This document shows positions 1 through 64,000 of a stretch of DNA of 64,000 nucleotides, in pieces; positions within the stretch are counted from its first letter, which is position 1, and each line of letters opens with the position of its first letter. The DNA is from Asanoa siamensis (GTDB lineage Bacteria; Actinomycetota; Actinomycetes; Mycobacteriales; Micromonosporaceae), in assembly GCF_016862555.1 (NCBI RefSeq), contig NZ_BONE01000046.1, positions 1 to 64,000 of the forward strand. Direction: 5' to 3'. A program made the translations under genes and the position numbers. Under the pieces are notes generated by a model that searched no databases, was not told the DNA's origin, and saw nothing but the letters and a program-made list of their open reading frames with translations.

Positions 1-2891
1 AGACGCAGCACGGCCAGCGAGTCCCCGCCGGCAGCGAAGAAGTTGTCGTCGTCGGCCGGCGGCGAGCCCAGCACGGCCATCCACGCCAAGGCAAGCGGGC
101 CCGTTTCCGCGTGGCGCCGGGCTGCGGTCACGGGCTGCGGGTGCGGCGGCAACGCCGCCTGATCCACCTGTCCCGACGGGGTACGCGGGATGGCGGTGAC
201 CGGCACGAGGCGGTGCGGGACCGCCGCCGGCGGCAGGTCGCGGCGCAGGGCCCGGTCCAGCTGCGCGGGATCCGGGCAGCCGGCGACGTACAGGATCAGT
301 TCCGGATCGGCGGCCGCGTCCCGTACGGTCGCTGTCGCCCAGGCGTCGGTGCACAGCCGGGTCGACCGGGCCGCCGCCTCGACGGCGTCGAGCTCGACAC
401 GGGTTCCGCGGATCTTGACCTGCCGGTCCGTCCGTCCAGTGATCACGAGTTGCCCGTCGTGGTCGAGCAGGGCCACATCTCCGGTGAGGTAGCCGCGGCG
501 GCCGGGCGAGCAAGGGTCGTCGCGGAACCGTTGGCGGGTCAGCTCCGCGTCCTCGAGGTATCCAAGGGCGATGCCGGCGCCGGTGAGCAACAGGTGGCCG
601 GGCACTCCCGGCGGTGCGGAAGCGGCGTTGTCGATGAGCACCCGGGCGCCGAGCCCGCGGATTGGCGCGCCGACCGGCACCGGTTCTGCGCCGCCGGTCA
701 CGGTGGCAACGGCGGCGGTGACGGTCGCCTCGGTGGGCCCGTAGATGTTGAAATGCCGCGCACCGGGCGCGGAGGCGAGGTCGGCACTTCGGCAATGGTC
801 TCCGGCCGAGGCGAGCATCTGTAGGGCGGGCGCGCTGGCACCGGCCAGCAGGCGCACCATTGGTGCGGGCAGGAAGGCGTGGGTCACTCGCGCGCTCACT
901 AGGGCGGAACTCAGGTCACTCGTGGCCGGGTCGACGTGAACGAGCGTCGCTCCCGCTGTCAACGTGCCGGCCACGTGGCAGATCCACGGGTCGACGACCG
1001 GGGGTGCGATCAGCAGGACTCTGCTGCCGGCGGAGATGTCGAATCGCTGCGCCTCTCCTTGGATCAGGTTCGATAACGCGGCACGGCTGACCACGACCCC
1101 CTTGGGGGTGCCGGTTGTGCCGGACGTGAAGATGATGTAGGCAGGGCTGCCCGGCCCGGCTGGCGAGCGATCCTGACCGGGTGATACGCGGAGACGGTCG
1201 ACACCGGTGGCGGTGATGCGGGCGACGGCCCGGCATCGCCGTTCCATCGGTGCCGGATCGGTGCCAGTCGAGTCGTCGAACGGCACATAGACCGCGTTTA
1301 CGGTCAGCGTCGCGAGGAAGGCAGCGATACGGTCGATCAAGGGTAGGGCGCCAACGCTGACGCAGTCGCCGGGCTTGGCGATGCCCCGCAGCGCCTGGAT
1401 CATCTCCTCGGCGCGCTGGCGCAGCTGCCTCGCGGTGTAGGTCAGCCCGCAGTCCTCGACCACGACGGTTTCGGGGTGTTCCAGCAAGGTTGCCATCGCG
1501 GCGGCCTCGACGGCGCGGAACGGATACGGCCGGCTCGGGGTCGCGGTTCGCTCGACGGCTGCGCGTGCGTCGCCAGGTAAAAGGGTGTCGCTCTGCAGCG
1601 GTGTGGCGGGCGCGTCGACGAAGGCGCGAAGAAAGGCACCTATCGTAGCGCCGAGGGCGGGCAGGTGTTTGGCGAAAGAGCTGCCCGCCGGGGCGCGGAC
1701 GACGAGGTCCAGACGCCCGTCCGGGTTCTGTGTCGCCACGGTGATGAGACCGCCGGCCTGGTCGGCGCTCGGCAGGTCGATGCGCCGGGCCGTGGCGTCG
1801 TTATCGGCGACGGCGGGGGCTTCCCGTCGCTGCACGACGAGCACCGCGGCGTCGGGCCCGGTGAGGGTGGCGGGTGCGCCCAGCTCGTCCAACAGCGTGG
1901 CGTCGACTGCGGCGTGCTCACGCAGTTCCAGCAGGCGTCGGGTGACCCGGCCGACGTGAACGCCGAGCGTGTCGGCCCAGTCGTGCTGGATCCGGACCGG
2001 CACCACGGTCGTCATCTGGCCGAACATGTCTAGCTGAATCGCAGTTCTGGTGTCGACCGCGACGAAGGTGGTGACGTCTCCGCGGCCCTGGTACCGGGCG
2101 AGCGCGTGGGCGTGGGCGGCCAGAAGGACGCCCGCCCGGGTCGCGCGCGCCCAGGCGGCGCCACGATCGATGTCGCTAAGCGTGATGCTGTCTAGGGTCG
2201 TGCGCCAGACCTGAGGATCGCTGCCATCGGCGGCGCCGCCGGTGGGGGTGAACCCCTCGAACTGGCGTGCCCAGTAGGAACGGGTGTGGTCGTCTACATC
2301 CGATGCAGCGGACAGCGCCGCCGAGTAGGCCGGCGGCTGCCGCAGCTCGGGCGGTGTCGCCGTCTCGCCGTGCCGGTACCGTGCGGCGACCGCGCGGTGC
2401 AGCAGAGCCATCGACTGGCCGTCAGCGACGATGTGATCAATTGTCTCGAAGACTGCCCACCTGTCGTCGCTCAGTCGCAAAACCTCCACGGCCGCGAGGG
2501 GGCCAGCGGCAGGATCGAAGCGGCGTCGCCGGTTACGGTCGACTTGATCCCGCAACCATTCGTTGGCGTCGGGGGTGGCTCGCGCGTCCACGTACCGCAC
2601 CTCAACGCGCGGTGTTGTGCCCCGTGCCCAGCCGTGACGGGGGTGCCAGGTCAGGTACAGGGCGTCGTAGGTCGCCAACGTCATCCGGTAGGCCGCGCAG
2701 AGACGGTCGCTATCGAGGGCGCCAGTGACGGTGTACGCGTAGGCACAGTTGATGCCCTCGCCACCGGCGGCCCGGGACAGCAGCAGGCCGCGTTGAGCGG
2801 GATGCGCCGGCAGGAACGGCTCACCACCGGTGGTGGCGGAATTGTCGCCGGTCAGGCGCACCGGTGAGCCGGGTGCCGTCGTGTCAGCCAT
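1..2891 (-). CDS. NRPS module C-A-PCP (3' end outside window)
   Basis: This is a nonribosomal peptide synthetase that runs off the left edge; about 963 residues are visible. It starts with a condensation domain whose active-site motif reads DHIVADG near residue 150. The second His and the Asp are kept and the first His is Asp. An adenylation domain follows, with its phosphate loop (FTSGTTGTPKG) near residue 590 and the core motif YGPTEAT. A carrier domain with FFAAGGDSL and the attachment Ser near residue 958 lies at the edge. My hand-read A-domain specificity residues are D-P-C-F-A-A-I-V-T, which I cannot assign; the pocket looks hydrophobic. The ATG start overlaps the stop of the upstream carrier gene. 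More domains or a thioesterase may lie outside the window. Confidence 0.9.
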   Translation of the reverse strand, partial: MADTTAPGSPVRLTGDNSATTGGEPFLPAHPAQRGLLLSRAAGGEGINCAYAYTVTGALDSDRLCAAYRMTLATYDALYLTWHPRHGWARGTTPRVEVRYVDARATPDANEWLRDQVDRNRRRRFDPAAGPLAAVEVLRLSDDRWAVFETIDHIVADGQSMALLHRAVAARYRHGETATPPELRQPPAYSAALSAASDVDDHTRSYWARQFEGFTPTGGAADGSDPQVWRTTLDSITLSDIDRGAAWARATRAGVLLAAHAHALARYQGRGDVTTFVAVDTRTAIQLDMFGQMTTVVPVRIQHDWADTLGVHVGRVTRRLLELREHAAVDATLLDELGAPATLTGPDAAVLVVQRREAPAVADNDATARRIDLPSADQAGGLITVATQNPDGRLDLVVRAPAGSSFAKHLPALGATIGAFLRAFVDAPATPLQSDTLLPGDARAAVERTATPSRPYPFRAVEAAAMATLLEHPETVVVEDCGLTYTARQLRQRAEEMIQALRGIAKPGDCVSVGALPLIDRIAAFLATLTVNAVYVPFDDSTGTDPAPMERRCRAVARITATGVDRLRVSPGQDRSPAGPGSPAYIIFTSGTTGTPKGVVVSRAALSNLIQGEAQRFDISAGSRVLLIAPPVVDPWICHVAGTLTAGATLVHVDPATSDLSSALVSARVTHAFLPAPMVRLLAGASAPALQMLASAGDHCRSADLASAPGARHFNIYGPTEATVTAAVATVTGGAEPVPVGAPIRGLGARVLIDNAASAPPGVPGHLLLTGAGIALGYLEDAELTRQRFRDDPCSPGRRGYLTGDVALLDHDGQLVITGRTDRQVKIRGTRVELDAVEAAARSTRLCTDAWATATVRDAAADPELILYVAGCPDPAQLDRALRRDLPPAAVPHRLVPVTAIPRTPSGQVDQAALPPHPQPVTAARRHAETGPLALAWMAVLGSPPADDDNFFAAGGDSLAVLR

Positions 2892-3219
2892 GGCCGGCGG
2901 TCTGTGATCGGGTGTGTAGGAACGTCGCGAGTGCACGCGCGGTGGGTTGGTCGAGGACGTCCAGGGCGGTGAGTCGCACACCGACGGCCTGCTGAACCGC
3001 CCCGGTAAGCCGGACGAGGTCAAGGCTGCTGAGACCAGCCAGGAACATGTCGTCGTCAACGCCGATCGGGGTTCCGGCGATGCCCGTACACAACGCCGCG
3101 ATCTGTTCAGCGGTCAGGGCAGGTCCCGGCGCAGCCGCGGCGGCACCGGAACAGGTCGCGGACTCGGGTTCGGCTGCCGGCGGAGGTTGGCTGCCGGCGG
3201 CGCGGACGTCATCGCTCAT
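2884..3219 (-). CDS. stand-alone peptidyl/acyl carrier protein
   Basis: This is a 111-residue discrete carrier protein. The first 50 residues are Ala/Pro-rich linker and the rest is one carrier fold. The motif DDDMFLAGLSSLDLV contains the Ser that would take the phosphopantetheine arm. The ATG at 3219 forms an ATGA overlap with the condensation gene before it and is preferred over a start about 100 bases further upstream. Two NRPS proteins of this cluster lack the carrier Ser, so this free carrier is a natural candidate for being loaded in trans. That role is inferred. Confidence 0.85.
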   Translation of the reverse strand: MSDDVRAAGSQPPPAAEPESATCSGAAAAAPGPALTAEQIAALCTGIAGTPIGVDDDMFLAGLSSLDLVRLTGAVQQAVGVRLTALDVLDQPTARALATFLHTRSQTAGHG

Positions 3220-4517
3220 CTGGGCTCCTGATCCGGGGGGAGCCCGGCGTACCGGGCGAGCGTTTCGAGGAACGAGCGGTTCATGCAACCTGCCGCCGCG
3301 TCGTCGAGAATTCCGTCGCGCCACAGCAGCCGCCCGTCGCCGGGCGTTTGGCGGGTCCCTGGCGCCAGAAAGCAGGCGAGGCCTGCCTTGGCCGGGCTAT
3401 CCGGGGGAGGAACGGGACGCCACCGGACGGGACCGGCGGTGCGGTGCCCAGCCCGGGACTCGAAGGACAGCATGGCGTGGGGCTCGCCACCGAGGAGCGG
3501 GCGGAGCTGGGCGATGTCGGCGTGGGCTCGCGCGGCCGCGAACTGCAGGTCGTGCTGCCAGCGGCGGATGGTCTCGACTGTGCCGGCCGCGGGGCGGGCC
3601 GGCACCCACACCGTGTTGACGTAGCATCCGACGACGTCGTGGTCAGCGAGGTACGCGCGGCGTGAGACGGGAACCGCGACGGTCACGGCCGGGCTGCCGA
3701 AATGGTCGCGAAGGACGTCGCCGAAGGCGGCGCCGTAAACGGCCGCGACGGGAACCCGCGCGATGCGCGCCTGGCGGGCGCAGCCGTCGGTCACCTCGGG
3801 TGGGATGGCGAATCTGAGCAGAGCTGTCGGCTCCGCTCTGCGCACGGTGGCGGTGCTCGTCAGGGTGGCGTCCCGTAACGCGGTGGCGGCCTCCAGCGTG
3901 GCCCGCAGGCCGGCCGCACGTGCTTGTTCGCTGATGGTCGTCTGTGCCCAGCATCTGTAGCGCGGGTCGTGGCCGGTCGGGACCGGCTGTCCGGCCGCCC
4001 GGCGGAAGATCTCGTTCCAGAGTAGGTCGACGGCGTGTTCGTCGACGAACAGGTGGTGCGTGACGAGGGCGCAGACCCCGCTGTCCTGGCCGCGGCGAAA
4101 GAAGATGATGGTGGTGTGCGGCCGCGCGGCCCGCTCGAGGACCTGGACGTAGCGGTGTCGCTCCCGCCGGAGCCGTTTCTGGATCGCCGTGGCGGTGTGC
4201 TCGGGATCCGCCGCGCGTAGATCCAGGTTCTCCGTGGCGAGGACGTCGCTGTCTTCGACGGTGACGATGATGTCCCCGGCGGGGCTGACGGCGGGTTGCC
4301 AGGCGAACACCTCGTGGCGGGTGATGGTGGCCCGTGCTGCCTGCGGCAGTTCCTCCCACCTCGGCACTCCGGATACCTCGACCGCGCTGACGACGGTGTA
4401 GGTGGCGGGATCCGGCGCCCAGGTCTCCGCGGCGAGGATCCCCAGCTGAGGTGCAGACAACGCCGGCTCCGGGACGCTGTCCGGTGCGGGCCGAGGCAGA
4501 GCCGGGCTACCGGGCAC
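3216..4517 (-). CDS. stand-alone NRPS condensation domain protein
   Basis: This protein of about 433 residues is a single condensation domain. Its active-site motif is HHLFVDE, so both His and the Asp are intact and the final Gly is Glu. No A or carrier domain is attached. A GTG at 4526 sits directly against a GGAGG. The GTG at 4517 has the same GGAGG 9 bases upstream and is the better start. The gene overlaps the C-carrier gene before it and ends in an ATGA overlap with the carrier gene after it. It could join peptide or acyl chains held on the discrete carriers, or act as a terminal releasing or ester-forming condensation enzyme. Confidence 0.85.
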   Translation of the reverse strand: MPGSPALPRPAPDSVPEPALSAPQLGILAAETWAPDPATYTVVSAVEVSGVPRWEELPQAARATITRHEVFAWQPAVSPAGDIIVTVEDSDVLATENLDLRAADPEHTATAIQKRLRRERHRYVQVLERAARPHTTIIFFRRGQDSGVCALVTHHLFVDEHAVDLLWNEIFRRAAGQPVPTGHDPRYRCWAQTTISEQARAAGLRATLEAATALRDATLTSTATVRRAEPTALLRFAIPPEVTDGCARQARIARVPVAAVYGAAFGDVLRDHFGSPAVTVAVPVSRRAYLADHDVVGCYVNTVWVPARPAAGTVETIRRWQHDLQFAAARAHADIAQLRPLLGGEPHAMLSFESRAGHRTAGPVRWRPVPPPDSPAKAGLACFLAPGTRQTPGDGRLLWRDGILDDAAAGCMNRSFLETLARYAGLPPDQEPR

Positions 4518-6189
4518 TGGCGTCACCCTCCGACGTCCCGGCGCCGTCGATCGCCGCGGCGATGGCGGCGATCGTCGGGTGCTCCATCAGGTGCTGGACC
4601 GTCAGTTCGGCGTCGAGATCCTCCCGGATCCGGGCGGACAGGAAGGCGAGCAGCAACGAGTTGCCACCGGCGTCAAAGAAGTCCTCGAACACTCCGATCT
4701 CGTCGCGGTGCAGCAGATCCACCCAAATTTCGTGGACGGCTCCCTCCGTCGGGGTTCGCGGCGGCGCCGGGACGGCACCAGCGGCGGCATCGCTCACCAA
4801 GTCGTGGTGTCCCAGACTGGCCGCGGAGACCGGCAGCATGGCGGCCAGGTCGGCGATCCGCCGGCCGGCGCCGTTGGCGGCCGCGGCGAGCAACTGCTGG
4901 TAGGCGGTGGCCAGCGCGGTGGCGCTGGACTCGTCGAACAGGTCGGATCGGTAGATCAGCCGGCCGCCGAGGCCGCCGGAACAGTCGTCCTCCCACACGT
5001 GCCATTCCAGTTCGTAGCGGATGTCGACGCGGGTGATGGGGAAAGCGCGGATCTCGGCTCCCGGCAGGACGATGTCCTGGTACGGCAGGTTGGCGAACGC
5101 AAGCGAGGTCTGCTGGAGCACCGTCGCCCCGCCCACGCGTTCGACGACGCGCTGGAACGGCACCGCGTGGTGCTCGTACCCGTCCAACGCGGTGTCACGG
5201 ACCTGATCCATCAGGCTCTCGAACGTCATGGCGGCGGCGACTTGTGACCGCAGGGCGAGCACGTTGACGAAGAAGCCGATCAACGGCTCGAACGCCGTGT
5301 CGGGGCGGCCGCCGTACGGGACGCTGATGACGATGTCGGGCTGCCCGCTGACATGGTGCATCAGCGCAACCAGTGCGGCCTGCAGCACCATGAACGTGGT
5401 CGCCCTGCGGGTCCGCGCGCGTGCCTCGAGCCGGACCCTGTTTGTTGCCGGGATCCGCAACGGGACTTCCGCGCCGCGAGGCTGCGCCGCCGGGACCGCA
5501 GGATGGTCGTGCCGTAGTCCGGATAGGGTTGCGATTCCCGCGAGCTGACGCTGCCAGTACGTCAGGTGATCCTGCTCGGTCGCCGCGTCGGCCTGCTCCT
5601 GCGCTAGGACGAAGTCGCCGTAGCCGGCGTCGAGGGCGGGTAGCTCTGAATCCCGCCCGGCGTACAGCAACGACAGGTCCCGGGCGAAGACGCTCTTCGA
5701 CCATCCGTCGCAGTAGAGGTGGTGCATGATCCAGAAGAACACGTGCCGCCGCGGTGCCAGGATCACCAGGACGAACCGCAGGCCGTGCTCGGTGTACAGA
5801 TCGAACGGACGTGCCGCCTCCCTGTCCAACAGGGAACGGGCAGCGTTGTCGCGCTCTGCTTCGGGCAGCTCCTGCAGATCGTGCACTGCTATCAAGGCGG
5901 GCTGCGGCTCGTCGACCACCTGGGCGAGGGTGGGCCCGTCGTGGACGAGCCTGGAGCGCAGGACGTCGTGCCGCCGGATGAGCTCGCTAAGGCCTCGCCG
6001 TAGCGAGGCGACGTCGAGGTCGCCGATGATCTCGATCGCGGCGGGCACGTTGAAGATCGGGCTGTCGCCGGCCCTTTGCTGCTGCATCGCGATTCCGAGC
6101 TGCCCCGCGGACAGGCTCCGGACCTGGCCGGCCGTAGCGGTGTTCGTGTCCGTGCCAGGGCGGTTCGCCGCAGTGGGTGTAGGGGTCAT
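4507..6189 (-). CDS. NRPS condensation-carrier didomain (C-PCP)
   Basis: This 560-residue protein has a condensation domain followed by a carrier domain. The catalytic motif HHLYCDG is at about residues 156-162 and is fully canonical. The carrier motif FFDAGGNSLL has its attachment Ser at about 511. There is no adenylation domain, so the carrier must be loaded by an A domain on another protein. The ATG at 6189 makes an ATGA overlap with the A-methyltransferase-carrier gene. An open frame extends 85 codons further upstream but is Arg-rich out-of-frame translation of that neighbour, so I rejected it. Confidence 0.9.
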   Translation of the reverse strand: MTPTPTAANRPGTDTNTATAGQVRSLSAGQLGIAMQQQRAGDSPIFNVPAAIEIIGDLDVASLRRGLSELIRRHDVLRSRLVHDGPTLAQVVDEPQPALIAVHDLQELPEAERDNAARSLLDREAARPFDLYTEHGLRFVLVILAPRRHVFFWIMHHLYCDGWSKSVFARDLSLLYAGRDSELPALDAGYGDFVLAQEQADAATEQDHLTYWQRQLAGIATLSGLRHDHPAVPAAQPRGAEVPLRIPATNRVRLEARARTRRATTFMVLQAALVALMHHVSGQPDIVISVPYGGRPDTAFEPLIGFFVNVLALRSQVAAAMTFESLMDQVRDTALDGYEHHAVPFQRVVERVGGATVLQQTSLAFANLPYQDIVLPGAEIRAFPITRVDIRYELEWHVWEDDCSGGLGGRLIYRSDLFDESSATALATAYQQLLAAAANGAGRRIADLAAMLPVSAASLGHHDLVSDAAAGAVPAPPRTPTEGAVHEIWVDLLHRDEIGVFEDFFDAGGNSLLLAFLSARIREDLDAELTVQHLMEHPTIAAIAAAIDGAGTSEGDASAR

Positions 6190-8867
6190 CGGACGGTCTC
6201 CGCGTCCGGTGCTGGCGCGCCGGCGGCGCCGCCCACCAGGCTCACCGCGTGTGGAGTGGCTTCGGGTCGAAGGTGCGACGCGAACGCGACCAACTCGGAG
6301 GTGGCAAAGATGAGGCGGAGCGGAATCTCGCAGCCGAGGCGGACCCGAAGCCGCGTGATGACCCGCGCGGCGGTGAGCGAGTTCCCGCCGATCTCGAAGA
6401 AGTCGTCCCCGGCGGAGACCGGCCGGCCCAGAACCTCCTTCCACACCTCGGCGACGACGGTCACCACGGGATCGTCATCGATGCCGACTTCTTGCGGGAG
6501 GCGTCGCACGTGGGCTCGCAGAGCGTCAGTGACCCGAGGGCGGTCGGCCTTGCCGCTGGAGGTGTGCGCTATCTGCGTGAGGATCAGAAGCAGGGCGGGG
6601 AGGTGGTGATCGGGTAGTTCTCGCAGATGCTCGAGGAGTTGCCCGGTCGTCACCGGGCGAGGCAAGGACGGCGGTGAGACGGTCGTGCGCGCCCGGGGGA
6701 GTGGCTGCTGTGCGTAGCCAGGGCGGCGGGCGTACACGTAGTGCATGTCCGTACCGGCGAACATGGTGTCCTGCGCGGTAGAGACGTGGAATCCGCGCTG
6801 CCGAAGAAGCGCGACCGTGCGTGCGAGTCGCCCGCCGAGATCACGGACTTCGGCCACGACCTGGGCGATGCGTGGCCAGTCCGCGTCGTCGATGCCGGCG
6901 AGAAGAGCAAGCTCCGAGTCCTGCACGTCGATCTTCAGCAGGTCGACGTGATCGACGGCCTCCGCGGTGAGCATGTCGGACAGCCGGGTCACTGTGCAGG
7001 GGAACTTCTGCGGCACGAGCTTCGCCTCGGCCAGCTCCCCGGTCACCTCGCGCAGCTCGCCGGTTACCTCTCCGGCCGCCACCTGATTCCCGATGATGGA
7101 GGAGATGGTGCGCGCCTCGTGGTCGGGGTCGGCGTGGATCGAGCTCATGCCGACGCTGTGCGGGTAGAACGTCAGCGTCGCCGTGCCGCGGTGGTCTCCG
7201 AGCGCCACCTCGCGGACTACCGCGTTGGTACATCCGTTGGCGGCGAGGTTGATCCGCAACGTCTCGGCGGCCGGGCCCGCTGGCTCGACGGCGATGATCC
7301 GGCCGTGTGGTGCCCGCCGAGCGGCGAAGAGGGTGAACAGGCCGATGTTGGCGCCGGCGTCGATGACGCACGCGTCAGGGGGTAGGACGATCCCGTGCTG
7401 AAGGTAGACCGCACGCGTGAAGATCTCGGCGAACATGAAGTCGGTCTCTGGCGGATTGAGGTCGAGCACGCGGGGACCGTCGGGCAGCTCCCGCAGCCGT
7501 TGGAGCACCGCGGCGTCCAGGTGCCCGGGCCGTAGCTGGACGGCGGCCGCCACCTGTACCTCGGTGTCACCGATGTCGACCACGACCGCCTCCGCGACGG
7601 CTGGATGTTGGCTCAGCACTCGTTCGACCTCGGTCAAGTCGACCCGGTGGCCACGGACTTTGACCTGGGCGTCGCGCCGGCCGGCGTACTGCAGGCTTTG
7701 CCCGTCGTACCGGCCCAGGTCCCCCGTGCGGTACGTGCGTGTGTTCGCGGCCGACACCGGGAACGCCGCCGCGGTGCGGCCGGGATCGCCGGCGTATCCA
7801 CGGGCGAGGCCAGGACCGGTGACGACGATTTCCCCGATGCCGCCGGGCGGGACCGGCGCCCCGGCCGGTCCGGCTAGCGTGAGGGCCGTCTCCGGGATCG
7901 GCTGCCCGATCGGCACGACCGCCCGCTGGGCGTCGGCAGCGGTGACCGCGTGGACCGAGACGATGCCGGTGGTCTCGGTCTGTCCGTACATGTTGAAGAA
8001 CCGGCACCCCGCCGGCGCGAGTGGGTGCCAGCGGCGCACCAGTTCGCCGGGCAGCCGTTCGCTGGCGGTCAACAAGAGCCGAAGGTGCGGGCCGAAGCCG
8101 CCAGCCGCCTCGGCCGCGTCGAGCAGGCCTGCCAGCAATGACGGGATGACGTCGACGACGGTCACCTTGCTGGTCCCAAGCCGCCTCAGGAGCTGTGCGG
8201 GGTCGCGCCGTTCCGCAGAAGCGGCGAGCACCACCCGGGCACCACGGGACAGCGGCAGGAACAGCTGCCGGACCGAGGAGGAGAACGCGAACGACGCGAA
8301 GTGCAGGTAGGCGTCGTTGGAGGTGATGCCGCCGATCGTCTCGTTCAGCGCGCGGACGTTGTAGCACATGTTGCGATGGCCGACTTCGACGATTTTCGCG
8401 GCCCCGGTGCTGCCGGATGTAGGCATGAGATAGGCCGGGAGGTCGACCGCGCCTTGGAGAAGCGCAGGCCCCGCTTGAGGCGCGGTGCCGTGGGGATCGA
8501 TCGTGGTCCGGTGGATTGTCTGGGCCCACTCCGGTGCCGGTCCTGCGGAGAGCAGCAGGGTTGGTGTGATCCGTGCTAGGACCTCGGCGCAGGTCGCGGG
8601 AGCGTCAAAGTCCAGCGGCAGGTAGGTGCAGCCGGCCTGCAGCACGCCCAGGATCGCGACGACGGTCTCCGCGGTACGGACCGCCTCGACGGCGACGATG
8701 TCCCCGGGCGCCGACCATCGGCTGATGCGGGTCGCTGCGGCGGCTGCGGCGTCGTGCAGCTGCCGGTAGGTCAGCGTGCGGACCGGGCTCTCCACGGCCA
8801 CGGCGTCGGGAGTCCGCGACGCCCAGGCACGTACCACCTCGGAGATGTGCGGGTTGTCGGTGGTCAC
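6186..8867 (-). CDS. adenylation protein interrupted by FkbM-type methyltransferase, with carrier (A-MT-A'-PCP)
   Basis: This 893-residue protein has no condensation domain. A-domain core motifs run in order: PTSGSTGAAK (about 149-158), YGQTE (294-298), YRTGDLG (379-385) and VKVRGHRVD (402-410). An FkbM-family SAM methyltransferase is inserted from about 470 to 715, with VIDAGANIGLFTLF at 501-514 and LLKIDVQDSELALL at 643-656. The A domain then resumes with the lysine motif SGKADR at 771-776, and a carrier follows with GGNS (Ser830). The Asp that normally binds the substrate amino group is Ser (FSSSVRQL). The substrate may therefore not be a standard alpha-amino acid. The FkbM fold usually performs O-methylation. 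The GTG start overlaps the TauD gene. Confidence 0.9.
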   Translation of the reverse strand: MTTDNPHISEVVRAWASRTPDAVAVESPVRTLTYRQLHDAAAAAATRISRWSAPGDIVAVEAVRTAETVVAILGVLQAGCTYLPLDFDAPATCAEVLARITPTLLLSAGPAPEWAQTIHRTTIDPHGTAPQAGPALLQGAVDLPAYLMPTSGSTGAAKIVEVGHRNMCYNVRALNETIGGITSNDAYLHFASFAFSSSVRQLFLPLSRGARVVLAASAERRDPAQLLRRLGTSKVTVVDVIPSLLAGLLDAAEAAGGFGPHLRLLLTASERLPGELVRRWHPLAPAGCRFFNMYGQTETTGIVSVHAVTAADAQRAVVPIGQPIPETALTLAGPAGAPVPPGGIGEIVVTGPGLARGYAGDPGRTAAAFPVSAANTRTYRTGDLGRYDGQSLQYAGRRDAQVKVRGHRVDLTEVERVLSQHPAVAEAVVVDIGDTEVQVAAAVQLRPGHLDAAVLQRLRELPDGPRVLDLNPPETDFMFAEIFTRAVYLQHGIVLPPDACVIDAGANIGLFTLFAARRAPHGRIIAVEPAGPAAETLRINLAANGCTNAVVREVALGDHRGTATLTFYPHSVGMSSIHADPDHEARTISSIIGNQVAAGEVTGELREVTGELAEAKLVPQKFPCTVTRLSDMLTAEAVDHVDLLKIDVQDSELALLAGIDDADWPRIAQVVAEVRDLGGRLARTVALLRQRGFHVSTAQDTMFAGTDMHYVYARRPGYAQQPLPRARTTVSPPSLPRPVTTGQLLEHLRELPDHHLPALLLILTQIAHTSSGKADRPRVTDALRAHVRRLPQEVGIDDDPVVTVVAEVWKEVLGRPVSAGDDFFEIGGNSLTAARVITRLRVRLGCEIPLRLIFATSELVAFASHLRPEATPHAVSLVGGAAGAPAPDAETVR

Positions 8868-9808
8868 GCCGCCACCTGCTTCACGTCGGCCAGGCTCACC
8901 GGGGTTCCCATGGCCACCAGGACTTCCCGGTCTCCGGTGAACGGGGTTCGCCCGTGCGCCGACAACATGTTGTCGATGATCATCACGTCGCCGGCCTCCC
9001 AGACGAACGAGATCGTCTCCTGCTCGTACGCCTCGCGGATGGCTCGGAGCGCGGCGGGCGCCAGCGGTGTCCCGTCACCGGCGCGGGCGTCCATTGGCAG
9101 TTCGTCGCCGAATAGTTCGCGCAGCGCGGCCTCGGGCTCGGGGCCGGAGTTGGAGGGATGCCACTGGTGTGCCTGGTTGAACCACACCTTGTCGCCGGTC
9201 AGCGGATGGAGCACCGCGGTGGGGCGCACCTGACGGGTGATTAATGTGCCGTCCGGCAGCCAGGTGGCATCGATGTCGGCGGCCCGGCAGTAGACATCCA
9301 CCGCGTGCCGGTCGGTGGTGCCGAAGACCGTCGGCCAGGACAGGCCGAAACCTTTGTCAGGCGGCATTCGCCGGCGGTACTGGATCGTGTCCGGCAGCAG
9401 GCCGCGTGCGGCGAGCCGCTGGTACAGGCGCCGGCTGTCGGCGATCGGTGTGCGCCCGCCGTCGGTGGCAGGTAGCCGGCAGAAGAACGCGACCCGCGCC
9501 GGCCACCGGTGGCTGTAAGACAGCTCGTTGTGCATCGATACGGTGAGGTCAGCCGCGTACTCGGTCGAGGTGTAGACACCCTCGCTGCGAGCGACCCGCG
9601 GTGACGCGCCTTCGACGTACTGCATCAGTGGTCCCAGCGGGACCGTCGCGAGATCGTGAAATTGCTCTGCGCTGGTGACGTCGAAGCCGCGGAGCAGGAT
9701 GGCGCCAGGCCCAGCGAGAGCCTCGTCGACGTGTCCGGCGTGGCCCTCCAGCCATGTCCTCAGGTCGGTGCCTCGGTGCGGGGCGTTCACCAGGTGCGGA
9801 AAGTTCAT
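8864..9808 (-). CDS. TauD/TfdA (SyrP-like) Fe(II)/2-oxoglutarate dioxygenase
   Basis: This 314-residue enzyme belongs to the TauD/clavaminate synthase-like group. The iron-binding H-x-E pair is H93 and E95 in the segment MHNELSYSHRWP, which resembles SyrP-type enzymes. The distal His is about 285 and the 2-oxoglutarate Arg about 294 (AHGRTPFTGDR). SyrP-like members beta-hydroxylate an amino acid, often Asp, while it is tethered to a carrier protein. VioC/AsnO-like relatives hydroxylate free Arg or Asn. Because an Asn-like A domain lies in the same cluster, Asn/Asp hydroxylation is a reasonable guess. The gene sits between two NRPS genes and overlaps both. Confidence 0.88.
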   Translation of the reverse strand: MNFPHLVNAPHRGTDLRTWLEGHAGHVDEALAGPGAILLRGFDVTSAEQFHDLATVPLGPLMQYVEGASPRVARSEGVYTSTEYAADLTVSMHNELSYSHRWPARVAFFCRLPATDGGRTPIADSRRLYQRLAARGLLPDTIQYRRRMPPDKGFGLSWPTVFGTTDRHAVDVYCRAADIDATWLPDGTLITRQVRPTAVLHPLTGDKVWFNQAHQWHPSNSGPEPEAALRELFGDELPMDARAGDGTPLAPAALRAIREAYEQETISFVWEAGDVMIIDNMLSAHGRTPFTGDREVLVAMGTPVSLADVKQVAA

Positions 9809-12800
9809 GGCCGGGGTGCCTCCTTGGTGATCAGATCACGGTGGAGCGTGTCGACGGTCGGGGCCCGGAACAGCGCCGTGAGCGGCACCGTCCGGCCGGT
9901 GCACTGCGCGATGCGATCGGCGAGGGCCAGAGCTTGCGCGACGGTGCCTCCGTGCCGGAAGAAGTCGCTGTCGGGGGCGAGGTCTTTTTGCGCCTCGCTG
10001 CGGAGGAGCTCGAGCAGAAGCCGCGGCAGGTCCTCGGGCGTCCCAAGTTCCCCGGTCGGGGCCGAAGCACCTGTGGTCCAGCTCGTGCCATCTTCGTGCG
10101 CTGCGCCGGCCGCCGCCGAAGCGTGCCTGCCGGTGAGCGCGGCTACCGAGCTGTAGTCGGTCTTGCCGTTCGGGGTGGTAGGTAACGTGTCCAAGACGAG
10201 CAGCGGCGCCGGCACCGCCACCCGCGGGAGGTGGTTCGCGGCGTGCCGCCGAACTGCGGCGGTGAGCGTCGCGTGGTCGCTGGATCCGGAGGCGGTGATC
10301 GCGGCGGACAGCCGCGCGCGGCCTGACGGGTCGCTGCTGGCCACGACCGCTGCCGCGCTGACATCGGGATGGGAGCTCAGGACCGCCTCGACCTCGGCGA
10401 GCTCGACCCGGTGGCCGTTGACCTTGACCTGACGGTCCCGGCGGCCGAGGAACTCCAAGACGCCGTCGGCACGCTGCCGGACACGGTCGCCGGTGCGGTA
10501 GAAACGTTCAGCACCGTCGAAGCCGAACGGGCTCCGGCCGCCTGACGAGTCCTGGCAGTAGCCGTCCGCGACGCCGGCGCCGCCGATGATGAGTTCGCCC
10601 GGCACTCCGGGGAACACGGGGCGGCCGTGGTCACCGACGACCTGCACGGATGTGCGGCTGATCGGTGTGCCGATCGGCACCGGATCTGGCACCGGTGCGG
10701 TGAGCGCGTGTGTCGTGGACCAGATCGTCGTTTCCGTTGGCCCGTACATGTTGCGGACCCGCGCTCCTGCGGCGAGCAGCCGTTCGGCCAGATCCGTGGG
10801 GAAGGGCTCGCCGCCCACGAGCAGGAGTCGGTCACGCAGCCGCCCATCCGCAGCGGCCGCCACGTGCTGCCACAGCGTCGGAGTGCCCTGCGCCACGGTG
10901 ATGCCGCGACCGGCGATGACATCGAGCACCTCGTTCGCGTCCAGCAGCGTGCTGTCGGCAACGGAGGTCACCCGGGCGCCGACGGTCAGTGGGGCCCACA
11001 GTTCGAGGGCGGAGATGTCGAAGGTGACCGAGGTGGACCAGAGCACGTGATCCGAAGCGCTGATCGGCAGTCGCCCGGTCATGTCGGTGATCAGGTTCGA
11101 CAGTGAGTTGTGCGTGATCAGGACGCCTTTGGGCTCGCCGGTGGAACCGGAGGTGAACAGCACATAGGCCCGCCTGTTGACGACCGGCGCCTGGCCCGGG
11201 GCGCCGCCGGCGCCCTCGGCATCGATCACCGGCCAACCTGCCACGGCCGGTGCGCTGCCGCCGGTACGGAGGATGACCGTGGCGCCGGAACGGTCGAGTT
11301 GCGTGATCAGCCGGCCCGCCGGCATCCGTTCCCCGACCGGAAGGTATGCGGCACCAGCCAGCCAGACGCCGAGCAAACCCGCCGCCAGCATGGCGCCGCG
11401 GGGCCCGGTGACGGCAACCACGCCACCCGGTCGGACGCCTGCGTCGACCAAGCGGCGGCAGATCCCGGCCGCGGCGCTGGCCAGGCCTTCGTACGTAAGA
11501 GTGTCGACGGCGAGGGAGTCCGGAGTACGGCGAGTCTGGTCGAGCACGAGTTTCGCCACCGGTTCCGGTGGGACGTCCGTGATAGCTGTCCTACCTTCTC
11601 GGCCGCATCCCGGGGATCGCCGCGGGGCGACGTGGGACTGGTCGGATGCGGTGAGCAAGGGGATGACGGGGGAGGTACGCGGGCCGGCGTGGTGCAGCAG
11701 GTGCTCGTAGCGTGCCAGGAACGCCGCGATGTCGGCGGCCTCGTGCACCGCCGGATTGAAGGAGGCTTCGAGATCCATTCCAGCGGCGTGGATCGATACG
11801 AGCACGTGAAGGTCCTCGGTGGCGGCCGGCGCCGTGGTGGCCACAGACGTGACAGGTTGTCCCTGGAGGGTGACCGAGTCCAGTGGACCGCCGGGAGAGT
11901 GCACGTCCAGGATGTGCCGGAACAGCAGATTCGGCCACCTGACCGCGGCGCTGGGGCAACCGGGGCCGCACGAGACGGCGGCCGCCGCGGACTCGAGCGA
12001 GGATTCGGTGGCCGAGAGCAGGCTTGCGAACGTGGCCTGCGCGGTGACCTGCAATCGTACCGTCGCCCCCCGCCCGGTGCCGGTGCGGCACAGTTGGTCG
12101 GGTAAGCCGACGGCAATGTCGGAGCCGGCGCCGTGCTGGGCCAGCAGCATGGCGTACAGCGTCAGAAGGGCCGCCGGAGGTTTGACACCGTACCGATGGG
12201 CGATGGCATCCAGGGCTCTGCTGCCGGACGGACCGAGCCGACGCCGGAGCATTCGGCGTTCGAACCCGGACCGGCGGGACGGGGTGCGGGCAGTGCCCAT
12301 CGGCGGGTGATCCGGTACCGGGTCGACGACGCACAGGTGATCCGGCGGCGTATCCACGGCTGCAGCGGGACGCTGCGCGGCAAGCCGGCGCCCTGCAGCA
12401 AGGGCGTCGTACGTCGTGAGCAACTCAGCGAGAAGGCGGCCGGGGTCGAGCGGTCCGGACGCCAGCTGATGAGTAACCAGGACAACCACCGTTCGCGCAG
12501 GCGCGCGCAGCAGCGCGAGGCGCAGCAGCAGGTCGCCGGCCTCGAAGCGGCGGTTGCCCAGCTCGGCGACGAGGACGGGGACTGCGTCGGTCGATGGCAC
12601 CGACGTTCCCCCGGGGCTGTCATGCCCGCCGGTGCCAGTCCTGGCGGGATCGCTGCTGCCGAGGGTCATCTCGATGGCTGTGACGCGCGACGATTCCGGC
12701 AACTCGGTGACGTAGGTTCCGGCGGCCCGCGGTCCCGCGCCGAACGTCCGGCGCAAACGGGGATAGCGCGTCAGGAGCGTGTCCATTGCCTGGCCGGCAA

Positions 12801-12936
12801 CGTCCGCCCGCATTGTGACGGGTGTGGAAGCCGCCGCCATGCGGTTGCCGACACCACGACGGGAAGCGAGCTCGTGCAGCACCCAGTGCGCGAGATCGTC
12901 ATCGCTGGCGGCGGATGCCGGATCGCGCGGTCTCAC
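9805..12936 (-). CDS. NRPS: degenerate C, A (glycine-type code), carrier lacking Ser
   Basis: This protein has 1,043 residues. The condensation-like domain has THQLASG at 155-161, so the catalytic His remains but the first His is Thr and the Asp is Ser. The A domain is complete: FTSGSTGEPKG, FDISALEL, YGPTETT, YRTGD, VKVNGHRVE and NGKTDYS. My hand alignment to the phenylalanine A domain gives specificity residues D-I-L-Q-L-G-M-I-W. That closely matches the known glycine code D-I-L-Q-L-G-L-I-W. The carrier-like C-terminus reads FFRHGGTVAQ: Val999 replaces the phosphopantetheine Ser, so it cannot be primed normally. Glycine is probably delivered to a carrier on another protein. The GTG start overlaps the M20 gene. 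Confidence 0.9.
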   Translation of the reverse strand: MRPRDPASAASDDDLAHWVLHELASRRGVGNRMAAASTPVTMRADVAGQAMDTLLTRYPRLRRTFGAGPRAAGTYVTELPESSRVTAIEMTLGSSDPARTGTGGHDSPGGTSVPSTDAVPVLVAELGNRRFEAGDLLLRLALLRAPARTVVVLVTHQLASGPLDPGRLLAELLTTYDALAAGRRLAAQRPAAAVDTPPDHLCVVDPVPDHPPMGTARTPSRRSGFERRMLRRRLGPSGSRALDAIAHRYGVKPPAALLTLYAMLLAQHGAGSDIAVGLPDQLCRTGTGRGATVRLQVTAQATFASLLSATESSLESAAAAVSCGPGCPSAAVRWPNLLFRHILDVHSPGGPLDSVTLQGQPVTSVATTAPAATEDLHVLVSIHAAGMDLEASFNPAVHEAADIAAFLARYEHLLHHAGPRTSPVIPLLTASDQSHVAPRRSPGCGREGRTAITDVPPEPVAKLVLDQTRRTPDSLAVDTLTYEGLASAAAGICRRLVDAGVRPGGVVAVTGPRGAMLAAGLLGVWLAGAAYLPVGERMPAGRLITQLDRSGATVILRTGGSAPAVAGWPVIDAEGAGGAPGQAPVVNRRAYVLFTSGSTGEPKGVLITHNSLSNLITDMTGRLPISASDHVLWSTSVTFDISALELWAPLTVGARVTSVADSTLLDANEVLDVIAGRGITVAQGTPTLWQHVAAAADGRLRDRLLLVGGEPFPTDLAERLLAAGARVRNMYGPTETTIWSTTHALTAPVPDPVPIGTPISRTSVQVVGDHGRPVFPGVPGELIIGGAGVADGYCQDSSGGRSPFGFDGAERFYRTGDRVRQRADGVLEFLGRRDRQVKVNGHRVELAEVEAVLSSHPDVSAAAVVASSDPSGRARLSAAITASGSSDHATLTAAVRRHAANHLPRVAVPAPLLVLDTLPTTPNGKTDYSSVAALTGRHASAAAGAAHEDGTSWTTGASAPTGELGTPEDLPRLLLELLRSEAQKDLAPDSDFFRHGGTVAQALALADRIAQCTGRTVPLTALFRAPTVDTLHRDLITKEAPRP

Positions 12937-14192
12937 CGCGCCGCCAGCCGGTGGACGGCATGGAGCAGGACCTGCGCTCCAGTGACCAGGTCCTGATCAT
13001 GACTGTTCTCATCCGGGACGTGGCTGACACCACCGATGCTGGGGACGAAGATCATCGCGGCCGGGGTAACCGTGGCCATGATCTGGGCGTCGTGGCCGGC
13101 GCCGCTGTTCATGTCCCGTGCCCGAAGCCCCAGGTCGGCCGCGGCGGCTCTGATGGCTCTGCGCAGGGTCGGAGCCATGACCGCAGGGCGCGAGCCGACC
13201 GCCAGAGTGCAACGGTGGCTGATGCCGTACCGGCGGTCGAGGGCGTGCAGGTATGCGCGGACGGCCTCGTCTGCGGCGTCCAGCCGGCCGGGGTCGGTGG
13301 CGCGCAGGTCGACGGTGAGCCGGGCTCGGCCGGGCACGGTGTTGGCGGAGTTCGGTTCCACCTCGATCCGCCCCACGGTGGCGACCTGGCAGGTTCGGCC
13401 GTCGTCCGGCAGTTGGTGTACGAACATGGTCAGGTCCGCGGCGGCGACGAGAGGATCGCGGCGGCTTCGCATCGGGGTGGTGCCGGCGTGTGCGGCGACA
13501 CCGAGCAGGTCGACGGACAGCACGGTGCGCCCGACGATGGCGTCGACGACGCCGATCTGGGCGCCTTCGCCAGCCAGGACTGGGCCTTGCTCGATATGCA
13601 GTTCGAGGTAGCCTGCCAGCGCAGAGGCGGGCCAGGCCGCCGAGGCGAGGTTCGCCAGGTCGCCCCCGGCGCGTTGCAGGGCCGGCGATAGTGGGTTGCC
13701 GTGGTAGTCGGTCGGGGCTGCGGGCAGGTCGCCGATCATGCCGGCGAGCACCATGGATCCCCAGAAGGGCTGCGGGAACAGCGCTCCCTCCTCGTTGGCG
13801 AAGGCCGCGACCACGACATCGGTGTGCAGGTCAGTGTCGTGTTCGGTGAGGGTGAGCAGGACCTCGACCGCGGCCAGCACCCCGTACGCGCCGTCGAGCC
13901 ACCCGCCGTTGACGACGGTGTCGAGGTGAGATCCGAGGAGAAGTGCCGGCCGGGTGGGCGGCGCGGCGTTGTGGGAGATCAGCAGATTCCCGCCGGCGTC
14001 GATCCGTGCGTCGAGCCCTCGCGAGCGGGCGATCTCGGCGACGAAGTCGTTGGCGCGTGATGCGCCCGGGCTGAAGCCCGGGCGGGTGATGCCGCCGGCG
14101 GGATCTCTGCCGATCTCGGCGAGCCGGCGAAGGTGGTGGAGCAGCCGTCCCGCGTCGACGCTGAGAAGGTCTGTGCCTGTTGTCGAAGTCAT
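12933..14192 (-). CDS. M20 family Zn amidohydrolase (N-carbamoyl-amino acid hydrolase / allantoate amidohydrolase type)
   Basis: This 419-residue metallohydrolase has the paired-zinc ligands of the family: His and Asp in GSHLDTVVNGGWLDGAYG, Glu in ANEEGALF, a later His in LHIEQGP, and a C-terminal His in SHVPDENS. Relatives cleave N-carbamoyl amino acids or allantoate. The ATG at 14192 has an AAAGG ribosome site and was chosen over an extended frame reading into the NRPS. The gene lies between two NRPS genes, so it belongs to the cluster. It could make or trim a ureido or amide group on a precursor. It acts on a small molecule, not on the O-carbamoyl group added by the neighbouring carbamoyltransferase, as far as family knowledge goes. 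Confidence 0.88.
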   Translation of the reverse strand: MTSTTGTDLLSVDAGRLLHHLRRLAEIGRDPAGGITRPGFSPGASRANDFVAEIARSRGLDARIDAGGNLLISHNAAPPTRPALLLGSHLDTVVNGGWLDGAYGVLAAVEVLLTLTEHDTDLHTDVVVAAFANEEGALFPQPFWGSMVLAGMIGDLPAAPTDYHGNPLSPALQRAGGDLANLASAAWPASALAGYLELHIEQGPVLAGEGAQIGVVDAIVGRTVLSVDLLGVAAHAGTTPMRSRRDPLVAAADLTMFVHQLPDDGRTCQVATVGRIEVEPNSANTVPGRARLTVDLRATDPGRLDAADEAVRAYLHALDRRYGISHRCTLAVGSRPAVMAPTLRRAIRAAAADLGLRARDMNSGAGHDAQIMATVTPAAMIFVPSIGGVSHVPDENSHDQDLVTGAQVLLHAVHRLAAR

Positions 14193-14233
14193 CAGGTTGC
14201 CTTTCGCCGCTGGTCGCTGTCCCTGCGGGGCCG

Positions 14234-17200
14234 TCAGGGGCGTGGGCTCGGCTTGCGGGCGCTCTGCTCGAGCATTTCCGCCAGCTCGCCGACCGTGGCG
14301 GCGACGCAGGTCAGCCGGAACGCCGCGGGTGCCGTGACGGCTCCTTCGGCCGTGACGAGTGCCGCCAGACGGATCGCGTTGGCGGCGAACATGTCGTCGT
14401 CGGGGAGCCGTTCGTCCGGATCCGCAGGGGGGCGTCCGAACATGGTGGTCCATGCCTTTCGCAGCACTTGACCGGCCGGCCCGTCCAGGGCGGCCTGCCG
14501 GCGTCGCTGTGCTGACCCGGTGGCCTCCTGTTCGCGCAGCGCTTTCCGGTCGACCTTGCCGTTGGCGTTGAGCGGTACGGCGGAGATGCGGTGCAGCCGC
14601 GAGGGGACGAGGTAGTCCGGCAGATGCCGGTTGAGGTGGGCGCGAGCCTCGTCCGGGGCGAGTCCGGCGGCTGACACGTAATACCCCGCCAGAGCGAACG
14701 TTGCTCGCGTCGCCCCGACCACGGTGACCACGGCCGCGTCGATGGAGGGGTGGGCCACGAGGGCGGCCTCCACTTCGGCGGGCTCCACACGATAGCCGCG
14801 GATCTTCACTTGATCGTCGATGCGACCGAGGAACTCCAGCAGGCCGGTAGGAAGCCACCGGCCGATGTCGCCGGTGCGATACATCCGGGCGGCCGGCGCG
14901 GAGCTGAACGGGTCCGGCAGGAATTTCTCCTCGGTGAGATGTGGCTTGCCGGTGTAGCCGCGCACGACGCAGGCGCCTCCGATGTAGAGCTCGCCTGGGA
15001 CGCCCACGGAAACCGGGCGCAATGCGTCGTCGAGGACGTACATGGTGGTGTTGGGGATAGGCCTGCCTATCGGCAGGGACTCGCCGACCTCGTCTCCAGT
15101 GACCATGTGCACGCAGTTGCCGACGGACGCCTCGGTCGGCCCGTATTCGTTGATCATCGGTGTCGTTTCGTCGATCCGGCGCCAGCTGCGCATGATCCGC
15201 ACCGGGAAGGCGTCGGCTCCGACGGCGAGGAAGTGCGCCAGCGACCGTGCCTGTTCCGGTGTGAGCAGCTCACCGAGGACAGCCAGCTGACCGGGGGTGA
15301 GTTTGAGGAAACTGAACGGGGCGAGCTCGTTCAGCCGCCCCGCGACTTGACCGGTGTCGAGCGTCTCGTCGAGAACGCACACCCGCTGGCCCATGATCAG
15401 CGGCGCGTAGACGTTGGGCACCACCATGTCGAAGGCCACGGAGGAAAACAGCGCCGCCCCGCCGTCACCGTGAGAGGCGTACTCCTGCACGCACCAGCGC
15501 AGGTAGTTCGCCACGCCGGCGTGGGGAACCTCGACGCCCTTGGGCACGCCGGTCGACCCGGACGTGTAAATCACGTACATCAGGTCCTGCGGGATGCAGG
15601 TGCGGCCAAGACCGGTAACCGGCGCTTGGAGCGTGTCGCCGGCGTCCATCCGCCGCACCGTCCAGGCGCCGGCCGGCACCTGGACGTGGTAGACAGCGTC
15701 GGTGAGGACGGTCGAGACGCCCGCATCCTTCAGCATGTAGAGGATCCGATCCGCGGGCTGTCCCGGCTCCAGCGGAAGGTAGGCGGCGCCGGACTTCAGC
15801 ACGGCGAGGAAGGCGACGATCATGGAGACGTCTCGTCTGGCGTAGATCCCCACGACCGACCCCACGGCGATGCCGTCCGCTCGCAACGTGTGAGCGAGCT
15901 GGTTTGACCGCTCGTTCAGCTGTCGATAGGTCATCCGTTCGCGCGTGCCGACGACCGCGACCGCGTCGGGTGTCTGCCAGGCCTGTTGCTCGAACAACTC
16001 ATGAACGCAGTAAGGCGGCGGGTACGCGGTGTTCCGGCCGTTCCATTGATGCAGGACCAACTCCTCCTGGTCGCCGGTCAGCGATGAAACGTCTTGGTGG
16101 TTGGCGGAGGCGTCGATGGCGGCGAGCGCGGTGGCATGCAGCCGCAGCAGCTCGCGTGCCTGCCCAGCGGTTAGTTCTGGTCCTGCGGTGATTTGTAGCG
16201 TCACCCGGCCGGTGTCCGGGTGGTGCAGGACGTCCACCCGGCAGGTTCCGTCGAACGGTGCGCTGAACTCGATGTGCGCCGCGGTTGCGCAGCCCAGGTC
16301 TGAAGCCTCGGGGAGGACGGTGACGGCGAAGGTGGTGTCGAGGATCCGGTCGGACCGCAGCCGCTGGTGCAACCGCAGCAATGACTGGTCGGCGGAACGC
16401 GCGGCCCGGCGTCGGGCGGCGGTCACTTCCCGGGACAGGTCGGCCCAGGTCCCGGTTGTGGCCCTTACGCGTACTGGGACGGTGACGCAGCGCGCGCCGA
16501 CAGGAACGGCGTGCTTCGTGTCGGTGGGTGTGGTCTCGACTCCGATGGCGATGTCGGACCGCCCGGTGGCGAGGCCTACCGCCTTGGCGTGGGCGGTCAA
16601 CGCCGCATCGGCTAGGGAGATCCCGCAGCGGTCGGCGAAGCGGGCCAGCCTGGCGGTGACGTCGTCGGGCAGCGGCATCCGCACGACGGTCTCCGTTGCG
16701 TCCTGTGCGGAGCCGTGTGCCCAGAATGCGGGGGTGCTCGGGACGAAGTCGACGAAGGTTTCTGCCCAGCCTTCTGCCGGCGTTTCCGGGAGGTCCTCAG
16801 CCGGTAGGACGCCGGCGCGATGCTCTCCCTGCGGCCCTCGAGGATTCTCGACGCCGATTTCCGTTGGGTAGCGGGTGCCGTTAGCGAGTTCCGTGGGCCC
16901 ACCGGTGTATCGCGCGCGCAACTGCCGGTGCAGCGTGGCCACAGATGCGGTATCGAGCAGCGCCGGGTGGCTGACGGTGTGCACCTCGACGGTGCTGTCC
17001 CGTTCCACCAGGACGAACTTGATCAAAGGAGCTTCTTGCATGGCGAAGGGCTCACTGCGTACCTCGGAGAGAATATTGGCTGCGCTCGGGGCGCTGCCTG
17101 CGAAGACGATTGCCGGAACGGTGCCGGGCCGCTCGGCCCAGGCCGGCTGGCCGGCCGTGACGTCGACCGCGGACCGCAATGCGAGGTGTTGGTCGCTCAG

Positions 17201-17359
17201 CCAGTTCACGGCCGCTGCGAACATGTCGACGTCGAGCGGGCGTGGCCAGACGCTGACCGCGGTCAACCGAGGGTGGTGCTCGCTGGCGCGGTGGGTCAGG
17301 TGTAGCAGCGCGAGCTGCGATTCGCTGAGCGCTTCGACGCCTGCGGTGCTCGTGCTCAA
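14234..17359 (-). CDS. NRPS: degenerate C, A (Asn-like code), carrier lacking Ser
   Basis: This protein has 1,041 residues. The condensation-like N-terminus carries SHPALLD at 130-136 where HHxxxDG belongs: the catalytic His is kept but Asp is out of place. The A domain is complete (YTSGSTGVPKG, FDMVVPNV, YGPTEAS, YRTGDIG, VKIRGYRVE, NGKVDRK). The hand-read specificity residues are D-M-P-K-A-G-E-V-G, nearest to the asparagine code D-L-T-K-L-G-E-V-G. The carrier region reads DDDMFAANAIRLAALV, with Arg997 in place of the Ser and both Gly lost. The TTG start has AAGGAG six bases upstream. Its layout is the same as the glycine-type NRPS, with an active-looking A domain between two degraded domains. 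Confidence 0.9.
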   Translation of the reverse strand: MSTSTAGVEALSESQLALLHLTHRASEHHPRLTAVSVWPRPLDVDMFAAAVNWLSDQHLALRSAVDVTAGQPAWAERPGTVPAIVFAGSAPSAANILSEVRSEPFAMQEAPLIKFVLVERDSTVEVHTVSHPALLDTASVATLHRQLRARYTGGPTELANGTRYPTEIGVENPRGPQGEHRAGVLPAEDLPETPAEGWAETFVDFVPSTPAFWAHGSAQDATETVVRMPLPDDVTARLARFADRCGISLADAALTAHAKAVGLATGRSDIAIGVETTPTDTKHAVPVGARCVTVPVRVRATTGTWADLSREVTAARRRAARSADQSLLRLHQRLRSDRILDTTFAVTVLPEASDLGCATAAHIEFSAPFDGTCRVDVLHHPDTGRVTLQITAGPELTAGQARELLRLHATALAAIDASANHQDVSSLTGDQEELVLHQWNGRNTAYPPPYCVHELFEQQAWQTPDAVAVVGTRERMTYRQLNERSNQLAHTLRADGIAVGSVVGIYARRDVSMIVAFLAVLKSGAAYLPLEPGQPADRILYMLKDAGVSTVLTDAVYHVQVPAGAWTVRRMDAGDTLQAPVTGLGRTCIPQDLMYVIYTSGSTGVPKGVEVPHAGVANYLRWCVQEYASHGDGGAALFSSVAFDMVVPNVYAPLIMGQRVCVLDETLDTGQVAGRLNELAPFSFLKLTPGQLAVLGELLTPEQARSLAHFLAVGADAFPVRIMRSWRRIDETTPMINEYGPTEASVGNCVHMVTGDEVGESLPIGRPIPNTTMYVLDDALRPVSVGVPGELYIGGACVVRGYTGKPHLTEEKFLPDPFSSAPAARMYRTGDIGRWLPTGLLEFLGRIDDQVKIRGYRVEPAEVEAALVAHPSIDAAVVTVVGATRATFALAGYYVSAAGLAPDEARAHLNRHLPDYLVPSRLHRISAVPLNANGKVDRKALREQEATGSAQRRRQAALDGPAGQVLRKAWTTMFGRPPADPDERLPDDDMFAANAIRLAALVTAEGAVTAPAAFRLTCVAATVGELAEMLEQSARKPSPRP

Positions 17360-17397
17360 CGGGTTCTCCTTCTCGCCGCCGGGGGTTGTAGGTCATG

Positions 17398-18681
17398 TCA
17401 CGGGTGGGCGGTGGTGAGCCTGACTGGCAAGGTCTGGTAGCCCCAGGTGCGGTTGGACCGCATTCGTTGCGCGCTGCCGCTGATTTCCGGGACCGTTGCG
17501 CGTGTGGCCAGTTCTTCGAGCAGGATCTGAATCTCCCGCCGGGCGGTCCACGCGCCGAGGCAGAAGTGGCTTCCCATCCCGAAGCTCAGGTGCCGGTTCG
17601 GTTCCCGGCCCACGTCGAACGACTCGGCGTCTGGGAACGCGGCATGGTCACGGTTGGCGATCGGGGGCCACAGACTCACCTGCTGCCCCGCGCTGACCCT
17701 CTGACCAGCGATCTCGATGTCCGTGGTCGCGGTACGCGCGATGTTCAGGCTGGGCGCGGACCATCGGATGATTTCTTCCACGGCGGCGGGCATGAGCGAT
17801 GGGTCTTTGCGCAGGCGGGCCCACTGCCCGGGATGGTCGGCCAACGCGACAACGGCGCCGGCCAGCGCTTGGCGTGTCGTCTCGTGTCCACCGGCGAGGA
17901 GGAGGTGGGCGTTGACGAGGATCTCCGTGGGCGTGAGGCCGGTGTCGTTGCCCGACCGGGGCCGGGCCAGGGCACTGATGAGGTCTTCGCCCGGTTCTGC
18001 GCGACGATCGCGGAGGAGATCCGCGAAGTACGAGAAGAGCTGGGCGTTCGCTGTGACGGCCGGCGAAGCGATGCCGCCGCCTTCGGCAGTGGGATGGTCT
18101 TGCCTCTGGCCAGTCGTCGCTTCGAACGCCGTCTCGGTCCACCGTGCCACCGTCCTGCGGTCAGCGGCTGGGATCCCGAGGATGGCGCCGAGCACCGACC
18201 ATGTCAGTTCGGCGGCGATCTCGGTCATGAAGTCGAACTCGGTTCCGTCGGCGTGCTTGTCCACCGCCGTTCGAGCGGCAGCACGTAATGCGGGCAGGAG
18301 CTGTTGCATCGCGGTTTCGCTCAGATGCGGGCTGAGCGTGGCCTTGATGCGGCGATGATCGCCACGGTCAGCTTGGACGAGCATCGTGCCGGCAGCGGGC
18401 TGTTCCCTGCCTCCGGCCTGGCCGACCTGGATGCCCTGTCGGCTGGTGAAAGCGTTCTTGCTTCGAAAGACCGTCACCGCGTCGGCATAGCGCGTGAACA
18501 CCCAGAATCCGACACCGCCGGGACGGTGATTCCAGTAGACCGGATGTTCACGCTGCAGCTGGCGCAGCTGGTCGAGGCCGCCGTCGTGCGCCGTGTACAA
18601 GTCTGGATCGGCCAGGTCGATGCCGGTCAACGGGAAGCGCGCGGTGCCCACCTGTCCGGCCGAGAAGGTGTCGCCATTCAT
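17398..18681 (-). CDS. cytochrome P450
   Basis: This 427-residue soluble bacterial P450 has the I-helix oxygen-binding motif AGGHETT near residue 260, the K-helix ExxR as EEIIR, and the haem loop FGMGSHFCLGAW with Cys at about 374. It would hydroxylate, epoxidise or cross-link the peptide or one of its building blocks, with electrons from a ferredoxin encoded elsewhere. The ATG start is coupled (ATGA) to the glycosyltransferase gene. A 38-base gap separates it from the next NRPS gene. Confidence 0.95.
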   Translation of the reverse strand: MNGDTFSAGQVGTARFPLTGIDLADPDLYTAHDGGLDQLRQLQREHPVYWNHRPGGVGFWVFTRYADAVTVFRSKNAFTSRQGIQVGQAGGREQPAAGTMLVQADRGDHRRIKATLSPHLSETAMQQLLPALRAAARTAVDKHADGTEFDFMTEIAAELTWSVLGAILGIPAADRRTVARWTETAFEATTGQRQDHPTAEGGGIASPAVTANAQLFSYFADLLRDRRAEPGEDLISALARPRSGNDTGLTPTEILVNAHLLLAGGHETTRQALAGAVVALADHPGQWARLRKDPSLMPAAVEEIIRWSAPSLNIARTATTDIEIAGQRVSAGQQVSLWPPIANRDHAAFPDAESFDVGREPNRHLSFGMGSHFCLGAWTARREIQILLEELATRATVPEISGSAQRMRSNRTWGYQTLPVRLTTAHP

Positions 18682-19547
18682 CGCCGTGCCCCGGCGGAGG
18701 TGTCCTCGCCGGCAGTTAGCTGCGCGAGTGCAGCCATCTGCTGACGCAGTGCGGGAAGGAACCGCAGCGCCGTGGCGTCACGCACCTCGTTTCGGTTCCA
18801 TTGGGCGAACTCGTCGTGTTCGCGAGAAACGGATTCGTCCGCCCATCCTCTGTCGGCGCGGCCGCGGGCGACCTTGGCCTGCCACTCCCGTCGCGACTTG
18901 GTCATGTAGTGGTGGATCCGGACGATGTTCATACCGCGGGCGAGCTGTGCGGACCTGCGGCTGACGCCGTCGCCTGCAAGGCGGAAGCCCCGCTCTCCGA
19001 GCGGGTTGGCGTAGGCGGCTGTTTCCAGATGGTGCACATGCAGGTGGGGACGCACGACCCTTGCGGGCCTGACGACGCTCTTGACGGGGGTCACAGTGTC
19101 GTCGTCTGCGTGCTGGCGCCACTGGAAACGTTCGATGACGGGTTCCGGACGGTGGACGAGTTCCCCGCTCGACCCGAAGATCAGCCATGGAAGCCACATG
19201 CCGTCCAGGTCATCGACGGTGGCGAGAACATCGGTGAGGCGGGTGGCCTCGACAGGGACGGCGAACTCGTCGAGGTCGCAGAACAGCACCCAGTCGCTAG
19301 TGCCTCGCACACGCCCCAACGCGTCTTCGTATGCCGGAACTTGCGGTCCGTGTCGGAAGCGGCCGGTCCAGGGGACGCAGGTGATGACGCCGGCACGGTC
19401 GAGCGCGTGGAGCAGGCGGTGTCCGGCGACGTCGTGACCGTTGTCGTAGATGATGACGCGGTCAGCGCCGATCACCCTCTGGTAGGCCACCCACTCCAGT
19501 AGGTACGGCGTTTCGTTCCGGGCGATCGCGACAACGCTCAGCTTCAT
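18678..19547 (-). CDS. glycosyltransferase, family 2/92-like
   Basis: This protein of 289 residues begins MKLSVVAIARNE, typical of the GT-A fold. It has an aspartate motif FCDLDEF that would bind the metal and nucleotide sugar. The ATG at 19547 is 4 bases after the carbamoyltransferase stop; a longer upstream frame overlaps that gene and was rejected. In this setting it may attach a sugar to the peptide or to a hydroxyl made by the oxygenases. Proteins of this type also transfer sugars to cell-surface polymers, so the acceptor is unproven. Confidence 0.8.
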   Translation of the reverse strand: MKLSVVAIARNETPYLLEWVAYQRVIGADRVIIYDNGHDVAGHRLLHALDRAGVITCVPWTGRFRHGPQVPAYEDALGRVRGTSDWVLFCDLDEFAVPVEATRLTDVLATVDDLDGMWLPWLIFGSSGELVHRPEPVIERFQWRQHADDDTVTPVKSVVRPARVVRPHLHVHHLETAAYANPLGERGFRLAGDGVSRRSAQLARGMNIVRIHHYMTKSRREWQAKVARGRADRGWADESVSREHDEFAQWNRNEVRDATALRFLPALRQQMAALAQLTAGEDTSAGARR

Positions 19548-19551
19548 CGGG

Positions 19552-21546
19552 TCACTGTCCTGTCGGCTGCGCTTCGTACTGCGGCAGCGGCAGCGACGGT
19601 GGTGTGAGCGCCGGCAACCCGTTCCAGCGCAGCAGCCTTCGGCGGCGAAGGTCCAGCGCGGTGTCGATGACGTCGTCAACGCTCGCCCCGGCGACCTGCG
19701 CGATGGCCGTGAGAGGACGGTCGCCGTCGGCCAACTGCAGCACCGCGGCCGCGACCCCATCGGTTTGCGCCTCCAAGATGTCGGTGGCCGCCGGTGCGAG
19801 AGCACCGAAGTCCGGGGCAGAGACCTCGACCGGCCCGAGAAACACCCGGTCCAATCGCGACCCGTAGAGGCAGTCGAGGGCTTCCTCTGGCCTTTCCACG
19901 ATGGGCATTCCGCGAAGGTTGAACGACGTGTTTAGCAGCACCGGTAGCCCGGTTAGCCGGTCGAATGCCTCCAGCAGCCCCCTGAAGCTGCCGGGCAGGT
20001 CGGCTGCCACTGTTTGCACCCGGCAGGTGCCGTCGACATGGACGATCTCGGTGACCTGGCCGCGGGCGTGCTGCGCCACCGGCCACACCTGCAGCATGAA
20101 CGGGCTGTCGGGGGTAGCCATCTCGAACCACTTGTCGGCCCGCTCGGCCAGCACCGCGCCGGCGAATGGGCGGAACGTCTCCCGGAACTTGACCTTGTGG
20201 TTGAGGACGTCCTTCATGCCGGGGATCCCGGGGTGGCACAGGATGGAGCGGGCGCCTAGAGCGCGGGGGCCGAGCTCACCGCGGTCGTCGAACCAACCGA
20301 TGATCTGTCCCTCCGCGATCGCCTTGGCGGCCGCGGCGGCGGCGTCCGCCATCGAGCAATGCTCGATCGGCTCCAGCCCCCATCCCCGCGCCAATGCGGG
20401 AATGTCCCGGCCGGTCAGCCGGGGCGGCCCGAGATAGACGTGCCGGAGCCGCGGTGCCGGCCCGGCCTTGAGCTGCCGGCCCGCAGCGGCGGTGAGGTTG
20501 TGGTGTGCGTACAACGCGGCGCCGGCAGCGTTGCCGTCGTCGGTGGCGGCGGGAAACACCGACAGCCGGTCGATCGGGGCGTCTCTGAGTAGCCGGGCGT
20601 TGAGTACAGAGTTGAGGAAGCATCCGCCACTGAGTACCAGCGACGGCAGGTTGGTTCGTGAGACGAGGTCACGGACCAGATATAGGCAGGCTTCCTCGAA
20701 CTCGATCTGGATCTGGGCGGCGAGGTCGCGATGTTTGTCCTGCAGCGGTGCGCCGGCCGGACGGGGCAGCAGGCGCAGGCCCGCGGCGTCACGGACGGCG
20801 AAGCCGAGGCCGACGAGCGACGCGGCGGCGCGGTCGAACCTCAGCCCGCCCGGCGTCACGTCGATGAACAGGGTTTCCCTGCTAATCCGCTTGCCGAACG
20901 GAGCAAGGCCCATCGTCTTGCCGGCATCGTCGTAGGTGCCAGCTTCGAAGAACCCGAGAGCCAGGGTGATCACGCGGTAGAGCTCTCCGATGCCGCTGAG
21001 CTGCTCGGGCAGCCCGATCGTCCCGTCCTGCCGCATTCGGCCCGCGATCCGATGATGGTCGCGCTCGTTGCGCAGGACGACCTGCGGCATCTCGCCCGGC
21101 CGGAAGGCGAACCCGGTCTCGCGTTCGCGGCCGGCGCCGTAGCGCGAGCCGTAGGCGTCGACGACCAGCGCCGAGGCCTGCTCGAATCCCGATGTGTAGA
21201 ACGCCGCTGAGGCGTGCGCGAGGTGGTGCGCCGGATGCGGCATTGCGAGCCGCCTGGCCTCGGGCACGATAAGGCCGAGGCTGTCGGCAAGCTGATCCTC
21301 GTCCTGCTGGTCGCGTGATTCGGTGGATGTCGCAATCCAGTGGTCGATGTCGGCGGTCGAAAGCCGTTCGCCGTCGAGCACTTCGCGGGTGAGCCGGGCC
21401 ATCGCGGCGGCGTAGGCATGCGCCGCTACGACACCTCGCTTGATGCGGCAGCTGCGCTCGAGCGCTGCCGCGGCACGGATCCGGCCGTCGTCGACCAGGC
21501 AGACGCTGCTGTCGTGGCTGAGGTTGTAGCCGATGACGAGAGGCAT
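19552..21546 (-). CDS. O-carbamoyltransferase (NodU/CmcH/TobZ family)
   Basis: This 664-residue enzyme is of the carbamoyltransferase family. The N-terminal part starts IGYNLSHDSSVCLVDDG and has the His-rich metal site MPHPAHHLAHA. The C-terminal part has the conserved ATP/carbamoyl-adenylate motif RGELGPRALGARSI. It would transfer a carbamoyl group from carbamoyl phosphate to a hydroxyl, on a sugar or a hydroxylated residue. The last 90 or so residues go beyond the usual family length and look like a small winged-helix or PqqD-like domain (AQVAGASVDDVIDTALDL). The ATG has a GGAG ribosome site. The neighbouring glycosyltransferase makes a carbamoylated sugar one possible outcome. Confidence 0.93.
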   Translation of the reverse strand: MPLVIGYNLSHDSSVCLVDDGRIRAAAALERSCRIKRGVVAAHAYAAAMARLTREVLDGERLSTADIDHWIATSTESRDQQDEDQLADSLGLIVPEARRLAMPHPAHHLAHASAAFYTSGFEQASALVVDAYGSRYGAGRERETGFAFRPGEMPQVVLRNERDHHRIAGRMRQDGTIGLPEQLSGIGELYRVITLALGFFEAGTYDDAGKTMGLAPFGKRISRETLFIDVTPGGLRFDRAAASLVGLGFAVRDAAGLRLLPRPAGAPLQDKHRDLAAQIQIEFEEACLYLVRDLVSRTNLPSLVLSGGCFLNSVLNARLLRDAPIDRLSVFPAATDDGNAAGAALYAHHNLTAAAGRQLKAGPAPRLRHVYLGPPRLTGRDIPALARGWGLEPIEHCSMADAAAAAAKAIAEGQIIGWFDDRGELGPRALGARSILCHPGIPGMKDVLNHKVKFRETFRPFAGAVLAERADKWFEMATPDSPFMLQVWPVAQHARGQVTEIVHVDGTCRVQTVAADLPGSFRGLLEAFDRLTGLPVLLNTSFNLRGMPIVERPEEALDCLYGSRLDRVFLGPVEVSAPDFGALAPAATDILEAQTDGVAAAVLQLADGDRPLTAIAQVAGASVDDVIDTALDLRRRRLLRWNGLPALTPPSLPLPQYEAQPTGQ

Positions 21547-21592
21547 GTGGGTGCTCCGGGGAGGAAGAGGGCGGGAGGAGACGACGCCCGGA

Positions 21593-22417
21593 TCAGGACT
21601 TAGAGGTGATCAGCCAGTAACCCCACATGAGTGAGCGCCGGGTGACACCGGCTTCGCCGCCGGTGACGCCGTGTAGTGCGCTGGAGCAGTTGGGCATGAT
21701 GAAGGCGCGGTTAGGGCGGAAGTAGATGTGCCCGGCCGGTGTCCTGCCGGTGTTCGGGCTGAAGGACACGGTCTCGACCTCGTCGGGCGCGATGGCGTAC
21801 GTGGTGGTTCCCCATCGGCGAGTTGATTCGTCGGTGGTTGGTCCACGCAGGTCGAGGTAGAGCACGATGGTTAGCAGCTTCGGCAGCGAGTCGACGTGGG
21901 CACCAAGGGCTTCTGCCTGGCCCCGATCTTGGTTTGCCCATAGCCGGAACCCGGGCTGGGTGATGTTCCGTACGTCGGGGTGAGCGAGGTTGTCCTCGAC
22001 GACGTCGGCGAACCGGGTGAACAAGGCGCGTGTGAGCGGAGCCGAGCGTGTGAGCCGAGCCAGGCTTCCCCAGGTGTCCGGCGTGTCGACGGTTTCGGGC
22101 TTCCAGCTCTGCAGCCCGGCGCTGTGGCGTGAGCCGACATGTTTCGCGCTGCCGCCCCCGACGTTGACGGGGTTCAACGTCAGCTGCGGCCAGTCGCGCA
22201 GCACGTCCTGGTAGAGGGGGTCGGGGAGGAAACCGTCGACCGTGGCGACGGTGAACGGCTCCTGGGAAACGCGGGCGCGCCCGATAGAGAAGGCGAGCTC
22301 GGCGGCGTGGGGTTCGTTCTCGGTGCCGGCCCCGGGCCCTGAGCAGTAAGCGTCCAGATACGCGGCTACCCGCGGATACCTGCTGGTGTCTAGCGGAGGA
22401 GCGGTGGACGTTGTCAC
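21593..22417 (-). CDS. 2OG-Fe(II) oxygenase (prolyl-hydroxylase-like fold)
   Basis: This 274-residue protein is the first gene of the minus-strand cluster. The iron triad is visible: H174 and D176 in LGAHVDSLPK, and H249 in SSALHGVTGG. An Arg pair at 260-261 would bind 2-oxoglutarate. The GTG start has GAGGAAGG about 9 bases upstream. It likely hydroxylates a residue or free precursor. It is a different fold subgroup from the TauD-like enzyme in the same cluster, so two separate oxidations are expected. A 46-base gap separates it from the carbamoyltransferase gene. Confidence 0.85.
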   Translation of the reverse strand: MTTSTAPPLDTSRYPRVAAYLDAYCSGPGAGTENEPHAAELAFSIGRARVSQEPFTVATVDGFLPDPLYQDVLRDWPQLTLNPVNVGGGSAKHVGSRHSAGLQSWKPETVDTPDTWGSLARLTRSAPLTRALFTRFADVVEDNLAHPDVRNITQPGFRLWANQDRGQAEALGAHVDSLPKLLTIVLYLDLRGPTTDESTRRWGTTTYAIAPDEVETVSFSPNTGRTPAGHIYFRPNRAFIMPNCSSALHGVTGGEAGVTRRSLMWGYWLITSKS

Positions 22418-22811
22418 GCTTGTTTCCTTCCTCTACCAGGCGAACCGCACTGCGAGACGTGCGCGACCGTTCCGATCGGGAATGTCGCGGCGCTGGCTAG
22501 ACAAGCGCTTCTGCGGTGGGTTGTGCTGATCACACGACGGTGAGGTAACGGAGGGTGGCGCAGACGTTACGAACGCATGGACCACTGTGCTTCCTGCGCA
22601 GGCTGCGTGTCGAGAGCCGTCTGGCCTGGGAACGCGCACAATTTGTGCGTGTTCCCGGCTTGCGCCATGATGCTGATCTGTGGCTGATCCGCGCTCCGGC
22701 TGCGACAAGGAGCGCTGCCGGAAGCTCAGCCCTCAGGCGGTCTCCGGTGAGGCATCTCGCGCGCGGTTTCGCCAGTTGACGCGGCTCTGCGCTCGGCGTG
22801 ATGGTTGATTC
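22418..22811. promoter_or_regulatory. divergent promoter region between NRPS cluster and XRE regulator
   Basis: This 394-base stretch without a credible gene separates the divergent oxygenase and XRE genes. It must hold promoters for both directions. Its one striking feature is the 29-bp palindrome annotated separately. Short open frames on the minus strand here are low-complexity and were not called. Confidence 0.7.
22628..22656. promoter_or_regulatory. 29-bp palindrome, probable operator
   Basis: The arms are GGGAACGCGCACAA (22628-22641) and TTGTGCGTGTTCCC (22643-22656) around a single central T. Thirteen of the 14 positions pair. A near-perfect palindrome this long in a divergent promoter region is the form of a site bound by a dimeric helix-turn-helix protein. 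The adjacent XRE regulator is the obvious candidate. It could control both its own gene and the NRPS operon. Binding is inferred. Confidence 0.65.
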
Positions 22812-24008
22812 ATGCGCAACGACGAGCACATCGGCGCACGGATTGCGACATGGCGACGGATACGTGGGCATACTCAGCGTCAATTGGCTGAAGGTACGAA
22901 CACCTCCTTGAGCCTTATTCAGAAGATCGAGCGTGGCGAGCGCGCCGCGACAGGCTCGGTGATCTCTGCCGCTTCGCGCTACCTCGGGATCGACCGTGGG
23001 ACGCTCACAGGCCAGCCGTATCTGACCCGCGACCGCGGTGAGAACAACGTGCACGCGTCGGTGACCGCGATTCGCCGAGAACTGGCCTCTTACCAGATGC
23101 CGCCTGAAGACGAGGTGCGTACACCGGACTTGGCGACCCTGGGCGCGCTCACCGCCAAGGTGTCGGCGATGCGCCACCGGGCCGACTTCGATGCCCTCGG
23201 TACCGCGTTGCCGCTGGCCCTGCAACAGCTCAGACATGCCACACACGCGACCTCAGGAACGGCAAGGGAAGCCGTCATGGCAATGCTCGCTGAGGTGTAT
23301 TACGCCGCCCGGCAGCTCACTCACAAGCTTGGCTACTTCGACCTGACGTCGTTGCTCGCGGACCGCTATGGGTGGGCAGCGGGGCAGGCGGGGAACCCAC
23401 ATTTGCAGGCCCTCGCCGATGTCCTACGTGCCGGTGATCTTGACTCCGTCGGCGATTGCCGCAGTGCCCGGACCGTCCTCCGCATGACCACCTCAAGATT
23501 TGATCTCCGCGCACGGTCGTCGAGCGATTTGTCGGTGTGGGGCTGGCTGCACCTCATGTCCGCATACACGGCAGCCCACGCGCGGGACTCCGCCGCCACG
23601 TGGGCGCACTACGAAGAAGCCCGAGCCGCCGCTGAAAGTCTCGCCACCGACCAAGATCACTATCGCCTTGCGTTTGGCCCGACCAACGTTGCTATCTGGG
23701 GGACAGCTCTCGGCGTCGAGTTGATGGACAGCGCGGAGGCGCTCGAACGTGCCCAACACGTGCACCTGACCCCCTCGACGCCTCCTGAGCGTGCTGGGCA
23801 CCATTACATCGACTTAGCACGCGCTCAGCTCCTGCACGGCCGCCGCGATGCCGCGCTGCGATCCCTGCTCACCGCACGGTCAATCACGCCCCAACAAGTC
23901 CGGCACCACCCGCTGGCGCGCGACACCGTCATCACCCTCGCCCAAACCGAGCGCCGCTCAACATCAACGCTGCGTAGTGTCGCCAATTGGATGGGCATCG
24001 AGGATTGA
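22812..24008 (+). CDS. XRE-family transcriptional regulator with helical-repeat C-terminus
   Basis: This is a 398-residue regulator. The N-terminal XRE helix-turn-helix covers about residues 8-62 (IATWRRIRGHTQRQLAEGTN and SLSLIQKIERGE). The remaining 300 or so residues are Ala/Leu-rich helices of the TPR-like type seen in many Streptomyces-type regulators, which often sense a small molecule or peptide. It is divergent from the NRPS cluster and upstream of dnaE in the same direction, with 206 bases between. This fits a pathway-specific regulator. Whether it represses or activates is unknown. Confidence 0.85.
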   Translation: MRNDEHIGARIATWRRIRGHTQRQLAEGTNTSLSLIQKIERGERAATGSVISAASRYLGIDRGTLTGQPYLTRDRGENNVHASVTAIRRELASYQMPPEDEVRTPDLATLGALTAKVSAMRHRADFDALGTALPLALQQLRHATHATSGTAREAVMAMLAEVYYAARQLTHKLGYFDLTSLLADRYGWAAGQAGNPHLQALADVLRAGDLDSVGDCRSARTVLRMTTSRFDLRARSSSDLSVWGWLHLMSAYTAAHARDSAATWAHYEEARAAAESLATDQDHYRLAFGPTNVAIWGTALGVELMDSAEALERAQHVHLTPSTPPERAGHHYIDLARAQLLHGRRDAALRSLLTARSITPQQVRHHPLARDTVITLAQTERRSTSTLRSVANWMGIED

Positions 24009-24214
24009 TCGGCTGCTTGAGGAAGCCACGTGCCAGCAGGCCCTCGCAAGAGACCGACCTGCCCATCTGAGCGTTGTCCCGGCACCAAGACCGGGGTCTC
24101 CTGCCGGCACGGCTGGGGTCGCCTGGCCTCTGGAGTGTCATTCAACCGCGCACCGCGACGGCCACCCCCTGGCCGCTAGGCTGGTTCGCTGGTCGGCGGG
24201 ACAGGGGTGACAGA

Positions 24215-27200
24215 GTGGCAGACTCGTTTGTGCATCTGCATGTGCACACTGAGTATTCAATGCTCGACGGCGCTGCAAGGCTTAAGGAACTCCTGGCCGA
24301 GGCAAAACGACTGGGGATGCCCGCCGCGGCGATCTCCGACCACGGCAACATTCACGGAGCGTACGACTTCCAACAGCAGGCTGTTGCCGCTGGAGTCACG
24401 CCGATCATCGGAGTAGAAGCGTATGTCGCGCCCGACTCGCGGTTCAGTAAAAACCGGGTCAAATGGGGCCGGCCCGAGCAGAAGCGGGACGATGTCGCCG
24501 GCAGTGGCGCCTACACCCACATGACCCTCTGGGCGCGCAACCCGACGGGCCTGCGCAACATGTTCAAGCTGAACTCGCGCGCCTCCATCGAGGGGCAGTT
24601 CGGCAAGTACCCGCGTATGGATCTCGACCTGATAGCCGAGCACGCCGAGGGGATCATGGGCACCACCGGCTGTCCGTCCGGCGCTGTGCAAACCCGGCTG
24701 CGGCTGGGGCAGTTCGATAAGGCGCTCAAGTCCGCTGCGGCGTACCAAGATGCCCTGGGGAAGGAGAACTACTTCCTCGAGATCATGGACCACGGCCTAC
24801 CTATCGAGCGCCAGGTCCGCGACGGCCTGTTGGAGATCGGCAAGAAGCTCGGCATCCCGCCTCTGGTAACCAACGACTCCCATTACACCCACGAGGCGCA
24901 GGCCGAGGCCCACGACGTGCTGCTGTGCGTGCAAACGCAAAGCAATGTCTCGGATCCAGACCGGTTCCGGTTCGACGGGAACGGCTATTTCATCAAGTCC
25001 GCCGAGCAGATGCGGGCAATCGACAGCTCCGATGCGTGGCAGGAGGGCTGCGCCAACACGCTTCTGGTCGCGAGCCGGGTCGAGTCGTACGCCGAGGTGT
25101 TCGCTGAGAAGAACCGGATGCCTCTGTTTCCGGTGCCCGATGGTGAGACGCAGATGTCCTGGCTGCGCAAGGAGACCCTGGCAGGCATGTCTCGCCGGTT
25201 TCCCGCGGGAATTCCGCAGGAGCACCTCGACCGGTGCGAGTACGAACTCGGCATCATCGAGCAGATGGGCTTCCCGTCCTACTTCCTGGTTGTCGCCGAC
25301 CTGCTGCGTTTCGCGCGGGAACGAAAGATCCGGTACGCGCCTGGCCGTGGCTCTGCGACCGGTTGCGACGTCGCCTATGCTTTGGAGATCATCGAGCTCG
25401 ACCCGATCCACCACGGGCTGATCTTTGAGCGGTTCCTAAATCCCGAGCGCATCTCGATGCCTGACATCGACCTCGACTTCGACGAAAGTCGGCGCGGCGA
25501 AATTATCCGGTACATGACCGACACTTATGGCAGCGACAACGTCTGTCAGATCGTCACCTTCGGCACGATCAAGGCTAAGGCCGCCGTCAAAGACGCTGCC
25601 CGGGTGCTCGGCTACCCATTCGCTGTCGGCGACAAGATCACAAAGGCCTTACCGCCGGACGTCATGGGTAAAGGCATCCCGCTGGCCGGCATCTTCGACC
25701 CTTCACATAAGCGATACCACGAGGCCGGTGAAGTTCGAAGCCTGTACGAGCAGGATGCCGACGTCAAGAAAGTCATCGACACCGCGCGAGGGATCGAAGG
25801 GCTGATCCGCCAAACCGGGGTGCACGCGGCCGGCACCATCTTGTCCGGGGATCCCTTGCAGGACGTCATCCCCGTGATCCGCCGCCCCGACGACGGGACC
25901 ATCATCAGCGGTTGGGATTACCCGGCCTGCGAGTCGCTCGGCCTTCTGAAAATGGACTTCCTCGGCCTGCGCAACCTGAAAATCCTTGACGACGCGGTGA
26001 ACAACGTCCGCGCCAACCATGACCCAAACTTCGAGCTGTCGGCTCACCATGACTGGCTCGAAGACGCCGAGACGTACAAGATGCTGGCTACGGGCGAGAC
26101 CCTGGGAGTGTTCCAGCTCGACGGCGGTCCGATGCGTGCCCTACTCAAGTCCATGGCCCCGACCGCGTTTACCGACATCGCGGCTGTTCTCGCCCTCTAC
26201 CGGCCCGGACCGATGGCGGTCAACGCTCACAACGACTACGCCGACCGCAAGAACGGCCGCAAACCAGTCGTGCCGATCCACGAGGAGCTGCGCGAGCCGC
26301 TCGCCGACATCGTCGACGAGACCTACGGGCTGATCGTCTACCAGGAACAGGTGCAAAAGGCCGCTCAGCGCGTCGCCGGATACTCGCTAGGCGCGGCAGA
26401 CCTGCTGCGCCGCGCCATGGGCAAGAAGAAGGCGGAAATCCTCGAGAAGGAGTTTGTCAACTTCAGGGCGGGGATGAAGGCCAACAACTTCTCCGACGAA
26501 GCGATCCAAGCACTGTGGGACGTACTGCTGCCGTTCTCCGGCTACGCGTTCAACAAATCTCATACCGCAGGTTACGGCATCATTAGCTACTGGACCGCCT
26601 ACCTCAAGACGCACTACCCGGCTGAGTACATGGCGGCCCTGCTGACCAGCGTCGGCGACGACAAAGACAAGATGGCAATCTATCTCAACGAGTGCCGCCG
26701 CATGGACGTAACCGTACTGCCACCGGACGTGAACGAATCCACCGGGCCGTTCGCTCCAGTCGACGGGAAGATCCGCTTCGGGCTGAATGCGGTACGCAAC
26801 ATCGGCGCCAACGTCGTAGATTCGATCATCCAGTCCAGGGCCGACAAGGGTCGCTTCACCTCGTTCAACGACTTTATCGACAAGATCGATGTCGTGGTAT
26901 GCAACAAGCGCGTGATTGAATCCCTGATCAAAGCCGGGGCGTTCGACTCACTCGGCGCCACTCGCAAAGGCCTGCTTGAGAAGCACGAAATGGTCGTGGA
27001 TATCGCCGTGGACGTCAAGCGGAAGGAAGCGTACGGCCAGTTCGACCTGTTCAGCGAACCCTCAACCGCGGGGGCACCCGCAGCCGCGGTCGGCTTGCCA
27101 GCCGAATACTCCACCAGCGAATGGGACCGCAAGACCAAGCTCGCCTTCGAACGCGACATGCTCGGGCTTTACATCTCCGATCATCCACTCGCCGGCGCGG

Positions 27201-27757
27201 AACGGTCGCTGAAAAAGGTAGCCGACACGGTAATCGCCGAACTCAACGAGGAAACCCCGGAGCGGCAACCCGTCGTGCTCGCCGGGCTGATATCCGCAGT
27301 CGAGCGCAGAGTCACCAAAGACGGAAAAATCTGGGCTATCATCAAGCTCGAAGACCCTACCGGCAGCATCGACGTGCTCTTCTTCGCCAAGACCTACGAG
27401 CTGTTCGGCCACGAACTCATTGCCGATCGCATCGTCGCCGTGCAAGGTAGGGTTAACCACCGCGATGGCGCCGTAAGCATCTTTGGCTCGGATCTGAAGA
27501 TTCTCGAACTATCCGACAGCGACCTCGCCGAACACCCACCAATCAAACTCATCATGGACGTCGCTCGAGTCAACGCGGTGCTGGTCAACGATCTCAAACA
27601 CGTGCTGCAGGGCTACCCGGGCAAATCACCGGTGCACGTCAAGCTGCGCAATGGTGCCCGGGTCACTGAGCTTCAGCTAGCCGTCCGGGTCGAGCCGTCA
27701 CCGGCGCTCAACAGTGAGCTCAAGGGCTTACTCGGGGCAGGATGCCTGGACTCATGA
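24215..27757 (+). CDS. dnaE: DNA polymerase III alpha subunit (DnaE), probable second copy
   Basis: This 1,180-residue replicative polymerase starts at the GTG at 24215 (VADSFVHLHVHTEYS), preceded by GGGG. A 47-codon upstream extension is Arg/Pro-rich and was rejected. The PHP domain HLHVHTEYS, the catalytic aspartates in PDIDLDFDE near residue 418, the fingers motif YAPGRGSATG and a beta-clamp-binding QFDLF at about 942-946 are all present, so the protein looks functional. It resembles DnaE1 more than the mutagenic DnaE2. By eye it is less GC-extreme than its neighbours. It sits beside an antibiotic-type cluster and its likely regulator, not among housekeeping genes. It may be a drug-resistant target copy; if the genome has no other DnaE1 it is simply the replicative enzyme. 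Confidence 0.93.
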   Translation: MADSFVHLHVHTEYSMLDGAARLKELLAEAKRLGMPAAAISDHGNIHGAYDFQQQAVAAGVTPIIGVEAYVAPDSRFSKNRVKWGRPEQKRDDVAGSGAYTHMTLWARNPTGLRNMFKLNSRASIEGQFGKYPRMDLDLIAEHAEGIMGTTGCPSGAVQTRLRLGQFDKALKSAAAYQDALGKENYFLEIMDHGLPIERQVRDGLLEIGKKLGIPPLVTNDSHYTHEAQAEAHDVLLCVQTQSNVSDPDRFRFDGNGYFIKSAEQMRAIDSSDAWQEGCANTLLVASRVESYAEVFAEKNRMPLFPVPDGETQMSWLRKETLAGMSRRFPAGIPQEHLDRCEYELGIIEQMGFPSYFLVVADLLRFARERKIRYAPGRGSATGCDVAYALEIIELDPIHHGLIFERFLNPERISMPDIDLDFDESRRGEIIRYMTDTYGSDNVCQIVTFGTIKAKAAVKDAARVLGYPFAVGDKITKALPPDVMGKGIPLAGIFDPSHKRYHEAGEVRSLYEQDADVKKVIDTARGIEGLIRQTGVHAAGTILSGDPLQDVIPVIRRPDDGTIISGWDYPACESLGLLKMDFLGLRNLKILDDAVNNVRANHDPNFELSAHHDWLEDAETYKMLATGETLGVFQLDGGPMRALLKSMAPTAFTDIAAVLALYRPGPMAVNAHNDYADRKNGRKPVVPIHEELREPLADIVDETYGLIVYQEQVQKAAQRVAGYSLGAADLLRRAMGKKKAEILEKEFVNFRAGMKANNFSDEAIQALWDVLLPFSGYAFNKSHTAGYGIISYWTAYLKTHYPAEYMAALLTSVGDDKDKMAIYLNECRRMDVTVLPPDVNESTGPFAPVDGKIRFGLNAVRNIGANVVDSIIQSRADKGRFTSFNDFIDKIDVVVCNKRVIESLIKAGAFDSLGATRKGLLEKHEMVVDIAVDVKRKEAYGQFDLFSEPSTAGAPAAAVGLPAEYSTSEWDRKTKLAFERDMLGLYISDHPLAGAERSLKKVADTVIAELNEETPERQPVVLAGLISAVERRVTKDGKIWAIIKLEDPTGSIDVLFFAKTYELFGHELIADRIVAVQGRVNHRDGAVSIFGSDLKILELSDSDLAEHPPIKLIMDVARVNAVLVNDLKHVLQGYPGKSPVHVKLRNGARVTELQLAVRVEPSPALNSELKGLLGAGCLDS

Positions 27758-28074
27758 CCGCCATCGCCAGCAACGGCAACCGGTGCCCTGTCTGCGACAC
27801 CGAGGTCATCCTCGCCGCAGATCGGCCCCATCCGCGGTTCCCCGCTGCGATGCATCGACAGTACCTGTGCCCGGTCTGCCACCGTGACGATCCCGCTGCC
27901 AGTGGCCTGCTAGCGTTCTTCGCCGTCCACCCGATGGTCGAACTATCCACATCCGACACGTTCGCCGCCCTGGTTCGGGAATGGCTCGATCGGGTGCCGG
28001 ATCCGCCAATGGTGTCCGACGAGGATTTCGATGCCGACGTGGAGGCGTGGCGGCGTGGCGATTTCGACGGGTGA
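27754..28074 (+). CDS. small zinc-ribbon-like hypothetical protein
   Basis: This 106-residue protein has two CPVC motifs (RCPVCDTEVI and LCPVCHRDD) about 34 residues apart, the pattern of a four-cysteine zinc site. The C-terminal half is acidic. The ATG at 27754 makes an ATGA overlap with the end of dnaE, so the two are co-translated. That coupling is the only clue to function and might mean an accessory to this polymerase copy. I do not recognise a family. Confidence 0.7.
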   Translation: MTAIASNGNRCPVCDTEVILAADRPHPRFPAAMHRQYLCPVCHRDDPAASGLLAFFAVHPMVELSTSDTFAALVREWLDRVPDPPMVSDEDFDADVEAWRRGDFDG

Positions 28075-28286
28075 ACGTTCGGCCCCACGCACCACCATCA
28101 TTGTCACCTTGCGGATCGCCGGCCGGCACCCTTGCAGATCTCCGACGCGCTGGTTATCGATGACGCGGCTGTCACCCAATACGGTGTAGGGTCCGCCGAT
28201 CGATGAGCTCGCAGGCCTTCGAGCACTCGACGGCGCTCGCCTGGCCGGACGTCCCCAGCCTCGAGACGAATAAGGAGACCCCGCCG

Positions 28287-28862
28287 GTGGGTTTGGACCC
28301 CGTACACGAGGTGCTCGGCGCCGAGCCGGTCGAGTTCACCAATGCCGGCGAGCTGGCCGATCTGGTAACCCGGCTGCCGGGCGACACACCTCTGGTGATC
28401 GCCCACGCCATCCGGATCGATCCGGCCCTGCCCGGCAGCGACGACGAGGAACGCACCACGGCCGCCGCTCAGGCGCTCATGTTGCCCCAGCTGGTCGAGG
28501 TCGGCGCGCAACTCGAGCACCGGTCCGTGCCCGCAGTGCAGCTCGGCGCGTTCTACGCGGCCCAGGGCCGGCCGGTGCCTGCGGTCACCGTGCCGGCCGG
28601 GCCGCACGAGCGGGCCGTCGAGGCGATCCTCGCCGGTGACGACGACACCATGTTCGCCGCGTTCGAGGAACTGCTGCGATTCGTGGCCGGCTCACTGGAC
28701 GGCCAAGAGGACGCGGCGCTGTACGAGCAGCTCGCGGACGACCCCGACCTCACCGCGCAGGCCGAGCTCGACGCCGCCCTGCTGCGCCATGCCGCCGACC
28801 GACTCGCAGCCCTGCATCAGCGCGTCACCGCCTACCTGAGCGATCCGGGCCGGACCCGTTGA
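28287..28862 (+). CDS. hypothetical acidic protein
   Basis: This protein has about 191 residues from the GTG at 28287, which has AAGGAG nine bases upstream. An in-frame ATG at 28203 is possible but lacks a good ribosome site. The middle is predicted beta-rich (DTPLVIAHAIRID), and the C-terminal 90 residues are helical and Glu/Ala-rich. No known motif is visible. It lies upstream of two further hypothetical genes in the same direction. Confidence 0.6.
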   Translation: MGLDPVHEVLGAEPVEFTNAGELADLVTRLPGDTPLVIAHAIRIDPALPGSDDEERTTAAAQALMLPQLVEVGAQLEHRSVPAVQLGAFYAAQGRPVPAVTVPAGPHERAVEAILAGDDDTMFAAFEELLRFVAGSLDGQEDAALYEQLADDPDLTAQAELDAALLRHAADRLAALHQRVTAYLSDPGRTR

Positions 28863-28945
28863 TCTCGAAGGAGTGCGGGGGGATCGCGGGTGCCGACCGT
28901 CAGGCACCATCACGAACGGACGCCACGACACAGATGGGATCTCGC

Positions 28946-29536
28946 ATGGCGGAGAAGACAGCGCCTGACCTGACCGATGTTTCCCTGCCCGCCGACGTAG
29001 CGGAGCGGGTCCGCGCGCTGGCAAACGAGCTCCATGAGGTTCTGCACGAGCAGATGGTCGTCCCCGAACCCGGGAGCGAGGCGCGGTTGATCTGGATGGC
29101 CGCCAAGATGATCAACGCGGCGGCCGGTGGGTTCGAGACGGTGAAAGAGCCGTCGGGTCCGGCGACCAAGCATCTCGCTCAGTGGGCTGACGTCGCGGAT
29201 ATGGCTTCCGATATCGCGGACCAGGCGCTCACGATCGCAGGTGTGGCGACCACGGTTGACGCCGCGGATTCCTACATCACCTGGCTCGGCGGGCTCGCCC
29301 TCGAAGTGCCAACGGCCAGAGCCACGGCCTGGGCTGCCACCGTTCAGGTCATACCGACCAACGGCGACGAGGAGGTCCAGCCCGTGACGGTCCGCGTCGA
29401 AGACGGCGCGTCGTTGACGCTTGTAGGTCAGCCGCCCCGACGCCACGTCGACGCGACTGCATACCTGCGGGTGGCGCATCATCTCGACCGGCTCGGTGGC
29501 GCGATCGGCGACGCCGTCCTCGACCGCGGCCAATGA
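28946..29536 (+). CDS. hypothetical protein, paralogue of the gene at 40922
   Basis: This protein has about 196 residues. It shares its layout with the gene at 40922-41692: a helical N-terminus with an IWMAAKMINAAAG block (ALWFAAKLLAAAAG there), a DQALTIAG block (DKALTVAA there), a beta segment with VTVRVED (LTVTIRPD there), and a helix YLRVAHHLDRLGGAIGDAVL (LLRTAHHLHQLGSALGELVL there). The ATG at 28946 has GGGA upstream; earlier in-frame starts exist. Function is unknown. The gene ends in an ATGA overlap with the next. Confidence 0.65.
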   Translation: MAEKTAPDLTDVSLPADVAERVRALANELHEVLHEQMVVPEPGSEARLIWMAAKMINAAAGGFETVKEPSGPATKHLAQWADVADMASDIADQALTIAGVATTVDAADSYITWLGGLALEVPTARATAWAATVQVIPTNGDEEVQPVTVRVEDGASLTLVGQPPRRHVDATAYLRVAHHLDRLGGAIGDAVLDRGQ

Positions 29537-30129
29537 CCGCACAGGAACCGCCGTTGACGTGGTTGACCGCGTCGAGCATGGCTGATCTCGGGGAGCTGAC
29601 AGCGCGGTGGGTAATCGGCGAGCTCGAGGACACGCCTATCCACGGTGGCCCGCCCGACGACGAAACCAGGCCCCTAATTCCGCTGCTGGCGGCGGTCAAT
29701 CGGTCCGGCTTCGTTACCGACTTCTCTCAGCCCGGAAACGCGGCCTGGGAGCAGCGGGCGACGATCTGTGGCTACTGCGATGACGCGACGTGCGACGTGC
29801 TCGCCGCAGCGTTCGCCCCGACCGACGTGATCCTCCTTCACGAGCGCGGCGACAGCGGCATCCGGGTTCCGGTCACTCTCGACCAAGGCAAGCCGTTCAC
29901 CTGGGTCGGGGGAGCGCCGGCGCTTGACGTCTGGGTAAGCGAGACCACCGACGCCGCGGTGCGTGCACTCGAGGCCAGCTGGTACGTCACCATCGTCGAT
30001 CCAGTCTGGGGACGCGATGACCGGCTGTGGCCTCTGCTGGCCACCGCCCTCGGTCTCGCGTCGGTCTCGGGTTCGCCTGGACCGGCTATTGGCCCGACGG
30101 CGCCGGCTGCTGATCGTCGTACCGGATGA
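29533..30129 (+). CDS. hypothetical protein, DUF6919-like
   Basis: This 198-residue protein is translationally coupled (ATGA) to the gene before it. The pattern LTWLTASSMADLGELTARW, then PLLAAVNRSGFVTDFSQPG, resembles the actinobacterial DUF6919 family as I remember it. That family has no known function and is common in plasmid- and phage-like regions. The 3' end overlaps the 3' end of the convergent gene by 44 bases. Confidence 0.6.
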   Translation: MTAQEPPLTWLTASSMADLGELTARWVIGELEDTPIHGGPPDDETRPLIPLLAAVNRSGFVTDFSQPGNAAWEQRATICGYCDDATCDVLAAAFAPTDVILLHERGDSGIRVPVTLDQGKPFTWVGGAPALDVWVSETTDAAVRALEASWYVTIVDPVWGRDDRLWPLLATALGLASVSGSPGPAIGPTAPAADRRTG

Positions 30130-31027
30130 CGAGCGCGCGGCGGACGCCCGCGTCGATCATGGCCTTGGCGCGGTGTCGGCCATTGACGTAGCCGACCTCC
30201 GGGTTGGGTTCCATCGGCTCGATGAACAGGCTTTCCAGGGCTTCGGCCTTCCACCCGCTCAGGCCTTGCGCGGCGGCTTGCCCGAGGACGTAGGCGGCGA
30301 CATCGTCGACGTCGACGCCGTGGCGGTGCGCAGCGGCGACCATGGCGATCGCAGCTGCTGAGACCTCATGCCAGTCGCCGCCGTGGTACCAGCAGCACCC
30401 TCGACCGGCGCGGTGCGGCCTGAGCTGCCGACTCACCCGGGTTCTCAGCCCTAACCCAGTCCGCATGCACGGGCTGCTGTCATCGTCGAGGTCGGGCCGG
30501 GGGAGGAAGGCGACGATCGCGGTGGCGTAGCGCAACCGGGGCTCCGGATCGGGCGTACGGGGAACGAATCCCGCGCCGCGGTCGGCGTCGACGGGACCGC
30601 CCACCAATTCGGCGAGCTCGGCGCCGGTGAGTACAGCGTCCCAGTGTGGCGCACTGTCGACGCTGTACGGTCCGGTCACCGTGAAGGTGACGTGCTGAAA
30701 GGTGTCGTGGTCGTCGGGGGACAGCAGCTGATGCTGGATCCAGATCGGTGGTTCCGGCTCGTCGGCGCAATGGGTGCGCCAGACCTCCTCGACGTACCGC
30801 TCGGCCCGGTTGATCAGCGATGCGCCCTCACTCATCGTTTGCGTCGCGATCGCCACCGGGCGCTGACCGGCGGCGGCGAACATCTGCAGGCGGAACGTGG
30901 CGGGCGGATAGCCGTCGCGGTTGAAGGCGAACATGTGGTCGTCGACGACTCGGCGGCGGACGCCCGCCTGGTCGGTCAAGAGCTGCTGCACGGCCCGGGG
31001 CCGCTCACCCGCCTCACGCATCGCCAT
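30086..31027 (-). CDS. hypothetical protein with ParB-like motif
   Basis: This protein has about 313 residues from the ATG at 31027; a TTG at 31057 is also possible. Near the C-terminus VNGRHRAKAMIDAGVRRALV resembles the substrate-binding GxHR stretch of ParB/Srx-fold proteins, here after a long domain I do not recognise. It could be a DNA-binding or nucleotide-binding accessory protein. It is convergent with the DUF6919-like gene. Confidence 0.55.
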   Translation of the reverse strand: MAMREAGERPRAVQQLLTDQAGVRRRVVDDHMFAFNRDGYPPATFRLQMFAAAGQRPVAIATQTMSEGASLINRAERYVEEVWRTHCADEPEPPIWIQHQLLSPDDHDTFQHVTFTVTGPYSVDSAPHWDAVLTGAELAELVGGPVDADRGAGFVPRTPDPEPRLRYATAIVAFLPRPDLDDDSSPCMRTGLGLRTRVSRQLRPHRAGRGCCWYHGGDWHEVSAAAIAMVAAAHRHGVDVDDVAAYVLGQAAAQGLSGWKAEALESLFIEPMEPNPEVGYVNGRHRAKAMIDAGVRRALVIRYDDQQPAPSGQ

Positions 31028-31238
31028 GGGTGTGATGATGCCGCGTCGGTCTGACAACCTTGGGCGAGCCTCGCTGGTTCCGCCATCGATCCGTCCGAGC
31101 CTTTGCGGTTCTGTTCAACAAACGTGAAGACAGCGGGTCGTCATGGGGCCGGCGCGGTTGGCGTGCTGGGCCTTGCCCGTAGCCTCGGTGACGCTCCGCG
31201 ACGTTACCCTCGCCGGCGTCCGGATCGGCTCGATCGTC

Positions 31239-32564
31239 TCAGGATTTGTTCATCGCCGTAGTCAGCTCGCGGATCAGGCGGGGCGTAAGCGTGCTGCCAA
31301 CGCTGCGCGCGAACGTGGCCGTCGCAGCGGTAAGCCTGTCCAGTTCGGCGGAGCGGTCGGCCACAACGCCGAACACCGGGCCGCGGCTAAGCTGAAAGGT
31401 CAGCAGATAGCCATCGGCCAGGTCGACGACCACGCGGTTGAGGCCACCAAGCCCGTACGCGTTGGCTGTTCCCCCGGCGAGGCCGCTGAAGCCTCCCACG
31501 ATTGCTGCCAGCCGCTCGGCGCTGGCCCGCTCGGTGGTAGCCGACATCGCCATCAAGAGGCCGTCGTAGGACACCACAATGGCTTCCCGCACGCCTGCCG
31601 TGTGCGAGACGAAGGTGTCTAGCATCCAACAAAAAAGCGCCGCCTCGGAGCTACGCGTCCAAATGAGGTCCCGCGCGTCAGCGGCATTCCCACTGACGAC
31701 TGCACCTCGGGCGGGATCCAGACGGATCAACCCTTCGGCGGCGAGGTCTCGCAGTGCCTCGCGGACCGATGTGGTGCTCACCCGCATCCGCGCCGCGACG
31801 TCCGCCTCGATCAGGCGGGAGCCAGGGATAAGCCTCCCGACAAGAATGCTCTCGCGCAGCGAGTCGCGCACCCGCTGCCGCGAGGTGACTCGCTCGCCGG
31901 AGCCGAATGAACGCGGAGCTTGAACGGCTACGGCGACCCGGCGCAACGCCGCCGCGATGTCCATATCGCCTTCGGTGAGCACGTCTGATTTGGCCGGCTG
32001 CCAACCCCGTGCCCGATCGATGTGATCCTGGGGCGTCCTGGCCCGCAGTGCGCGCGCCCCCTGGGTGCGAAGAGACGAACGATCGAGCAGGCGCTCGAAC
32101 TGCTCGTCGGTAGCCGCCGTGGGGACGCTCGCGTTGCGCGGAACCGTCCCTGTCTGCTCGTCCGCCATCGACCCGTCGGGAATCGCCTGCGAATCTGCAG
32201 CTTCCGTCTGCAAGGAATACTCCAGGTCAGCGACGCCCGGGGTCCGCGGCGCCGCTTGGTCCCGGTGCAACATATCGAGGACCCGGCGAGCGAAGGTCGC
32301 CATGACGAAGCCGGCCGGGTGTTCCAGCTGGTTCCACCGCCGAAGAGCGTCGGCCATGGACGCTTCGGCCACATCGCGGGCCTCGTCCGCCGTCGCGCCC
32401 AGGGCAACCGCCCTCTCCAACAGGTTCCGGTAATTGGCCTCGAAAAACGTCTCGAAGGTGACCGCCGGCTCACCGACAACAGTGGTCTCCGCCGCGCCAT
32501 GGCCCGCGGCCTTCCCCGGCTCGCTCACCGACACCCGCTTGCCATCGGTGGGGCTGTCACTCAT
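31239..32564 (-). CDS. fusion regulator: ECF sigma region 2 + GntR helix-turn-helix + roadblock/LC7 domain
   Basis: This 441-residue protein joins three regulatory parts. Residues 36-103 are a sigma-70 region 2 (FETFFEANYRNLLERAVAL and DVAEASMADALRRW). Residues 228-290 are a GntR-type winged helix (SRLIEADVAARMRVS and TSVREALRDLAAEGLIRL). Residues 314-435 are a roadblock/LC7 domain (AGVREAIVVSYDGLLMAMS, GLNRVVVDLADGYLL) like the CvnB/MglB proteins that partner small GTPases. There is no sigma region 4, so it is not a normal sigma factor. The ATG at 32564 has GGAGGTGG upstream. It overlaps the sigma-like gene before it by 8 bases, suggesting the two proteins work together. I know of no described family with this combination. 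Confidence 0.85.
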   Translation of the reverse strand: MSDSPTDGKRVSVSEPGKAAGHGAAETTVVGEPAVTFETFFEANYRNLLERAVALGATADEARDVAEASMADALRRWNQLEHPAGFVMATFARRVLDMLHRDQAAPRTPGVADLEYSLQTEAADSQAIPDGSMADEQTGTVPRNASVPTAATDEQFERLLDRSSLRTQGARALRARTPQDHIDRARGWQPAKSDVLTEGDMDIAAALRRVAVAVQAPRSFGSGERVTSRQRVRDSLRESILVGRLIPGSRLIEADVAARMRVSTTSVREALRDLAAEGLIRLDPARGAVVSGNAADARDLIWTRSSEAALFCWMLDTFVSHTAGVREAIVVSYDGLLMAMSATTERASAERLAAIVGGFSGLAGGTANAYGLGGLNRVVVDLADGYLLTFQLSRGPVFGVVADRSAELDRLTAATATFARSVGSTLTPRLIRELTTAMNKS

Positions 32565-33417
32565 CGGGTCCACCTCCCTGCAGACGCCGCTTCTCTTTCG
32601 TACGCCATCGATGCAGCACACCCTCGATCGCCCTGACGCTGGTCTCGGCGAGCATCTCCTCAATCTCCGCCTGGGTGTAGCCGTCGATGGTCAGGGCGAT
32701 GATCGCCTGCGCCCTGGGATCGCATCGGTCGAGATCGTCGCGCACCCGCTGCCGGCCGACGACGATCGACGCCGGATCGCTGACCTTGTCCTCGCGTGGC
32801 GCGGTGACGGCGGGGTCACCGCGGTCTTGGCGGTGCCACCGCACACGTTGCGCCCGGCGGGCGCGGAACTCGTTGGGAAACACGTAGACGCAGGCGCCCA
32901 TGAAATAGGTCGACAGGCTCGCGCCGCCTTCCATCCGCCACCCACGCTCTTCGAGCGCCTGCTTTTGGAAGCGGGGCAGCGCTTTTGCGACCGTCATGAT
33001 GGAGAGTTCGTCGCGCAGGTCGGAGTCGCGGGTCAGCTCGTCGAGCTCGCCGTCGGTGGGATTGAGGGCGAAGCCACGGCCGGCCGTGAGGGTGAAGATG
33101 TAGCCCGAGTGCATCCACCCGCGCAGGACGGCCAGGGCGTAACCGGCCAGCTCGTTCGCGAAGCGGTCGTAGTGGGGACCGGTGAAGTTGCCGGCCGCGA
33201 GCAGGTCGACCAGCTGCTGGTCAGCGGATCGCCGCTCGAGGCTCTCCAACAAGCGCTGAGCGTCCTCGGCGAAACGTGCCGACATGTTGCCCAGCGCCTC
33301 AGCGCGAGGCACAGGCCGTCCGAGTTCGTAGCCGGCTGGACGGGAAGGTTGTATCGCAGCCGGGCGCGTCTCGTCGGCCGGCACCTCGCCCGCCGCGCCG
33401 CCCCTGCTCAACACCAC
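32557..33417 (-). CDS. sigma-70-like regulator with C-terminal region 4
   Basis: This protein has up to 286 residues from the GTG at 33417; an ATG at 33285 is an alternative. The C-terminus has a region 4 helix-turn-helix (DPRAQAIIALTIDGYTQAEI, then EEMLAETSVRAIEGVLHRWR). The middle (GASLSTYFMGACVYVFPNEF) matches the divergent region 2 of a large actinobacterial sigma-like family. It likely binds promoters or RNA polymerase. Its end overlaps the start of the sigma2-GntR-roadblock fusion. Confidence 0.75.
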   Translation of the reverse strand: MVLSRGGAAGEVPADETRPAAIQPSRPAGYELGRPVPRAEALGNMSARFAEDAQRLLESLERRSADQQLVDLLAAGNFTGPHYDRFANELAGYALAVLRGWMHSGYIFTLTAGRGFALNPTDGELDELTRDSDLRDELSIMTVAKALPRFQKQALEERGWRMEGGASLSTYFMGACVYVFPNEFRARRAQRVRWHRQDRGDPAVTAPREDKVSDPASIVVGRQRVRDDLDRCDPRAQAIIALTIDGYTQAEIEEMLAETSVRAIEGVLHRWRTKEKRRLQGGGPDE

Positions 33418-33697
33418 CCTCGCCCTTTCGGTCGTCGTCGCGTTTGAAGCCGACCCGGTGGTGCATGGGTCGGCTTCAGCGCCGGCCGCGCCTGATCACT
33501 CGGCAGGCTCCCGCTCAGTCGCGACCAACGCTGAAGACGACCCTTGTAAGTGGCCCCCGGCGAGGTACCCCACGGACTTTCCCAAGATTCTTTAGATGAG
33601 CTGCGTGCCTCGAACAGCGCTGGTGATCCGCGTGGGGTGAGCCGGTCTGCCCGACATATAGCCGGGCGGTCGACAACCACCAAGATCGGAGTTTCCA
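33418..33697. other. intergenic region between divergent genes
   Basis: This 280-base stretch between the divergent sigma-like gene and a small membrane protein gene should hold promoters for both. I see no gene and no clear palindrome. Confidence 0.5.
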
Positions 33698-33889
33698 GTG
33701 ACACCGACGCCCGCCGGGCCCCTGCTGACCGTCCGCGCCGCAGTCATTCTGCTGTTGGGATTGATCGTCGGCCTCATCGCCGGCGTGCTGTCCTACCTGA
33801 CCGACCATTCTCTACCCTCGGCGGCGCTCTGGGGCGGCGGGGCGGCGGGCGGCGCCGTGGCCCTCTTCCACGGCCTCATCGGCCGGTGA
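33698..33889 (+). CDS. small two-helix membrane protein
   Basis: This 63-residue protein is almost entirely two hydrophobic helices (about residues 12-33 and 40-60) with a short polar turn. The GTG start has GGAG eight bases upstream. It ends in a GTGA overlap with the truncated subtilase. It resembles the short membrane proteins common in actinobacterial mobile elements and may be one; no function is known. Confidence 0.6.
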   Translation: MTPTPAGPLLTVRAAVILLLGLIVGLIAGVLSYLTDHSLPSAALWGGGAAGGAVALFHGLIGR

Positions 33890-34212
33890 ACACCACCGGT
33901 GTTCACCGGATCAACCAAGGTGCGGGCGTGGTCGTCGCCGTGGTGGACACCGGCGTTAACGCGAACCACCGCGACCTGCGGGGTCAGGTGCTGACGGGCA
34001 AGGGTTTCGGCCCGGCCGCCAGCACGGACGGCCGCACGGACGTCGACGCGGCGAGAAGCCACGGCACGTCCATGGCCAGCATCATCGCGCGCAGAGGCGG
34101 CGGCCCCGACCACATGTTGGGCACCGCCCCGAAGGCCAAGATCCTGCCGGTCAACGCCGGCGCCGACAGCAACGGCGCAGGGTCTCGCGGTGGTGTGCAC
34201 GCCCACGGGTGA
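33886..34212 (+). pseudogene. truncated subtilase (mycosin-like), remnant of a duplication
   Basis: This is a 108-codon fragment matching residues about 49-145 of the full protease at 41800-42978: GVHRINQGAGVVVAVVDTGV, NANHRDLRGQVLTGKGFG, HGTSMASIIA and GPDHMLGTAPKAKILP. The Asp and His of the catalytic triad are kept. The signal peptide and the Ser half are gone, and the frame ends soon after the match. It cannot be an active protease. After the fragment another protein-like stretch (TDRNLLVRALGRVGF) reads in a different frame up to a stop near 34310, a second possible remnant. Confidence 0.8.
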
Positions 34213-34332
34213 TTACGGCACTGACCGCAACCTGTTGGTCCGTGCCCTGGGCCGGGTCGGGTTCCGAGCCAGCCCGGACGATCCCACCGGGCACACCATG
34301 CGGCGCTAGTGGGCAGCCAATCCGGAGGTTCA

Positions 34333-34499
34333 ATGAGCGACACTATCCGCGCCGCCGTCGACCCGGACCGTCCCCGGGCGCCTTCGCTAAGAAGAAGCCG
34401 AAATCGCAACGTCGACCAGCCGATTTCGGCCCGGTGCAGGTGTTTGTGTTACCGGGCTGGCCCAGTAGCAGTGGGACGCCGGCCGGGCGGCCGGGTTGA
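34333..34499 (+). pseudogene. small frameshifted ORF with strong ribosome site
   Basis: The ATG at 34333 has a perfect GGAGG at good spacing and begins MSDTIRAAVDPDRP. The natural continuation (GAFAKKKPKSQRRPADFG, then VFVLPGWPSSSG) is in another frame that stops at 34499. One extra C in the CCCC run near 34377 would join them into a 56-residue protein. Either the gene has decayed or the assembly has a one-base error here. Confidence 0.4.
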
Positions 34500-34933
34500 T
34501 CCCGGGCCCGGACGCTGCCAAGGGGCGCTGGTCGGTCGCGGTCGCGGATGCGGTGGCCGCGCGCCCGTGACGAGATCGTGGCCGTGGTGGGGGACCGAAG
34601 CGCCGATCGGCGGGCACAGGGCCGCCCATTCACGAGCAGCGAGGTGCCGCCGCCACCATTTGCGGGCGGCGACGCGGCGGATCCAGGCCCGGGGCTCGCG
34701 GATGGTCGCCCACTGCCGGTAAGCGTCGATCATTGACTCCTGGGCGACGTCGGCGGCGTCGGGCAGCCGCACGCCCTGCCAGATCAAGAACGCCACCAAC
34801 GTGGGCAGCTCGGTGCGGTAGAACGCGTCGAATCCCGCGCGTGGCGGCGGCGACGGTAGCAGCGGCGGGTCGCTGGTGGTGTCGGTGCGGCGGGCGGCCG
34901 GCTCCTCCGGGGGGGTTGGAGCAGGTCGGTCAC
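34449..34933 (-). pseudogene. ECF sigma factor region 2 gene, frameshifted
   Basis: The frame ending at 34449 encodes FDAFYRTELPTLVAFLIWQG, then DAADVAQESMIDAYRQWATI and REPRAWIRRVAARKWWRRH, a clear sigma-70 region 2. It has no start codon of its own. A GTG at 34933 overlaps the stop of the upstream membrane-protein gene (GTGA), but in a frame that differs by one base. The switch point is a run of seven C near 34909-34915 (G on the plus strand). Region 4 is absent. Decay or a homopolymer sequencing error are equally possible. Confidence 0.6.
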
Positions 34934-35154
34934 CGCGACCTCCGCCCGGTGCCGCCGTCGGTGATGGTGACCGGGGTGCCGTCGGGGTGGTGGTCGGTGA
35001 CCCGGGTACCGGCCGGCAGGGCGGCCGCGGCGCTTAGGTAGCGGCGGCGTTCCCGGTGCGGGGCGCCGCGGAACCACAGCCGCAGCCACAGCGCCACGAT
35101 CGGCAGCGTGACGCTGGCCACCGTCAGCGTCCACTCTGTCAGGTCGGTCGGCAT
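34930..35154 (-). CDS. small membrane protein
   Basis: This 74-residue protein has one transmembrane helix (about residues 8-26: LTVASVTLPIVALWLRLWF) followed by a basic stretch and a short beta-rich cytoplasmic tail. The ATG at 35154 has GGAG upstream. It ends in a GTGA overlap with the sigma-like gene, so it might be a membrane regulator of that sigma factor. That role is inferred from position only. Confidence 0.6.
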   Translation of the reverse strand: MPTDLTEWTLTVASVTLPIVALWLRLWFRGAPHRERRRYLSAAAALPAGTRVTDHHPDGTPVTITDGGTGRRSR

Positions 35155-35421
35155 CGGCGTCCTGACTCCACGATGGTGTCCGGTCACCGTGGTAGTGGGC
35201 CAGCGCCGCCCAGGTGTGCAACCGCCGGCTCAAGATTCTTCCGCCGGGGGAGTGGGCACAGCGGCCACCGCGCTCGAGCCTGACCCGCTCACCGAGCAGC
35301 CTCGCCCATTCGTGTTCGCCGGCGTCCAATCATCCACCTGGGACGACGCGAAAGTCCTACCCGGTCCGGCAGACCTCCGAGCCCGGCGGCGCTAATGTGA
35401 CCGCGGCAAAAGGGGGCACCC

Positions 35422-35607
35422 GTGACCGAAGAGATCCGCCGGGTCGAAGCCCGGGGCTACGAGCCCGACGAGCGCCGCAGCCGATGGGATACTGACCTCG
35501 ACACCTCAACGACCCCAAGCAGTCTCATCGACAACTGGTCAGGGACTGAGGTCGAGCCCGCCCAGACGCCCTCCGAGCCTGCCGAACAGCCCGGCTACGA
35601 CAGTTGA
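35422..35607 (+). CDS. small acidic hypothetical protein
   Basis: This 61-residue protein is hydrophilic and acidic, with no motif I recognise. The GTG start has AAAGGGGG upstream. Its stop overlaps the TTG start of the next gene, so the two are co-translated. The upstream 267 bases hold no convincing gene. Confidence 0.5.
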   Translation: MTEEIRRVEARGYEPDERRSRWDTDLDTSTTPSSLIDNWSGTEVEPAQTPSEPAEQPGYDS

Positions 35608-36092
35608 CCAACCCGACCGTCAAAGCGCTAGGCGAGAAGCAGTACCTCCAAGGCGTGCAAGCCGAGATCGCGAAGGTCAGCGCCTACTCTGCTCGGCAAA
35701 TCCGCCGCCACCGCTGGTCTGCCGTCGTGGTCGTGGTCGCCGGCGCGTCCGTGCCGGTGCTCGCCGCGTGGGACGTGATCCCCACGGTTGTCCTCGGAGC
35801 GCTTGGCGCGGTCGCTGCGGCCTCCGGCGGGATCACCCAAATCATGCAGTGGCAGTCGTCCGGCGTGACCGCGATGAAGGTGTCAAACGCCCTTGAGCGC
35901 GAGCTGAACCTGTTCCTGATGGTCGCCGGACCGTACGCGGCCAGCCGCACCTTCGAGATGTTCGTCGAGCGGATCGAGGCTATCCGGGACGTCGCCGATC
36001 AAGGCTTCCTGGAGACGTGGCAGCGGGGAACGGCTCCGGTCGAGGGAAGCCAGCCGGTCCAAGCGGCGGAATCTGGGCAAACGGCGACGTAA
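35604..36092 (+). CDS. DUF4231/SLATT-like two-helix membrane protein
   Basis: This 162-residue protein has an N-terminal amphipathic helix (ARQIRRHRW), then two transmembrane helices (about 38-55 and 59-78), then a helical region (MKVSNALERELNLFLMVAGP). This order matches DUF4231, a SLATT-type family predicted to be membrane effectors in nucleotide-signalling defence systems. No cyclase or NTPase partner is next to it, only the 61-residue gene. It starts at a TTG overlapping that gene. The defence role is an inference. Confidence 0.6.
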   Translation: MTNPTVKALGEKQYLQGVQAEIAKVSAYSARQIRRHRWSAVVVVVAGASVPVLAAWDVIPTVVLGALGAVAAASGGITQIMQWQSSGVTAMKVSNALERELNLFLMVAGPYAASRTFEMFVERIEAIRDVADQGFLETWQRGTAPVEGSQPVQAAESGQTAT

Positions 36093-36120
36093 TCGCTGCC
36101 GACGTGCCCATGATCGGGGC

Positions 36121-36357
36121 GTGCCCAAGGTCGACATCCCCTGCGTAGGCGGCCCGCTCAACGGTCGCCTGATGGAGGTCGACGTGGACGACGACGGCTA
36201 CCCACCAGCGATCGTGAGCGAGACCGACCTGTTCGTCGCGTACGGCGGCGAACTCTTGGACGCGGACACCTCAGGCCACTACGAGATCGAATCGGTAGGG
36301 CCGCCCGGGACGCGCCCGTGGCACTACATCTGGGTACCCCGCGGAGCCTTCAACTAG
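36121..36357 (+). CDS. small hypothetical protein
   Basis: This 78-residue protein is probably beta-rich (DIPCVGGPLNGRLMEVDVDD, ending HYIWVPRGAFN). It starts at GTG 36121 with a GGGG upstream. Small proteins of this layout, with a CVGGPLNG start, are common in actinobacterial genomes and phages; no function is known. Confidence 0.6.
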   Translation: MPKVDIPCVGGPLNGRLMEVDVDDDGYPPAIVSETDLFVAYGGELLDADTSGHYEIESVGPPGTRPWHYIWVPRGAFN

Positions 36358-36507
36358 GCGGACGAACCCGGGGCGCCGACGTCGTAACCCGGTGGGCCAC
36401 AGACGGGGCAGGGAGGCGCGGAAGTCTCGCCAAGGTCCCCAGCCTTCTGCCCTCAACGGAAGGGCCACCGGCGCGTCCATGGTCGCGGTGGACGGCCGAG
36501 TTGCCGG

Positions 36508-36885
36508 TTAAGAGCTGAAGACCGCCGCCGGGGGCCGACGAGAGGCTCGGGTGTTGTACTCGTCGACGACAGACCGGCGGATGCGGCCGCGGGCGGGCAG
36601 CGGCTTGCCCTCGCTCTCGGCCCAGGCCCGGATCGCCTTGTCTTGCGACTCGTGGGCGCCGTTGCCGGTGCGGGCCTTCGCAGCGCGGCGGGCCGCCGCG
36701 GGGCCACGAGGGGTGACCTTCCGGCCAGCTCGCATGTAGAGGTCGAGGATCCCGCGGAGCTTGTCGGCGTTCTCCTTGGACAGGTCGATCTCGTAGTGGG
36801 TTCCGTCGAGGCCGAACGCAACTGTCTCGTCGGCGTCGCCACCGGTCAGGTCGTCGAGGAGCTTGACCTCAGTCCTTTTTGCCAC
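36508..36885 (-). CDS. lsr2: Lsr2-family nucleoid-associated protein
   Basis: This 125-residue H-NS-like protein begins VAKRTEVKLLDDLTGGDADE, the conserved Lsr2 dimerisation strand and loop. It goes on with YEIDLSKENADKLRGILDLY and ends in the AT-hook-like DNA-binding helix with the RGR core (PARGRIRRSVVDEYN). It bridges AT-rich DNA and silences foreign genes. The GTG at 36885 fits the family's usual start; 34 upstream codons in frame do not. An extra Lsr2 in accessory DNA often silences that element. The AT-rich block at 53340-53400 is a likely target type. Confidence 0.93.
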   Translation of the reverse strand: MAKRTEVKLLDDLTGGDADETVAFGLDGTHYEIDLSKENADKLRGILDLYMRAGRKVTPRGPAAARRAAKARTGNGAHESQDKAIRAWAESEGKPLPARGRIRRSVVDEYNTRASRRPPAAVFSS

Positions 36886-36990
36886 CCGGGCCGCCCGTTC
36901 GCATGAGATGTGAGGTTTGCTCGCGACATTACAAGCGCATCCGGCGCAGGGACAGACCGAGATCACCATTGCCCGTACGCGCGGCACGGA

Positions 36991-38040
36991 TCAGAGGACG
37001 AGGCGCAGCTGGTCGGTGTAGGTCGGCTCGCGCAGGATCCGATGGATTGTCGGCACGGCGTGGTTTTGTAGGGCCTGGTCCACGATGGTGAACGTCGTGG
37101 GCATGACCTCGTGTCGTTTCCAGCGGCCACCAAAGTCGCTGATCATGCCGTTGGTTGGGTCTCGGTTGGTGTCGTGTTGACGGTCGACCAGGCCGAAGGC
37201 GTGGAGCTGGCGGGCGCTGCGCCAGGTGTTCTCCTTGAGCCCGAACTGGCTCCCGCGGGTGGTTGACGCCGCGTAGATGCCGGTGTTGAGGTGGGTGAGC
37301 GGGAACTGCGCGCGCTTGAACGACAAGGCGAGGAACGCCGCGATTTCGGTGTTGGTCAGGGCGAAGGCCCACAGGCTGGTGAAGAAATGCCGGGAGATCC
37401 GCACCCCCGCGCCGCTCTCGGGCACGGTGTAGCGCGGCCCGTACACCGGTGTGCTGGCCTCGGATCGCAGCTGCAGGTGGTCGTAGTCGCGCCGAGCAGG
37501 CCGCCGTTTCTCGCGGCCGACGCGGACCAGACCGTGGGGGTCGTCGAGCACGCGTAACGCCTTTTTGATCTGTCTGGCGCGCAGGTCGGCGGCCTGCCGG
37601 TAGTCCGAGCTCGAGTCGGACAGGACTAGCTTCTGCCAGCTCTGGTAGCGCTCGTCCTCCACAGCCTCGATCGTGCGAGGCAGCCGGACCGTCTCTCCGG
37701 GAGCGAATCGGCACTGCGCGTCGAAGAGCATCAGCAGCTCCATGCGCAGCGCGAGCCCTTGGGTCGGCACGAGTCGGGCCAGGGCTGGTCCTCGGGGATC
37801 GTCGGGGTGCTGGACGATGAACGCCGGCCGGAGGTAGATCCAGTCCGGCCGGCGGCCCGCCTCGGTGGCGCCGCGGCGTCCCCCGGTGTTCCACAGGTGC
37901 TCCAGATTCTGCTGGACCTCGACGTGCAGCGGCGTGCTGCCGCCCGGCCCGTCGCCCGCGCTCTGCAGCCGGTCGTTGATCGCGCTCCGCGGTGGCCGCG
38001 ACGCACGCGGCCGCGCCGGCGCGGTGGTCGCGTCCGTCAT
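36991..38040 (-). CDS. hypothetical protein with winged-helix-like region
   Basis: This 349-residue protein starts at an ATG that overlaps (ATGA) the small membrane gene upstream; longer upstream frames are shadows. Residues around 200-290 (RHFFTSLWAFALTNTEIAAF, then a helix-rich segment ending ARQLHAFGLVDRQ) look like a winged helix of the kind found in plasmid replication or phage regulatory proteins. The N-terminus is Pro/Arg-rich. I cannot name a family. A replication or DNA-binding role is possible. Confidence 0.6.
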   Translation of the reverse strand: MTDATTAPARPRASRPPRSAINDRLQSAGDGPGGSTPLHVEVQQNLEHLWNTGGRRGATEAGRRPDWIYLRPAFIVQHPDDPRGPALARLVPTQGLALRMELLMLFDAQCRFAPGETVRLPRTIEAVEDERYQSWQKLVLSDSSSDYRQAADLRARQIKKALRVLDDPHGLVRVGREKRRPARRDYDHLQLRSEASTPVYGPRYTVPESGAGVRISRHFFTSLWAFALTNTEIAAFLALSFKRAQFPLTHLNTGIYAASTTRGSQFGLKENTWRSARQLHAFGLVDRQHDTNRDPTNGMISDFGGRWKRHEVMPTTFTIVDQALQNHAVPTIHRILREPTYTDQLRLVL

Positions 38041-38228
38041 CGCCGGCTCCGACCTGCGTAGCGGGTGAGCTGCGACAGCACGTCGAGGCAATGACGGCGG
38101 GTGCGCGGCTTGCGTGCCGCCAGGGCCAGCAGGGCCACCAATACGACGCCGGCTGGCAGCACCAGCGCGGGGAGTATGGCCAACAGGGCCGTGGCGGCCC
38201 ATCCGGACTGGTCGTCGACGCCCAGCAT
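38037..38228 (-). CDS. small membrane protein
   Basis: This 63-residue protein has one or two hydrophobic helices (ALLAILPALVLPAGVVLVALLAL) and a basic tail. The ATG has GGGAG upstream. It is translationally coupled to the winged-helix-like protein after it. Confidence 0.55.
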   Translation of the reverse strand: MLGVDDQSGWAATALLAILPALVLPAGVVLVALLALAARKPRTRRHCLDVLSQLTRYAGRSRR

Positions 38229-38397
38229 GTGCGAGTCTCCCTACGTGCGGCAGAGTCCCCGCTCGCCGCTTCTTCCTACGGTCGAGGCGAGCGGGAGGCT
38301 CGTCTACCGGCCCGCCGATCAGCAGGCCCGACAGCAAGAGTGCCGTGCTCCGCCCCGGGTGTCTCGCCGCTGATCTTGAGGTGGCTGAGCGGGCTGA

Positions 38398-38443
38398 CCA
38401 CACCAGAACTACTGGAGCCTACGAAGCAGCAGTTCTGGTGTGG
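38398..38443. terminator. 13-bp perfect stem-loop in a 315-base gap
   Basis: CCACACCAGAACT (38398-38410) and AGTTCTGGTGTGG (38431-38443) are exact reverse complements with a 20-base loop. The stem lies in the 38229-38543 gap between two minus-strand genes, which otherwise shows no gene. It lacks a T tract, so it may be a terminator or an attenuating or protein-binding hairpin. Confidence 0.5.
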
Positions 38444-38543
38444 GCAGCGGGTCGTTGCGAACGCGCGCACAGAATTTTCGATCGAGCCGATGGTCGGCGG
38501 CGCCGTCCACGTTGGGCATCTGGAACAACGCGGGGGCGGTCGC

Positions 38544-39524
38544 CTACTCGGGCACCTCGCCCACAGTGGGGCCTGGTCCGCGCGGGTCATTCGTCTCCGC
38601 GGGCGCGGTGACGGTCGCCGCGATCCGGGTCAGGTGGAGCCAGAGCCGGTCGGGTGTGCCCGGGTGCCAGGCGGGGATCCGCTCGCCCTTGGTGGTCAAC
38701 TGCGCGCGCCAGGAAGTCGACCAGTTCTGGACGGCCACCAGGCGGGGGCCCTGATGGGCGTACTCCCGTTGTGGCCAGTCGTGCCGGACCGCTTGGCGCA
38801 GCACCCAGGTGTCGTCGCTCCAGTAGATCAAGGTCCTGCCGCCCAACACCGCGATCACCTCCTCGGTCACGTCGGCGGCCGGCACCGCGTTGGGATCGCG
38901 CAGTCGAGCCCGCGGTGAAACGAGGGACACGGTGACATCGAGCAGGGCCCGGCCATTGGCCGCGTCCACCGCGCGGATCCGCGCGGACAGCGGCGGCCGG
39001 GCACGCCCGGACGGCGTCGGCGGCGCACCGTTGCGCACGGCATGCAGGATGACCGCGCGGGGCTCGGCAAGAGCCTCAGCGACGCACTCGGCCGCGTGCC
39101 GTTGCGCACGCCGGGCCTCCTCCTGCTGGCCGCGTAGGCGCTGAATGTGTCGGCAGACCTGGCACAGCGGCTCGCCCGCCAGCGACCGCTCCGGCCGGCA
39201 GCCGCACTTCGCGCACTCGTAGACGCGGCCTGTGGCCCGGGCCGCGGCGGCCCGCAGCTGGGCCGCGCTCGCCGTGGTCGGAAGACACGTCTGCGGCCGG
39301 TAGAGGTCGACCAGCAGCCGAACGCGGCGGCCGCGGAAGTCATCCATCCAGACCCGGCCCGCGACCTGCGTGGGCTGGCGCGGGAACTCCAGCTCGGCGA
39401 GTTGCGCCCGGGTCAGCAGCCCGGGCGGCACCTGCCACCAGCCGTCGTACTCAGCGACGGCCGGAGCCGCAGGAGCGGCGAGCGCCGGCCCAGCGATCGA
39501 GGCTGCCGCCGTGGCCCCGGTCAT
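38544..39524 (-). CDS. hypothetical protein with four-cysteine zinc motif
   Basis: This 326-residue protein carries a zinc motif YECAKCGCRPERS with a second pair in LCQVCRH (about residues 125-150). An Arg/Ala-rich helix follows, then a C-terminal domain rich in Trp (LIYWSDDTWVLRQAVRHDWP). The start at ATG 39524 overlaps (ATGA) the small gene upstream. I do not recognise the family. The three genes from 40380 to 38544 form one operon. Confidence 0.6.
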   Translation of the reverse strand: MTGATAAASIAGPALAAPAAPAVAEYDGWWQVPPGLLTRAQLAELEFPRQPTQVAGRVWMDDFRGRRVRLLVDLYRPQTCLPTTASAAQLRAAAARATGRVYECAKCGCRPERSLAGEPLCQVCRHIQRLRGQQEEARRAQRHAAECVAEALAEPRAVILHAVRNGAPPTPSGRARPPLSARIRAVDAANGRALLDVTVSLVSPRARLRDPNAVPAADVTEEVIAVLGGRTLIYWSDDTWVLRQAVRHDWPQREYAHQGPRLVAVQNWSTSWRAQLTTKGERIPAWHPGTPDRLWLHLTRIAATVTAPAETNDPRGPGPTVGEVPE

Positions 39525-39673
39525 GCCGGCGCTCCCTGCTCTTCGGCGACCACCGCGACCTGGGCCATGACGAACGAGTTCTCGAGCACGTCGTCGATCT
39601 GCGCGGGGGTCAGCGCCGCGCACCTGCATCTGTCGGCCACGCCGTCCTCGGCGTCGAGGTCCTCATCTATCAT
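39521..39673 (-). CDS. very small acidic protein
   Basis: This 50-residue protein starts at the ATG at 39673 inside an ATGA overlap with the gene before it. It ends in an ATGA overlap with the gene after it, so it is tightly coupled on both sides. It is acidic with a CRC motif (VADRCRCAALTPAQIDDVLE). Function is unknown. Confidence 0.55.
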   Translation of the reverse strand: MIDEDLDAEDGVADRCRCAALTPAQIDDVLENSFVMAQVAVVAEEQGAPA

Positions 39674-40380
39674 CTCGCCGGCGACGGCGCCGACCGCGAC
39701 ACCGGGTTCCTCCCAGTGGTGCCGGTCAGGTCGCCCGGACGGCCGAAACCGTGTTGGCGGAGGAACATGCGCAACTCGGTCAGCCACGGCGCCGCGCCCT
39801 GCCGCAGATCGTCGACCACCGCGGCGGTCAGCAAGAGCACCGCCACCTGCTCCTCGTCGTCGGCGTAGACCAGCGGGCGGCCGTCCAGCTCGATCGTGGA
39901 GACCATCTCAGGCGCCGCACTGGCGGGAAGGGCGACGCGTTGCGGGCCCGCCGGGATGTCGACCTGGTGCGCCCACGCAACCGACGAGGGTTTGCAGGCC
40001 GCGTGGTACTTGTAGGTCGCCAGGTGGGCAGTGACGGGGGAGAGGTCCGGGTCGTAGGCGGCGATCACCAACGAGATGCTGGAGTCGCCGGTGCGGGCGT
40101 CGCCCGACTCTCCGCACCAGTCGCAGTCATATGCAGTGCTCACGTCGTTGTCGAGCCAGGCGAACAGGTCGGGATACCGCACGCCGCGCCAACCCTGGCC
40201 AGCGAACCAGGCCCGCACGTCGTCGGTGAGGATCCACCGGTGCCGCGGCTGGCGGACCTCGCCGGTCACGCTGACCCGGCGCAGCGCCTCCGTGTAGGAG
40301 ATCCCGGCCTCGGCGGCCAGGGCACGGGCGGCGTTCTTGGCGGAGGTGTGCCGGCCTCGCCCGCTCTTCTTGGACACCAT
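39670..40380 (-). CDS. hypothetical protein with CxxC motif
   Basis: This 236-residue protein has a basic N-terminus with a helix-turn-helix-like stretch (AARALAAEAGISYTEALRRV), then a CDWCGESGDA zinc-type motif, a beta-rich middle (SSISLVIAAYDP) and a helical C-terminus. The ATG at 40380 heads a three-gene operon. The N-terminal motif suggests DNA binding. No family is recognised. Confidence 0.6.
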   Translation of the reverse strand: MVSKKSGRGRHTSAKNAARALAAEAGISYTEALRRVSVTGEVRQPRHRWILTDDVRAWFAGQGWRGVRYPDLFAWLDNDVSTAYDCDWCGESGDARTGDSSISLVIAAYDPDLSPVTAHLATYKYHAACKPSSVAWAHQVDIPAGPQRVALPASAAPEMVSTIELDGRPLVYADDEEQVAVLLLTAAVVDDLRQGAAPWLTELRMFLRQHGFGRPGDLTGTTGRNPVSRSAPSPAR

Positions 40381-40921
40381 GACGTTTCGTCGCTTCCCGG
40401 CAGGCCCCACGCCCCTGCCGTGGTGGTCTCGTCACGGCAGACATCGTCGATCGTTGGCTGCGCGACCCGGTGGATCTTGGCCCGTGCTGCCGGACGCACG
40501 TGGGGGCGTCGCGGCGGGGCGGGTGCCGTCACAGCAACGGCATGGCGCCACGGTAGCGGACACCACCGACATAATCGCGGAGCCGGCGCGCTAGAAGGGC
40601 TCGGCGGGGACGGACCCGGCTCCGGTGAGCTTGACCGCGATGCGAGACAGCCCTGGAGATTTCGCGGGAAGGCCGGCAACCGTCCAGATCAGACGGGCCG
40701 GCCCGGCGCCGCCACCCCATCGTGGACGCCTCGCCGTGGGCGCCTGGCGCACTCCTACCATTGACCAGCATGGCGCCTCCGTAGTCAGTCCCGTCCGCTC
40801 GCTCACCGTTTCGCTCGGTGCCGTCCCCGGCTGAGGGTCGGTCACCAACGGCCCGCCGGCCTACACGACGTCGACGCCGTCCTCACCCGACCCCGCACCG
40901 ACGAGGAAAGAGCAGCCCCCG
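40381..40921. other. 541-base region without a credible gene
   Basis: Short open frames exist on both strands (for example minus 40591-40758) but all are Pro/Arg/Gly-rich and none has a good ribosome site. The region separates two divergent genes and should contain their promoters. I see no clear repeat. Confidence 0.5.
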
Positions 40922-41692
40922 ATGAACGACCAGCCGGACCCGACCGCTCTGCCGTCGCGGGTCACGTCAGCCGCGCACCAGGCCGCCGAGCTGCTCTTCG
41001 CCGCGCTCAGCCCAGACATGAGCGCGCGCCCCCGCCCCGAGATCGAGGCCTTGTGGTTCGCCGCCAAGCTCCTGGCCGCGGCGGCCGGCGACCTCGACTC
41101 CCCGGACAAGCCCGTCGACGAGCAGCGCCGAGAACGGTGGGAAGAGGTCACCAGCAACGCCGCATACATCACGGACAAAGCGCTGACGGTGGCAGCCGAG
41201 GGCCTGAGCCTGGAGAGGGCCGGCGACCGGCTGGGAAACCTCGACGCGATCGAGCAGGACGTGGCCACCACCGCGCGCGCGTACGCCGGCGTCGTGGAGC
41301 TCACCCCACCTGACTTCATGAACACCGGACGGCTCCTGACCGTGACGATCAGGCCCGACCTGCGCAGGAGCGTGTCGGTCACCGCAACCCGCGGCGCTGA
41401 CCCGATGCCACGCCAACACAGCGCGGCGACCCTGCTGCGCACCGCCCACCACCTACACCAACTCGGCAGTGCGCTCGGCGAGCTTGTCCTCGAGCCCGCC
41501 GCGGACGGCATCCCGATGTGCGGGCCGGCGGCGCACAAGGTCACCTGCCAGATCTGCGGGCGCACCGTGGGCGCCGACGTCGCGCGGACCATCGAGCTCG
41601 CCACGCCCTCATCCCGCAACCTCACCGTCTGCTCCACCACCTGCGCCCGGGCGGCCAACGCAGGCGAGTACGCCGAGACCGACCACCGCTGA
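40922..41692 (+). CDS. hypothetical protein with C-terminal zinc ribbon, paralogue of the gene at 28946
   Basis: This 256-residue protein matches the protein at 28946 over its first 190 residues (same helix blocks and ending). It adds a C-terminal zinc-binding module, CQICGRTVG and CSTTCARA. The ATG has GAGGAAAG upstream. The shared part occurs twice in this window with different tails, so it may be a module that binds a common partner. Function is unknown. Confidence 0.65.
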   Translation: MNDQPDPTALPSRVTSAAHQAAELLFAALSPDMSARPRPEIEALWFAAKLLAAAAGDLDSPDKPVDEQRRERWEEVTSNAAYITDKALTVAAEGLSLERAGDRLGNLDAIEQDVATTARAYAGVVELTPPDFMNTGRLLTVTIRPDLRRSVSVTATRGADPMPRQHSAATLLRTAHHLHQLGSALGELVLEPAADGIPMCGPAAHKVTCQICGRTVGADVARTIELATPSSRNLTVCSTTCARAANAGEYAETDHR

Positions 41693-41799
41693 CGCTCACG
41701 GGGCGCCATCTGAGCGCCGTTCGTCATTAGACTGATCCGCCGCAGCACGCATGACGACCGATATCCACGGCCGTCACCACGGGGGATGAGGCGGTTCAT

Positions 41800-42978
41800 G
41801 TGATCATGCGCCATCGGTTCAGGCACGTCGCACGTGGCACCGCGGCCCTCACGGTCGTCGCGCTTTCGACGCTCGTCGCGGCGCCAGCCGCGCACGCCAA
41901 CGACAACGTACGCGAGCTCTCCTGGCACCTCGACACTTTCAAGATCAACCAGGTTCACCGGATCAGCCAAGGCGCCGGCGTCGTCGTCGCCGTCATCGAC
42001 AGCGGCGTCAACGCCAACCACAGGGACCTGCGGGGCCAGGTCTTGCCAGGCAAGGGGTTCGGGACCGGCGCCGGACCCGACGGCCGCACCGACGTCGACG
42101 CCGAGGGCAGTCATGGCACCTCGATGGCCAGCATCATCGCGGGCAAGGGCGGCGGACCCGACCACATGTTGGGCATCGCGCCGAAGGCCAAGATCCTGCC
42201 GGCGAACGCCGGTGCCGGCAGCAACGGCCAAGGCTCGCAAGCGCTGGTCCAGGCCATCCGCTGGGCGACCGAGCAGAAGCCCGGCGTGATGAACCTGTCC
42301 CTCGGCACCGACGCGACAGGCACGCCGGACCCAGAGCTGCTCGATGCCATCGCCGATGCCGTGCGCAACGACATCGTGGTGGTCGCGAGCGCCGGCAACA
42401 GCGGCGCCGACGTCGCCGCCACCGCCAAGGTGCCGGGCGTCATCGCGGTGAACGCCGTCGACCCCGACAACGAGGTCTCGCCGCTGACCAACCACGGCCC
42501 GTCGCTGGCGATCGCGGCGCCGGGCGCAAACATCACCGTCGCCGTCAACCGCGGCGCCACCAACTACGCCTACGTGACTGACGCCGCGACCAGCCCCGCG
42601 GCCGCGATGGTGTCCGGCGTCGCCGCCCTGGTGCGCGCCCGCTACCCCGACCTGGACGCCGCCAACGTCGTCAACCGGCTCCTCAAGACAGCGACCGACC
42701 GTGGGCCGAAGGGCCGCGACGAGTCATACGGCTACGGCGTAGTCAATCCCCTCGGCGCCCTCACCGCCGACGTCGCCACCGTCGACCACAATCCCCTTGG
42801 CACGCCGACGGCAGCCACAGCGCTCGCTAGTGACCCCGCAATTGCGGAGGTCCCGGACCGGGCCGATACCGGCAACGGCTTCCCCACGCTGGTCGTCGCG
42901 ATCGTCATAGCAGCTGTTGTGATCCTCGTGCTCGCCTTCGGTGTGGCTGTTCTCGTGCGCGGCAGATCTAGGACGTAG
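41800..42978 (+). CDS. membrane-anchored subtilisin-like protease (mycosin-like)
   Basis: This 392-residue S8 serine protease has a signal peptide to about residue 33 (ending APAAHA) and the catalytic triad: Asp67 (VIDSGV), His105 (SHGTSMAS) and Ser near 264 (ATSPAAAMVSG). A C-terminal membrane helix (VAIVIAAVVILVLAFGVAVL) is followed by a basic tail. This is the layout of MycP mycosins. These act outside the membrane with type VII secretion, but no type VII genes are nearby. The GTG at 41800 or the ATG two codons later may start it. A truncated relative lies at 33886-34212. Confidence 0.9.
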   Translation: MIMRHRFRHVARGTAALTVVALSTLVAAPAAHANDNVRELSWHLDTFKINQVHRISQGAGVVVAVIDSGVNANHRDLRGQVLPGKGFGTGAGPDGRTDVDAEGSHGTSMASIIAGKGGGPDHMLGIAPKAKILPANAGAGSNGQGSQALVQAIRWATEQKPGVMNLSLGTDATGTPDPELLDAIADAVRNDIVVVASAGNSGADVAATAKVPGVIAVNAVDPDNEVSPLTNHGPSLAIAAPGANITVAVNRGATNYAYVTDAATSPAAAMVSGVAALVRARYPDLDAANVVNRLLKTATDRGPKGRDESYGYGVVNPLGALTADVATVDHNPLGTPTAATALASDPAIAEVPDRADTGNGFPTLVVAIVIAAVVILVLAFGVAVLVRGRSRT

Positions 42979-43082
42979 CCGCACCAAGCTGAGCAGATGG
43001 TCCGACGGTGGCGGGACCACGGTATCGTCCCGTCCCTCTGTCCCCGTCCCGGTCGCGCGAAGGCTGCGTGTTGAGTTGAGGG

Positions 43083-43355
43083 GTGGCCAATGGTGGAGCC
43101 GCGCTGGCGCCAGCGGTTGTCGTGGACGTATCTGACGAGCCGCCCGACGGAGAGGACGAGGCACCGTGGAGCACCGATGATCTTCGGCTGCAGACGGCCG
43201 TCCGGGCGTTGTTGGCCTTGAGCGTCATCATGGCCATCACAGCGACGCTTGATGAGTTCGGCGTGACCAAGGTTGTGCGCTTCGTTGTTAGCTCCGTGCT
43301 GTGTGGTTTGGCATTCGACCGGCTGCGGGTGTGGCATCGCGGGAAGCGAACGTAG
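43083..43355 (+). CDS. small membrane protein
   Basis: This 90-residue protein has an acidic N-terminal third and two hydrophobic segments (VRALLALSVIMAITATL and VVRFVVSSVLCGLAF) before a basic end. GTG is the start. Function is unknown. It is convergent with the next gene, with a hairpin between them. Confidence 0.55.
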   Translation: MANGGAALAPAVVVDVSDEPPDGEDEAPWSTDDLRLQTAVRALLALSVIMAITATLDEFGVTKVVRFVVSSVLCGLAFDRLRVWHRGKRT

Positions 43356-43461
43356 CAAAACTCCGTCACCAGATCTCCTCCCGCGGGATCCGAGCGGCGC
43401 CCGACAGGATTGCCTGCTTCCGTGCCGGGTCGCTTTTCGAAACCCCGCCGGAGTCCCGTCA

Positions 43462-43480
43462 GGCGCCTCCGGAAGGCGCC
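43462..43480. terminator. GC-rich hairpin between convergent genes
   Basis: GGCGCCT (43462-43468) and AGGCGCC (43474-43480) pair exactly around a five-base loop. The hairpin sits between the ends of genes pointing at each other, where a two-way terminator is expected. No T tract is seen, as is common in actinobacteria. Confidence 0.55.
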
Positions 43481-43523
43481 ACCGCCGGCAACAGCGATCC
43501 CGGTGCGGGCACGACGACGAAGG

Positions 43524-43940
43524 CTACATCGGTGATGGGTACCAGGGCCGCCAATCGCCGGTTACGCCATCGCGCAGTTGCCGTGCGTACGCGTCGATCT
43601 GCGCGTCCAGAGTGGTCACCATGTCGGTGTGCCTGACCGGGTCGAAGGGCTCCCATTCCGGTGCCGAAAAGTCGACCGCGTCAGGGCTGTCGTGCACCGT
43701 GCAGTGCTGCTCCAGCCAGCGGCGGACCGTCGCGTCGTCGAGTCCGCCGCAGTCGTAAACGGTGATGAGGCCCCGGTCCGAGCGCAACTGCGTCCAGCCT
43801 GCCATCTGGCTGGTTTCGACGGCGTTGCGACAGCGCCGCCTCTTCTGGACGACGCGGGCAATGCACCGCAGCTCGATCATCCCGTCGGGCAGGTACCAGA
43901 TTCGGTCTCCGAGCTGGACGAGGTCAGGGCGTCGGGACAT
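43524..43940 (-). CDS. hypothetical protein
   Basis: This 138-residue protein is a single compact domain (VQLGDRIWYLPDGMIELRCI, later GLDDATVRRWLEQHCTVHD). No recognised motif is present. The ATG at 43940 is preferred; upstream in-frame sequence is low-complexity. It ends opposite the small membrane gene. Confidence 0.6.
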   Translation of the reverse strand: MSRRPDLVQLGDRIWYLPDGMIELRCIARVVQKRRRCRNAVETSQMAGWTQLRSDRGLITVYDCGGLDDATVRRWLEQHCTVHDSPDAVDFSAPEWEPFDPVRHTDMVTTLDAQIDAYARQLRDGVTGDWRPWYPSPM

Positions 43941-44139
43941 GTCCGCGACGGTAAACGACGCTGTCCGCTGGCGGGCGCGGGGACACGCGGGCGAAGGGCT
44001 GGCTCCCTCCGTCGGGTCCAACCACTGGGCGGGGGTCAGCGGCCCCCATGGCGCGGGGCACCTGAGTTCGGCGCGGCTTCGACCTGGGCGCTTGGAGCGC
44101 CGAGCCCCATGGGTCACACCACGAGGGGCACGTCCCTGT

Positions 44140-45576
44140 TCACGCTGTTGTGGGGGCAGCAGCGTGTGTCTGCTGGTCGGTGCGGAGCAGCAGGCGCTGC
44201 AGCTGGCCACCAGCGACGAGATCGGCCAGGTGTGCTGCGTAGAGAGAGAGCTCAACCGCCGCTGGCTCGAGCGATGGCGTCGCCGGTGGTGGTCGCCGGC
44301 CGCGGCCGCGGCGCTGGGCGGCGGGCGGGCTGGCGGCGAGGGCCGCCGCGCGGCGGTTGGCGAGTTCGGCGTCGATTCCGGGTAGACCGGTGGTCAAGAC
44401 GGGCAGATCAGCCGGTCGGCCGTCATGATCGAGGAGGAGCGGTTCGGCGGCAAAGACGACCGATGTTGGCTCCTGGCCGGCGATGCAGGCGCAGATCGCG
44501 GCGATCGCCGCCGCGGCGTGCCGGGCGGCTGAGGTCCGCACGAGGGCACGCAGGACCGGCTCGTGCTCGGCGAGCAGCGCGGTGCGCTGGCGCCAGTGGT
44601 CGGCGTCGAGAGCGTCGGCCGCGGCCCGCAGCACGTCGCGGTGTGCGGCCTCAGCGCTGATCGGCGGCGTCTGGTCGGTTGGACAATGGGGCGCCTCGTA
44701 TCGGGCACCGTCCCGCCGCAGCTCTTCACGCTGGGCGATGACGTTGTCGAGGCGCTGCCGCAGCGACCATGCCACGCTGCCCAGTGTGGACAGGTGTTTG
44801 TCGACCTCGCCTGGCCACGTGAGCCGCCCGGTTGGGTCGGGGGCCCGTACCGCCGGGTACACGCGGGCGTAGGTGGCGAAATGCCGCCGGTAGTGGTCGC
44901 GGCCGGCATCGTTGAGCGCCCAGCCCGGCGCGCCCGCGACGGCGTACTTGTAGCGGGATGCCGCCTGCGCGGTCAGGGCCACCCGCTCGATCAGCGGCCC
45001 CGTTTTGCGCTCCTCGAGGTATTGCCAGGCGGACCGTCGGGTGTCGGCGGGGACGCCGCCGGGCCCGGCCCGCCACAGCTCGACGATGACCTCCCACAGC
45101 CACTGCGAGACCAGGCCGCGCGGTGCCCTCCCGGCGTTGCGGTCGTCGACGCCGCTGGCCCGGGCGACCTGCCGGCCGCGGGTGGTCATCCGCAGCGACA
45201 GCAGCCGGGCCTGCGGCTGCCACCATCGCTGCGAGCCTTGCGGAACCTCTTCCAGGCGCTGGTCGACCAGGCCGAGGTCCGCGAGCTCGGCCGGGGCGGT
45301 CAGCAGTCGCCTGCTACGTCGGGTGGTCGCGTCCAGAGCGGCGCGCACCTTGCCGGGCGGTGCACCGGGTCCGGCATCGACGTACCCGAAGCGGTGCCAC
45401 CGCCATTCCTCAGCAGGCCGACGTCGCCGACCCTCCGACCAGGCGTCGCGCTCGTACGCCTCTGCCGCCTGGTCAACCACGTACGTGGCACGAAGCAGCT
45501 CCTGCTGGACCGGATTCAACATCGCCCACTGCTGCGAGGGCGGCGGCGCCGTCCTGCTGCCGGTCACCGCTCCCAC
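44140..45576 (-). CDS. large hypothetical protein, last gene of the 45.5-53 kb operon
   Basis: This 478-residue, helix-rich protein has an N-terminal part (LNPVQQELLRATYVVDQAAE) that looks like a winged-helix or MarR-like segment with a wing (SLRMTTRGRQVARASG). A Pro-rich region near the C-terminus is followed by a last helix. The GTG start overlaps the recombinase gene by 13 bases. Placement directly after the recombinase suggests a role in the same element. No family is recognised. Confidence 0.6.
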   Translation of the reverse strand: MGAVTGSRTAPPPSQQWAMLNPVQQELLRATYVVDQAAEAYERDAWSEGRRRRPAEEWRWHRFGYVDAGPGAPPGKVRAALDATTRRSRRLLTAPAELADLGLVDQRLEEVPQGSQRWWQPQARLLSLRMTTRGRQVARASGVDDRNAGRAPRGLVSQWLWEVIVELWRAGPGGVPADTRRSAWQYLEERKTGPLIERVALTAQAASRYKYAVAGAPGWALNDAGRDHYRRHFATYARVYPAVRAPDPTGRLTWPGEVDKHLSTLGSVAWSLRQRLDNVIAQREELRRDGARYEAPHCPTDQTPPISAEAAHRDVLRAAADALDADHWRQRTALLAEHEPVLRALVRTSAARHAAAAIAAICACIAGQEPTSVVFAAEPLLLDHDGRPADLPVLTTGLPGIDAELANRRAAALAASPPAAQRRGRGRRPPPATPSLEPAAVELSLYAAHLADLVAGGQLQRLLLRTDQQTHAAAPTTA

Positions 45577-46805
45577 CGACGATCCTCTTCCGCGTCCCGG
45601 GTGATCGGTGCTACAGCGGGGGGTTCGTTTCGCTTCGCGGCGCGGCGCGTGGCCCGGCCGGACGCGAGAACGTAGGCGGGGTCGCGGTCGAGGTTGTCCC
45701 GGTCGCGGTCGTAGCGGCGGGTGGTGCGGGGGTCGGCGTGGCCCATGGCGTCCTGGACGTCCTCGAGCGCGACGCCGTACTGCTTGGCAGCGGTCGCGGA
45801 TGCGTGTCGTAGCGAGTGCGGGGACAGTCGTGCGGCCGAGGGGATGCCTGCCTTGGCCGCGAGACGTCGGATGAGGAGGAAGACGTTCGGGGCGGCCAGT
45901 CGCCCGGTGCCGGCGGCGCCGGTCGCGAACAGGGGACCGGACAGCATGTTCACGGTGAGTCCGGCGGCCGCCGCGCGGGCTTTGAGGTAGTCGTCGACGG
46001 CGTCGCCGGTGTCCGGTGGCATCGGTCGTTCGCGGGGCCGGCCGCCCTTGCCCACGAATCGCAGGGTGCGGTGGCTGGCGTTGTAACTGAGGTCGTCAAC
46101 GTCGCGGGCGAGGGCCTCGTCTATGCGGAGACCGAGGTCGGCGAGGACGTGTAGCAAGGCCCGGTCGCGCATCGCGGCCAGGTACCTGGCGAGCAGGGTG
46201 GGGGATGGGTTGGCCCTCCAGCGGGCGGCCCGGTCGGCGGCCCGCGCGTCCGCTGCGGCGAGCAGCGCGTCGACCTCGTCGAGGGTGAGTCCCACGGTGG
46301 CCGACTCGTTGGGGATTTTCGGGCGTTTGACGCCGTCGAGTGGGTTCCGGGTGATCCGGCCGTCGGTGTTGACGACCAGGTACGTGTACCAGCTGGACAC
46401 GGCTGCCAGCGCCCGGGCAACGGTGCTCGGTGCGGCCGCGCGGCCGGCGCGGCCGCGCAGCGACCGCCATACCCGGAATTGGCCGACGTCGGTGGGGCGG
46501 GCGGACAGCGGGTCGAGTCGTTCGGTTTCGCACCACTGCAGGTATACGGACAGGTCTCGCTGGTAGGCCTGCTCGGTCTTCGGTGACTCGGTCTCCAGCA
46601 GCCAGGCGACGGTCAGCCGGCGGATGCTGTACCGGCTGCCGTCGTCGGGCGGAAGGGCCGGCAGCCGGGCGACGTCGGCGCTGAGCCGGGCGACCCGCGC
46701 GCCGGCTGGATCCCAGTCCGCTGCGGCGCTCGACGCGGGCGCGCGACCCACCTCGTGCGGGTTCAACGCCATGGTGCCCGTCGGCCTGGGCGGGGTCGCC
46801 GTCAT
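45564..46805 (-). CDS. tyrosine recombinase / integrase
   Basis: This 413-residue phage-type integrase has an N-terminal SAM-like core-binding domain (TEQAYQRDLSVYLQWCETER) and a C-terminal catalytic domain. The catalytic residues are visible: Arg in LGLRIDEALA, Lys in VGKGGRPRERP, HxxR in SPHSLRHASA, His in MGHADPRTTRRY and the Tyr nucleophile of that last motif. The ATG at 46805 is coupled (ATGA) to the zinc-motif gene before it; 76 upstream codons in frame are out-of-frame Arg-rich sequence. It would integrate or excise a mobile element, or resolve plasmid dimers. No attachment site could be placed. Confidence 0.93.
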   Translation of the reverse strand: MTATPPRPTGTMALNPHEVGRAPASSAAADWDPAGARVARLSADVARLPALPPDDGSRYSIRRLTVAWLLETESPKTEQAYQRDLSVYLQWCETERLDPLSARPTDVGQFRVWRSLRGRAGRAAAPSTVARALAAVSSWYTYLVVNTDGRITRNPLDGVKRPKIPNESATVGLTLDEVDALLAAADARAADRAARWRANPSPTLLARYLAAMRDRALLHVLADLGLRIDEALARDVDDLSYNASHRTLRFVGKGGRPRERPMPPDTGDAVDDYLKARAAAAGLTVNMLSGPLFATGAAGTGRLAAPNVFLLIRRLAAKAGIPSAARLSPHSLRHASATAAKQYGVALEDVQDAMGHADPRTTRRYDRDRDNLDRDPAYVLASGRATRRAAKRNEPPAVAPITRDAEEDRRWER

Positions 46806-47242
46806 CGGCGGCCGCCGGGGACGACGCGGAGTCGCGGTGGCGGCACCGGCAGCCCGAAGCCTTCGCGGGCGGCCCGGTCCAGGTGCATCTGGCGTTGGGC
46901 GGCGCCGTCGCGGCAGGATTGCGGCAGGTCTCGGCAGGCCAGGAACTGGTCGCCGGCGGGGGCGCTGGCCAGGATGCGCAGGTCGACGTCGCGGAGCTGC
47001 CGCCAGGACCGTCCGGTGTAGTCGTGCCCGCACAGGCCACAGACCGGAGCGCTGAGCTCATGCTCGGTGTGTAGCGCGGCCAAGGCGCGTCGCTCGTCGA
47101 CGCGGGGCGTGGTCGTGTAACCGCACGAGCAGACCGCACGCCATCTCGCTCCGGAGGACGCGAACCCGGCGACCAGGTGCATCACCATCGGTCCAGCCGC
47201 CCCGTCTTGCCCCGGGCCGACTGCGGGACGATCGCCAGCCAT
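46802..47242 (-). CDS. hypothetical zinc-motif protein
   Basis: This 146-residue protein has CSCGYTTTP and, about 30 residues on, CGLCGHDYTGR, plus two further Cys, so it probably binds zinc. The start ATG overlaps the stop of the gene upstream (TGATG), and the stop overlaps the integrase start. It could be a small partner of the recombinase such as a directionality factor, but nothing specific supports that. Confidence 0.6.
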   Translation of the reverse strand: MAGDRPAVGPGQDGAAGPMVMHLVAGFASSGARWRAVCSCGYTTTPRVDERRALAALHTEHELSAPVCGLCGHDYTGRSWRQLRDVDLRILASAPAGDQFLACRDLPQSCRDGAAQRQMHLDRAAREGFGLPVPPPRLRVVPGGRR

Positions 47243-48045
47243 CAGCGCCCACCAGCCAACGCGGCCGCAGGATCGACCATCGCGGCGGCGATCGCCTCGT
47301 CGGACAGGCCGGACCGGCGCGCGGCCACGACCGCACGCTGCTCGGTGCGGGAGAGCCCGGCGCGCAGGTCGGGGAGCACCGAGAGCAGCGCGGCCGCGGC
47401 CGCCGGGCTGAGGTGGTCGTCGCCGATCGCCGCGGCGACGGCGGCCTGCAACGGCAACGGTGCGCCGCGCTCCCGCCACGCAACGGCGTGGTCCGCGTCG
47501 GCGTGCGGCGCGTACCGGGCGGACAGCACGGTCAGCGGCGCGAGTTCGGCGCCAGCCTGCGCGGCCTCGGCCAGGAGCCAGCCCAGCCCGCGATCGCGGA
47601 CCAGGGACGCGACCATCTGGTCGTCGACGTAGCCGCCGGGATCGGCTGCCGTCGCCTCGGCCAGCAGACGCCGGGCAAGGACCTCCTGGAGTGGGTCATC
47701 GGGGCGGTCGGGGGAGTCGAGGTCGCGAAGCTCAGATTCGACCAGCCACAGCGGACCGGACCGGCTGCTGCCTCCGTCGAGGCGGCCGCGCCGGCCCGCG
47801 GCCGCGAGCCGGATCGCGGTCAGCGCGATCGCCATCATCGAGTGGCTGCGGTAGAGCCGGACCTGCGCGCCGGCCAGGTCAGCGGCGTCGACCAGCGCGC
47901 GGACGGTAGCCATGCCCGGCCCGTCGGTCCACTCCAGCCGCCAGACAGGACCGTTGTCATGGGTCGGCTCAACCGGCGCGCCGTACCGCTTCTCCAGCTC
48001 GCGGGCCAGGGTGCGTAGCCGCCGGGGGCGGTCGGTGCCCGTCAT
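47242..48045 (-). CDS. hypothetical protein, paralogue of the gene at 51481
   Basis: This 267-residue protein shares its whole layout with the 269-residue protein at 51481-52290: a helix ending ELEKRYG, then RLEWTDGPGMATVRALVDAA, an RLYRSHSMMAIALTAIRL block, a variable acidic middle, and the strand VLSARYAPHADADHAVAW before a helical end. The pair is 3.5 kb apart in the same operon. Function is unknown. The start was chosen for the TGATG overlap with the gene upstream. Confidence 0.65.
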   Translation of the reverse strand: MTGTDRPRRLRTLARELEKRYGAPVEPTHDNGPVWRLEWTDGPGMATVRALVDAADLAGAQVRLYRSHSMMAIALTAIRLAAAGRRGRLDGGSSRSGPLWLVESELRDLDSPDRPDDPLQEVLARRLLAEATAADPGGYVDDQMVASLVRDRGLGWLLAEAAQAGAELAPLTVLSARYAPHADADHAVAWRERGAPLPLQAAVAAAIGDDHLSPAAAAALLSVLPDLRAGLSRTEQRAVVAARRSGLSDEAIAAAMVDPAAALAGGR

Positions 48046-49010
48046 CAGCGCCCCGTATCGGGCGTCGCGCGGAGCGATCCGGGCGCGTCTGCTGCGGCCC
48101 GCCGCGCGTCCCGCGGTGGGTCTGCCGCGACGAACCGCCGGACGGCGGCGATCACCGCGTCGACCTCGTCCCACTGATCGGCCTGGCCGATCAGCGCCAC
48201 GGCGATCACTTCGGGCGCCGCGCCGGGATGGGTCGCCAGCAGCCGCTCGAAGACCCCGGCCGCGACCTCTGTGGTCAGGTGCGGAGGTACACCGCGTACC
48301 CAGGAGGCGGCCCAGTCCCGCAGCGCCGCGCGCAGCGACGCGTTCGGGTCGACCGGCGCCCGCGCCGGCTCGGGCTCGGCCGCCCGGGCGGCGACCGACG
48401 GCGACCCAACCAAGGTCGGCGGCGCGGTGATGACCGGCCGCCCGTCACGCAGCAGCAGGGTCAGCGGCCGCACCGGGACATGTTCCTCGACGGCACCCTC
48501 CGGAACGGAGCCGCCGGACCGGCGCGGGGCGTATTCGGCGGCGTACGCCCACGGCCACCCTTGAGCGATGTCGTCGTGGTGGGCGCGGCACCACAGGGAG
48601 CGGTCGGCGGCCAACACGATGTCGCCGGTCTCCCAGTGCTCCTCGGCGGCCAGGACCTCGCCGCTGACGACGTCCCGGTCAGCGACCGGCGCGAACCCGT
48701 CGGCGGTCCGGGCAAGCTCGGCGCCGCGGCCGCGTGCCCGGGGCGCAGCGGCGCCTGGCGCGATCGGCGAAGCGGGTGCCTGGTCGTGGGTGGCGAGCCA
48801 GTGTTCGCCGGCGTCGGTGAGCCGCCAGTAGTCCTGCTGCCCGCTGTGTTTGGCTTCCGCTGTGACGTAGAACAGCGTGGCCAAGCCGGCGCCGACCAGC
48901 TTGCCCAGGTGCCGGTTGGTGCTAATCGAGACGGTGTCGACGGTCCATTCACGGCGGCCGCAGCGGCGGGCGGCGTCGAGTAGGTCCGGTGTCGGCGCGA
49001 GCTCAACCAT
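48045..49010 (-). CDS. hypothetical protein with N-terminal winged helix
   Basis: This 321-residue protein has a winged-helix-like N-terminus (SISTNRHLGKLVGAGLATLF, then YWRLTDAGEHWLA). A beta-rich middle and a C-terminal helical domain starting SLRAALRDWAASWVRG follow. It may bind DNA and regulate the operon. It overlaps its neighbours by a few bases at each end. Confidence 0.6.
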   Translation of the reverse strand: MVELAPTPDLLDAARRCGRREWTVDTVSISTNRHLGKLVGAGLATLFYVTAEAKHSGQQDYWRLTDAGEHWLATHDQAPASPIAPGAAAPRARGRGAELARTADGFAPVADRDVVSGEVLAAEEHWETGDIVLAADRSLWCRAHHDDIAQGWPWAYAAEYAPRRSGGSVPEGAVEEHVPVRPLTLLLRDGRPVITAPPTLVGSPSVAARAAEPEPARAPVDPNASLRAALRDWAASWVRGVPPHLTTEVAAGVFERLLATHPGAAPEVIAVALIGQADQWDEVDAVIAAVRRFVAADPPRDARRAAADAPGSLRATPDTGR

Positions 49011-49365
49011 CGTTGGGGTCCCAATCCTGCGGTGCGGTGCGAGGCGGCGGTGGTTGCTCGGCTGCGCCGGCCGCGGGCAGGGCGAAGCGGAGCCGAGCGA
49101 TCGCGGTCACGGCGGCCCCGTGCCGGTCCGCCTCGGCTGCCTCGGTCACCAGTTGACGCAAGGCGTGGGGGTCCGCGCTGCCGGCTTGGGCCGCCGACAG
49201 GGCCTGCGCGAGGTGCCGGGCGGCGGCCTCGAGCGCACGTTGCTGCCCCTCGCGGTGGCGGTCTTCCTCGGAGGCCCAGCCCTGCCGGACCAGATGAGGG
49301 GGAATCAGGGTCGACATGGCCTCGTGCTCTTCGTGCTGGCTGGCGCTTCGGTCGGTGTCAGCCAC
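49003..49365 (-). CDS. hypothetical helical protein
   Basis: This 120-residue protein is dominated by an Ala/Arg/Glu helix (QQRALEAAARHLAQALSAAQ) and ends in a Pro-rich tail. The start is a GTG; an ATG 16 codons in is also possible. It is coupled to the winged-helix gene. The 150 bases between it and the upstream gene contain nothing I can identify. Confidence 0.5.
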   Translation of the reverse strand: MADTDRSASQHEEHEAMSTLIPPHLVRQGWASEEDRHREGQQRALEAAARHLAQALSAAQAGSADPHALRQLVTEAAEADRHGAAVTAIARLRFALPAAGAAEQPPPPRTAPQDWDPNDG

Positions 49366-49515
49366 GGCGACCTGCCCACGCCGCCGCTCGTCGCAGGCCT
49401 CGCCGGGCGGCGCCGATCCGCGCGCGGTCGTGCGGCCACTGGTCAGACAGCCGACACGGGGTGGTCACCGCCGCGGTGAACAACGAGGCCATGATGATCC
49501 CGTACGCGAACGTGA

Positions 49516-50010
49516 TCACGATGCATCGAGGCCTTCCTGGCGGGTCCCGGCGGACCGGGTGCGGCGGGCTTGGTCATCTTCGAGCGGGTCACCGTTTGAG
49601 GGCAGCTTTGGGGGACGTGACAGAGCGTCGGCCGCCTCAAAGTGGCTCACAGCATCGGTGGGCCGGGCTGGGCCGTCCTGGTAGAGCCGGCAGGTGAGGC
49701 AGACGACCTGGTCGGCGGTGGCCGGCACGACGATCGGGGAGCCGCACCGTACGCAGAAGCAGGACGCGTCGCGCGGCAGGAAGTCCGCGACGGTCACGCG
49801 GTAATGGTGGAACGCGGGGCAGGCCAGCTCGACGGGCTCCCCGGGGTCGAAGTCGCCGCCGGCGGTGATCGCGTAGTCAACGCCGGTGCTGGTGGCCACG
49901 ATGCCGCATTGCGGGCAGCGGGTGTAGACGGTGTCGATGTCCAGCCCGCCGTCCGGTCGGGTCTGGAAGCGGGGGACCGCGTCTGCGGGGATGAGGTCCA
50001 TCGTGGTCAC
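49516..50010 (-). CDS. hypothetical protein with zinc ribbons
   Basis: This protein has about 164 residues from the GTG that overlaps the upstream stop (GTGA); an ATG three codons in also works. It has CPQCGIVAT, then CFCVRCGSP and CLTCRLYQ, that is, two or three Cys pairs of the zinc-ribbon type. The C-terminus is polar and disordered. Nucleic-acid binding is likely but unproven. Confidence 0.6.
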   Translation of the reverse strand: MTTMDLIPADAVPRFQTRPDGGLDIDTVYTRCPQCGIVATSTGVDYAITAGGDFDPGEPVELACPAFHHYRVTVADFLPRDASCFCVRCGSPIVVPATADQVVCLTCRLYQDGPARPTDAVSHFEAADALSRPPKLPSNGDPLEDDQARRTRSAGTRQEGLDAS

Positions 50011-50447
50011 CGGGTCTCGTGTTGCGTGATCAGCCGGGCGAGCTGTGCCCGGCGGGCCTTCGCGGCCCGCTCTGCGGTGGCGGCGGTGTGTCCCAGCGCG
50101 ACGCCGATCTGCTGCCAGCCGATGCCGGCGGCGACCGCGGCGTCGATCAGGTCGAGTTCGCGACGCTCGGCGTGGTAGCGGGTCTCGTCGACCAGCGTCA
50201 GGCCGTCGAGCAGGTCCTGCGGGGTCGGGCGGGGGAAGGTCTGGCCCAGAAGCCGGTAGTGGATCTCTCCGGTCGGGGTCATGGTGGTGTACTCGTCGCC
50301 GCCGTTGGCGGCGTGCTCGGCGTGCGCGGTCACGGCGGCCCACAGCCGGTGAATCGGCTCGGCGGCGGCCAGGCTGGTTTCGTAGCGGGCGCTGAGCCGG
50401 TCCCGGGTGGTCCACGGGTCGCGGTGGTCGTACCGCTCGCGGGTCAT
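50007..50447 (-). CDS. hypothetical protein with helix-turn-helix-like end
   Basis: This 146-residue protein ends with a helix-turn-helix-like segment (DAAVAAGIGWQQIGVALGHT, then AERAAKARRAQLA) similar to the homeodomain-like ends of transposase and sigma-type proteins. The rest is not recognised. It overlaps (ATGA) the gene before it and (GTGA) the gene after it. Confidence 0.6.
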   Translation of the reverse strand: MTRERYDHRDPWTTRDRLSARYETSLAAAEPIHRLWAAVTAHAEHAANGGDEYTTMTPTGEIHYRLLGQTFPRPTPQDLLDGLTLVDETRYHAERRELDLIDAAVAAGIGWQQIGVALGHTAATAERAAKARRAQLARLITQHETR

Positions 50448-50941
50448 CGCTGCCCGCCCGGGCCGCCGTCGGGCGCGGCCGCCGCGGCCGGAGGCCCGTC
50501 GACGACGCCGAGGACCTTCGCGACGTAGTCGTAGGCCCTGGTGTGCTGCGGCAGGTCGGGCAGGTCGCGTTCGAGCTGTCGCTGACCGTCTGACCAGGTG
50601 GTCCAGATCGCGGTGACCTCGTCGGAGCTGAGCCCGGTAGCGAGGGTGACCTGCTCGGCGGTGGCGCCGCTGATCACCGCGTTGTGGATCCGGTTGGCGG
50701 TGATGCGGCCGAGGTGGTCGTGCAGGGCGCGGACGCTCGCGAGGTGCTCCAGCTCCAGCGGCAGCCGCGCGACGCGACGCGGGTCGCCGGGCGGGACGTC
50801 GAGCGCCAGGTCAGTGTCGCCGAGCCAGCGCACCACGTCACCGACCCTGCGGGCCAGGTGCAGCGGGTGCACCCGCTGCGCGTCGGCGTAGGTCACCGGG
50901 CGCGCCGGCGGGTTCGGGTACAGGTTGGGCAGGTCGGTCAT
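50444..50941 (-). CDS. hypothetical protein
   Basis: This 165-residue helical protein has a Pro/Ala-rich tail. The central stretch (HDHLGRITANRIHNAVISGA and TGLSSDEVTAIWTTW) contains a helix-turn-helix-like pattern. The ATG has GGAG upstream. It lies after a 154-base gap that holds no gene, so a second promoter could lie there. Confidence 0.55.
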   Translation of the reverse strand: MTDLPNLYPNPPARPVTYADAQRVHPLHLARRVGDVVRWLGDTDLALDVPPGDPRRVARLPLELEHLASVRALHDHLGRITANRIHNAVISGATAEQVTLATGLSSDEVTAIWTTWSDGQRQLERDLPDLPQHTRAYDYVAKVLGVVDGPPAAAAAPDGGPGGQR

Positions 50942-51095
50942 TGGCCGTCTCTCCGGTGGGGACTTATCGCGGGCGCCGGCCCACGGGCTCGGATATCAAT
51001 CTTCACCGGAGGGACCGGTGGTCTGGGGGATCGCCCGGGGTGTGGGTCGGACCCGGACGGCGGGGTGCCGCTGGCACAACGGCCGTCGGTTTGAC

Positions 51096-51464
51096 CTAGT
51101 CGCCACCGGGTGCCTCGGCGCCGGCGTCGACCGGGTCGAGAAGGTCGTCGGCCGCGGTGTCGTGGTCGGCGGCGGCGAGCAGGCGGGCCGCCTCGCCGAG
51201 GCGGTTCCGGGGCAGCAGGCCGCGCCCGTGCTGGTAGAGGAACGCGCCGTGGTCCCACCAGCCGAAGGGGTAGGCGGTCATCGACGAGCCGTGCAGGTCG
51301 ACGTGGTCGAGGCGCGCGACGATGTCGCCGCGGTCCGGCTCGAGCGCGGCCACGTCGGCCGCGATCTCGTCGCGGTCGCCGACCGCCAAGGGCTGTTCGG
51401 TTCCGGTGCACCAGATGACGTACTCGTCGGCGTCGGCCGCCGGCCGGATGATGACGTACCCCAC
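51096..51464 (-). CDS. hypothetical protein
   Basis: This 122-residue acidic protein has a beta-strand start (GYVIIRPAADADEYVIWCTG) and a helical end. The GTG has a very strong AAGGAGGG at five bases. No family is recognised. Short proteins of this shape are common in actinobacterial mobile DNA. Confidence 0.55.
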   Translation of the reverse strand: MGYVIIRPAADADEYVIWCTGTEQPLAVGDRDEIAADVAALEPDRGDIVARLDHVDLHGSSMTAYPFGWWDHGAFLYQHGRGLLPRNRLGEAARLLAAADHDTAADDLLDPVDAGAEAPGGD

Positions 51465-51480
51465 GGTGTCCCTCCTTCGC

Positions 51481-52290
51481 TTAGCGCGGGGCCGGCTCGG
51501 GCGGCCCGGCCCGACGCGCGGCCGCGGTGATGGCGGCTTCGGTGCGGGCCCATTCGGCCCGCAGGTCGGGTAAGAGCGCGAGCAGTGCCGCCCCCGCCGC
51601 GGCGGGCGGGTCGTCGTCGGCTAGGGCGAGGGCGACGGCGGTGTGTAGCGGCAGGGGTTGGGCCCGGTGGGCCCAGGCGACCGCGGCGCCGGCGTCGGCG
51701 TGCGCGGCGTAGCGGGCGGACAGCACGACCAGCGGCGGCACCGTCGCGCCGTTGGCGATGACCTGTTCGACGAGCCAGCCGACGCCGCGCGTGCGGATCA
51801 GGTCGACGGCGGTTTCCGTCGCGTCCAGCGGCACCGGGCTGCCGCCGGGCACCCACCGTTGCGGCCGCGTCGCTTCCCAGTCGGCTCGGGCCGTCTTCGC
51901 TTTCGCGATGGCCGTGGCGACGAGCAGCTCTGCCAGGGCGTCCTGCAGCGCGTCGGTACCACGGTCGGGGTGGTCCAGATCGAGGGCCTCCCACTCGACG
52001 ATCTCCTGCGGATGGCGCCCACCGTCGTGGCGGCCCAGCTTTCCCGCGGTCTTCATCCGGATCGCCGTGACCGCGATCGCCTTGGTCGAGTAGCGCCGGT
52101 ACAGGCGAAGGTCGGCGCCGGCCAGATCGGCGGCGGCCGCCAGCGCGCGCACGGCTGGTTCGCCGGGCCCGTCCACCCAGTCCAGCTGCCACCTCGCGCC
52201 GGTGTCGTACGAGACCTCGAAGCGGCCACCGAAGCGCTGCTCCAGCCGGCGGGCGAACAGGCGCACCTTCCGGGCGCGGTCAGCGGCCAC
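51481..52290 (-). CDS. hypothetical protein, paralogue of the gene at 47242
   Basis: This 269-residue relative of the 47242 protein shows the same blocks (LEQRFGGRFEVSYDTGARWQ, RALAAAADLAGADLRLYRRY, VLSARYAAHADAGAAVAW). The GTG at 52290 has GGAGG six bases upstream and is preferred to a GTG seven codons earlier. Keeping both copies in one operon suggests they have split roles or form a heteromer. Function is unknown. Confidence 0.65.
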   Translation of the reverse strand: MAADRARKVRLFARRLEQRFGGRFEVSYDTGARWQLDWVDGPGEPAVRALAAAADLAGADLRLYRRYSTKAIAVTAIRMKTAGKLGRHDGGRHPQEIVEWEALDLDHPDRGTDALQDALAELLVATAIAKAKTARADWEATRPQRWVPGGSPVPLDATETAVDLIRTRGVGWLVEQVIANGATVPPLVVLSARYAAHADAGAAVAWAHRAQPLPLHTAVALALADDDPPAAAGAALLALLPDLRAEWARTEAAITAAARRAGPPEPAPR

Positions 52291-52335
52291 CGTCGTCCTC
52301 CGTCCCCGCACGCGGCGCCAGCAGGTCGGTGGCCA

Positions 52336-52797
52336 TCAGGCGTGGACCGGCTGGGCGTCGCCGAGCGACCAGCGGTCATCGCCCGGGTAGTGGCCGTGTA
52401 GGTCCGGCCACACGAGCTGCAGCGCACGCACGGTCCGGTCGGGGTAGAGACGGTGGGCGGTCGTGACCGGTGCGGTGGGCGCGTCGACGACCCGCAACGG
52501 GACCGAGGCGATCTCGTCGAGGGCCTCGCCCGGCCGCAGCTCGGCGCCGAGGCTGCGGTGGGCCGCCGTGTTGAGCAGGTGGCCGGCGATGTCGGCCGGC
52601 AATCCGCAGACGATCAGCTCGGGCAGGCCGGCGGCGGTCAGGCCGACGGTGTAGGCGAACGGCGCCCCGTTCCCGCCCCGGGCCGGGAAGACGCTCTGGA
52701 CCATCCAGCCGTGCTCGGCGATGACCCGCAGGTTGTGCTGGTCGGCGGCGTCCCGCGCGCCTGCGCCGCCGTGGTGCGTGCCGGCCATCGCGGTCAC
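52336..52797 (-). CDS. DUF4262-family protein
   Basis: This protein of 153 residues has the DUF4262 pattern: GWMVQSVFPARGGNGAPFAY running into TVGLTAAGLPELIVCGLPA, then LLNTAAHRSLGAELRPGE. The family is widespread in actinobacteria and has no known function. It starts at a GTG in a GTGA overlap with the gene before it. Confidence 0.75.
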   Translation of the reverse strand: MTAMAGTHHGGAGARDAADQHNLRVIAEHGWMVQSVFPARGGNGAPFAYTVGLTAAGLPELIVCGLPADIAGHLLNTAAHRSLGAELRPGEALDEIASVPLRVVDAPTAPVTTAHRLYPDRTVRALQLVWPDLHGHYPGDDRWSLGDAQPVHA

Positions 52798-53303
52798 CCC
52801 TGGTTTGGGGTGGCGGCGGTCGCGGCGAGCACCGCGCGGGCGAGCTGGCAGCGCGAGTCGGTCGCGAAGTAGGTGTCGGGCATGGCGAGCTGGGCGATGT
52901 CGAGCAGGCCTTGGGCCAGCGCCGCTACGGCGGCCGGCGAGGCGGCGTCGCCGTCCGCGATGCGGCCGGCGACCGCGAGGTTGTGCTCGCGCGGGTCGTC
53001 CGGGTCATGGGGAACAGTGTCGGCCGCGTCGAGGGGCCCGGTGCCGACGCTGATCGTCGGCCGGACGGTGCCGTCCTGGGCGTCCTGCCCGCGCAGCTGC
53101 CGGGCGATGCGGGCCGCGGTCGCGGCGAGCGTGTCCAGGTCGTGGGCGGCGCCGTCCCCGTCGCCGGCGGCGAGGTGGTGGTCGAGCGCGCGCAGCCGGG
53201 CGTCCATGCTCGCGCGCAGCGAGGGGTTCAGCCACAGCGGGCCGGCCGGGGTGTCGTCGGGCGGGCCGGGTTCGGAGGAGCCGGGGGTCATCGTCACGTC
53301 CAT
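52794..53303 (-). CDS. hypothetical protein, first gene of the 45.5-53 kb operon
   Basis: This 169-residue Ala/Asp-rich helical protein has no motif I recognise. Its ATG (53303) lies inside the left arm of the palindrome at 53300-53327 and has no ribosome site. If transcription starts from the TAGGAT element inside that palindrome, the message is nearly leaderless. It heads thirteen minus-strand genes that run down to 44140. Confidence 0.6.
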   Translation of the reverse strand: MDVTMTPGSSEPGPPDDTPAGPLWLNPSLRASMDARLRALDHHLAAGDGDGAAHDLDTLAATAARIARQLRGQDAQDGTVRPTISVGTGPLDAADTVPHDPDDPREHNLAVAGRIADGDAASPAAVAALAQGLLDIAQLAMPDTYFATDSRCQLARAVLAATAATPNQG

Positions 53304-53327
53304 AGGATAACAGTCATTATCCTATGG
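53300..53327. promoter_or_regulatory. perfect 11-bp inverted repeat at a divergent promoter
   Basis: CCATAGGATAA (53300-53310) and TTATCCTATGG (53317-53327) are exact reverse complements with a six-base spacer. The left arm covers the start codon of the minus-strand operon. The right side faces the interrupted plus-strand gene. The arms contain -10-like TAGGAT/ATCCTA. A protein bound here would block the operon's start, so this looks like an autoregulatory operator. Confidence 0.6.
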
Positions 53328-53337
53328 AGACAGTCCG

Positions 53338-53400
53338 GCTAGATTATCTTTTTTGATAATTTTTAAGTGTTATTTTTTCTTGGAAAGATTTAATGTAGGC
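53338..53400. other. AT-rich block with short inverted repeat
   Basis: These 60 or so bases are mostly A and T in a very GC-rich setting. They include ATTATC (53343-53348) and GATAAT (53355-53360) around six T. The block precedes the coiled-coil protein gene. It could be that gene's promoter, a partition or origin-like site, or an Lsr2 target. Confidence 0.5.
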
Positions 53401-53408
53401 TGTCCAGC

Positions 53409-53438
53409 GTGACCGTCGAGACCATCGTGACCGCCGAT
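53409..53438 (+). pseudogene. detached first 10 codons of the coiled-coil protein gene
   Basis: GTG at 53409 opens a frame VTVETIVTAD that stops exactly at the Tn7-like element. Removing the element and one CCGAT copy joins this frame, in phase, to codon SRRRPCAYP at 56662. The original gene therefore probably began here, with about 10 residues now cut off. No strong ribosome site precedes this GTG. Confidence 0.7.
53434..53438. repeat. target-site duplication, left copy (CCGAT)
   Basis: CCGAT directly precedes the TGTC end of the element and is repeated exactly after the other end at 56657-56661. Five bases is the duplication length made by Tn7-family transposition. Confidence 0.9.
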
Positions 53439-53463
53439 TGTCGCTTCGCAGCTGAGCTGGCGA
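53439..53463 (+). repeat. left terminal inverted repeat and TnsB-site array
   Basis: The end reads TGTCGCTTCGC, then TGAGCTGGCGA. The motif TGGCGA(A/G) recurs in the same orientation at 53458, 53478, 53489, 53509, 53619 and 53639, the pattern of TnsB-binding sites at a Tn7-type left end. Confidence 0.88.
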
Positions 53464-53637
53464 ATCCTGCGCCGGCGTGGCGAGCCAGTGGCGAGTTCTC
53501 AGGCGAGGTGGCGAGCCGTGTGAGCGCGCTGCCTTGAAGACTTCGGTGACAGGTCGCGTGAGGTGGGCGCTTTTCAACAGGGACCGGACCCGTCCGTGGG
53601 CTCTCGTCGGAGCTTGGGTGGCGAATTCTCATCGGAA

Positions 53638-54438
53638 GTGGCGAGGAATGATGTCCCGGTGCATCGAACGCGGCGTATCGGGCTGCCTGGCCCGGATGAG
53701 AACTTTGAGGCGATCTACCTGGACGATCAGGGGGTCGAGCAGCGCGTGCCATGGGGCTGGCTGCCGGAGGTGGTCGAGGCATTGGACCGGCCAGTGCGGT
53801 CGTTCCCGTCGTATCGGGGTCAGCGCAACTTTCCGGGCTGGTACTGGTCAGCGACGGTGGGCCGCCGGGTCGGTTTCGAGTCGTGGGTGGAACGTGACCA
53901 CCTGGTGGCATTGGACTTCGACCCATCGGTGACCGGGATCGTGTCGCAGCCGTTCTGGTTGCTCTGGCCGGGTGAGAGCAAGACCCGCCGGCACGCTCCG
54001 GATTTCCTCGTGCGCCTGGACAACGACGCGGTGTTGGTGCTGGACTCCCGGCCGTTGGAGCTGATCGAGGAGGTGGACCGGGAGGCGTTCGCGGTCACCG
54101 ATCAGGCGTGTGGGCTGCTGGGCTGGCGTTATGCGGTCTGGGATCGTCTGGACCCGGTAATGGTGGCCAACCAGCGGTGGCTGGCCGGCTACCGGCACCC
54201 GCGATGCTTTGACCCGCAGGTAGCCGGGCGGCTGCTGGCGGCGTTCGAGAAGCCACGCGCGTTGATGGACGGCGCCGAGCTCGCGGGTGATCCGCTCGGG
54301 ACGCTGCCGGTGCTCTATCACCTGCTCTGGCGGCGGGAACTGGTGACGGACCTGGCGCTGGTGCTGTCGCACCGCACGACCGTTCAGACCGCGCCCTCGA
54401 ACGACCGCCTCGCGATGGTGGGTGAGCGGAATGGCTGA
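53638..54438 (+). CDS. tnsA: TnsA-like transposon endonuclease
   Basis: This protein of about 266 residues runs from a GTG at 53638; a GTG at 53563 would place the N-terminus across the end repeats and is less likely. TnsA is the restriction-enzyme-like subunit that cuts the 5' ends so that the element moves by cut-and-paste. The nuclease core reads HAPDFLVRLDNDAVLVLDSR, where Asp in PDF and Asp-x-Arg correspond to the family's D...ExK-type residues. Flanking blocks ARNDVPVHRTRR and YWSATVGRRVGFESWVERDH are typical of actinobacterial TnsA-like proteins. It overlaps the next gene (ATGGCTGA). Confidence 0.85.
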   Translation: MARNDVPVHRTRRIGLPGPDENFEAIYLDDQGVEQRVPWGWLPEVVEALDRPVRSFPSYRGQRNFPGWYWSATVGRRVGFESWVERDHLVALDFDPSVTGIVSQPFWLLWPGESKTRRHAPDFLVRLDNDAVLVLDSRPLELIEEVDREAFAVTDQACGLLGWRYAVWDRLDPVMVANQRWLAGYRHPRCFDPQVAGRLLAAFEKPRALMDGAELAGDPLGTLPVLYHLLWRRELVTDLALVLSHRTTVQTAPSNDRLAMVGERNG

Positions 54439-55561
54439 GCGGCCGGGCGTGTTGCGCGTCAACGACCGGGTGATCTTCGCCGGCGGCACGCACACCGTGG
54501 TGGCGATCTCAGGTAATGCGATCCGGCTGCTGTCTGCGGCCGGGGCGACGACCGTGGTGGCATTGCCGTTCCTGCTGGCCGCTGCCGATTTCGAGCTGGT
54601 CGGAGCAGTGCCGGCGTCTCGGGTGGATCCGCATGGACTGCTGGACGCGCTGCCCGCGCACGCGCTGCGGGCCGCACGGGACTGGGAACGGCACTTGATC
54701 GAGGTCGAGACCGGTCTGGTCCCGGGCGAGGATGCGGTTGCGCGGGCCGCGTACGACCCAGCGGTGCACCCGCTTGCTTCCCGGGAGGCGGCGAAGGCCG
54801 CGGAATTGACCGCGGCCGGGACGAAGACGAGCTTGCGGACGGTCCAGCGGATGCGCCGCCGCTACCGCGAGCAGGGACTCTGGGGCCTGGTCGACGCCCG
54901 GCACGCGCGCTCGGCGAAGCCGACAGGCAACGTCGACGCGCGGGTTGTCGCCGCGGCGGCCGCGGTGGTCGAGGCGCAAACCGGTACGTCAACGGGCACG
55001 AAGTCGAGAGCGATCCGGCAGATTCGCCAGCTGCTCGACGATGAGCACGGCGAGGGCGTGGTCCAGCTGCCGTCGCCGGCGACCTGCTACCGGCTGCTCG
55101 AAGCGCTGGCGGCGGGCAAACACTCGTTCGGCTCGGCCGTGACGCGCCGGCAGACGGCGAACAAACCAGCTGGCGCCTACGCCGCGACCACGGCGAGCCG
55201 TCCGGGTGAGCAGGTCCAGTTGGACAGCACCCCGCTGGATGTGATGGCGGTGATGGACGACGGGATCCTCGGCCGCGCCGAGCTCGTGCTGGCGATCGAT
55301 ATCGCGACCCGCACGATCTGCGACGCCCTGCGGCTGCACCGCCACCAGCCCGGCGCTCTGGTCGAGCAGGCCGCCTACTTGCACGACCGCACCGGCGGCA
55401 TGATCGGCAGCCTCGACCAGCTCATCCACGAGGCCGCCAACGACGCCATCACCGATGGCACTGAGAAGATCACCAAGTCGCATCTCGACGCGGTCATCCT
55501 GGACATCGCCGCCCAGGCTCAGTTCACCCCGCCCCGCCAACGCCGGGCAGGCCAACGATGA
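54431..55561 (+). pseudogene. in-frame fusion of TnsB N-terminus to TnsC/TniB C-terminus (internal deletion)
   Basis: This protein has 376 residues. The first 300 or so are the N-terminal part of a TnsB/Mu-type DDE transposase: a helix-turn-helix (TSLRTVQRMRRRYREQGLWG) and the first catalytic Asp (QVQLDSTPLDVMAV). The text breaks off after AIDIATRTICDALR. From LHRHQPGALVEQAAYL on it matches the C-terminus of a TniB/TnsC AAA ATPase (DRTGGMIGSLDQLI, then TDGTEKITKSHLDAVILD). The second Asp and the Glu of the DDE triad and all ATPase motifs are lost. A deletion of about 2 kb between the two genes explains this. The frame is kept, so the product may still bind the ends and act as an inhibitor. 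Confidence 0.85.
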
Positions 55562-56568
55562 AGACCTGGCAGCAGACCGCCCAACAACTTCCCGTCCAGG
55601 TCAGACCGATCCGGGGCGAGACCACGATCTCCTACGTCTTCCGACTGGCCGACGCCAACGACCTCGCCCGCCCAACGATCTTGCTCGGCGCCCTCGGCCG
55701 GCCCACCCGGGGCCTGACCCAGTTCCTGATCGACGACTACGACGTTCGTCTCAACTCGCTTGCCCTGCAACGGCTCGAAACGTTCACCGGGACGCCCCCG
55801 GGCCGCCTGAGATCAGTCCTGCCCGGACTGCATCACCCGGGCGACGCGCTCCCGGAGGAGATCCCGGCCATGCGCGTCGTCAAGGCCTACAACCTGCACG
55901 ACCCATGCGACCACTGCACCGCCCGGCTCCCCGGTCGACGAGCCGCCAAGGTCTACACCTTGTATTTCCCCGTGCTCTGCCGAAAGCACCGCCGCTGGCT
56001 CGCCACCAAGACCGACCTCACGCACACCCCGGAAATCATCACCGCCCACCGCCGCCACGGCCGCCTACTCGCCGCCACCGGCGACCGCGAGTGGACCTAC
56101 CAGCAACTTCACGTCGCCAACTGGATCGTCAGCGGGTGGGCACGCAGCAGCCATCGCACCATCCCCCGGCTACACGAACTCTGGCAAACCAGGGACAACC
56201 TCCTCACCGGTCGCCACAACCTGTTCAACCCCTCTAACCTGCTCATTTATCCCGAAGCCGTCGCCCTGGCCGAGATCTTCTGCGACCTCGAATGGCGCCG
56301 CCACGTCGCTATGGTCCGCGAACGCCAGATGACGAACTTCTACAAGCGCATCGCCGCACGCCTTAACCAATCGGGCGACTTCGCCGACTGGCTCAGCCGT
56401 CCCTCGATGCGCCTCCGACGACGCGGCGGCTTCGACTGGATGGCCAACCCTCTCCAGCAATGGATCTCCCAGCTTCGCCACACCCATCAGAAGATCCGCA
56501 CCGAGTTCTACGAACGGCACAACGGATTCAGCCAGACGCCCTTCCCCGAAACTCGCCACTTCAAATGA
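55558..56568 (+). CDS. tniQ: TniQ/TnsD-family target-selection protein
   Basis: This 336-residue protein begins LPVQVRPIRGETTISYVFRL, the usual TniQ opening. It has the zinc site HDPCDHC followed by LCRKH, and a long helical C-terminal part. TniQ proteins recruit the TnsC ATPase to a chosen target. Without an ATPase gene in the element it has no local partner. The ATG overlaps (ATGA) the fusion gene. The stop is 6 bases before the ATG now used by the coiled-coil gene. Confidence 0.88.
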   Translation: MKTWQQTAQQLPVQVRPIRGETTISYVFRLADANDLARPTILLGALGRPTRGLTQFLIDDYDVRLNSLALQRLETFTGTPPGRLRSVLPGLHHPGDALPEEIPAMRVVKAYNLHDPCDHCTARLPGRRAAKVYTLYFPVLCRKHRRWLATKTDLTHTPEIITAHRRHGRLLAATGDREWTYQQLHVANWIVSGWARSSHRTIPRLHELWQTRDNLLTGRHNLFNPSNLLIYPEAVALAEIFCDLEWRRHVAMVRERQMTNFYKRIAARLNQSGDFADWLSRPSMRLRRRGGFDWMANPLQQWISQLRHTHQKIRTEFYERHNGFSQTPFPETRHFK

Positions 56569-56574
56569 GGAACG

Positions 56575-57732
56575 ATGACCAGTGACCACACCGACCCCAA
56601 CTGGCGAACCGCAGGCCAACCCACCTCAGCCTCGCCAACTCAAACGAGAAGGGACACCGATTCCCGGCGACGGCCGTGCGCGTACCCGCCCTGCGGCCGG
56701 CTGCTCCCGCCGTACGCCGGGCGCGGCCGCCCGGTGAAGTTCTGCCCGGACGACCCGAACCCGCGCTGGCCGGACGGCAAGACCTGCCAGCAGATGGACG
56801 CCGCGCGCAAGTCCGCCGAGCGCGCCACCGGGCTCGACGTGCCCCTGGATGGCTTCCGCGGCGCGGCCGGCCCCCTGGTCGAGGCCGCGGCCGCCCTCGC
56901 CGACCAGCTCATCGACACGGTCACGCTCGTGCGCGCCGTCGACGGCGGCGCCCTGGCCCGCATCGCCGACGCCGAGCAGGCCATGGGGGAAGCGCTCGCC
57001 CGGGCCGAGGCCGCCGAGCGCGACCGCGACCAGGCCGACCGCGACCGGCACCAGGCCGACACCGAACGGGCCCGGGCCGTAGCCACTGCGGCCGACGCCG
57101 AGCGGCGCGCCGAGGCCGCCCGCCGCGACGCCGAGCGGCGCGTCCGCGAGGCCACCGACCGGCTCGCCGACCTCGAACGCCAACACGGCCAAGCCCTCGC
57201 CGCGGCCGAGGCCGCCCGGGCCGCGCAGGCCGACCAGACCCGCCGCCGCGAGATCGCCGACCAACGCGCCGCGACCTTCGAGACCGAACTCGCCGCCGTC
57301 CGCGCCCACCTCGACGCCACCCGCGCCGACCTCGACACCGCCCGGGCGCAGACCACCGCCGAACACGACCAGCGGATCGCGGCCGAGCACCAGCTCGAGC
57401 GCACCGACGCCCGCAACAGCGACCTGACCACCCAGATCGCACAGACCCAGGCCGCCCTCGACACCGCGACCACCGACCGCGACCAGGCCACCGCACGGGC
57501 CCGCGCCCTCACCGACCAGCTCGCCGTCGCCGAGGCCGCGCTCGAGGAGGCCGACGCCGACGCGCGCCGCCACGCCGAGGAGCTGACCGGCCGGGCCACC
57601 GCCGCCGAAGCGCAGCGCGACGACGTCGAGCGGCGCTACCAGGCCCTCGTCGCCGCCCTGGCCGCCGGCGGTTTCACGCCTCAAACCGCGGGCGAGGACG
57701 ACCCGCAGCCGTCGACGGGCATCGACCGCTGA
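56575..57732 (+). CDS. zinc-motif coiled-coil protein (KfrA-like), restarted from the transposon end
   Basis: This is a 385-residue protein as now read. Residues 1-28 are encoded inside the transposon's right end. The ATG at 56575 has a GAGGA site that the element supplies. After the junction the native protein has a Cys motif (CAYPPCGRLLPPYAGRGRP, later KFCPDD and KTCQQMDAARKSA) that may bind zinc. About 270 residues of Ala/Arg/Glu coiled coil then end at GGFTPQTAG. This resembles KfrA-type plasmid-stability proteins or other segregation-associated filaments. The native N-terminus was probably VTVETIVTAD at 53409. Confidence 0.75.
   Translation: MTSDHTDPNWRTAGQPTSASPTQTRRDTDSRRRPCAYPPCGRLLPPYAGRGRPVKFCPDDPNPRWPDGKTCQQMDAARKSAERATGLDVPLDGFRGAAGPLVEAAAALADQLIDTVTLVRAVDGGALARIADAEQAMGEALARAEAAERDRDQADRDRHQADTERARAVATAADAERRAEAARRDAERRVREATDRLADLERQHGQALAAAEAARAAQADQTRRREIADQRAATFETELAAVRAHLDATRADLDTARAQTTAEHDQRIAAEHQLERTDARNSDLTTQIAQTQAALDTATTDRDQATARARALTDQLAVAEAALEEADADARRHAEELTGRATAAEAQRDDVERRYQALVAALAAGGFTPQTAGEDDPQPSTGIDR
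56632..56656 (-). repeat. right terminal inverted repeat
   Basis: Read on the minus strand it begins TGTCCCTTCTC, then TGAGTTGGCGA, matching 19 of 25 positions of the left end. Inverted TGGCGAG copies lie at 56631-56637 and 56552-56558 and one direct TGGCGAA at 56602-56608. Confidence 0.88.
56657..56661. repeat. target-site duplication, right copy (CCGAT)
   Basis: This is an exact copy of 53434-53438, immediately outside the right end. Confidence 0.9.
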
Positions 57733-57734
57733 GC

Positions 57735-58130
57735 GTGACCAGCGCCGTCATCGTCTAACAGCCGACCGACGCGCACGACCTGTTCGAGGCCGTGCTGACC
57801 ATCGCCGGCTACCCGGCGGCCGCGCCCCGACACCACACCACCGTCAGCGGCGTGACGCTGCTGACCGCCGAGGAGTTCCGGGGCGCGGCCGCGCACGTCG
57901 CGGTGCAGTTCGATCCCGAGCACCGCCGATCGGTCACCGACGAGGAGACCGACCCGGACGCCACCGTGCTGCTGGTCTTCACCACCACCGGCACCGACCA
58001 CACCGCCGACGCCGCGGTACACCACCGCCTCGTCGACGCGATCGGTGCCTGGCTCACCGGCCGGCACCTGCCCTGGTCATGGAGATTCGAGGATGACGTC
58101 TGGACCGTCGGGCACACCAGCCGACCGTAG
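57735..58130 (+). pseudogene. small ORF with early stop codon
   Basis: The GTG at 57735, just after the coiled-coil stop, reads VTSAVIV and then TAA. The same frame continues QPTDAHDLFEAVLTIAGYPA to a stop at 58130 and looks protein-like throughout (FTTTGTDHTADAAVHHRLVD). Translation could restart at GTG 57792 to give 112 residues, but no ribosome site is seen there. It is either a disabled gene or a shorter one starting at 57792. Function is unknown. Confidence 0.5.
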
Positions 58131-58220
58131 CCACTCTCCGGCGGTGACCTGGTCAACCGGGAACCGCCGCCGTCACCGCTAAACGAAGCGCCTCGACCAG
58201 CACGGCCTGCCGCCAAGGAG

Positions 58221-58256
58221 ATGGCGGCCCCGCGGCGCATGGCGGCCCCGCGGCGC
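58221..58256 (+). repeat. tandem repeat, two 18-bp units
   Basis: ATGGCGGCCCCGCGGCGC occurs at 58221-58238 and 58239-58256, followed by the start of a third unit. It lies upstream of a small membrane-protein gene. It is probably slippage. Confidence 0.8.
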
Positions 58257-58284
58257 ATGGCGACCTGCTGACATACTGAAAGCT

Positions 58285-58530
58285 GTGGAACAGAAGCCGC
58301 ACTTTCGATGGACCGCGGGTCGGTTAGCCGTCGCGCTGCTCGGGACCGCTGTTGGCTTGATAGCGACCTCGCTGCACTTGGTCCTCGGCGAGGTCGAAGA
58401 CCCGCTGTCCATCGCCTTTCGCCTCGCCAGTATTTGTGGCTTTACGGCGCTAATCGTCTATTACCACTTTGCGGGGATGCGGCTGCTCCGTGAGCGGCAG
58501 CGCGAGACGCGCAGCGACGCGAGCCGATAG
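58285..58530 (+). CDS. small two-helix membrane protein
   Basis: This 81-residue protein has two membrane helices (about 14-35: LAVALLGTAVGLIATSLHLV; and 43-60: FRLASICGFTALIVYYHF) and a basic C-terminus. It starts at GTG. Function is unknown. Confidence 0.6.
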   Translation: MEQKPHFRWTAGRLAVALLGTAVGLIATSLHLVLGEVEDPLSIAFRLASICGFTALIVYYHFAGMRLLRERQRETRSDASR

Positions 58531-58893
58531 GCGTAGGAGCCGTCTGACCGTACCGGCGCGACCCACGCCCGCGACGGCGCTTACGCCAGTTCGCCGAGAT
58601 CCTGGTTGGCGGTGGGGGCGGCGAAGCAGACCGCATCGTTGATCGGTTTGAGTCCGGGACCGGCTACCGATCCCGACGACCTGGCGAAATGCCCTTGTGG
58701 GTGGAAGGCCCCGCAGGCGTCATTCAACAGTGGCACCTCCTCGAGATCGTCGACATTCGCGAGCCCGGCTCGTACGAGATCCTGTTCCAGAACGGCGGGG
58801 TTGGTGTCGGCATCCGTCGGATCGGTGATGTCGTCGGCGGCGCACGAACCGCCAGCCTCGTGAGTGGATCGGCCCCGGTGCGATCATCACGAC
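58531..58893 (+). other. 363-base region with a possible gene remnant
   Basis: One plus-strand frame from about 58548 reads protein-like text (FAEILVGGGGGEADRIVDRF, later WVEGPAGVIQQWHLLEIVDI and REPGSYEILFQNGGVGVG) but has no start before an ATG at 58689 and runs into the next gene in the wrong frame. It may be the decayed end of a gene. Confidence 0.3.
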
Positions 58894-60138
58894 GTGACAG
58901 ATCGGTATGGCGCGGGCCACTGGCGTACATGGGAAGATTTCGAGAAGCATGTCGCGTCAGGCGAGCTGCGCGAATCGCACACCCTCGAACTCAAGCGCGA
59001 CGACTACTCCAACGGCGAGAGCGGCAAGAAGGAGCAGGCCAAGGACATCGCCGCGCTCGCCCTCGACGGAGGCGTCCTTGTCATCGGGGTGGAAGAGGAC
59101 AAGACGACAGGAGTCGCGATCAAGGCGTCGCCGGTGGCCCTGGCGGGCGTCATCGAGCGGATCGACCAGATCTGCGCCAGCCGGATTTCACCGCCTCTGC
59201 GGGTGACGATCCGCGACGATCTACGCAGCCCATCAGACCTGTCCACTGGCGTGATCATCATCGACGTGCCGGCAACCGGTGTTCCCCATATGGTCGATCA
59301 CCGCTACCTCGGACGGGACAACCGCACAACGCGGCCGCTCGACCACACCGAGGTAGTACGTCTGCTGGCCCGCCACGACCTCGACGCCGAGGTGGTGCAC
59401 AAGGACCTCGACGAGGCGGACGCGCTGATGGACGGGGAGGGGATGTCGGCCGCCCGGCTGGTCATCACCGCGACGCCGATCCCTCTGCTGCGCCGCGATG
59501 CGCTGCGCGATCAACTCGCGGCCTCCGGCGCGGCGAGCTGGTTCAACGACCGCATGACGGCCGCATCCGCCCGCGCCAGCGCCGCGCGTGCAGGCAGCGA
59601 GGCGATGTCCCGCCTGTTCAGGCCCTGGAGGTGGACTGACCGCGCGAACGGGTGGGGAGCGCGTCGCATCCCTGGGGGTATGGCCTTGCGGTTCGGATCC
59701 GGTGGCACGACACCGTTCACGATCGAGGTCCTGGAGTCAGGCGGGGCACGGTTCGCCGCGGACCTCATTACCGAGGTCCACAAGGACCGGTACAGCGAGG
59801 CCATGACGAAAGTGCTCTACCTCGACTACGCAATGTCCTTCACCTGTGAAGCCCTGGCATGGATCGCGGAGGTGGCTGAGGAGGCCGGTCTGCGCGGGAC
59901 CTACGGCATCGGGCTGCACCTGGGCGGCCTGGCCGGAGCCATACGCGAGCCGACCACCTCGACCGCGGAGCGCCGCCTGCACGTACCGGACAAGACCAAG
60001 TACCGCGACGATAGCTACCGGCAGACGCTCATGGCGACCGGCGCGGACCTGCGCGGGCCTTTCCAGCCGTTGCTCGACCAACTGTTCGGCCAGCTGCTGC
60101 GAGCGATGGACTACGGCGACCCATTGCGCCAGCCATAG
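58894..60138 (+). CDS. Schlafen-type AlbA_2 domain protein
   Basis: This 414-residue protein runs from a GTG at 58894 (VTDRYGAGHWRTWEDF); a start 10 codons earlier is possible. The N-terminal domain (ESHTLELKRDDYSN, KDIAALALDGGVLVIGVEED) is the AlbA_2/Schlafen fold, which binds DNA or RNA and in some members cuts it. The C-terminal 230 residues are helical and not recognised. Proteins with this domain occur in phage-defence and regulatory settings. No partner gene is adjacent. Confidence 0.75.
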   Translation: MTDRYGAGHWRTWEDFEKHVASGELRESHTLELKRDDYSNGESGKKEQAKDIAALALDGGVLVIGVEEDKTTGVAIKASPVALAGVIERIDQICASRISPPLRVTIRDDLRSPSDLSTGVIIIDVPATGVPHMVDHRYLGRDNRTTRPLDHTEVVRLLARHDLDAEVVHKDLDEADALMDGEGMSAARLVITATPIPLLRRDALRDQLAASGAASWFNDRMTAASARASAARAGSEAMSRLFRPWRWTDRANGWGARRIPGGMALRFGSGGTTPFTIEVLESGGARFAADLITEVHKDRYSEAMTKVLYLDYAMSFTCEALAWIAEVAEEAGLRGTYGIGLHLGGLAGAIREPTTSTAERRLHVPDKTKYRDDSYRQTLMATGADLRGPFQPLLDQLFGQLLRAMDYGDPLRQP

Positions 60139-60261
60139 TTTCGAGCACCCGCCTAAGCGATAGAGCGGCGGACGGGCGAGCCGACCGTGGATCAGCTTGC
60201 CACGGATGCCGGGCGATACCTTCATATCGCGGCGAGGTCGAACACGCCCGCGAGCGTGGCT

Positions 60262-60306
60262 GCCGGCGCCTAACGGCGCCGGCCGGTGGTGAACGTCCCC
60301 CACCGG
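60262..60306. terminator. two adjacent strong hairpins between convergent genes
   Basis: GCCGGCGCC (60262-60270) pairs with GGCGCCGGC (60275-60283) around a four-base loop. Next to it CCGGTGG (60283-60289) pairs with CCACCGG (60300-60306). They lie between the ends of two genes pointing at each other and fit a two-way terminator. Confidence 0.65.
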
Positions 60307-60321
60307 TCGGCGGTGTCAGAC

Positions 60322-60555
60322 TTAGCGTTTGCGAGGCGTACGCCTGAGACGCGACGGACGCGACCACCACCCCTGCCACCAGGCGAGCCGGTCCTTGGAC
60401 TGCTGAGGGAACACGATCCGCAGGACGCTTAAGCCGGTTGCCAGGACGAAGAGCAGGACGACAGTCCAGGTCGGCAGGTCGGTTAAGGCGTCCACCAGGG
60501 GAACGCCGGTGAAGGACAGCGCAGAAGCCGACAGCGCAGGCGGTCGACGAAGCAT
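60322..60555 (-). CDS. small membrane protein
   Basis: This 77-residue protein has one membrane helix (TWTVVLLFVLATGLSVLRIV) followed by FPQQSKDRLAWWQGWW and a basic tail. The same FPQ...LAWW pattern occurs in small proteins of actinobacterial plasmids and elements as I recall them. The ATG has AAGGAG at good spacing. Function is unknown. Confidence 0.65.
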   Translation of the reverse strand: MLRRPPALSASALSFTGVPLVDALTDLPTWTVVLLFVLATGLSVLRIVFPQQSKDRLAWWQGWWSRPSRLRRTPRKR

Positions 60556-60813
60556 GGTGTGCTCCTTGACGGCTCACGGATCCAAGGTCGAAGGAGGCCC
60601 CCTCGTGGGCCTGCTCCTGCTCGGATCGGCATGTCGCCTGGGTCACCGTTCGACCTGCCCCGTCGTCTCGTTGCCCATGTCGGGACCCGGCGGTGCATGT
60701 CGCGGTGCCGGTAGACGCCCTGCTCGGTCTAGCGCTTGTATCCAAATGTACCGCCAGCATAAATCATGTCGGCCGCACGGCGAGCGCACCGACGCCGGGC
60801 GCGGGCCGCGCGC
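60556..60813. other. 258-base intergenic region
   Basis: No convincing gene is present. It must contain the promoter of the small membrane protein gene. Confidence 0.4.
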
Positions 60814-61689
60814 TCAACGCCATCGGCCGAGCCACGATCGCGGCGCCGGCCCGGCGGGAAGGTCGAGTTCGTCCAGTCGGACGGCCGCGCCGCCTGCCAG
60901 GGTGATCCGCATGTCGTGGGCAGGGTCGGGTGCCATGGGCGCGTCGCCGATCGCGTCGAGCAGCGCCCGCAGCCTGGGGTAGGGGGCTCGGCGGATCCGC
61001 TCGACAACCCCGGGCGCCCGAAACGCCTCCAGGATCAGGGTGGCCAAGTTGATCCCGGCCCGCCGATGACCCTCGGCGTTGTCGACCAGCACCGGCGCGC
61101 CGTCGAGCACGTCGGAGCAGTCCGGGTCGACCGGCAGGTACGCGACGATCAGGTCACCGCGGGGCACGCCGATGATGTCGCTGCCCATCCGGACGTTCTT
61201 GGCGACCTCGGCGGGTACGCGGCCGACCAACGGGCCCATCCCCAACTTGCGGATCGCGGGGACCTGCTCGACCGTCGGGTCGACCAGCCGGCCCAGGCTC
61301 GGGAGGACGAGGACGGTGTGCCCGACGTACACCTTGCCTGACTCCCAGTACGGGCGGGTGGTGGCGTACCCGGTGCTGCGGCCGGCTCCGTCCTTTACGG
61401 CCAGGCCGACCGGCATCAGCTGGGCGTCGATCCCGAATTGGGCGTAGGTGTGGCGCAGAGTGGCACAGGCGTCTACACACACGTTGGCGTGCTTGCCCTC
61501 GGCCAGCTTCACCCACAGCATGGGCGGGAACACCAGCGGCAGCACGTCGCCTGGGGCTCGTTCCAGCAGCATTCCGAGTTTGCTGTCGTGGACCGCCAGC
61601 TTTCCGGGATCGTAGAGGCCCTGCGCCGTACGGCGCCGCTGCGCAGGGGTCGACGGACGCTTGGACTTGCGGCCACGAGATTTCGGCAT
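60814..61689 (-). CDS. hypothetical protein with transglutaminase-like Cys-His-Asp pattern
   Basis: This 291-residue protein has a very basic first 25 residues. The middle (HANVCVDACATLRHTYAQFG, later VGHTVLVLPSLGRLVDPTVE) has Cys at the start of a helix, then His and Asp on strands. This is the order used by transglutaminase/NlpC-type cysteine enzymes. I infer the fold from this pattern only. It may be a protein-processing or toxin-like enzyme. Confidence 0.55.
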   Translation of the reverse strand: MPKSRGRKSKRPSTPAQRRRTAQGLYDPGKLAVHDSKLGMLLERAPGDVLPLVFPPMLWVKLAEGKHANVCVDACATLRHTYAQFGIDAQLMPVGLAVKDGAGRSTGYATTRPYWESGKVYVGHTVLVLPSLGRLVDPTVEQVPAIRKLGMGPLVGRVPAEVAKNVRMGSDIIGVPRGDLIVAYLPVDPDCSDVLDGAPVLVDNAEGHRRAGINLATLILEAFRAPGVVERIRRAPYPRLRALLDAIGDAPMAPDPAHDMRITLAGGAAVRLDELDLPAGPAPRSWLGRWR

Positions 61690-61967
61690 ACCGGCACGAT
61701 AACCACCGGCACCGACAATCTGTTACCTACTGACGACCGCTCGTGATCAGGTTTGGTCGGCTCACCGGCGAGCGCCGATGACCAGCCGCCGGCCGAGCGT
61801 CGCTTCCACGTCGTCCCGCAGGTAGCGAACCCTCCGATCGCGGCCGCGCTGCCGTCGCCACGGCCTCTGAGGCGCTATTCTGTTGGGCTGCCCACCGACC
61901 GGAGGTAGCGGCGAGACCGGCTGCCCGCTGTGGATCGTCATCCCGACGATCCTTTGTGAGGCATACG
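61690..61967. other. 278-base intergenic region between divergent genes
   Basis: No gene or clear repeat is seen. It should hold promoters for both flanking genes. Confidence 0.4.
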
Positions 61968-63224
61968 ATGAGCGTCCAGGCCACCACCGCCACTAACGCC
62001 ACCGATCCGCTGCTGCGCCCGCTCGGCGCGGCACAGCAGCATCTGCTGGCTGTCGTCGGCGACGCGGTCACCACCACCGGCGGTTGGCCGGTCTACCAGT
62101 ACGTGCAGGCGAAACTCGACGAGCAGGGTCTGGACATCGAAGAGGTGCTGGCCACCCTGCCCTACTTCGCGCACGCGCAGTTGCATTACTCCCTCGTGCG
62201 CCGCGACCGCCACGGCGTCCGCGAGGAGGAACCGGTGCGGCTCAGCGTGGCCGGCATGGCGCACCTGGACGCGTTCGCCGGCACCGCGACGATGTTCCTG
62301 CGGGTGCTCAACGCGCTGGCCGAGCGGCGCGCGGCCGCACCGTTCGAACCCGGCCGGGTCGTCGCCGTGCAGGTGTCCGGCCCGCAGCTGGTCGCCGAGC
62401 TCGGCCTGCAGCACCACCCCGGGGTGGGGCTGCTGCCCGAGCTGCTGGGAAACGAACCGGCCACCTGGCACGGCTCGCAGCAGGGCGGCGACGACTGGAC
62501 CTACCAGCCCAGCAGCCACCTACGCCGCTTCCGCGAGGTGGCCGACGTCGACGATTACCTCACCCGGATGCGCGCGTGGCTGTTGCCGCCGGCACCGGCC
62601 CCCGTCCTCGAGGCGGTGTCGCCGCTGGGTGTCGTGGCCGCGTTCGACTACCTCGACGTGGTGTGGCAGCTCAAGTTCGACCGCAAACTGGTCCACGTGC
62701 CCAGCGGCGAGCGCCTTGTCCGGCTGACCTTGCCGGTGGCCGGCGCTGACGAGTTCGACAGCCGGCTCAGCGCACTGGGGGAGATGTTCAAGGGCCTCGA
62801 CGTGCCCGGCACGAACGGCGGACCGTTCGACCGGCTGCGCCGATTCCTGCGCCGGGCGTTGCCCGCCGTATCCGTACCCGCGATCCTGGGCGCCGTCGAC
62901 ACCCTGCAGCACGTGACGCACGTCCGCAACGCCGGTCAACACGTCGGTGCCGCGCCCCAGGCGGCGACCGCGCTGCGGGCGCTGGGATTGCCGTACCCGG
63001 TCACCGACCACGCCGGCGCCTGGGACGTCGTGCAGCGGCAGGTGATCAACGCACTGGACACCATCCGCGCCGAGGCGAACACGCTGCCCAGCCGCCCGCT
63101 CCTTCAGACGCAGAATGCCGCGGCGGGCACCGTCACCCGAGGCGGGCCACACCGGCCCGCGCCGGCCCAGCGTCGCCGGCGCGGAGCGCAGGCTGGACAG
63201 GCCAGGGCCAACGATCAGGGCTGA
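61968..63224 (+). CDS. hypothetical protein with HEPN-like RNase motif
   Basis: This 418-residue protein runs from the ATG at 61968, with GAGG upstream; a GTG four codons earlier is weaker. The N-terminal half is a mixed domain with winged-helix character. The helical C-terminus contains TLQHVTHVRNAGQHVGAAPQ. The RNAGQH there fits R-x4-H, the catalytic signature of HEPN ribonucleases found in abortive-infection and toxin systems. A basic disordered tail of 50 residues follows. If it is a HEPN nuclease, an antitoxin or sensor would be expected nearby and none is obvious. Confidence 0.55.
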   Translation: MSVQATTATNATDPLLRPLGAAQQHLLAVVGDAVTTTGGWPVYQYVQAKLDEQGLDIEEVLATLPYFAHAQLHYSLVRRDRHGVREEEPVRLSVAGMAHLDAFAGTATMFLRVLNALAERRAAAPFEPGRVVAVQVSGPQLVAELGLQHHPGVGLLPELLGNEPATWHGSQQGGDDWTYQPSSHLRRFREVADVDDYLTRMRAWLLPPAPAPVLEAVSPLGVVAAFDYLDVVWQLKFDRKLVHVPSGERLVRLTLPVAGADEFDSRLSALGEMFKGLDVPGTNGGPFDRLRRFLRRALPAVSVPAILGAVDTLQHVTHVRNAGQHVGAAPQAATALRALGLPYPVTDHAGAWDVVQRQVINALDTIRAEANTLPSRPLLQTQNAAAGTVTRGGPHRPAPAQRRRRGAQAGQARANDQG

Positions 63225-63331
63225 GGGGACAGGACGAGCAGGTCAGAAACGAGCGAAGTGGCTCGCCAGCCGACCTGCATAAATGGCGGGGCGCGAGTGC
63301 CGATTTAGAACAGGCGTGCGAAGCTGACTGC

Positions 63332-63655
63332 ATGGAGGTTCTGCACGAGTCGGCGTGGTTGATCGAGCCGACGCCCAACGCGGACGGCGAGCGCGGCCGC
63401 AACATCCTCCATGTCCACCTCTACGAGCGGCGCGGGGATCCGAAACCGTGGCGCGTCTACGTGCGCACCTGGCGGCCGACCCGGCGCGAGGAGCGCGAGT
63501 GGGCCGACGAGGCTCACGCGTGGGCGATCCTCGACGCGATCTACGAGCAGTACAAGGACCTCGGCCGGTGGTCAATCAGCGCCCGGACCCGCGGCGGCTG
63601 GAACTGGGGAGCGCTACGCGAGCACCAAGGCCGCATCACCGACACCACGGTGTGA
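63332..63655 (+). CDS. hypothetical protein
   Basis: This 107-residue protein is rich in Trp and Arg (RRGDPKPWRVYVRTWRPTRR, ending WNWGALREHQGRITDTTV). It has no recognised motif. Its 3' end overlaps the convergent partial gene by about 40 bases. Confidence 0.55.
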   Translation: MEVLHESAWLIEPTPNADGERGRNILHVHLYERRGDPKPWRVYVRTWRPTRREEREWADEAHAWAILDAIYEQYKDLGRWSISARTRGGWNWGALREHQGRITDTTV

Positions 63656-64000
63656 CTGATCGGCGGGCCGCCGCAGCTCGTTCCAGTGGTGCGACGGCGC
63701 GTCTGGTTCGCTGCTCCACCCATCCGCAACGGGCACCCAGCCGTCACGAAGGTGCAGCGGGAGTGGCTGGTCGAAAATGAACGTCAGCGCCCGCCGGTAT
63801 CGGATGAGCTGGTGGCGGACGTTGTAGACCCGTTCGTAGAGCCCCTGGCCCCATACCTCGGGGCGTTCGAAGCTGTTGACCGCCTTGACGCAGCCGCGGG
63901 CGAACGGCTCGTACGCGCACCAGGCGAGCGCGCGGTCCCCGGCGCCCACGGCCACGACCCAAGTCTTGCGGCGGTGCTCGTCGAGCCGGGACTCGGCCTC
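63614..64000 (-). CDS. GNAT-like protein (5' end outside window)
   Basis: This is a partial protein, 128 residues visible, entering from the right edge with KTWVVAVGAGDRALAWCAYEP and continuing ERVYNVRHQLIRYRRALTFI. The strand-turn-strand start and spacing resemble an acetyltransferase-like fold, but the key CoA loop is not clear. A host-like or mobile-element gene are both possible. Confidence 0.45.
   Translation of the reverse strand, partial: EAESRLDEHRRKTWVVAVGAGDRALAWCAYEPFARGCVKAVNSFERPEVWGQGLYERVYNVRHQLIRYRRALTFIFDQPLPLHLRDGWVPVADGWSSEPDAPSHHWNELRRPADQSHRGVGDAALVLA

Follow-up and report, generated by a model that had tools for sequence, protein, structure and literature searches.

The window, meaning the whole stretch of 64,000 nucleotides that was analysed (Asanoa siamensis, contig NZ_BONE01000046.1, positions 1 to 64,000), carries a 3.2-kb transposable element at 53439-56656, with 25-bp ends and an exact CCGAT on both sides. 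The element and its surroundings contain the following features.

45564..47033, minus strand: tyrosine recombinase of the surrounding region (PF00589, E 2.6e-19), a candidate to act on the palindrome
53299..53328: perfect 12-6-12 palindrome, TCCATAGGATAA CAGTCA TTATCCTATGGA, the proposed target recognition site
53307-53320: dif-like core ATAACAGTCATTAT within the palindrome
53409..53438, plus strand: first 10 codons of an interrupted coiled-coil gene, GTG start at 53409
53434..53438, plus strand: left copy of the target duplication CCGAT, exact
53439..53463, plus strand: left (tnsA-proximal) terminal repeat TGTC..., TGTCGCTTCGCAGCTGAGCTGGCGA, 19/25 against the right end
53458..53645, plus strand: left-end array of six TGGCGA[AG] motifs (53458, 53478, 53489, 53509, 53619, 53639)
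53563..54438, plus strand: tnsA-like endonuclease ORF, true start possibly downstream of 53563
54422..55561, plus strand: fused ORF, TnsB residues 1 to about 300 in frame with the last ~78 residues of TnsC
55322..55323: deletion junction, TnsB ...ATCTGCG / ACGCCC... TnsC
55558..56568, plus strand: tniQ ORF, putative target selector
56602..56656, minus strand: right end, terminal repeat at 56632-56656 (...GGGACA), reading inward TGTCCCTTCTCGTTTGAGTTGGCGA
within 56602..56656: right-end TGGCGA[AG] motifs, 56602 on the plus and 56637 on the minus strand
56657..56661, plus strand: right copy of the target duplication CCGAT, exact
56662..57732, plus strand: rest of the interrupted gene, showing by eye CxxxxCG...GRP..FC at the N-terminus and an extended stretch that resembles a coiled coil

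The boundaries of the element were confirmed. None of 200,000 pairs of random 25-mers drawn from 52000-58000 reached the 19/25 match of the two ends, and the Tn7-like element with exact ends and a CCGAT duplication that the first-pass annotation had placed here is borne out. The element has TGT...ACA ends, TnsB-type sites in several repeats and a target duplication of 5 bp, as in Tn7-like elements. Arrays of TnsB sites had likewise been anticipated, and the six TGGCGA[AG] motifs do crowd the left end; judging from what is known of the Tn7 family, the repeats at the element ends are likely TnsB binding sites. The element is known from one copy in a draft assembly.

Inside the element are tnsA, a tnsB-tnsC fusion and tniQ, as first annotated. 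TnsA matches NCBIfam NF033179 (E 7.7e-86, 287 bits, cut-off 110). The tniQ ORF matches PF06527 at E 3.6e-4 and 21.6 bits, under the gathering cut-off of 27; its product is 67% identical to a Salinispora homologue, and its plasmid homologues carry the annotation TniQ family protein. The fused ORF is in frame throughout 54422-55561 and retains at its N-terminus a domain of DNA-binding type (HTH_32, E 6.3e-9). A complete DDE transposase TnsB is absent, as the match ends at about residue 300 and the region of a relative that aligned to solved TnsB (366-467) is gone; absent too is the TnsC AAA+ ATPase, of which the last ~78 residues alone remain in the element. The missing DNA, from mid-TnsB to late TnsC (~2.03 kb), measures 2039 bp against the relative G274 and 2015 bp against L005, with no microhomology evident in either comparison, and the listed matches of relatives that extend as far as the junction break off or begin at query 1874-1899. 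The earlier suggestion of an internal deletion joining tnsB to tnsC, leaving no complete transposase, thus holds, with its junction at 55322/55323. The deletion took the end of tnsB, and with it, judged by motifs, the predicted catalytic residues two and three, together with the greater part of tnsC, including the predicted ATPase motifs; what is left comprises tnsA, tniQ, the two ends and a protein, fused in frame, with the DNA-binding half of TnsB. With its ends intact and its transposase missing, the element is non-autonomous. Compared with G274, TnsA has dN 0.087 and dS 0.43, and TniQ is less conserved (dN 0.12-0.29, dS 0.45-0.67).

Six bounded relatives with TnsA, TnsB, TnsC and TniQ are 5.0-5.9 kb long; relatives of 4972, 5149 and 5158 bp, all flanked by exact 5-bp repeats, have little or no cargo. 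TnsB is full in relatives L004 and L005 and TnsC in L005. Since little or no cargo is ordinary in the family, the compactness of the window copy is owed to the ~2-kb deletion only: "compact, cargo-free" stands as a description but falls as a special trait. The end finder, run on 10 loci, returned exact repeats in five (L005, L010, L012, L014, L016) and none in L007, L008, L011, L013 and L015; L008 has 19/25 ends at 5153 bp with repeats agreeing at 1/5 bases. L004 and G255:C303 are the same record, as are L005 and G204, and each was counted once; the G255 locus, on a contig end, was left out of end finding. For G192 no left end was found, and G216, G240, G016 and G062 offered end pieces only, without convincing boundaries (the end finder was run on the first three), and were not used. 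Short forms also occur: a 1,077-bp deletion form in G297, whose duplication agrees at 4/5 bases, and, in G211, a MITE-like form of 234 bp flanked by exact repeats. No matching repeats were found around the ~8-kb element of G211, and a plasmid search with the left flank of G297 gave no match.

The first-pass annotation had further suggested that the short form may be spread by a helper, for which the 1,077-bp and 234-bp forms of relatives give indirect support. The window genome holds one copy, with no second copy of the element, no full TnsB and no missing part of TnsC elsewhere (best E 0.34). The advised search for other 3.2-kb copies found none there, nor was the junction seen in the other 353 family genomes among the matches listed; the exact junction was absent from viral contigs, and further short-form copies on plasmids were rejected, as 0/79 matching records cover >=80% of the query. 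The pattern of a MITE-like element, with multiple copies spread over different sites or with a helper elsewhere in its genome, was not found. The single copy, the unshared junction and the absent helper are what would be expected had a full-length element inserted and later lost 2 kb in place, leaving a dying relic whose short form was never mobile. This account, which competes with ours over mobility in trans only, has to explain why all three ORFs are still open and why dN/dS is low for TnsA and the N-terminal part of TnsB relative to G274, in contrast with the stops carried by tnsA of G274 and G211; short derivatives are moreover known in the family (G297, G211). Most of the divergence may predate the deletion, however, so these data are compatible with a recent in-place deletion, and no full-length element was found at the window's exact insertion site. 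We rate in-place decay a little short of an even prospect. Movement of the 3.2-kb copy in trans is plausible, and the window copy may have been mobilised by a helper since lost.

The insertion broke an adjoining gene. When the flanks are joined minus one CCGAT, a 366-codon open frame runs from the GTG at 53409, and this restored frame is related to an uninterrupted Micromonospora plasmid gene (33% over 361 aligned positions). The remainder at 56662..57732 has no Pfam match; its frame is also opened by an ATG at 56575, inside the element. The tyrosine recombinase is 65% identical to its counterpart on the M. zamorensis plasmid NZ_CP107937. The region around the element is plasmid-like, with a tyrosine recombinase of its own.

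The palindrome, similar in form to sites of chromosome-dimer resolution, lies just outside the left end. Its core has a sole match in the window at <=1 mismatch and 0 in 100 shuffles, and ATAACNGTCATTAT (<=1 mismatch) occurs only twice in the 8.78-Mb genome, so that chance proximity to the element has a probability of about 6e-5. Measured from TTAT to the left end, the distance is 122 bp in the window, 122 in L005, 115 in G297, 129 in G274 and 116 in G211 (the 234-bp form). In the four relatives it is the tnsA-side end that lies 115-129 bp from a similar core, on the same side and in the same orientation as in the window. All five measured insertions of the closest group (the window copy and four others, two of them short forms) therefore sit at a near-fixed rather than exact spacing, as expected of directed insertion. 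The spread of the spacing is 14 bp. Partnerless end-like sequences were seen at 120 (G219), 118 (G179) and 114 (G300) bp from the core, and those at 122 in G045, 151 and 153 in G219 and 166 in G179 were taken as chance or inner repeats.

The similar core belongs to a conserved dif-like block of ~85 bp (41 rows, 39 distinct). The window palindrome and this site have the 14-bp core and the palindromic form in common, but the palindrome does not share the accessory block of the site. The block was found in 116/354 family genomes, usually once per genome, with 0 control matches; in an order-wide sample it was present in 30/79 family versus 0/318 other-family genomes. In 26 of 28 genomes, picked from the 116 site-bearing ones for few contigs or an element at the site, its distance from dnaA amounts to 0.46-0.54 of the chromosome. 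Canonical dif, of the Frankia type, occurs once in each of 30 genomes (those 28 plus G000 and G211), separate from the ~85-bp site, which is 17-87 kb away in 28/29. For these distances the site position in G211 was derived from the spacing measurement, and rounded genome sizes were used for the terminus positions and for the TnsA expectation below.

Eleven of 42 TnsA loci fall within 25 kb of an ~85-bp site against 0.27 expected, and the tnsA side faces the site in 11/11. The count includes TnsA remnants in G205, G219 and G282, and TnsA fragments of a single locus were merged by hand. The other 31/42 loci are not near the site, which confines the targeting to subgroups, and of the 11 loci near it, 8 are on the side of the core opposite to that used by the window group. 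At 11 further site loci, no element that combines its two ends with an exact repeat was found on the window's side. The same scan gave chance-like pairs (14-16/25, at other distances) in G231, G253 and G282; since such pairs occur, the 15/25 of G231 is taken on its distance and TGTCCT end. Across 30 site loci with context, an end-like TGTCCT lies 54-55 bp upstream in two, which are the loci of G045 and G067 themselves; on the window's side no sequence was convincingly end-like (matches in L083 and L087 were judged chance).

Other identities for the target were rejected. In all 30 genomes canonical dif is found apart from the target; the window's only tRNA gene is at 44041; and a serine-resolvase res site does not agree with a conserved block on the other side and a CATAA-N6-TTATG dyad. 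The res-site idea came from resolvase- and TnpA-like remnants, seen by eye, to the right of G297 and L005. It is unlikely, in our view, that the palindrome is a mere operator of divergent genes, with the proximity reflecting a benign promoter region. It does stand between divergent genes both in the window and on the M. zamorensis plasmid, the spacer of the latter is 9 bp and not 6 bp, which is odd for a recombination core, and a palindrome at a different, promoter-like location is found 49 bp from the Streptomyces elements L014 and L016. A fixed-gene operator nevertheless fits poorly with sites that are almost always single per genome and at the terminus, and with chromosomal flanking genes that are unrelated, the largest common neighbour group covering 5/30 loci. 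Internally deleted repressor elements are known from other transposon families, e.g., the P-element KP. By that analogy the fused TnsB-TnsC protein might be kept as a repressor or competitor that binds the ends without cutting, which we consider quite improbable: the fusion is open and in frame and retains HTH_32 and the C-terminal part of TnsC, but an in-frame join is expected in 1/3 of cases by chance, the fusion was not seen again, and no helper remains to repress.

The window element is thus probably a non-autonomous, deleted copy of a cargo-poor, target-directed Tn7-like family whose insertion near a palindromic dif-like site is led by TniQ. A cargo-poor actinomycete family with TnsA, TnsB, TnsC and TniQ would have given rise to the 3.2-kb internally deleted derivative. 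TniQ of the subgroup, as the putative reader of the site, most likely guides the transposase to a dif-like recombination site of palindromic form, at which recombination may take place, and the element would insert at a distance of about 115-130 bp from the core, its tnsA side toward the site. As a rule the target would be the conserved near-terminus site, which differs from canonical dif; a look-alike would take its place in the window, in the plasmid-like region with its own tyrosine recombinase, where the adjoining gene was broken. A broader proposal, to which we give an even chance, is that a second, ~85-bp dif-like terminus site in Micromonosporaceae and its plasmid look-alikes serve as docking for at least two TnsABC-TniQ groups, one per side (at 54-57 and about 115-130 bp), which would form a new TniQ target class, the window copy being a satellite that is movable yet not self-moving.

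The association with a target site, which the first-pass annotation missed, is the more interesting part of these findings, and no description of TnsABC-TniQ elements at a dif-like site of this kind was found in the literature. Tn7-like elements are sorted by target, and a subgroup that reads dif-like dyads, both near the replication terminus and on plasmids, would represent a further target class. Such targeting would explain how these elements could shuttle between chromosome and mobile elements without gene damage at the usual site, and would draw attention to a conserved, so far overlooked site in a family that abounds in natural products. Deleted forms that occur in nature show which minimal parts might be moved in trans.

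Tn7 encodes TnsE and, via TnsD, targets attTn7, the end of a conserved gene. The elements described here resemble Tn7 in their TGT...ACA ends, 5-bp duplications, tnsA-side target and fixed orientation, but they target a palindromic dif-like site and insert about 115-130 bp from its core, the spacing in the window group varies by 14 bp, and no TnsE was seen. The res-site hunters Tn5053/Tn402 are without TnsA, have their own resolvase and target the res site of serine resolvases. They are likewise TniQ-type elements picking recombination sites of other mobile elements; here, in contrast, the target is a tyrosine-recombinase-like dyad. Membership was rejected on this other kind of dyad, on the presence of TnsA and on the absence of a resolvase among the scanned element ORFs (0/3). 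From host and gene set, the window family would belong to clade 2, the actinobacterial Tn7-like transposons, none of them experimentally characterised according to the parts of the survey used here (Benler et al. 2021, PMC8649781). In those parts no dif-like target was found; clade 2 has the same TnsB-site arrays at the ends and the same TnsA/TnsB/TnsC/TniQ set, and cargo is reported in 96% of the surveyed elements (PMC8649781). The window family is instead nearly cargo-free, and the window copy is without functional tnsB and tnsC. The IS1202 family, in the portions of its description drawn on here, targets dif and pdif with a single transposase gene, inserting 5 bp from the XerC arm (PMC10132070). 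Membership in it is ruled out by tnsA, the tnsB-C remnant, tniQ and the 122 bp distance. The two have in common a TnsB-like transposase, 5-bp duplications, TGT ends and a fixed orientation beside chromosomal or plasmid dif-like sites (PMC10132070), but differ in that the system described here has four genes with TniQ and inserts about 54-57 or 114-129 bp from a site other than canonical dif.

The Tn7-like element extends exactly from 53439 to 56656. The 25-bp ends agree at 19 of 25 positions, a score that none of 200,000 random pairs equaled, CCGAT stands directly outside both ends, and the left (tnsA-side) end carries six TGGCGA[AG] repeats. Excision in silico of the element and one CCGAT yields a 366-codon open frame from GTG 53409; the M. 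zamorensis plasmid NZ_CP107937 has a related gene without interruption (33% across 361 aligned positions). Because the flanks rejoin as a frame with an uninterrupted relative, the element interrupts a gene at codon 10 and the boundaries are real, bearing out the exact ends and CCGAT duplication of the first-pass annotation. Within the right end, an ATG at 56575 shares the reading frame of the interrupted gene (385-codon ORF), so that gene may take a new start from the element.

NF033179 identifies TnsA clearly (E = 7.7e-86). The Pfam match for TniQ is weak (E = 3.6e-4, under the cut-off); the gene is 67% identical to its counterpart in the Salinispora element (L005), and its plasmid homologs carry a TniQ annotation. 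In the ORF at 54422-55561, similarity to TnsB runs to residue ~300 and gives way to the final ~78 residues of TnsC, so that the element indeed has no complete transposase, as had been proposed. By arithmetic on the alignments, the deletion measures 2039 bp against the Micromonosporaceae relative G274 and 2015 bp against L005, and no microhomology is evident against either. The missing part of TnsB includes residues 366-467 (L005 numbering), the stretch that aligns with TnsB proteins of solved structure, and that of TnsC includes the Walker A motif, judged by eye on the L005 ORF. The window's own genome has no other TnsB and no other TnsC (best E = 0.34). The fused TnsB-TnsC protein may perhaps interfere by binding to the element's ends.

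The first-pass annotation had proposed a search of relatives for full tnsB and tnsC between the same ends and for further short copies. Longer relatives were found, but no second copy of the window form was detected in its own genome, and among the matches listed for 354 same-family genomes (own included), those reaching the deletion junction end or begin at query 1874-1899, with none besides the window's own spanning it. The end finder recovered exact 5-bp repeats in five of 10 loci, and G274 is a sixth such relative.

Relatives with exact 5-bp repeats (locus or genome, element length)
L016, 4972 bp
L010, 5149 bp
L012, 5158 bp
L014, 5714 bp
L005, 5808 bp
G274, 5946 bp

The left ends of L005 and G274 hold several hundred extra bases, which places the ancestor of the window element at ~5.25 kb. 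The absence of cargo noted by the first-pass annotation is ordinary, little or no cargo being normal in this family. The element in genome G211 is larger (~8.0 kb, repeats not matching), and a homolog of the gene that the window element disrupts stands beyond its right end. The family also throws off non-autonomous forms. Genome G297 has a 1,077-bp version of the L005 element (two pieces 99.5-100% identical, a 4.7-kb deletion, duplication matching at 4/5). In G211 (L057:581-8863) a 234-bp MITE-like form is flanked by exact ACGGG repeats, has 19/25 ends and lies 18 bp from the left end of the ~8-kb relative. The family probably moves such forms as well; these cases do not extend to the window copy. 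In genome G275, four TnsA loci score identically (C3: 2247636, 4712498, 5116404, 5211513) and represent a multicopy TnsA element, none <100 kb from the terminus site.

Independent insertions have a palindromic motif in common in their left flanks, while the right flanks mostly differ. In all five measured insertions the core lies on the tnsA side in constant orientation.

Distance from core TTAT to left end
Window, 122 bp
L005, 122 bp
G297, 115 bp
G274, 129 bp
G211 (234-bp form), 116 bp

The ~8-kb G211 element starts 18 bp past the short form; without that form and one repeat it would lie 129 bp from the core (arithmetic). The window's copy of the motif (53299-53328) is a perfect 12-6-12 palindrome, whose core ATAACAGTCATTAT has one match in the window and none in 100 shuffles (up to 1 mismatch). 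As ATAACNGTCATTAT has only two matches (up to 1 mismatch) in the 8.78-Mb genome, its proximity to the element by chance is estimated at ~6e-5.

The 19-mer (up to 2 mismatches) is present in 116/354 family genomes (L069-L098 and others), almost always singly, with no control matches. At 30 sites with 3-kb context, the neighbors are largely unrelated, and alignment of 41 rows (39 distinct) delimits ~85 conserved bp, comprising a CATAA-CaGTCA-TTATG core and an accessory AT-rich block. The arms of the own-genome site (G000:C126:2454-2472) form a perfect 11-6-11 palindrome, GTACACCATAA CGGTCA TTATGGTGTAC. The distance from the site to dnaA is 0.46-0.54 of the chromosome in 26/28 genomes. Identity with canonical dif was rejected, since the Frankia-type dif (as printed in PMC3025954; up to 3 mismatches) is a separate sequence, found once per genome in 30/30 genomes. 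A distance of 17-87 kb (median 36 kb) separates them in 28/29 genomes, G284 being the exception; in G204 the site is off-center relative to dnaA, yet both are 21 kb apart. The site occurs in 30/79 same-family genomes vs. 0/318 others of the order. The motif is thus a second dif-like terminus site, one that, judged by its form, would undergo recombination.

Thirty genomes have the site as well as a TnsA match, and of their 42 distinct TnsA loci, 11 are <25 kb from the site (0.27 expected, P ~ 2e-15), all with the TnsA end towards the site, three on the window's side of the core and eight on the other. The remaining 31 are elsewhere, thus targeting differs among subgroups. A scan of 11 further site loci found no pair of ends with an exact repeat on the window's side; end-like sequences without partner occur there at 120 (G219), 118 (G179) and 114 bp (G300). 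On the other side, TGTCCT ends at 54 bp define a second group of TnsA-type elements, and G179, G253 and G300 have end-like sequences 54-57 bp from the core.

Elements ending 54 bp from the core, opposite side, with exact 5-bp repeats
L130 (G213), 5.4 kb, ends 19/25
L133 (G231), 7.9 kb, ends 15/25 (weak; within the range of chance pairs in the same scan)
L140-L141 (G045), 24.9 kb, ends 20/25

The Streptomyces elements L014:2363-8076 and L016:7139-12110 occupy homologous places in opposite orientation, and a TGACCNGTCA-type palindrome stands 49 bp from the end of each, which points to palindromes as a wider theme.

The M. zamorensis plasmid also has the palindrome (spacer 9 bp) and the gene interrupted in the window, and its tyrosine recombinase is 65% identical to that at 45564-47033 (minus strand) in the window. 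By these common features, the window insertion probably lies within an integrative or plasmid-like module with its own site. An annotated cas7c (L067:9150-10004) lies ~3 kb from the uninterrupted plasmid palindrome. Two window proteins in the region of the recombinase, 47242-48174 and 51481-52311 (-), are alike by eye and gave no Pfam hit.

Most likely, TnsA and TnsB of a full-length relative excised the element at its TGT ends, TnsC was recruited by TniQ sitting on or close to the dif-like core, and insertion followed 115-130 bp from the core, tnsA side inward. The tnsB and tnsC functions were lost before or after arrival, and the copy could now be mobilized only with TnsB and TnsC in trans, neither of which its genome presently holds. 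The component parts are already known. Benler et al. describe an Actinobacteria-dominated Tn7-like clade with no experimentally characterized member (PMC8649781). Searches of the open-licence literature on Tn7-like targets, dif and dif-like sites and actinobacterial dimer resolution found no description of TnsABC-TniQ elements beside a dif-like site of this kind. A parallel is the IS1202 family, whose elements are reported at dif and pdif sites, 5 bp from the XerC arm (PMC10132070); the window group inserts 115-130 bp from the core.
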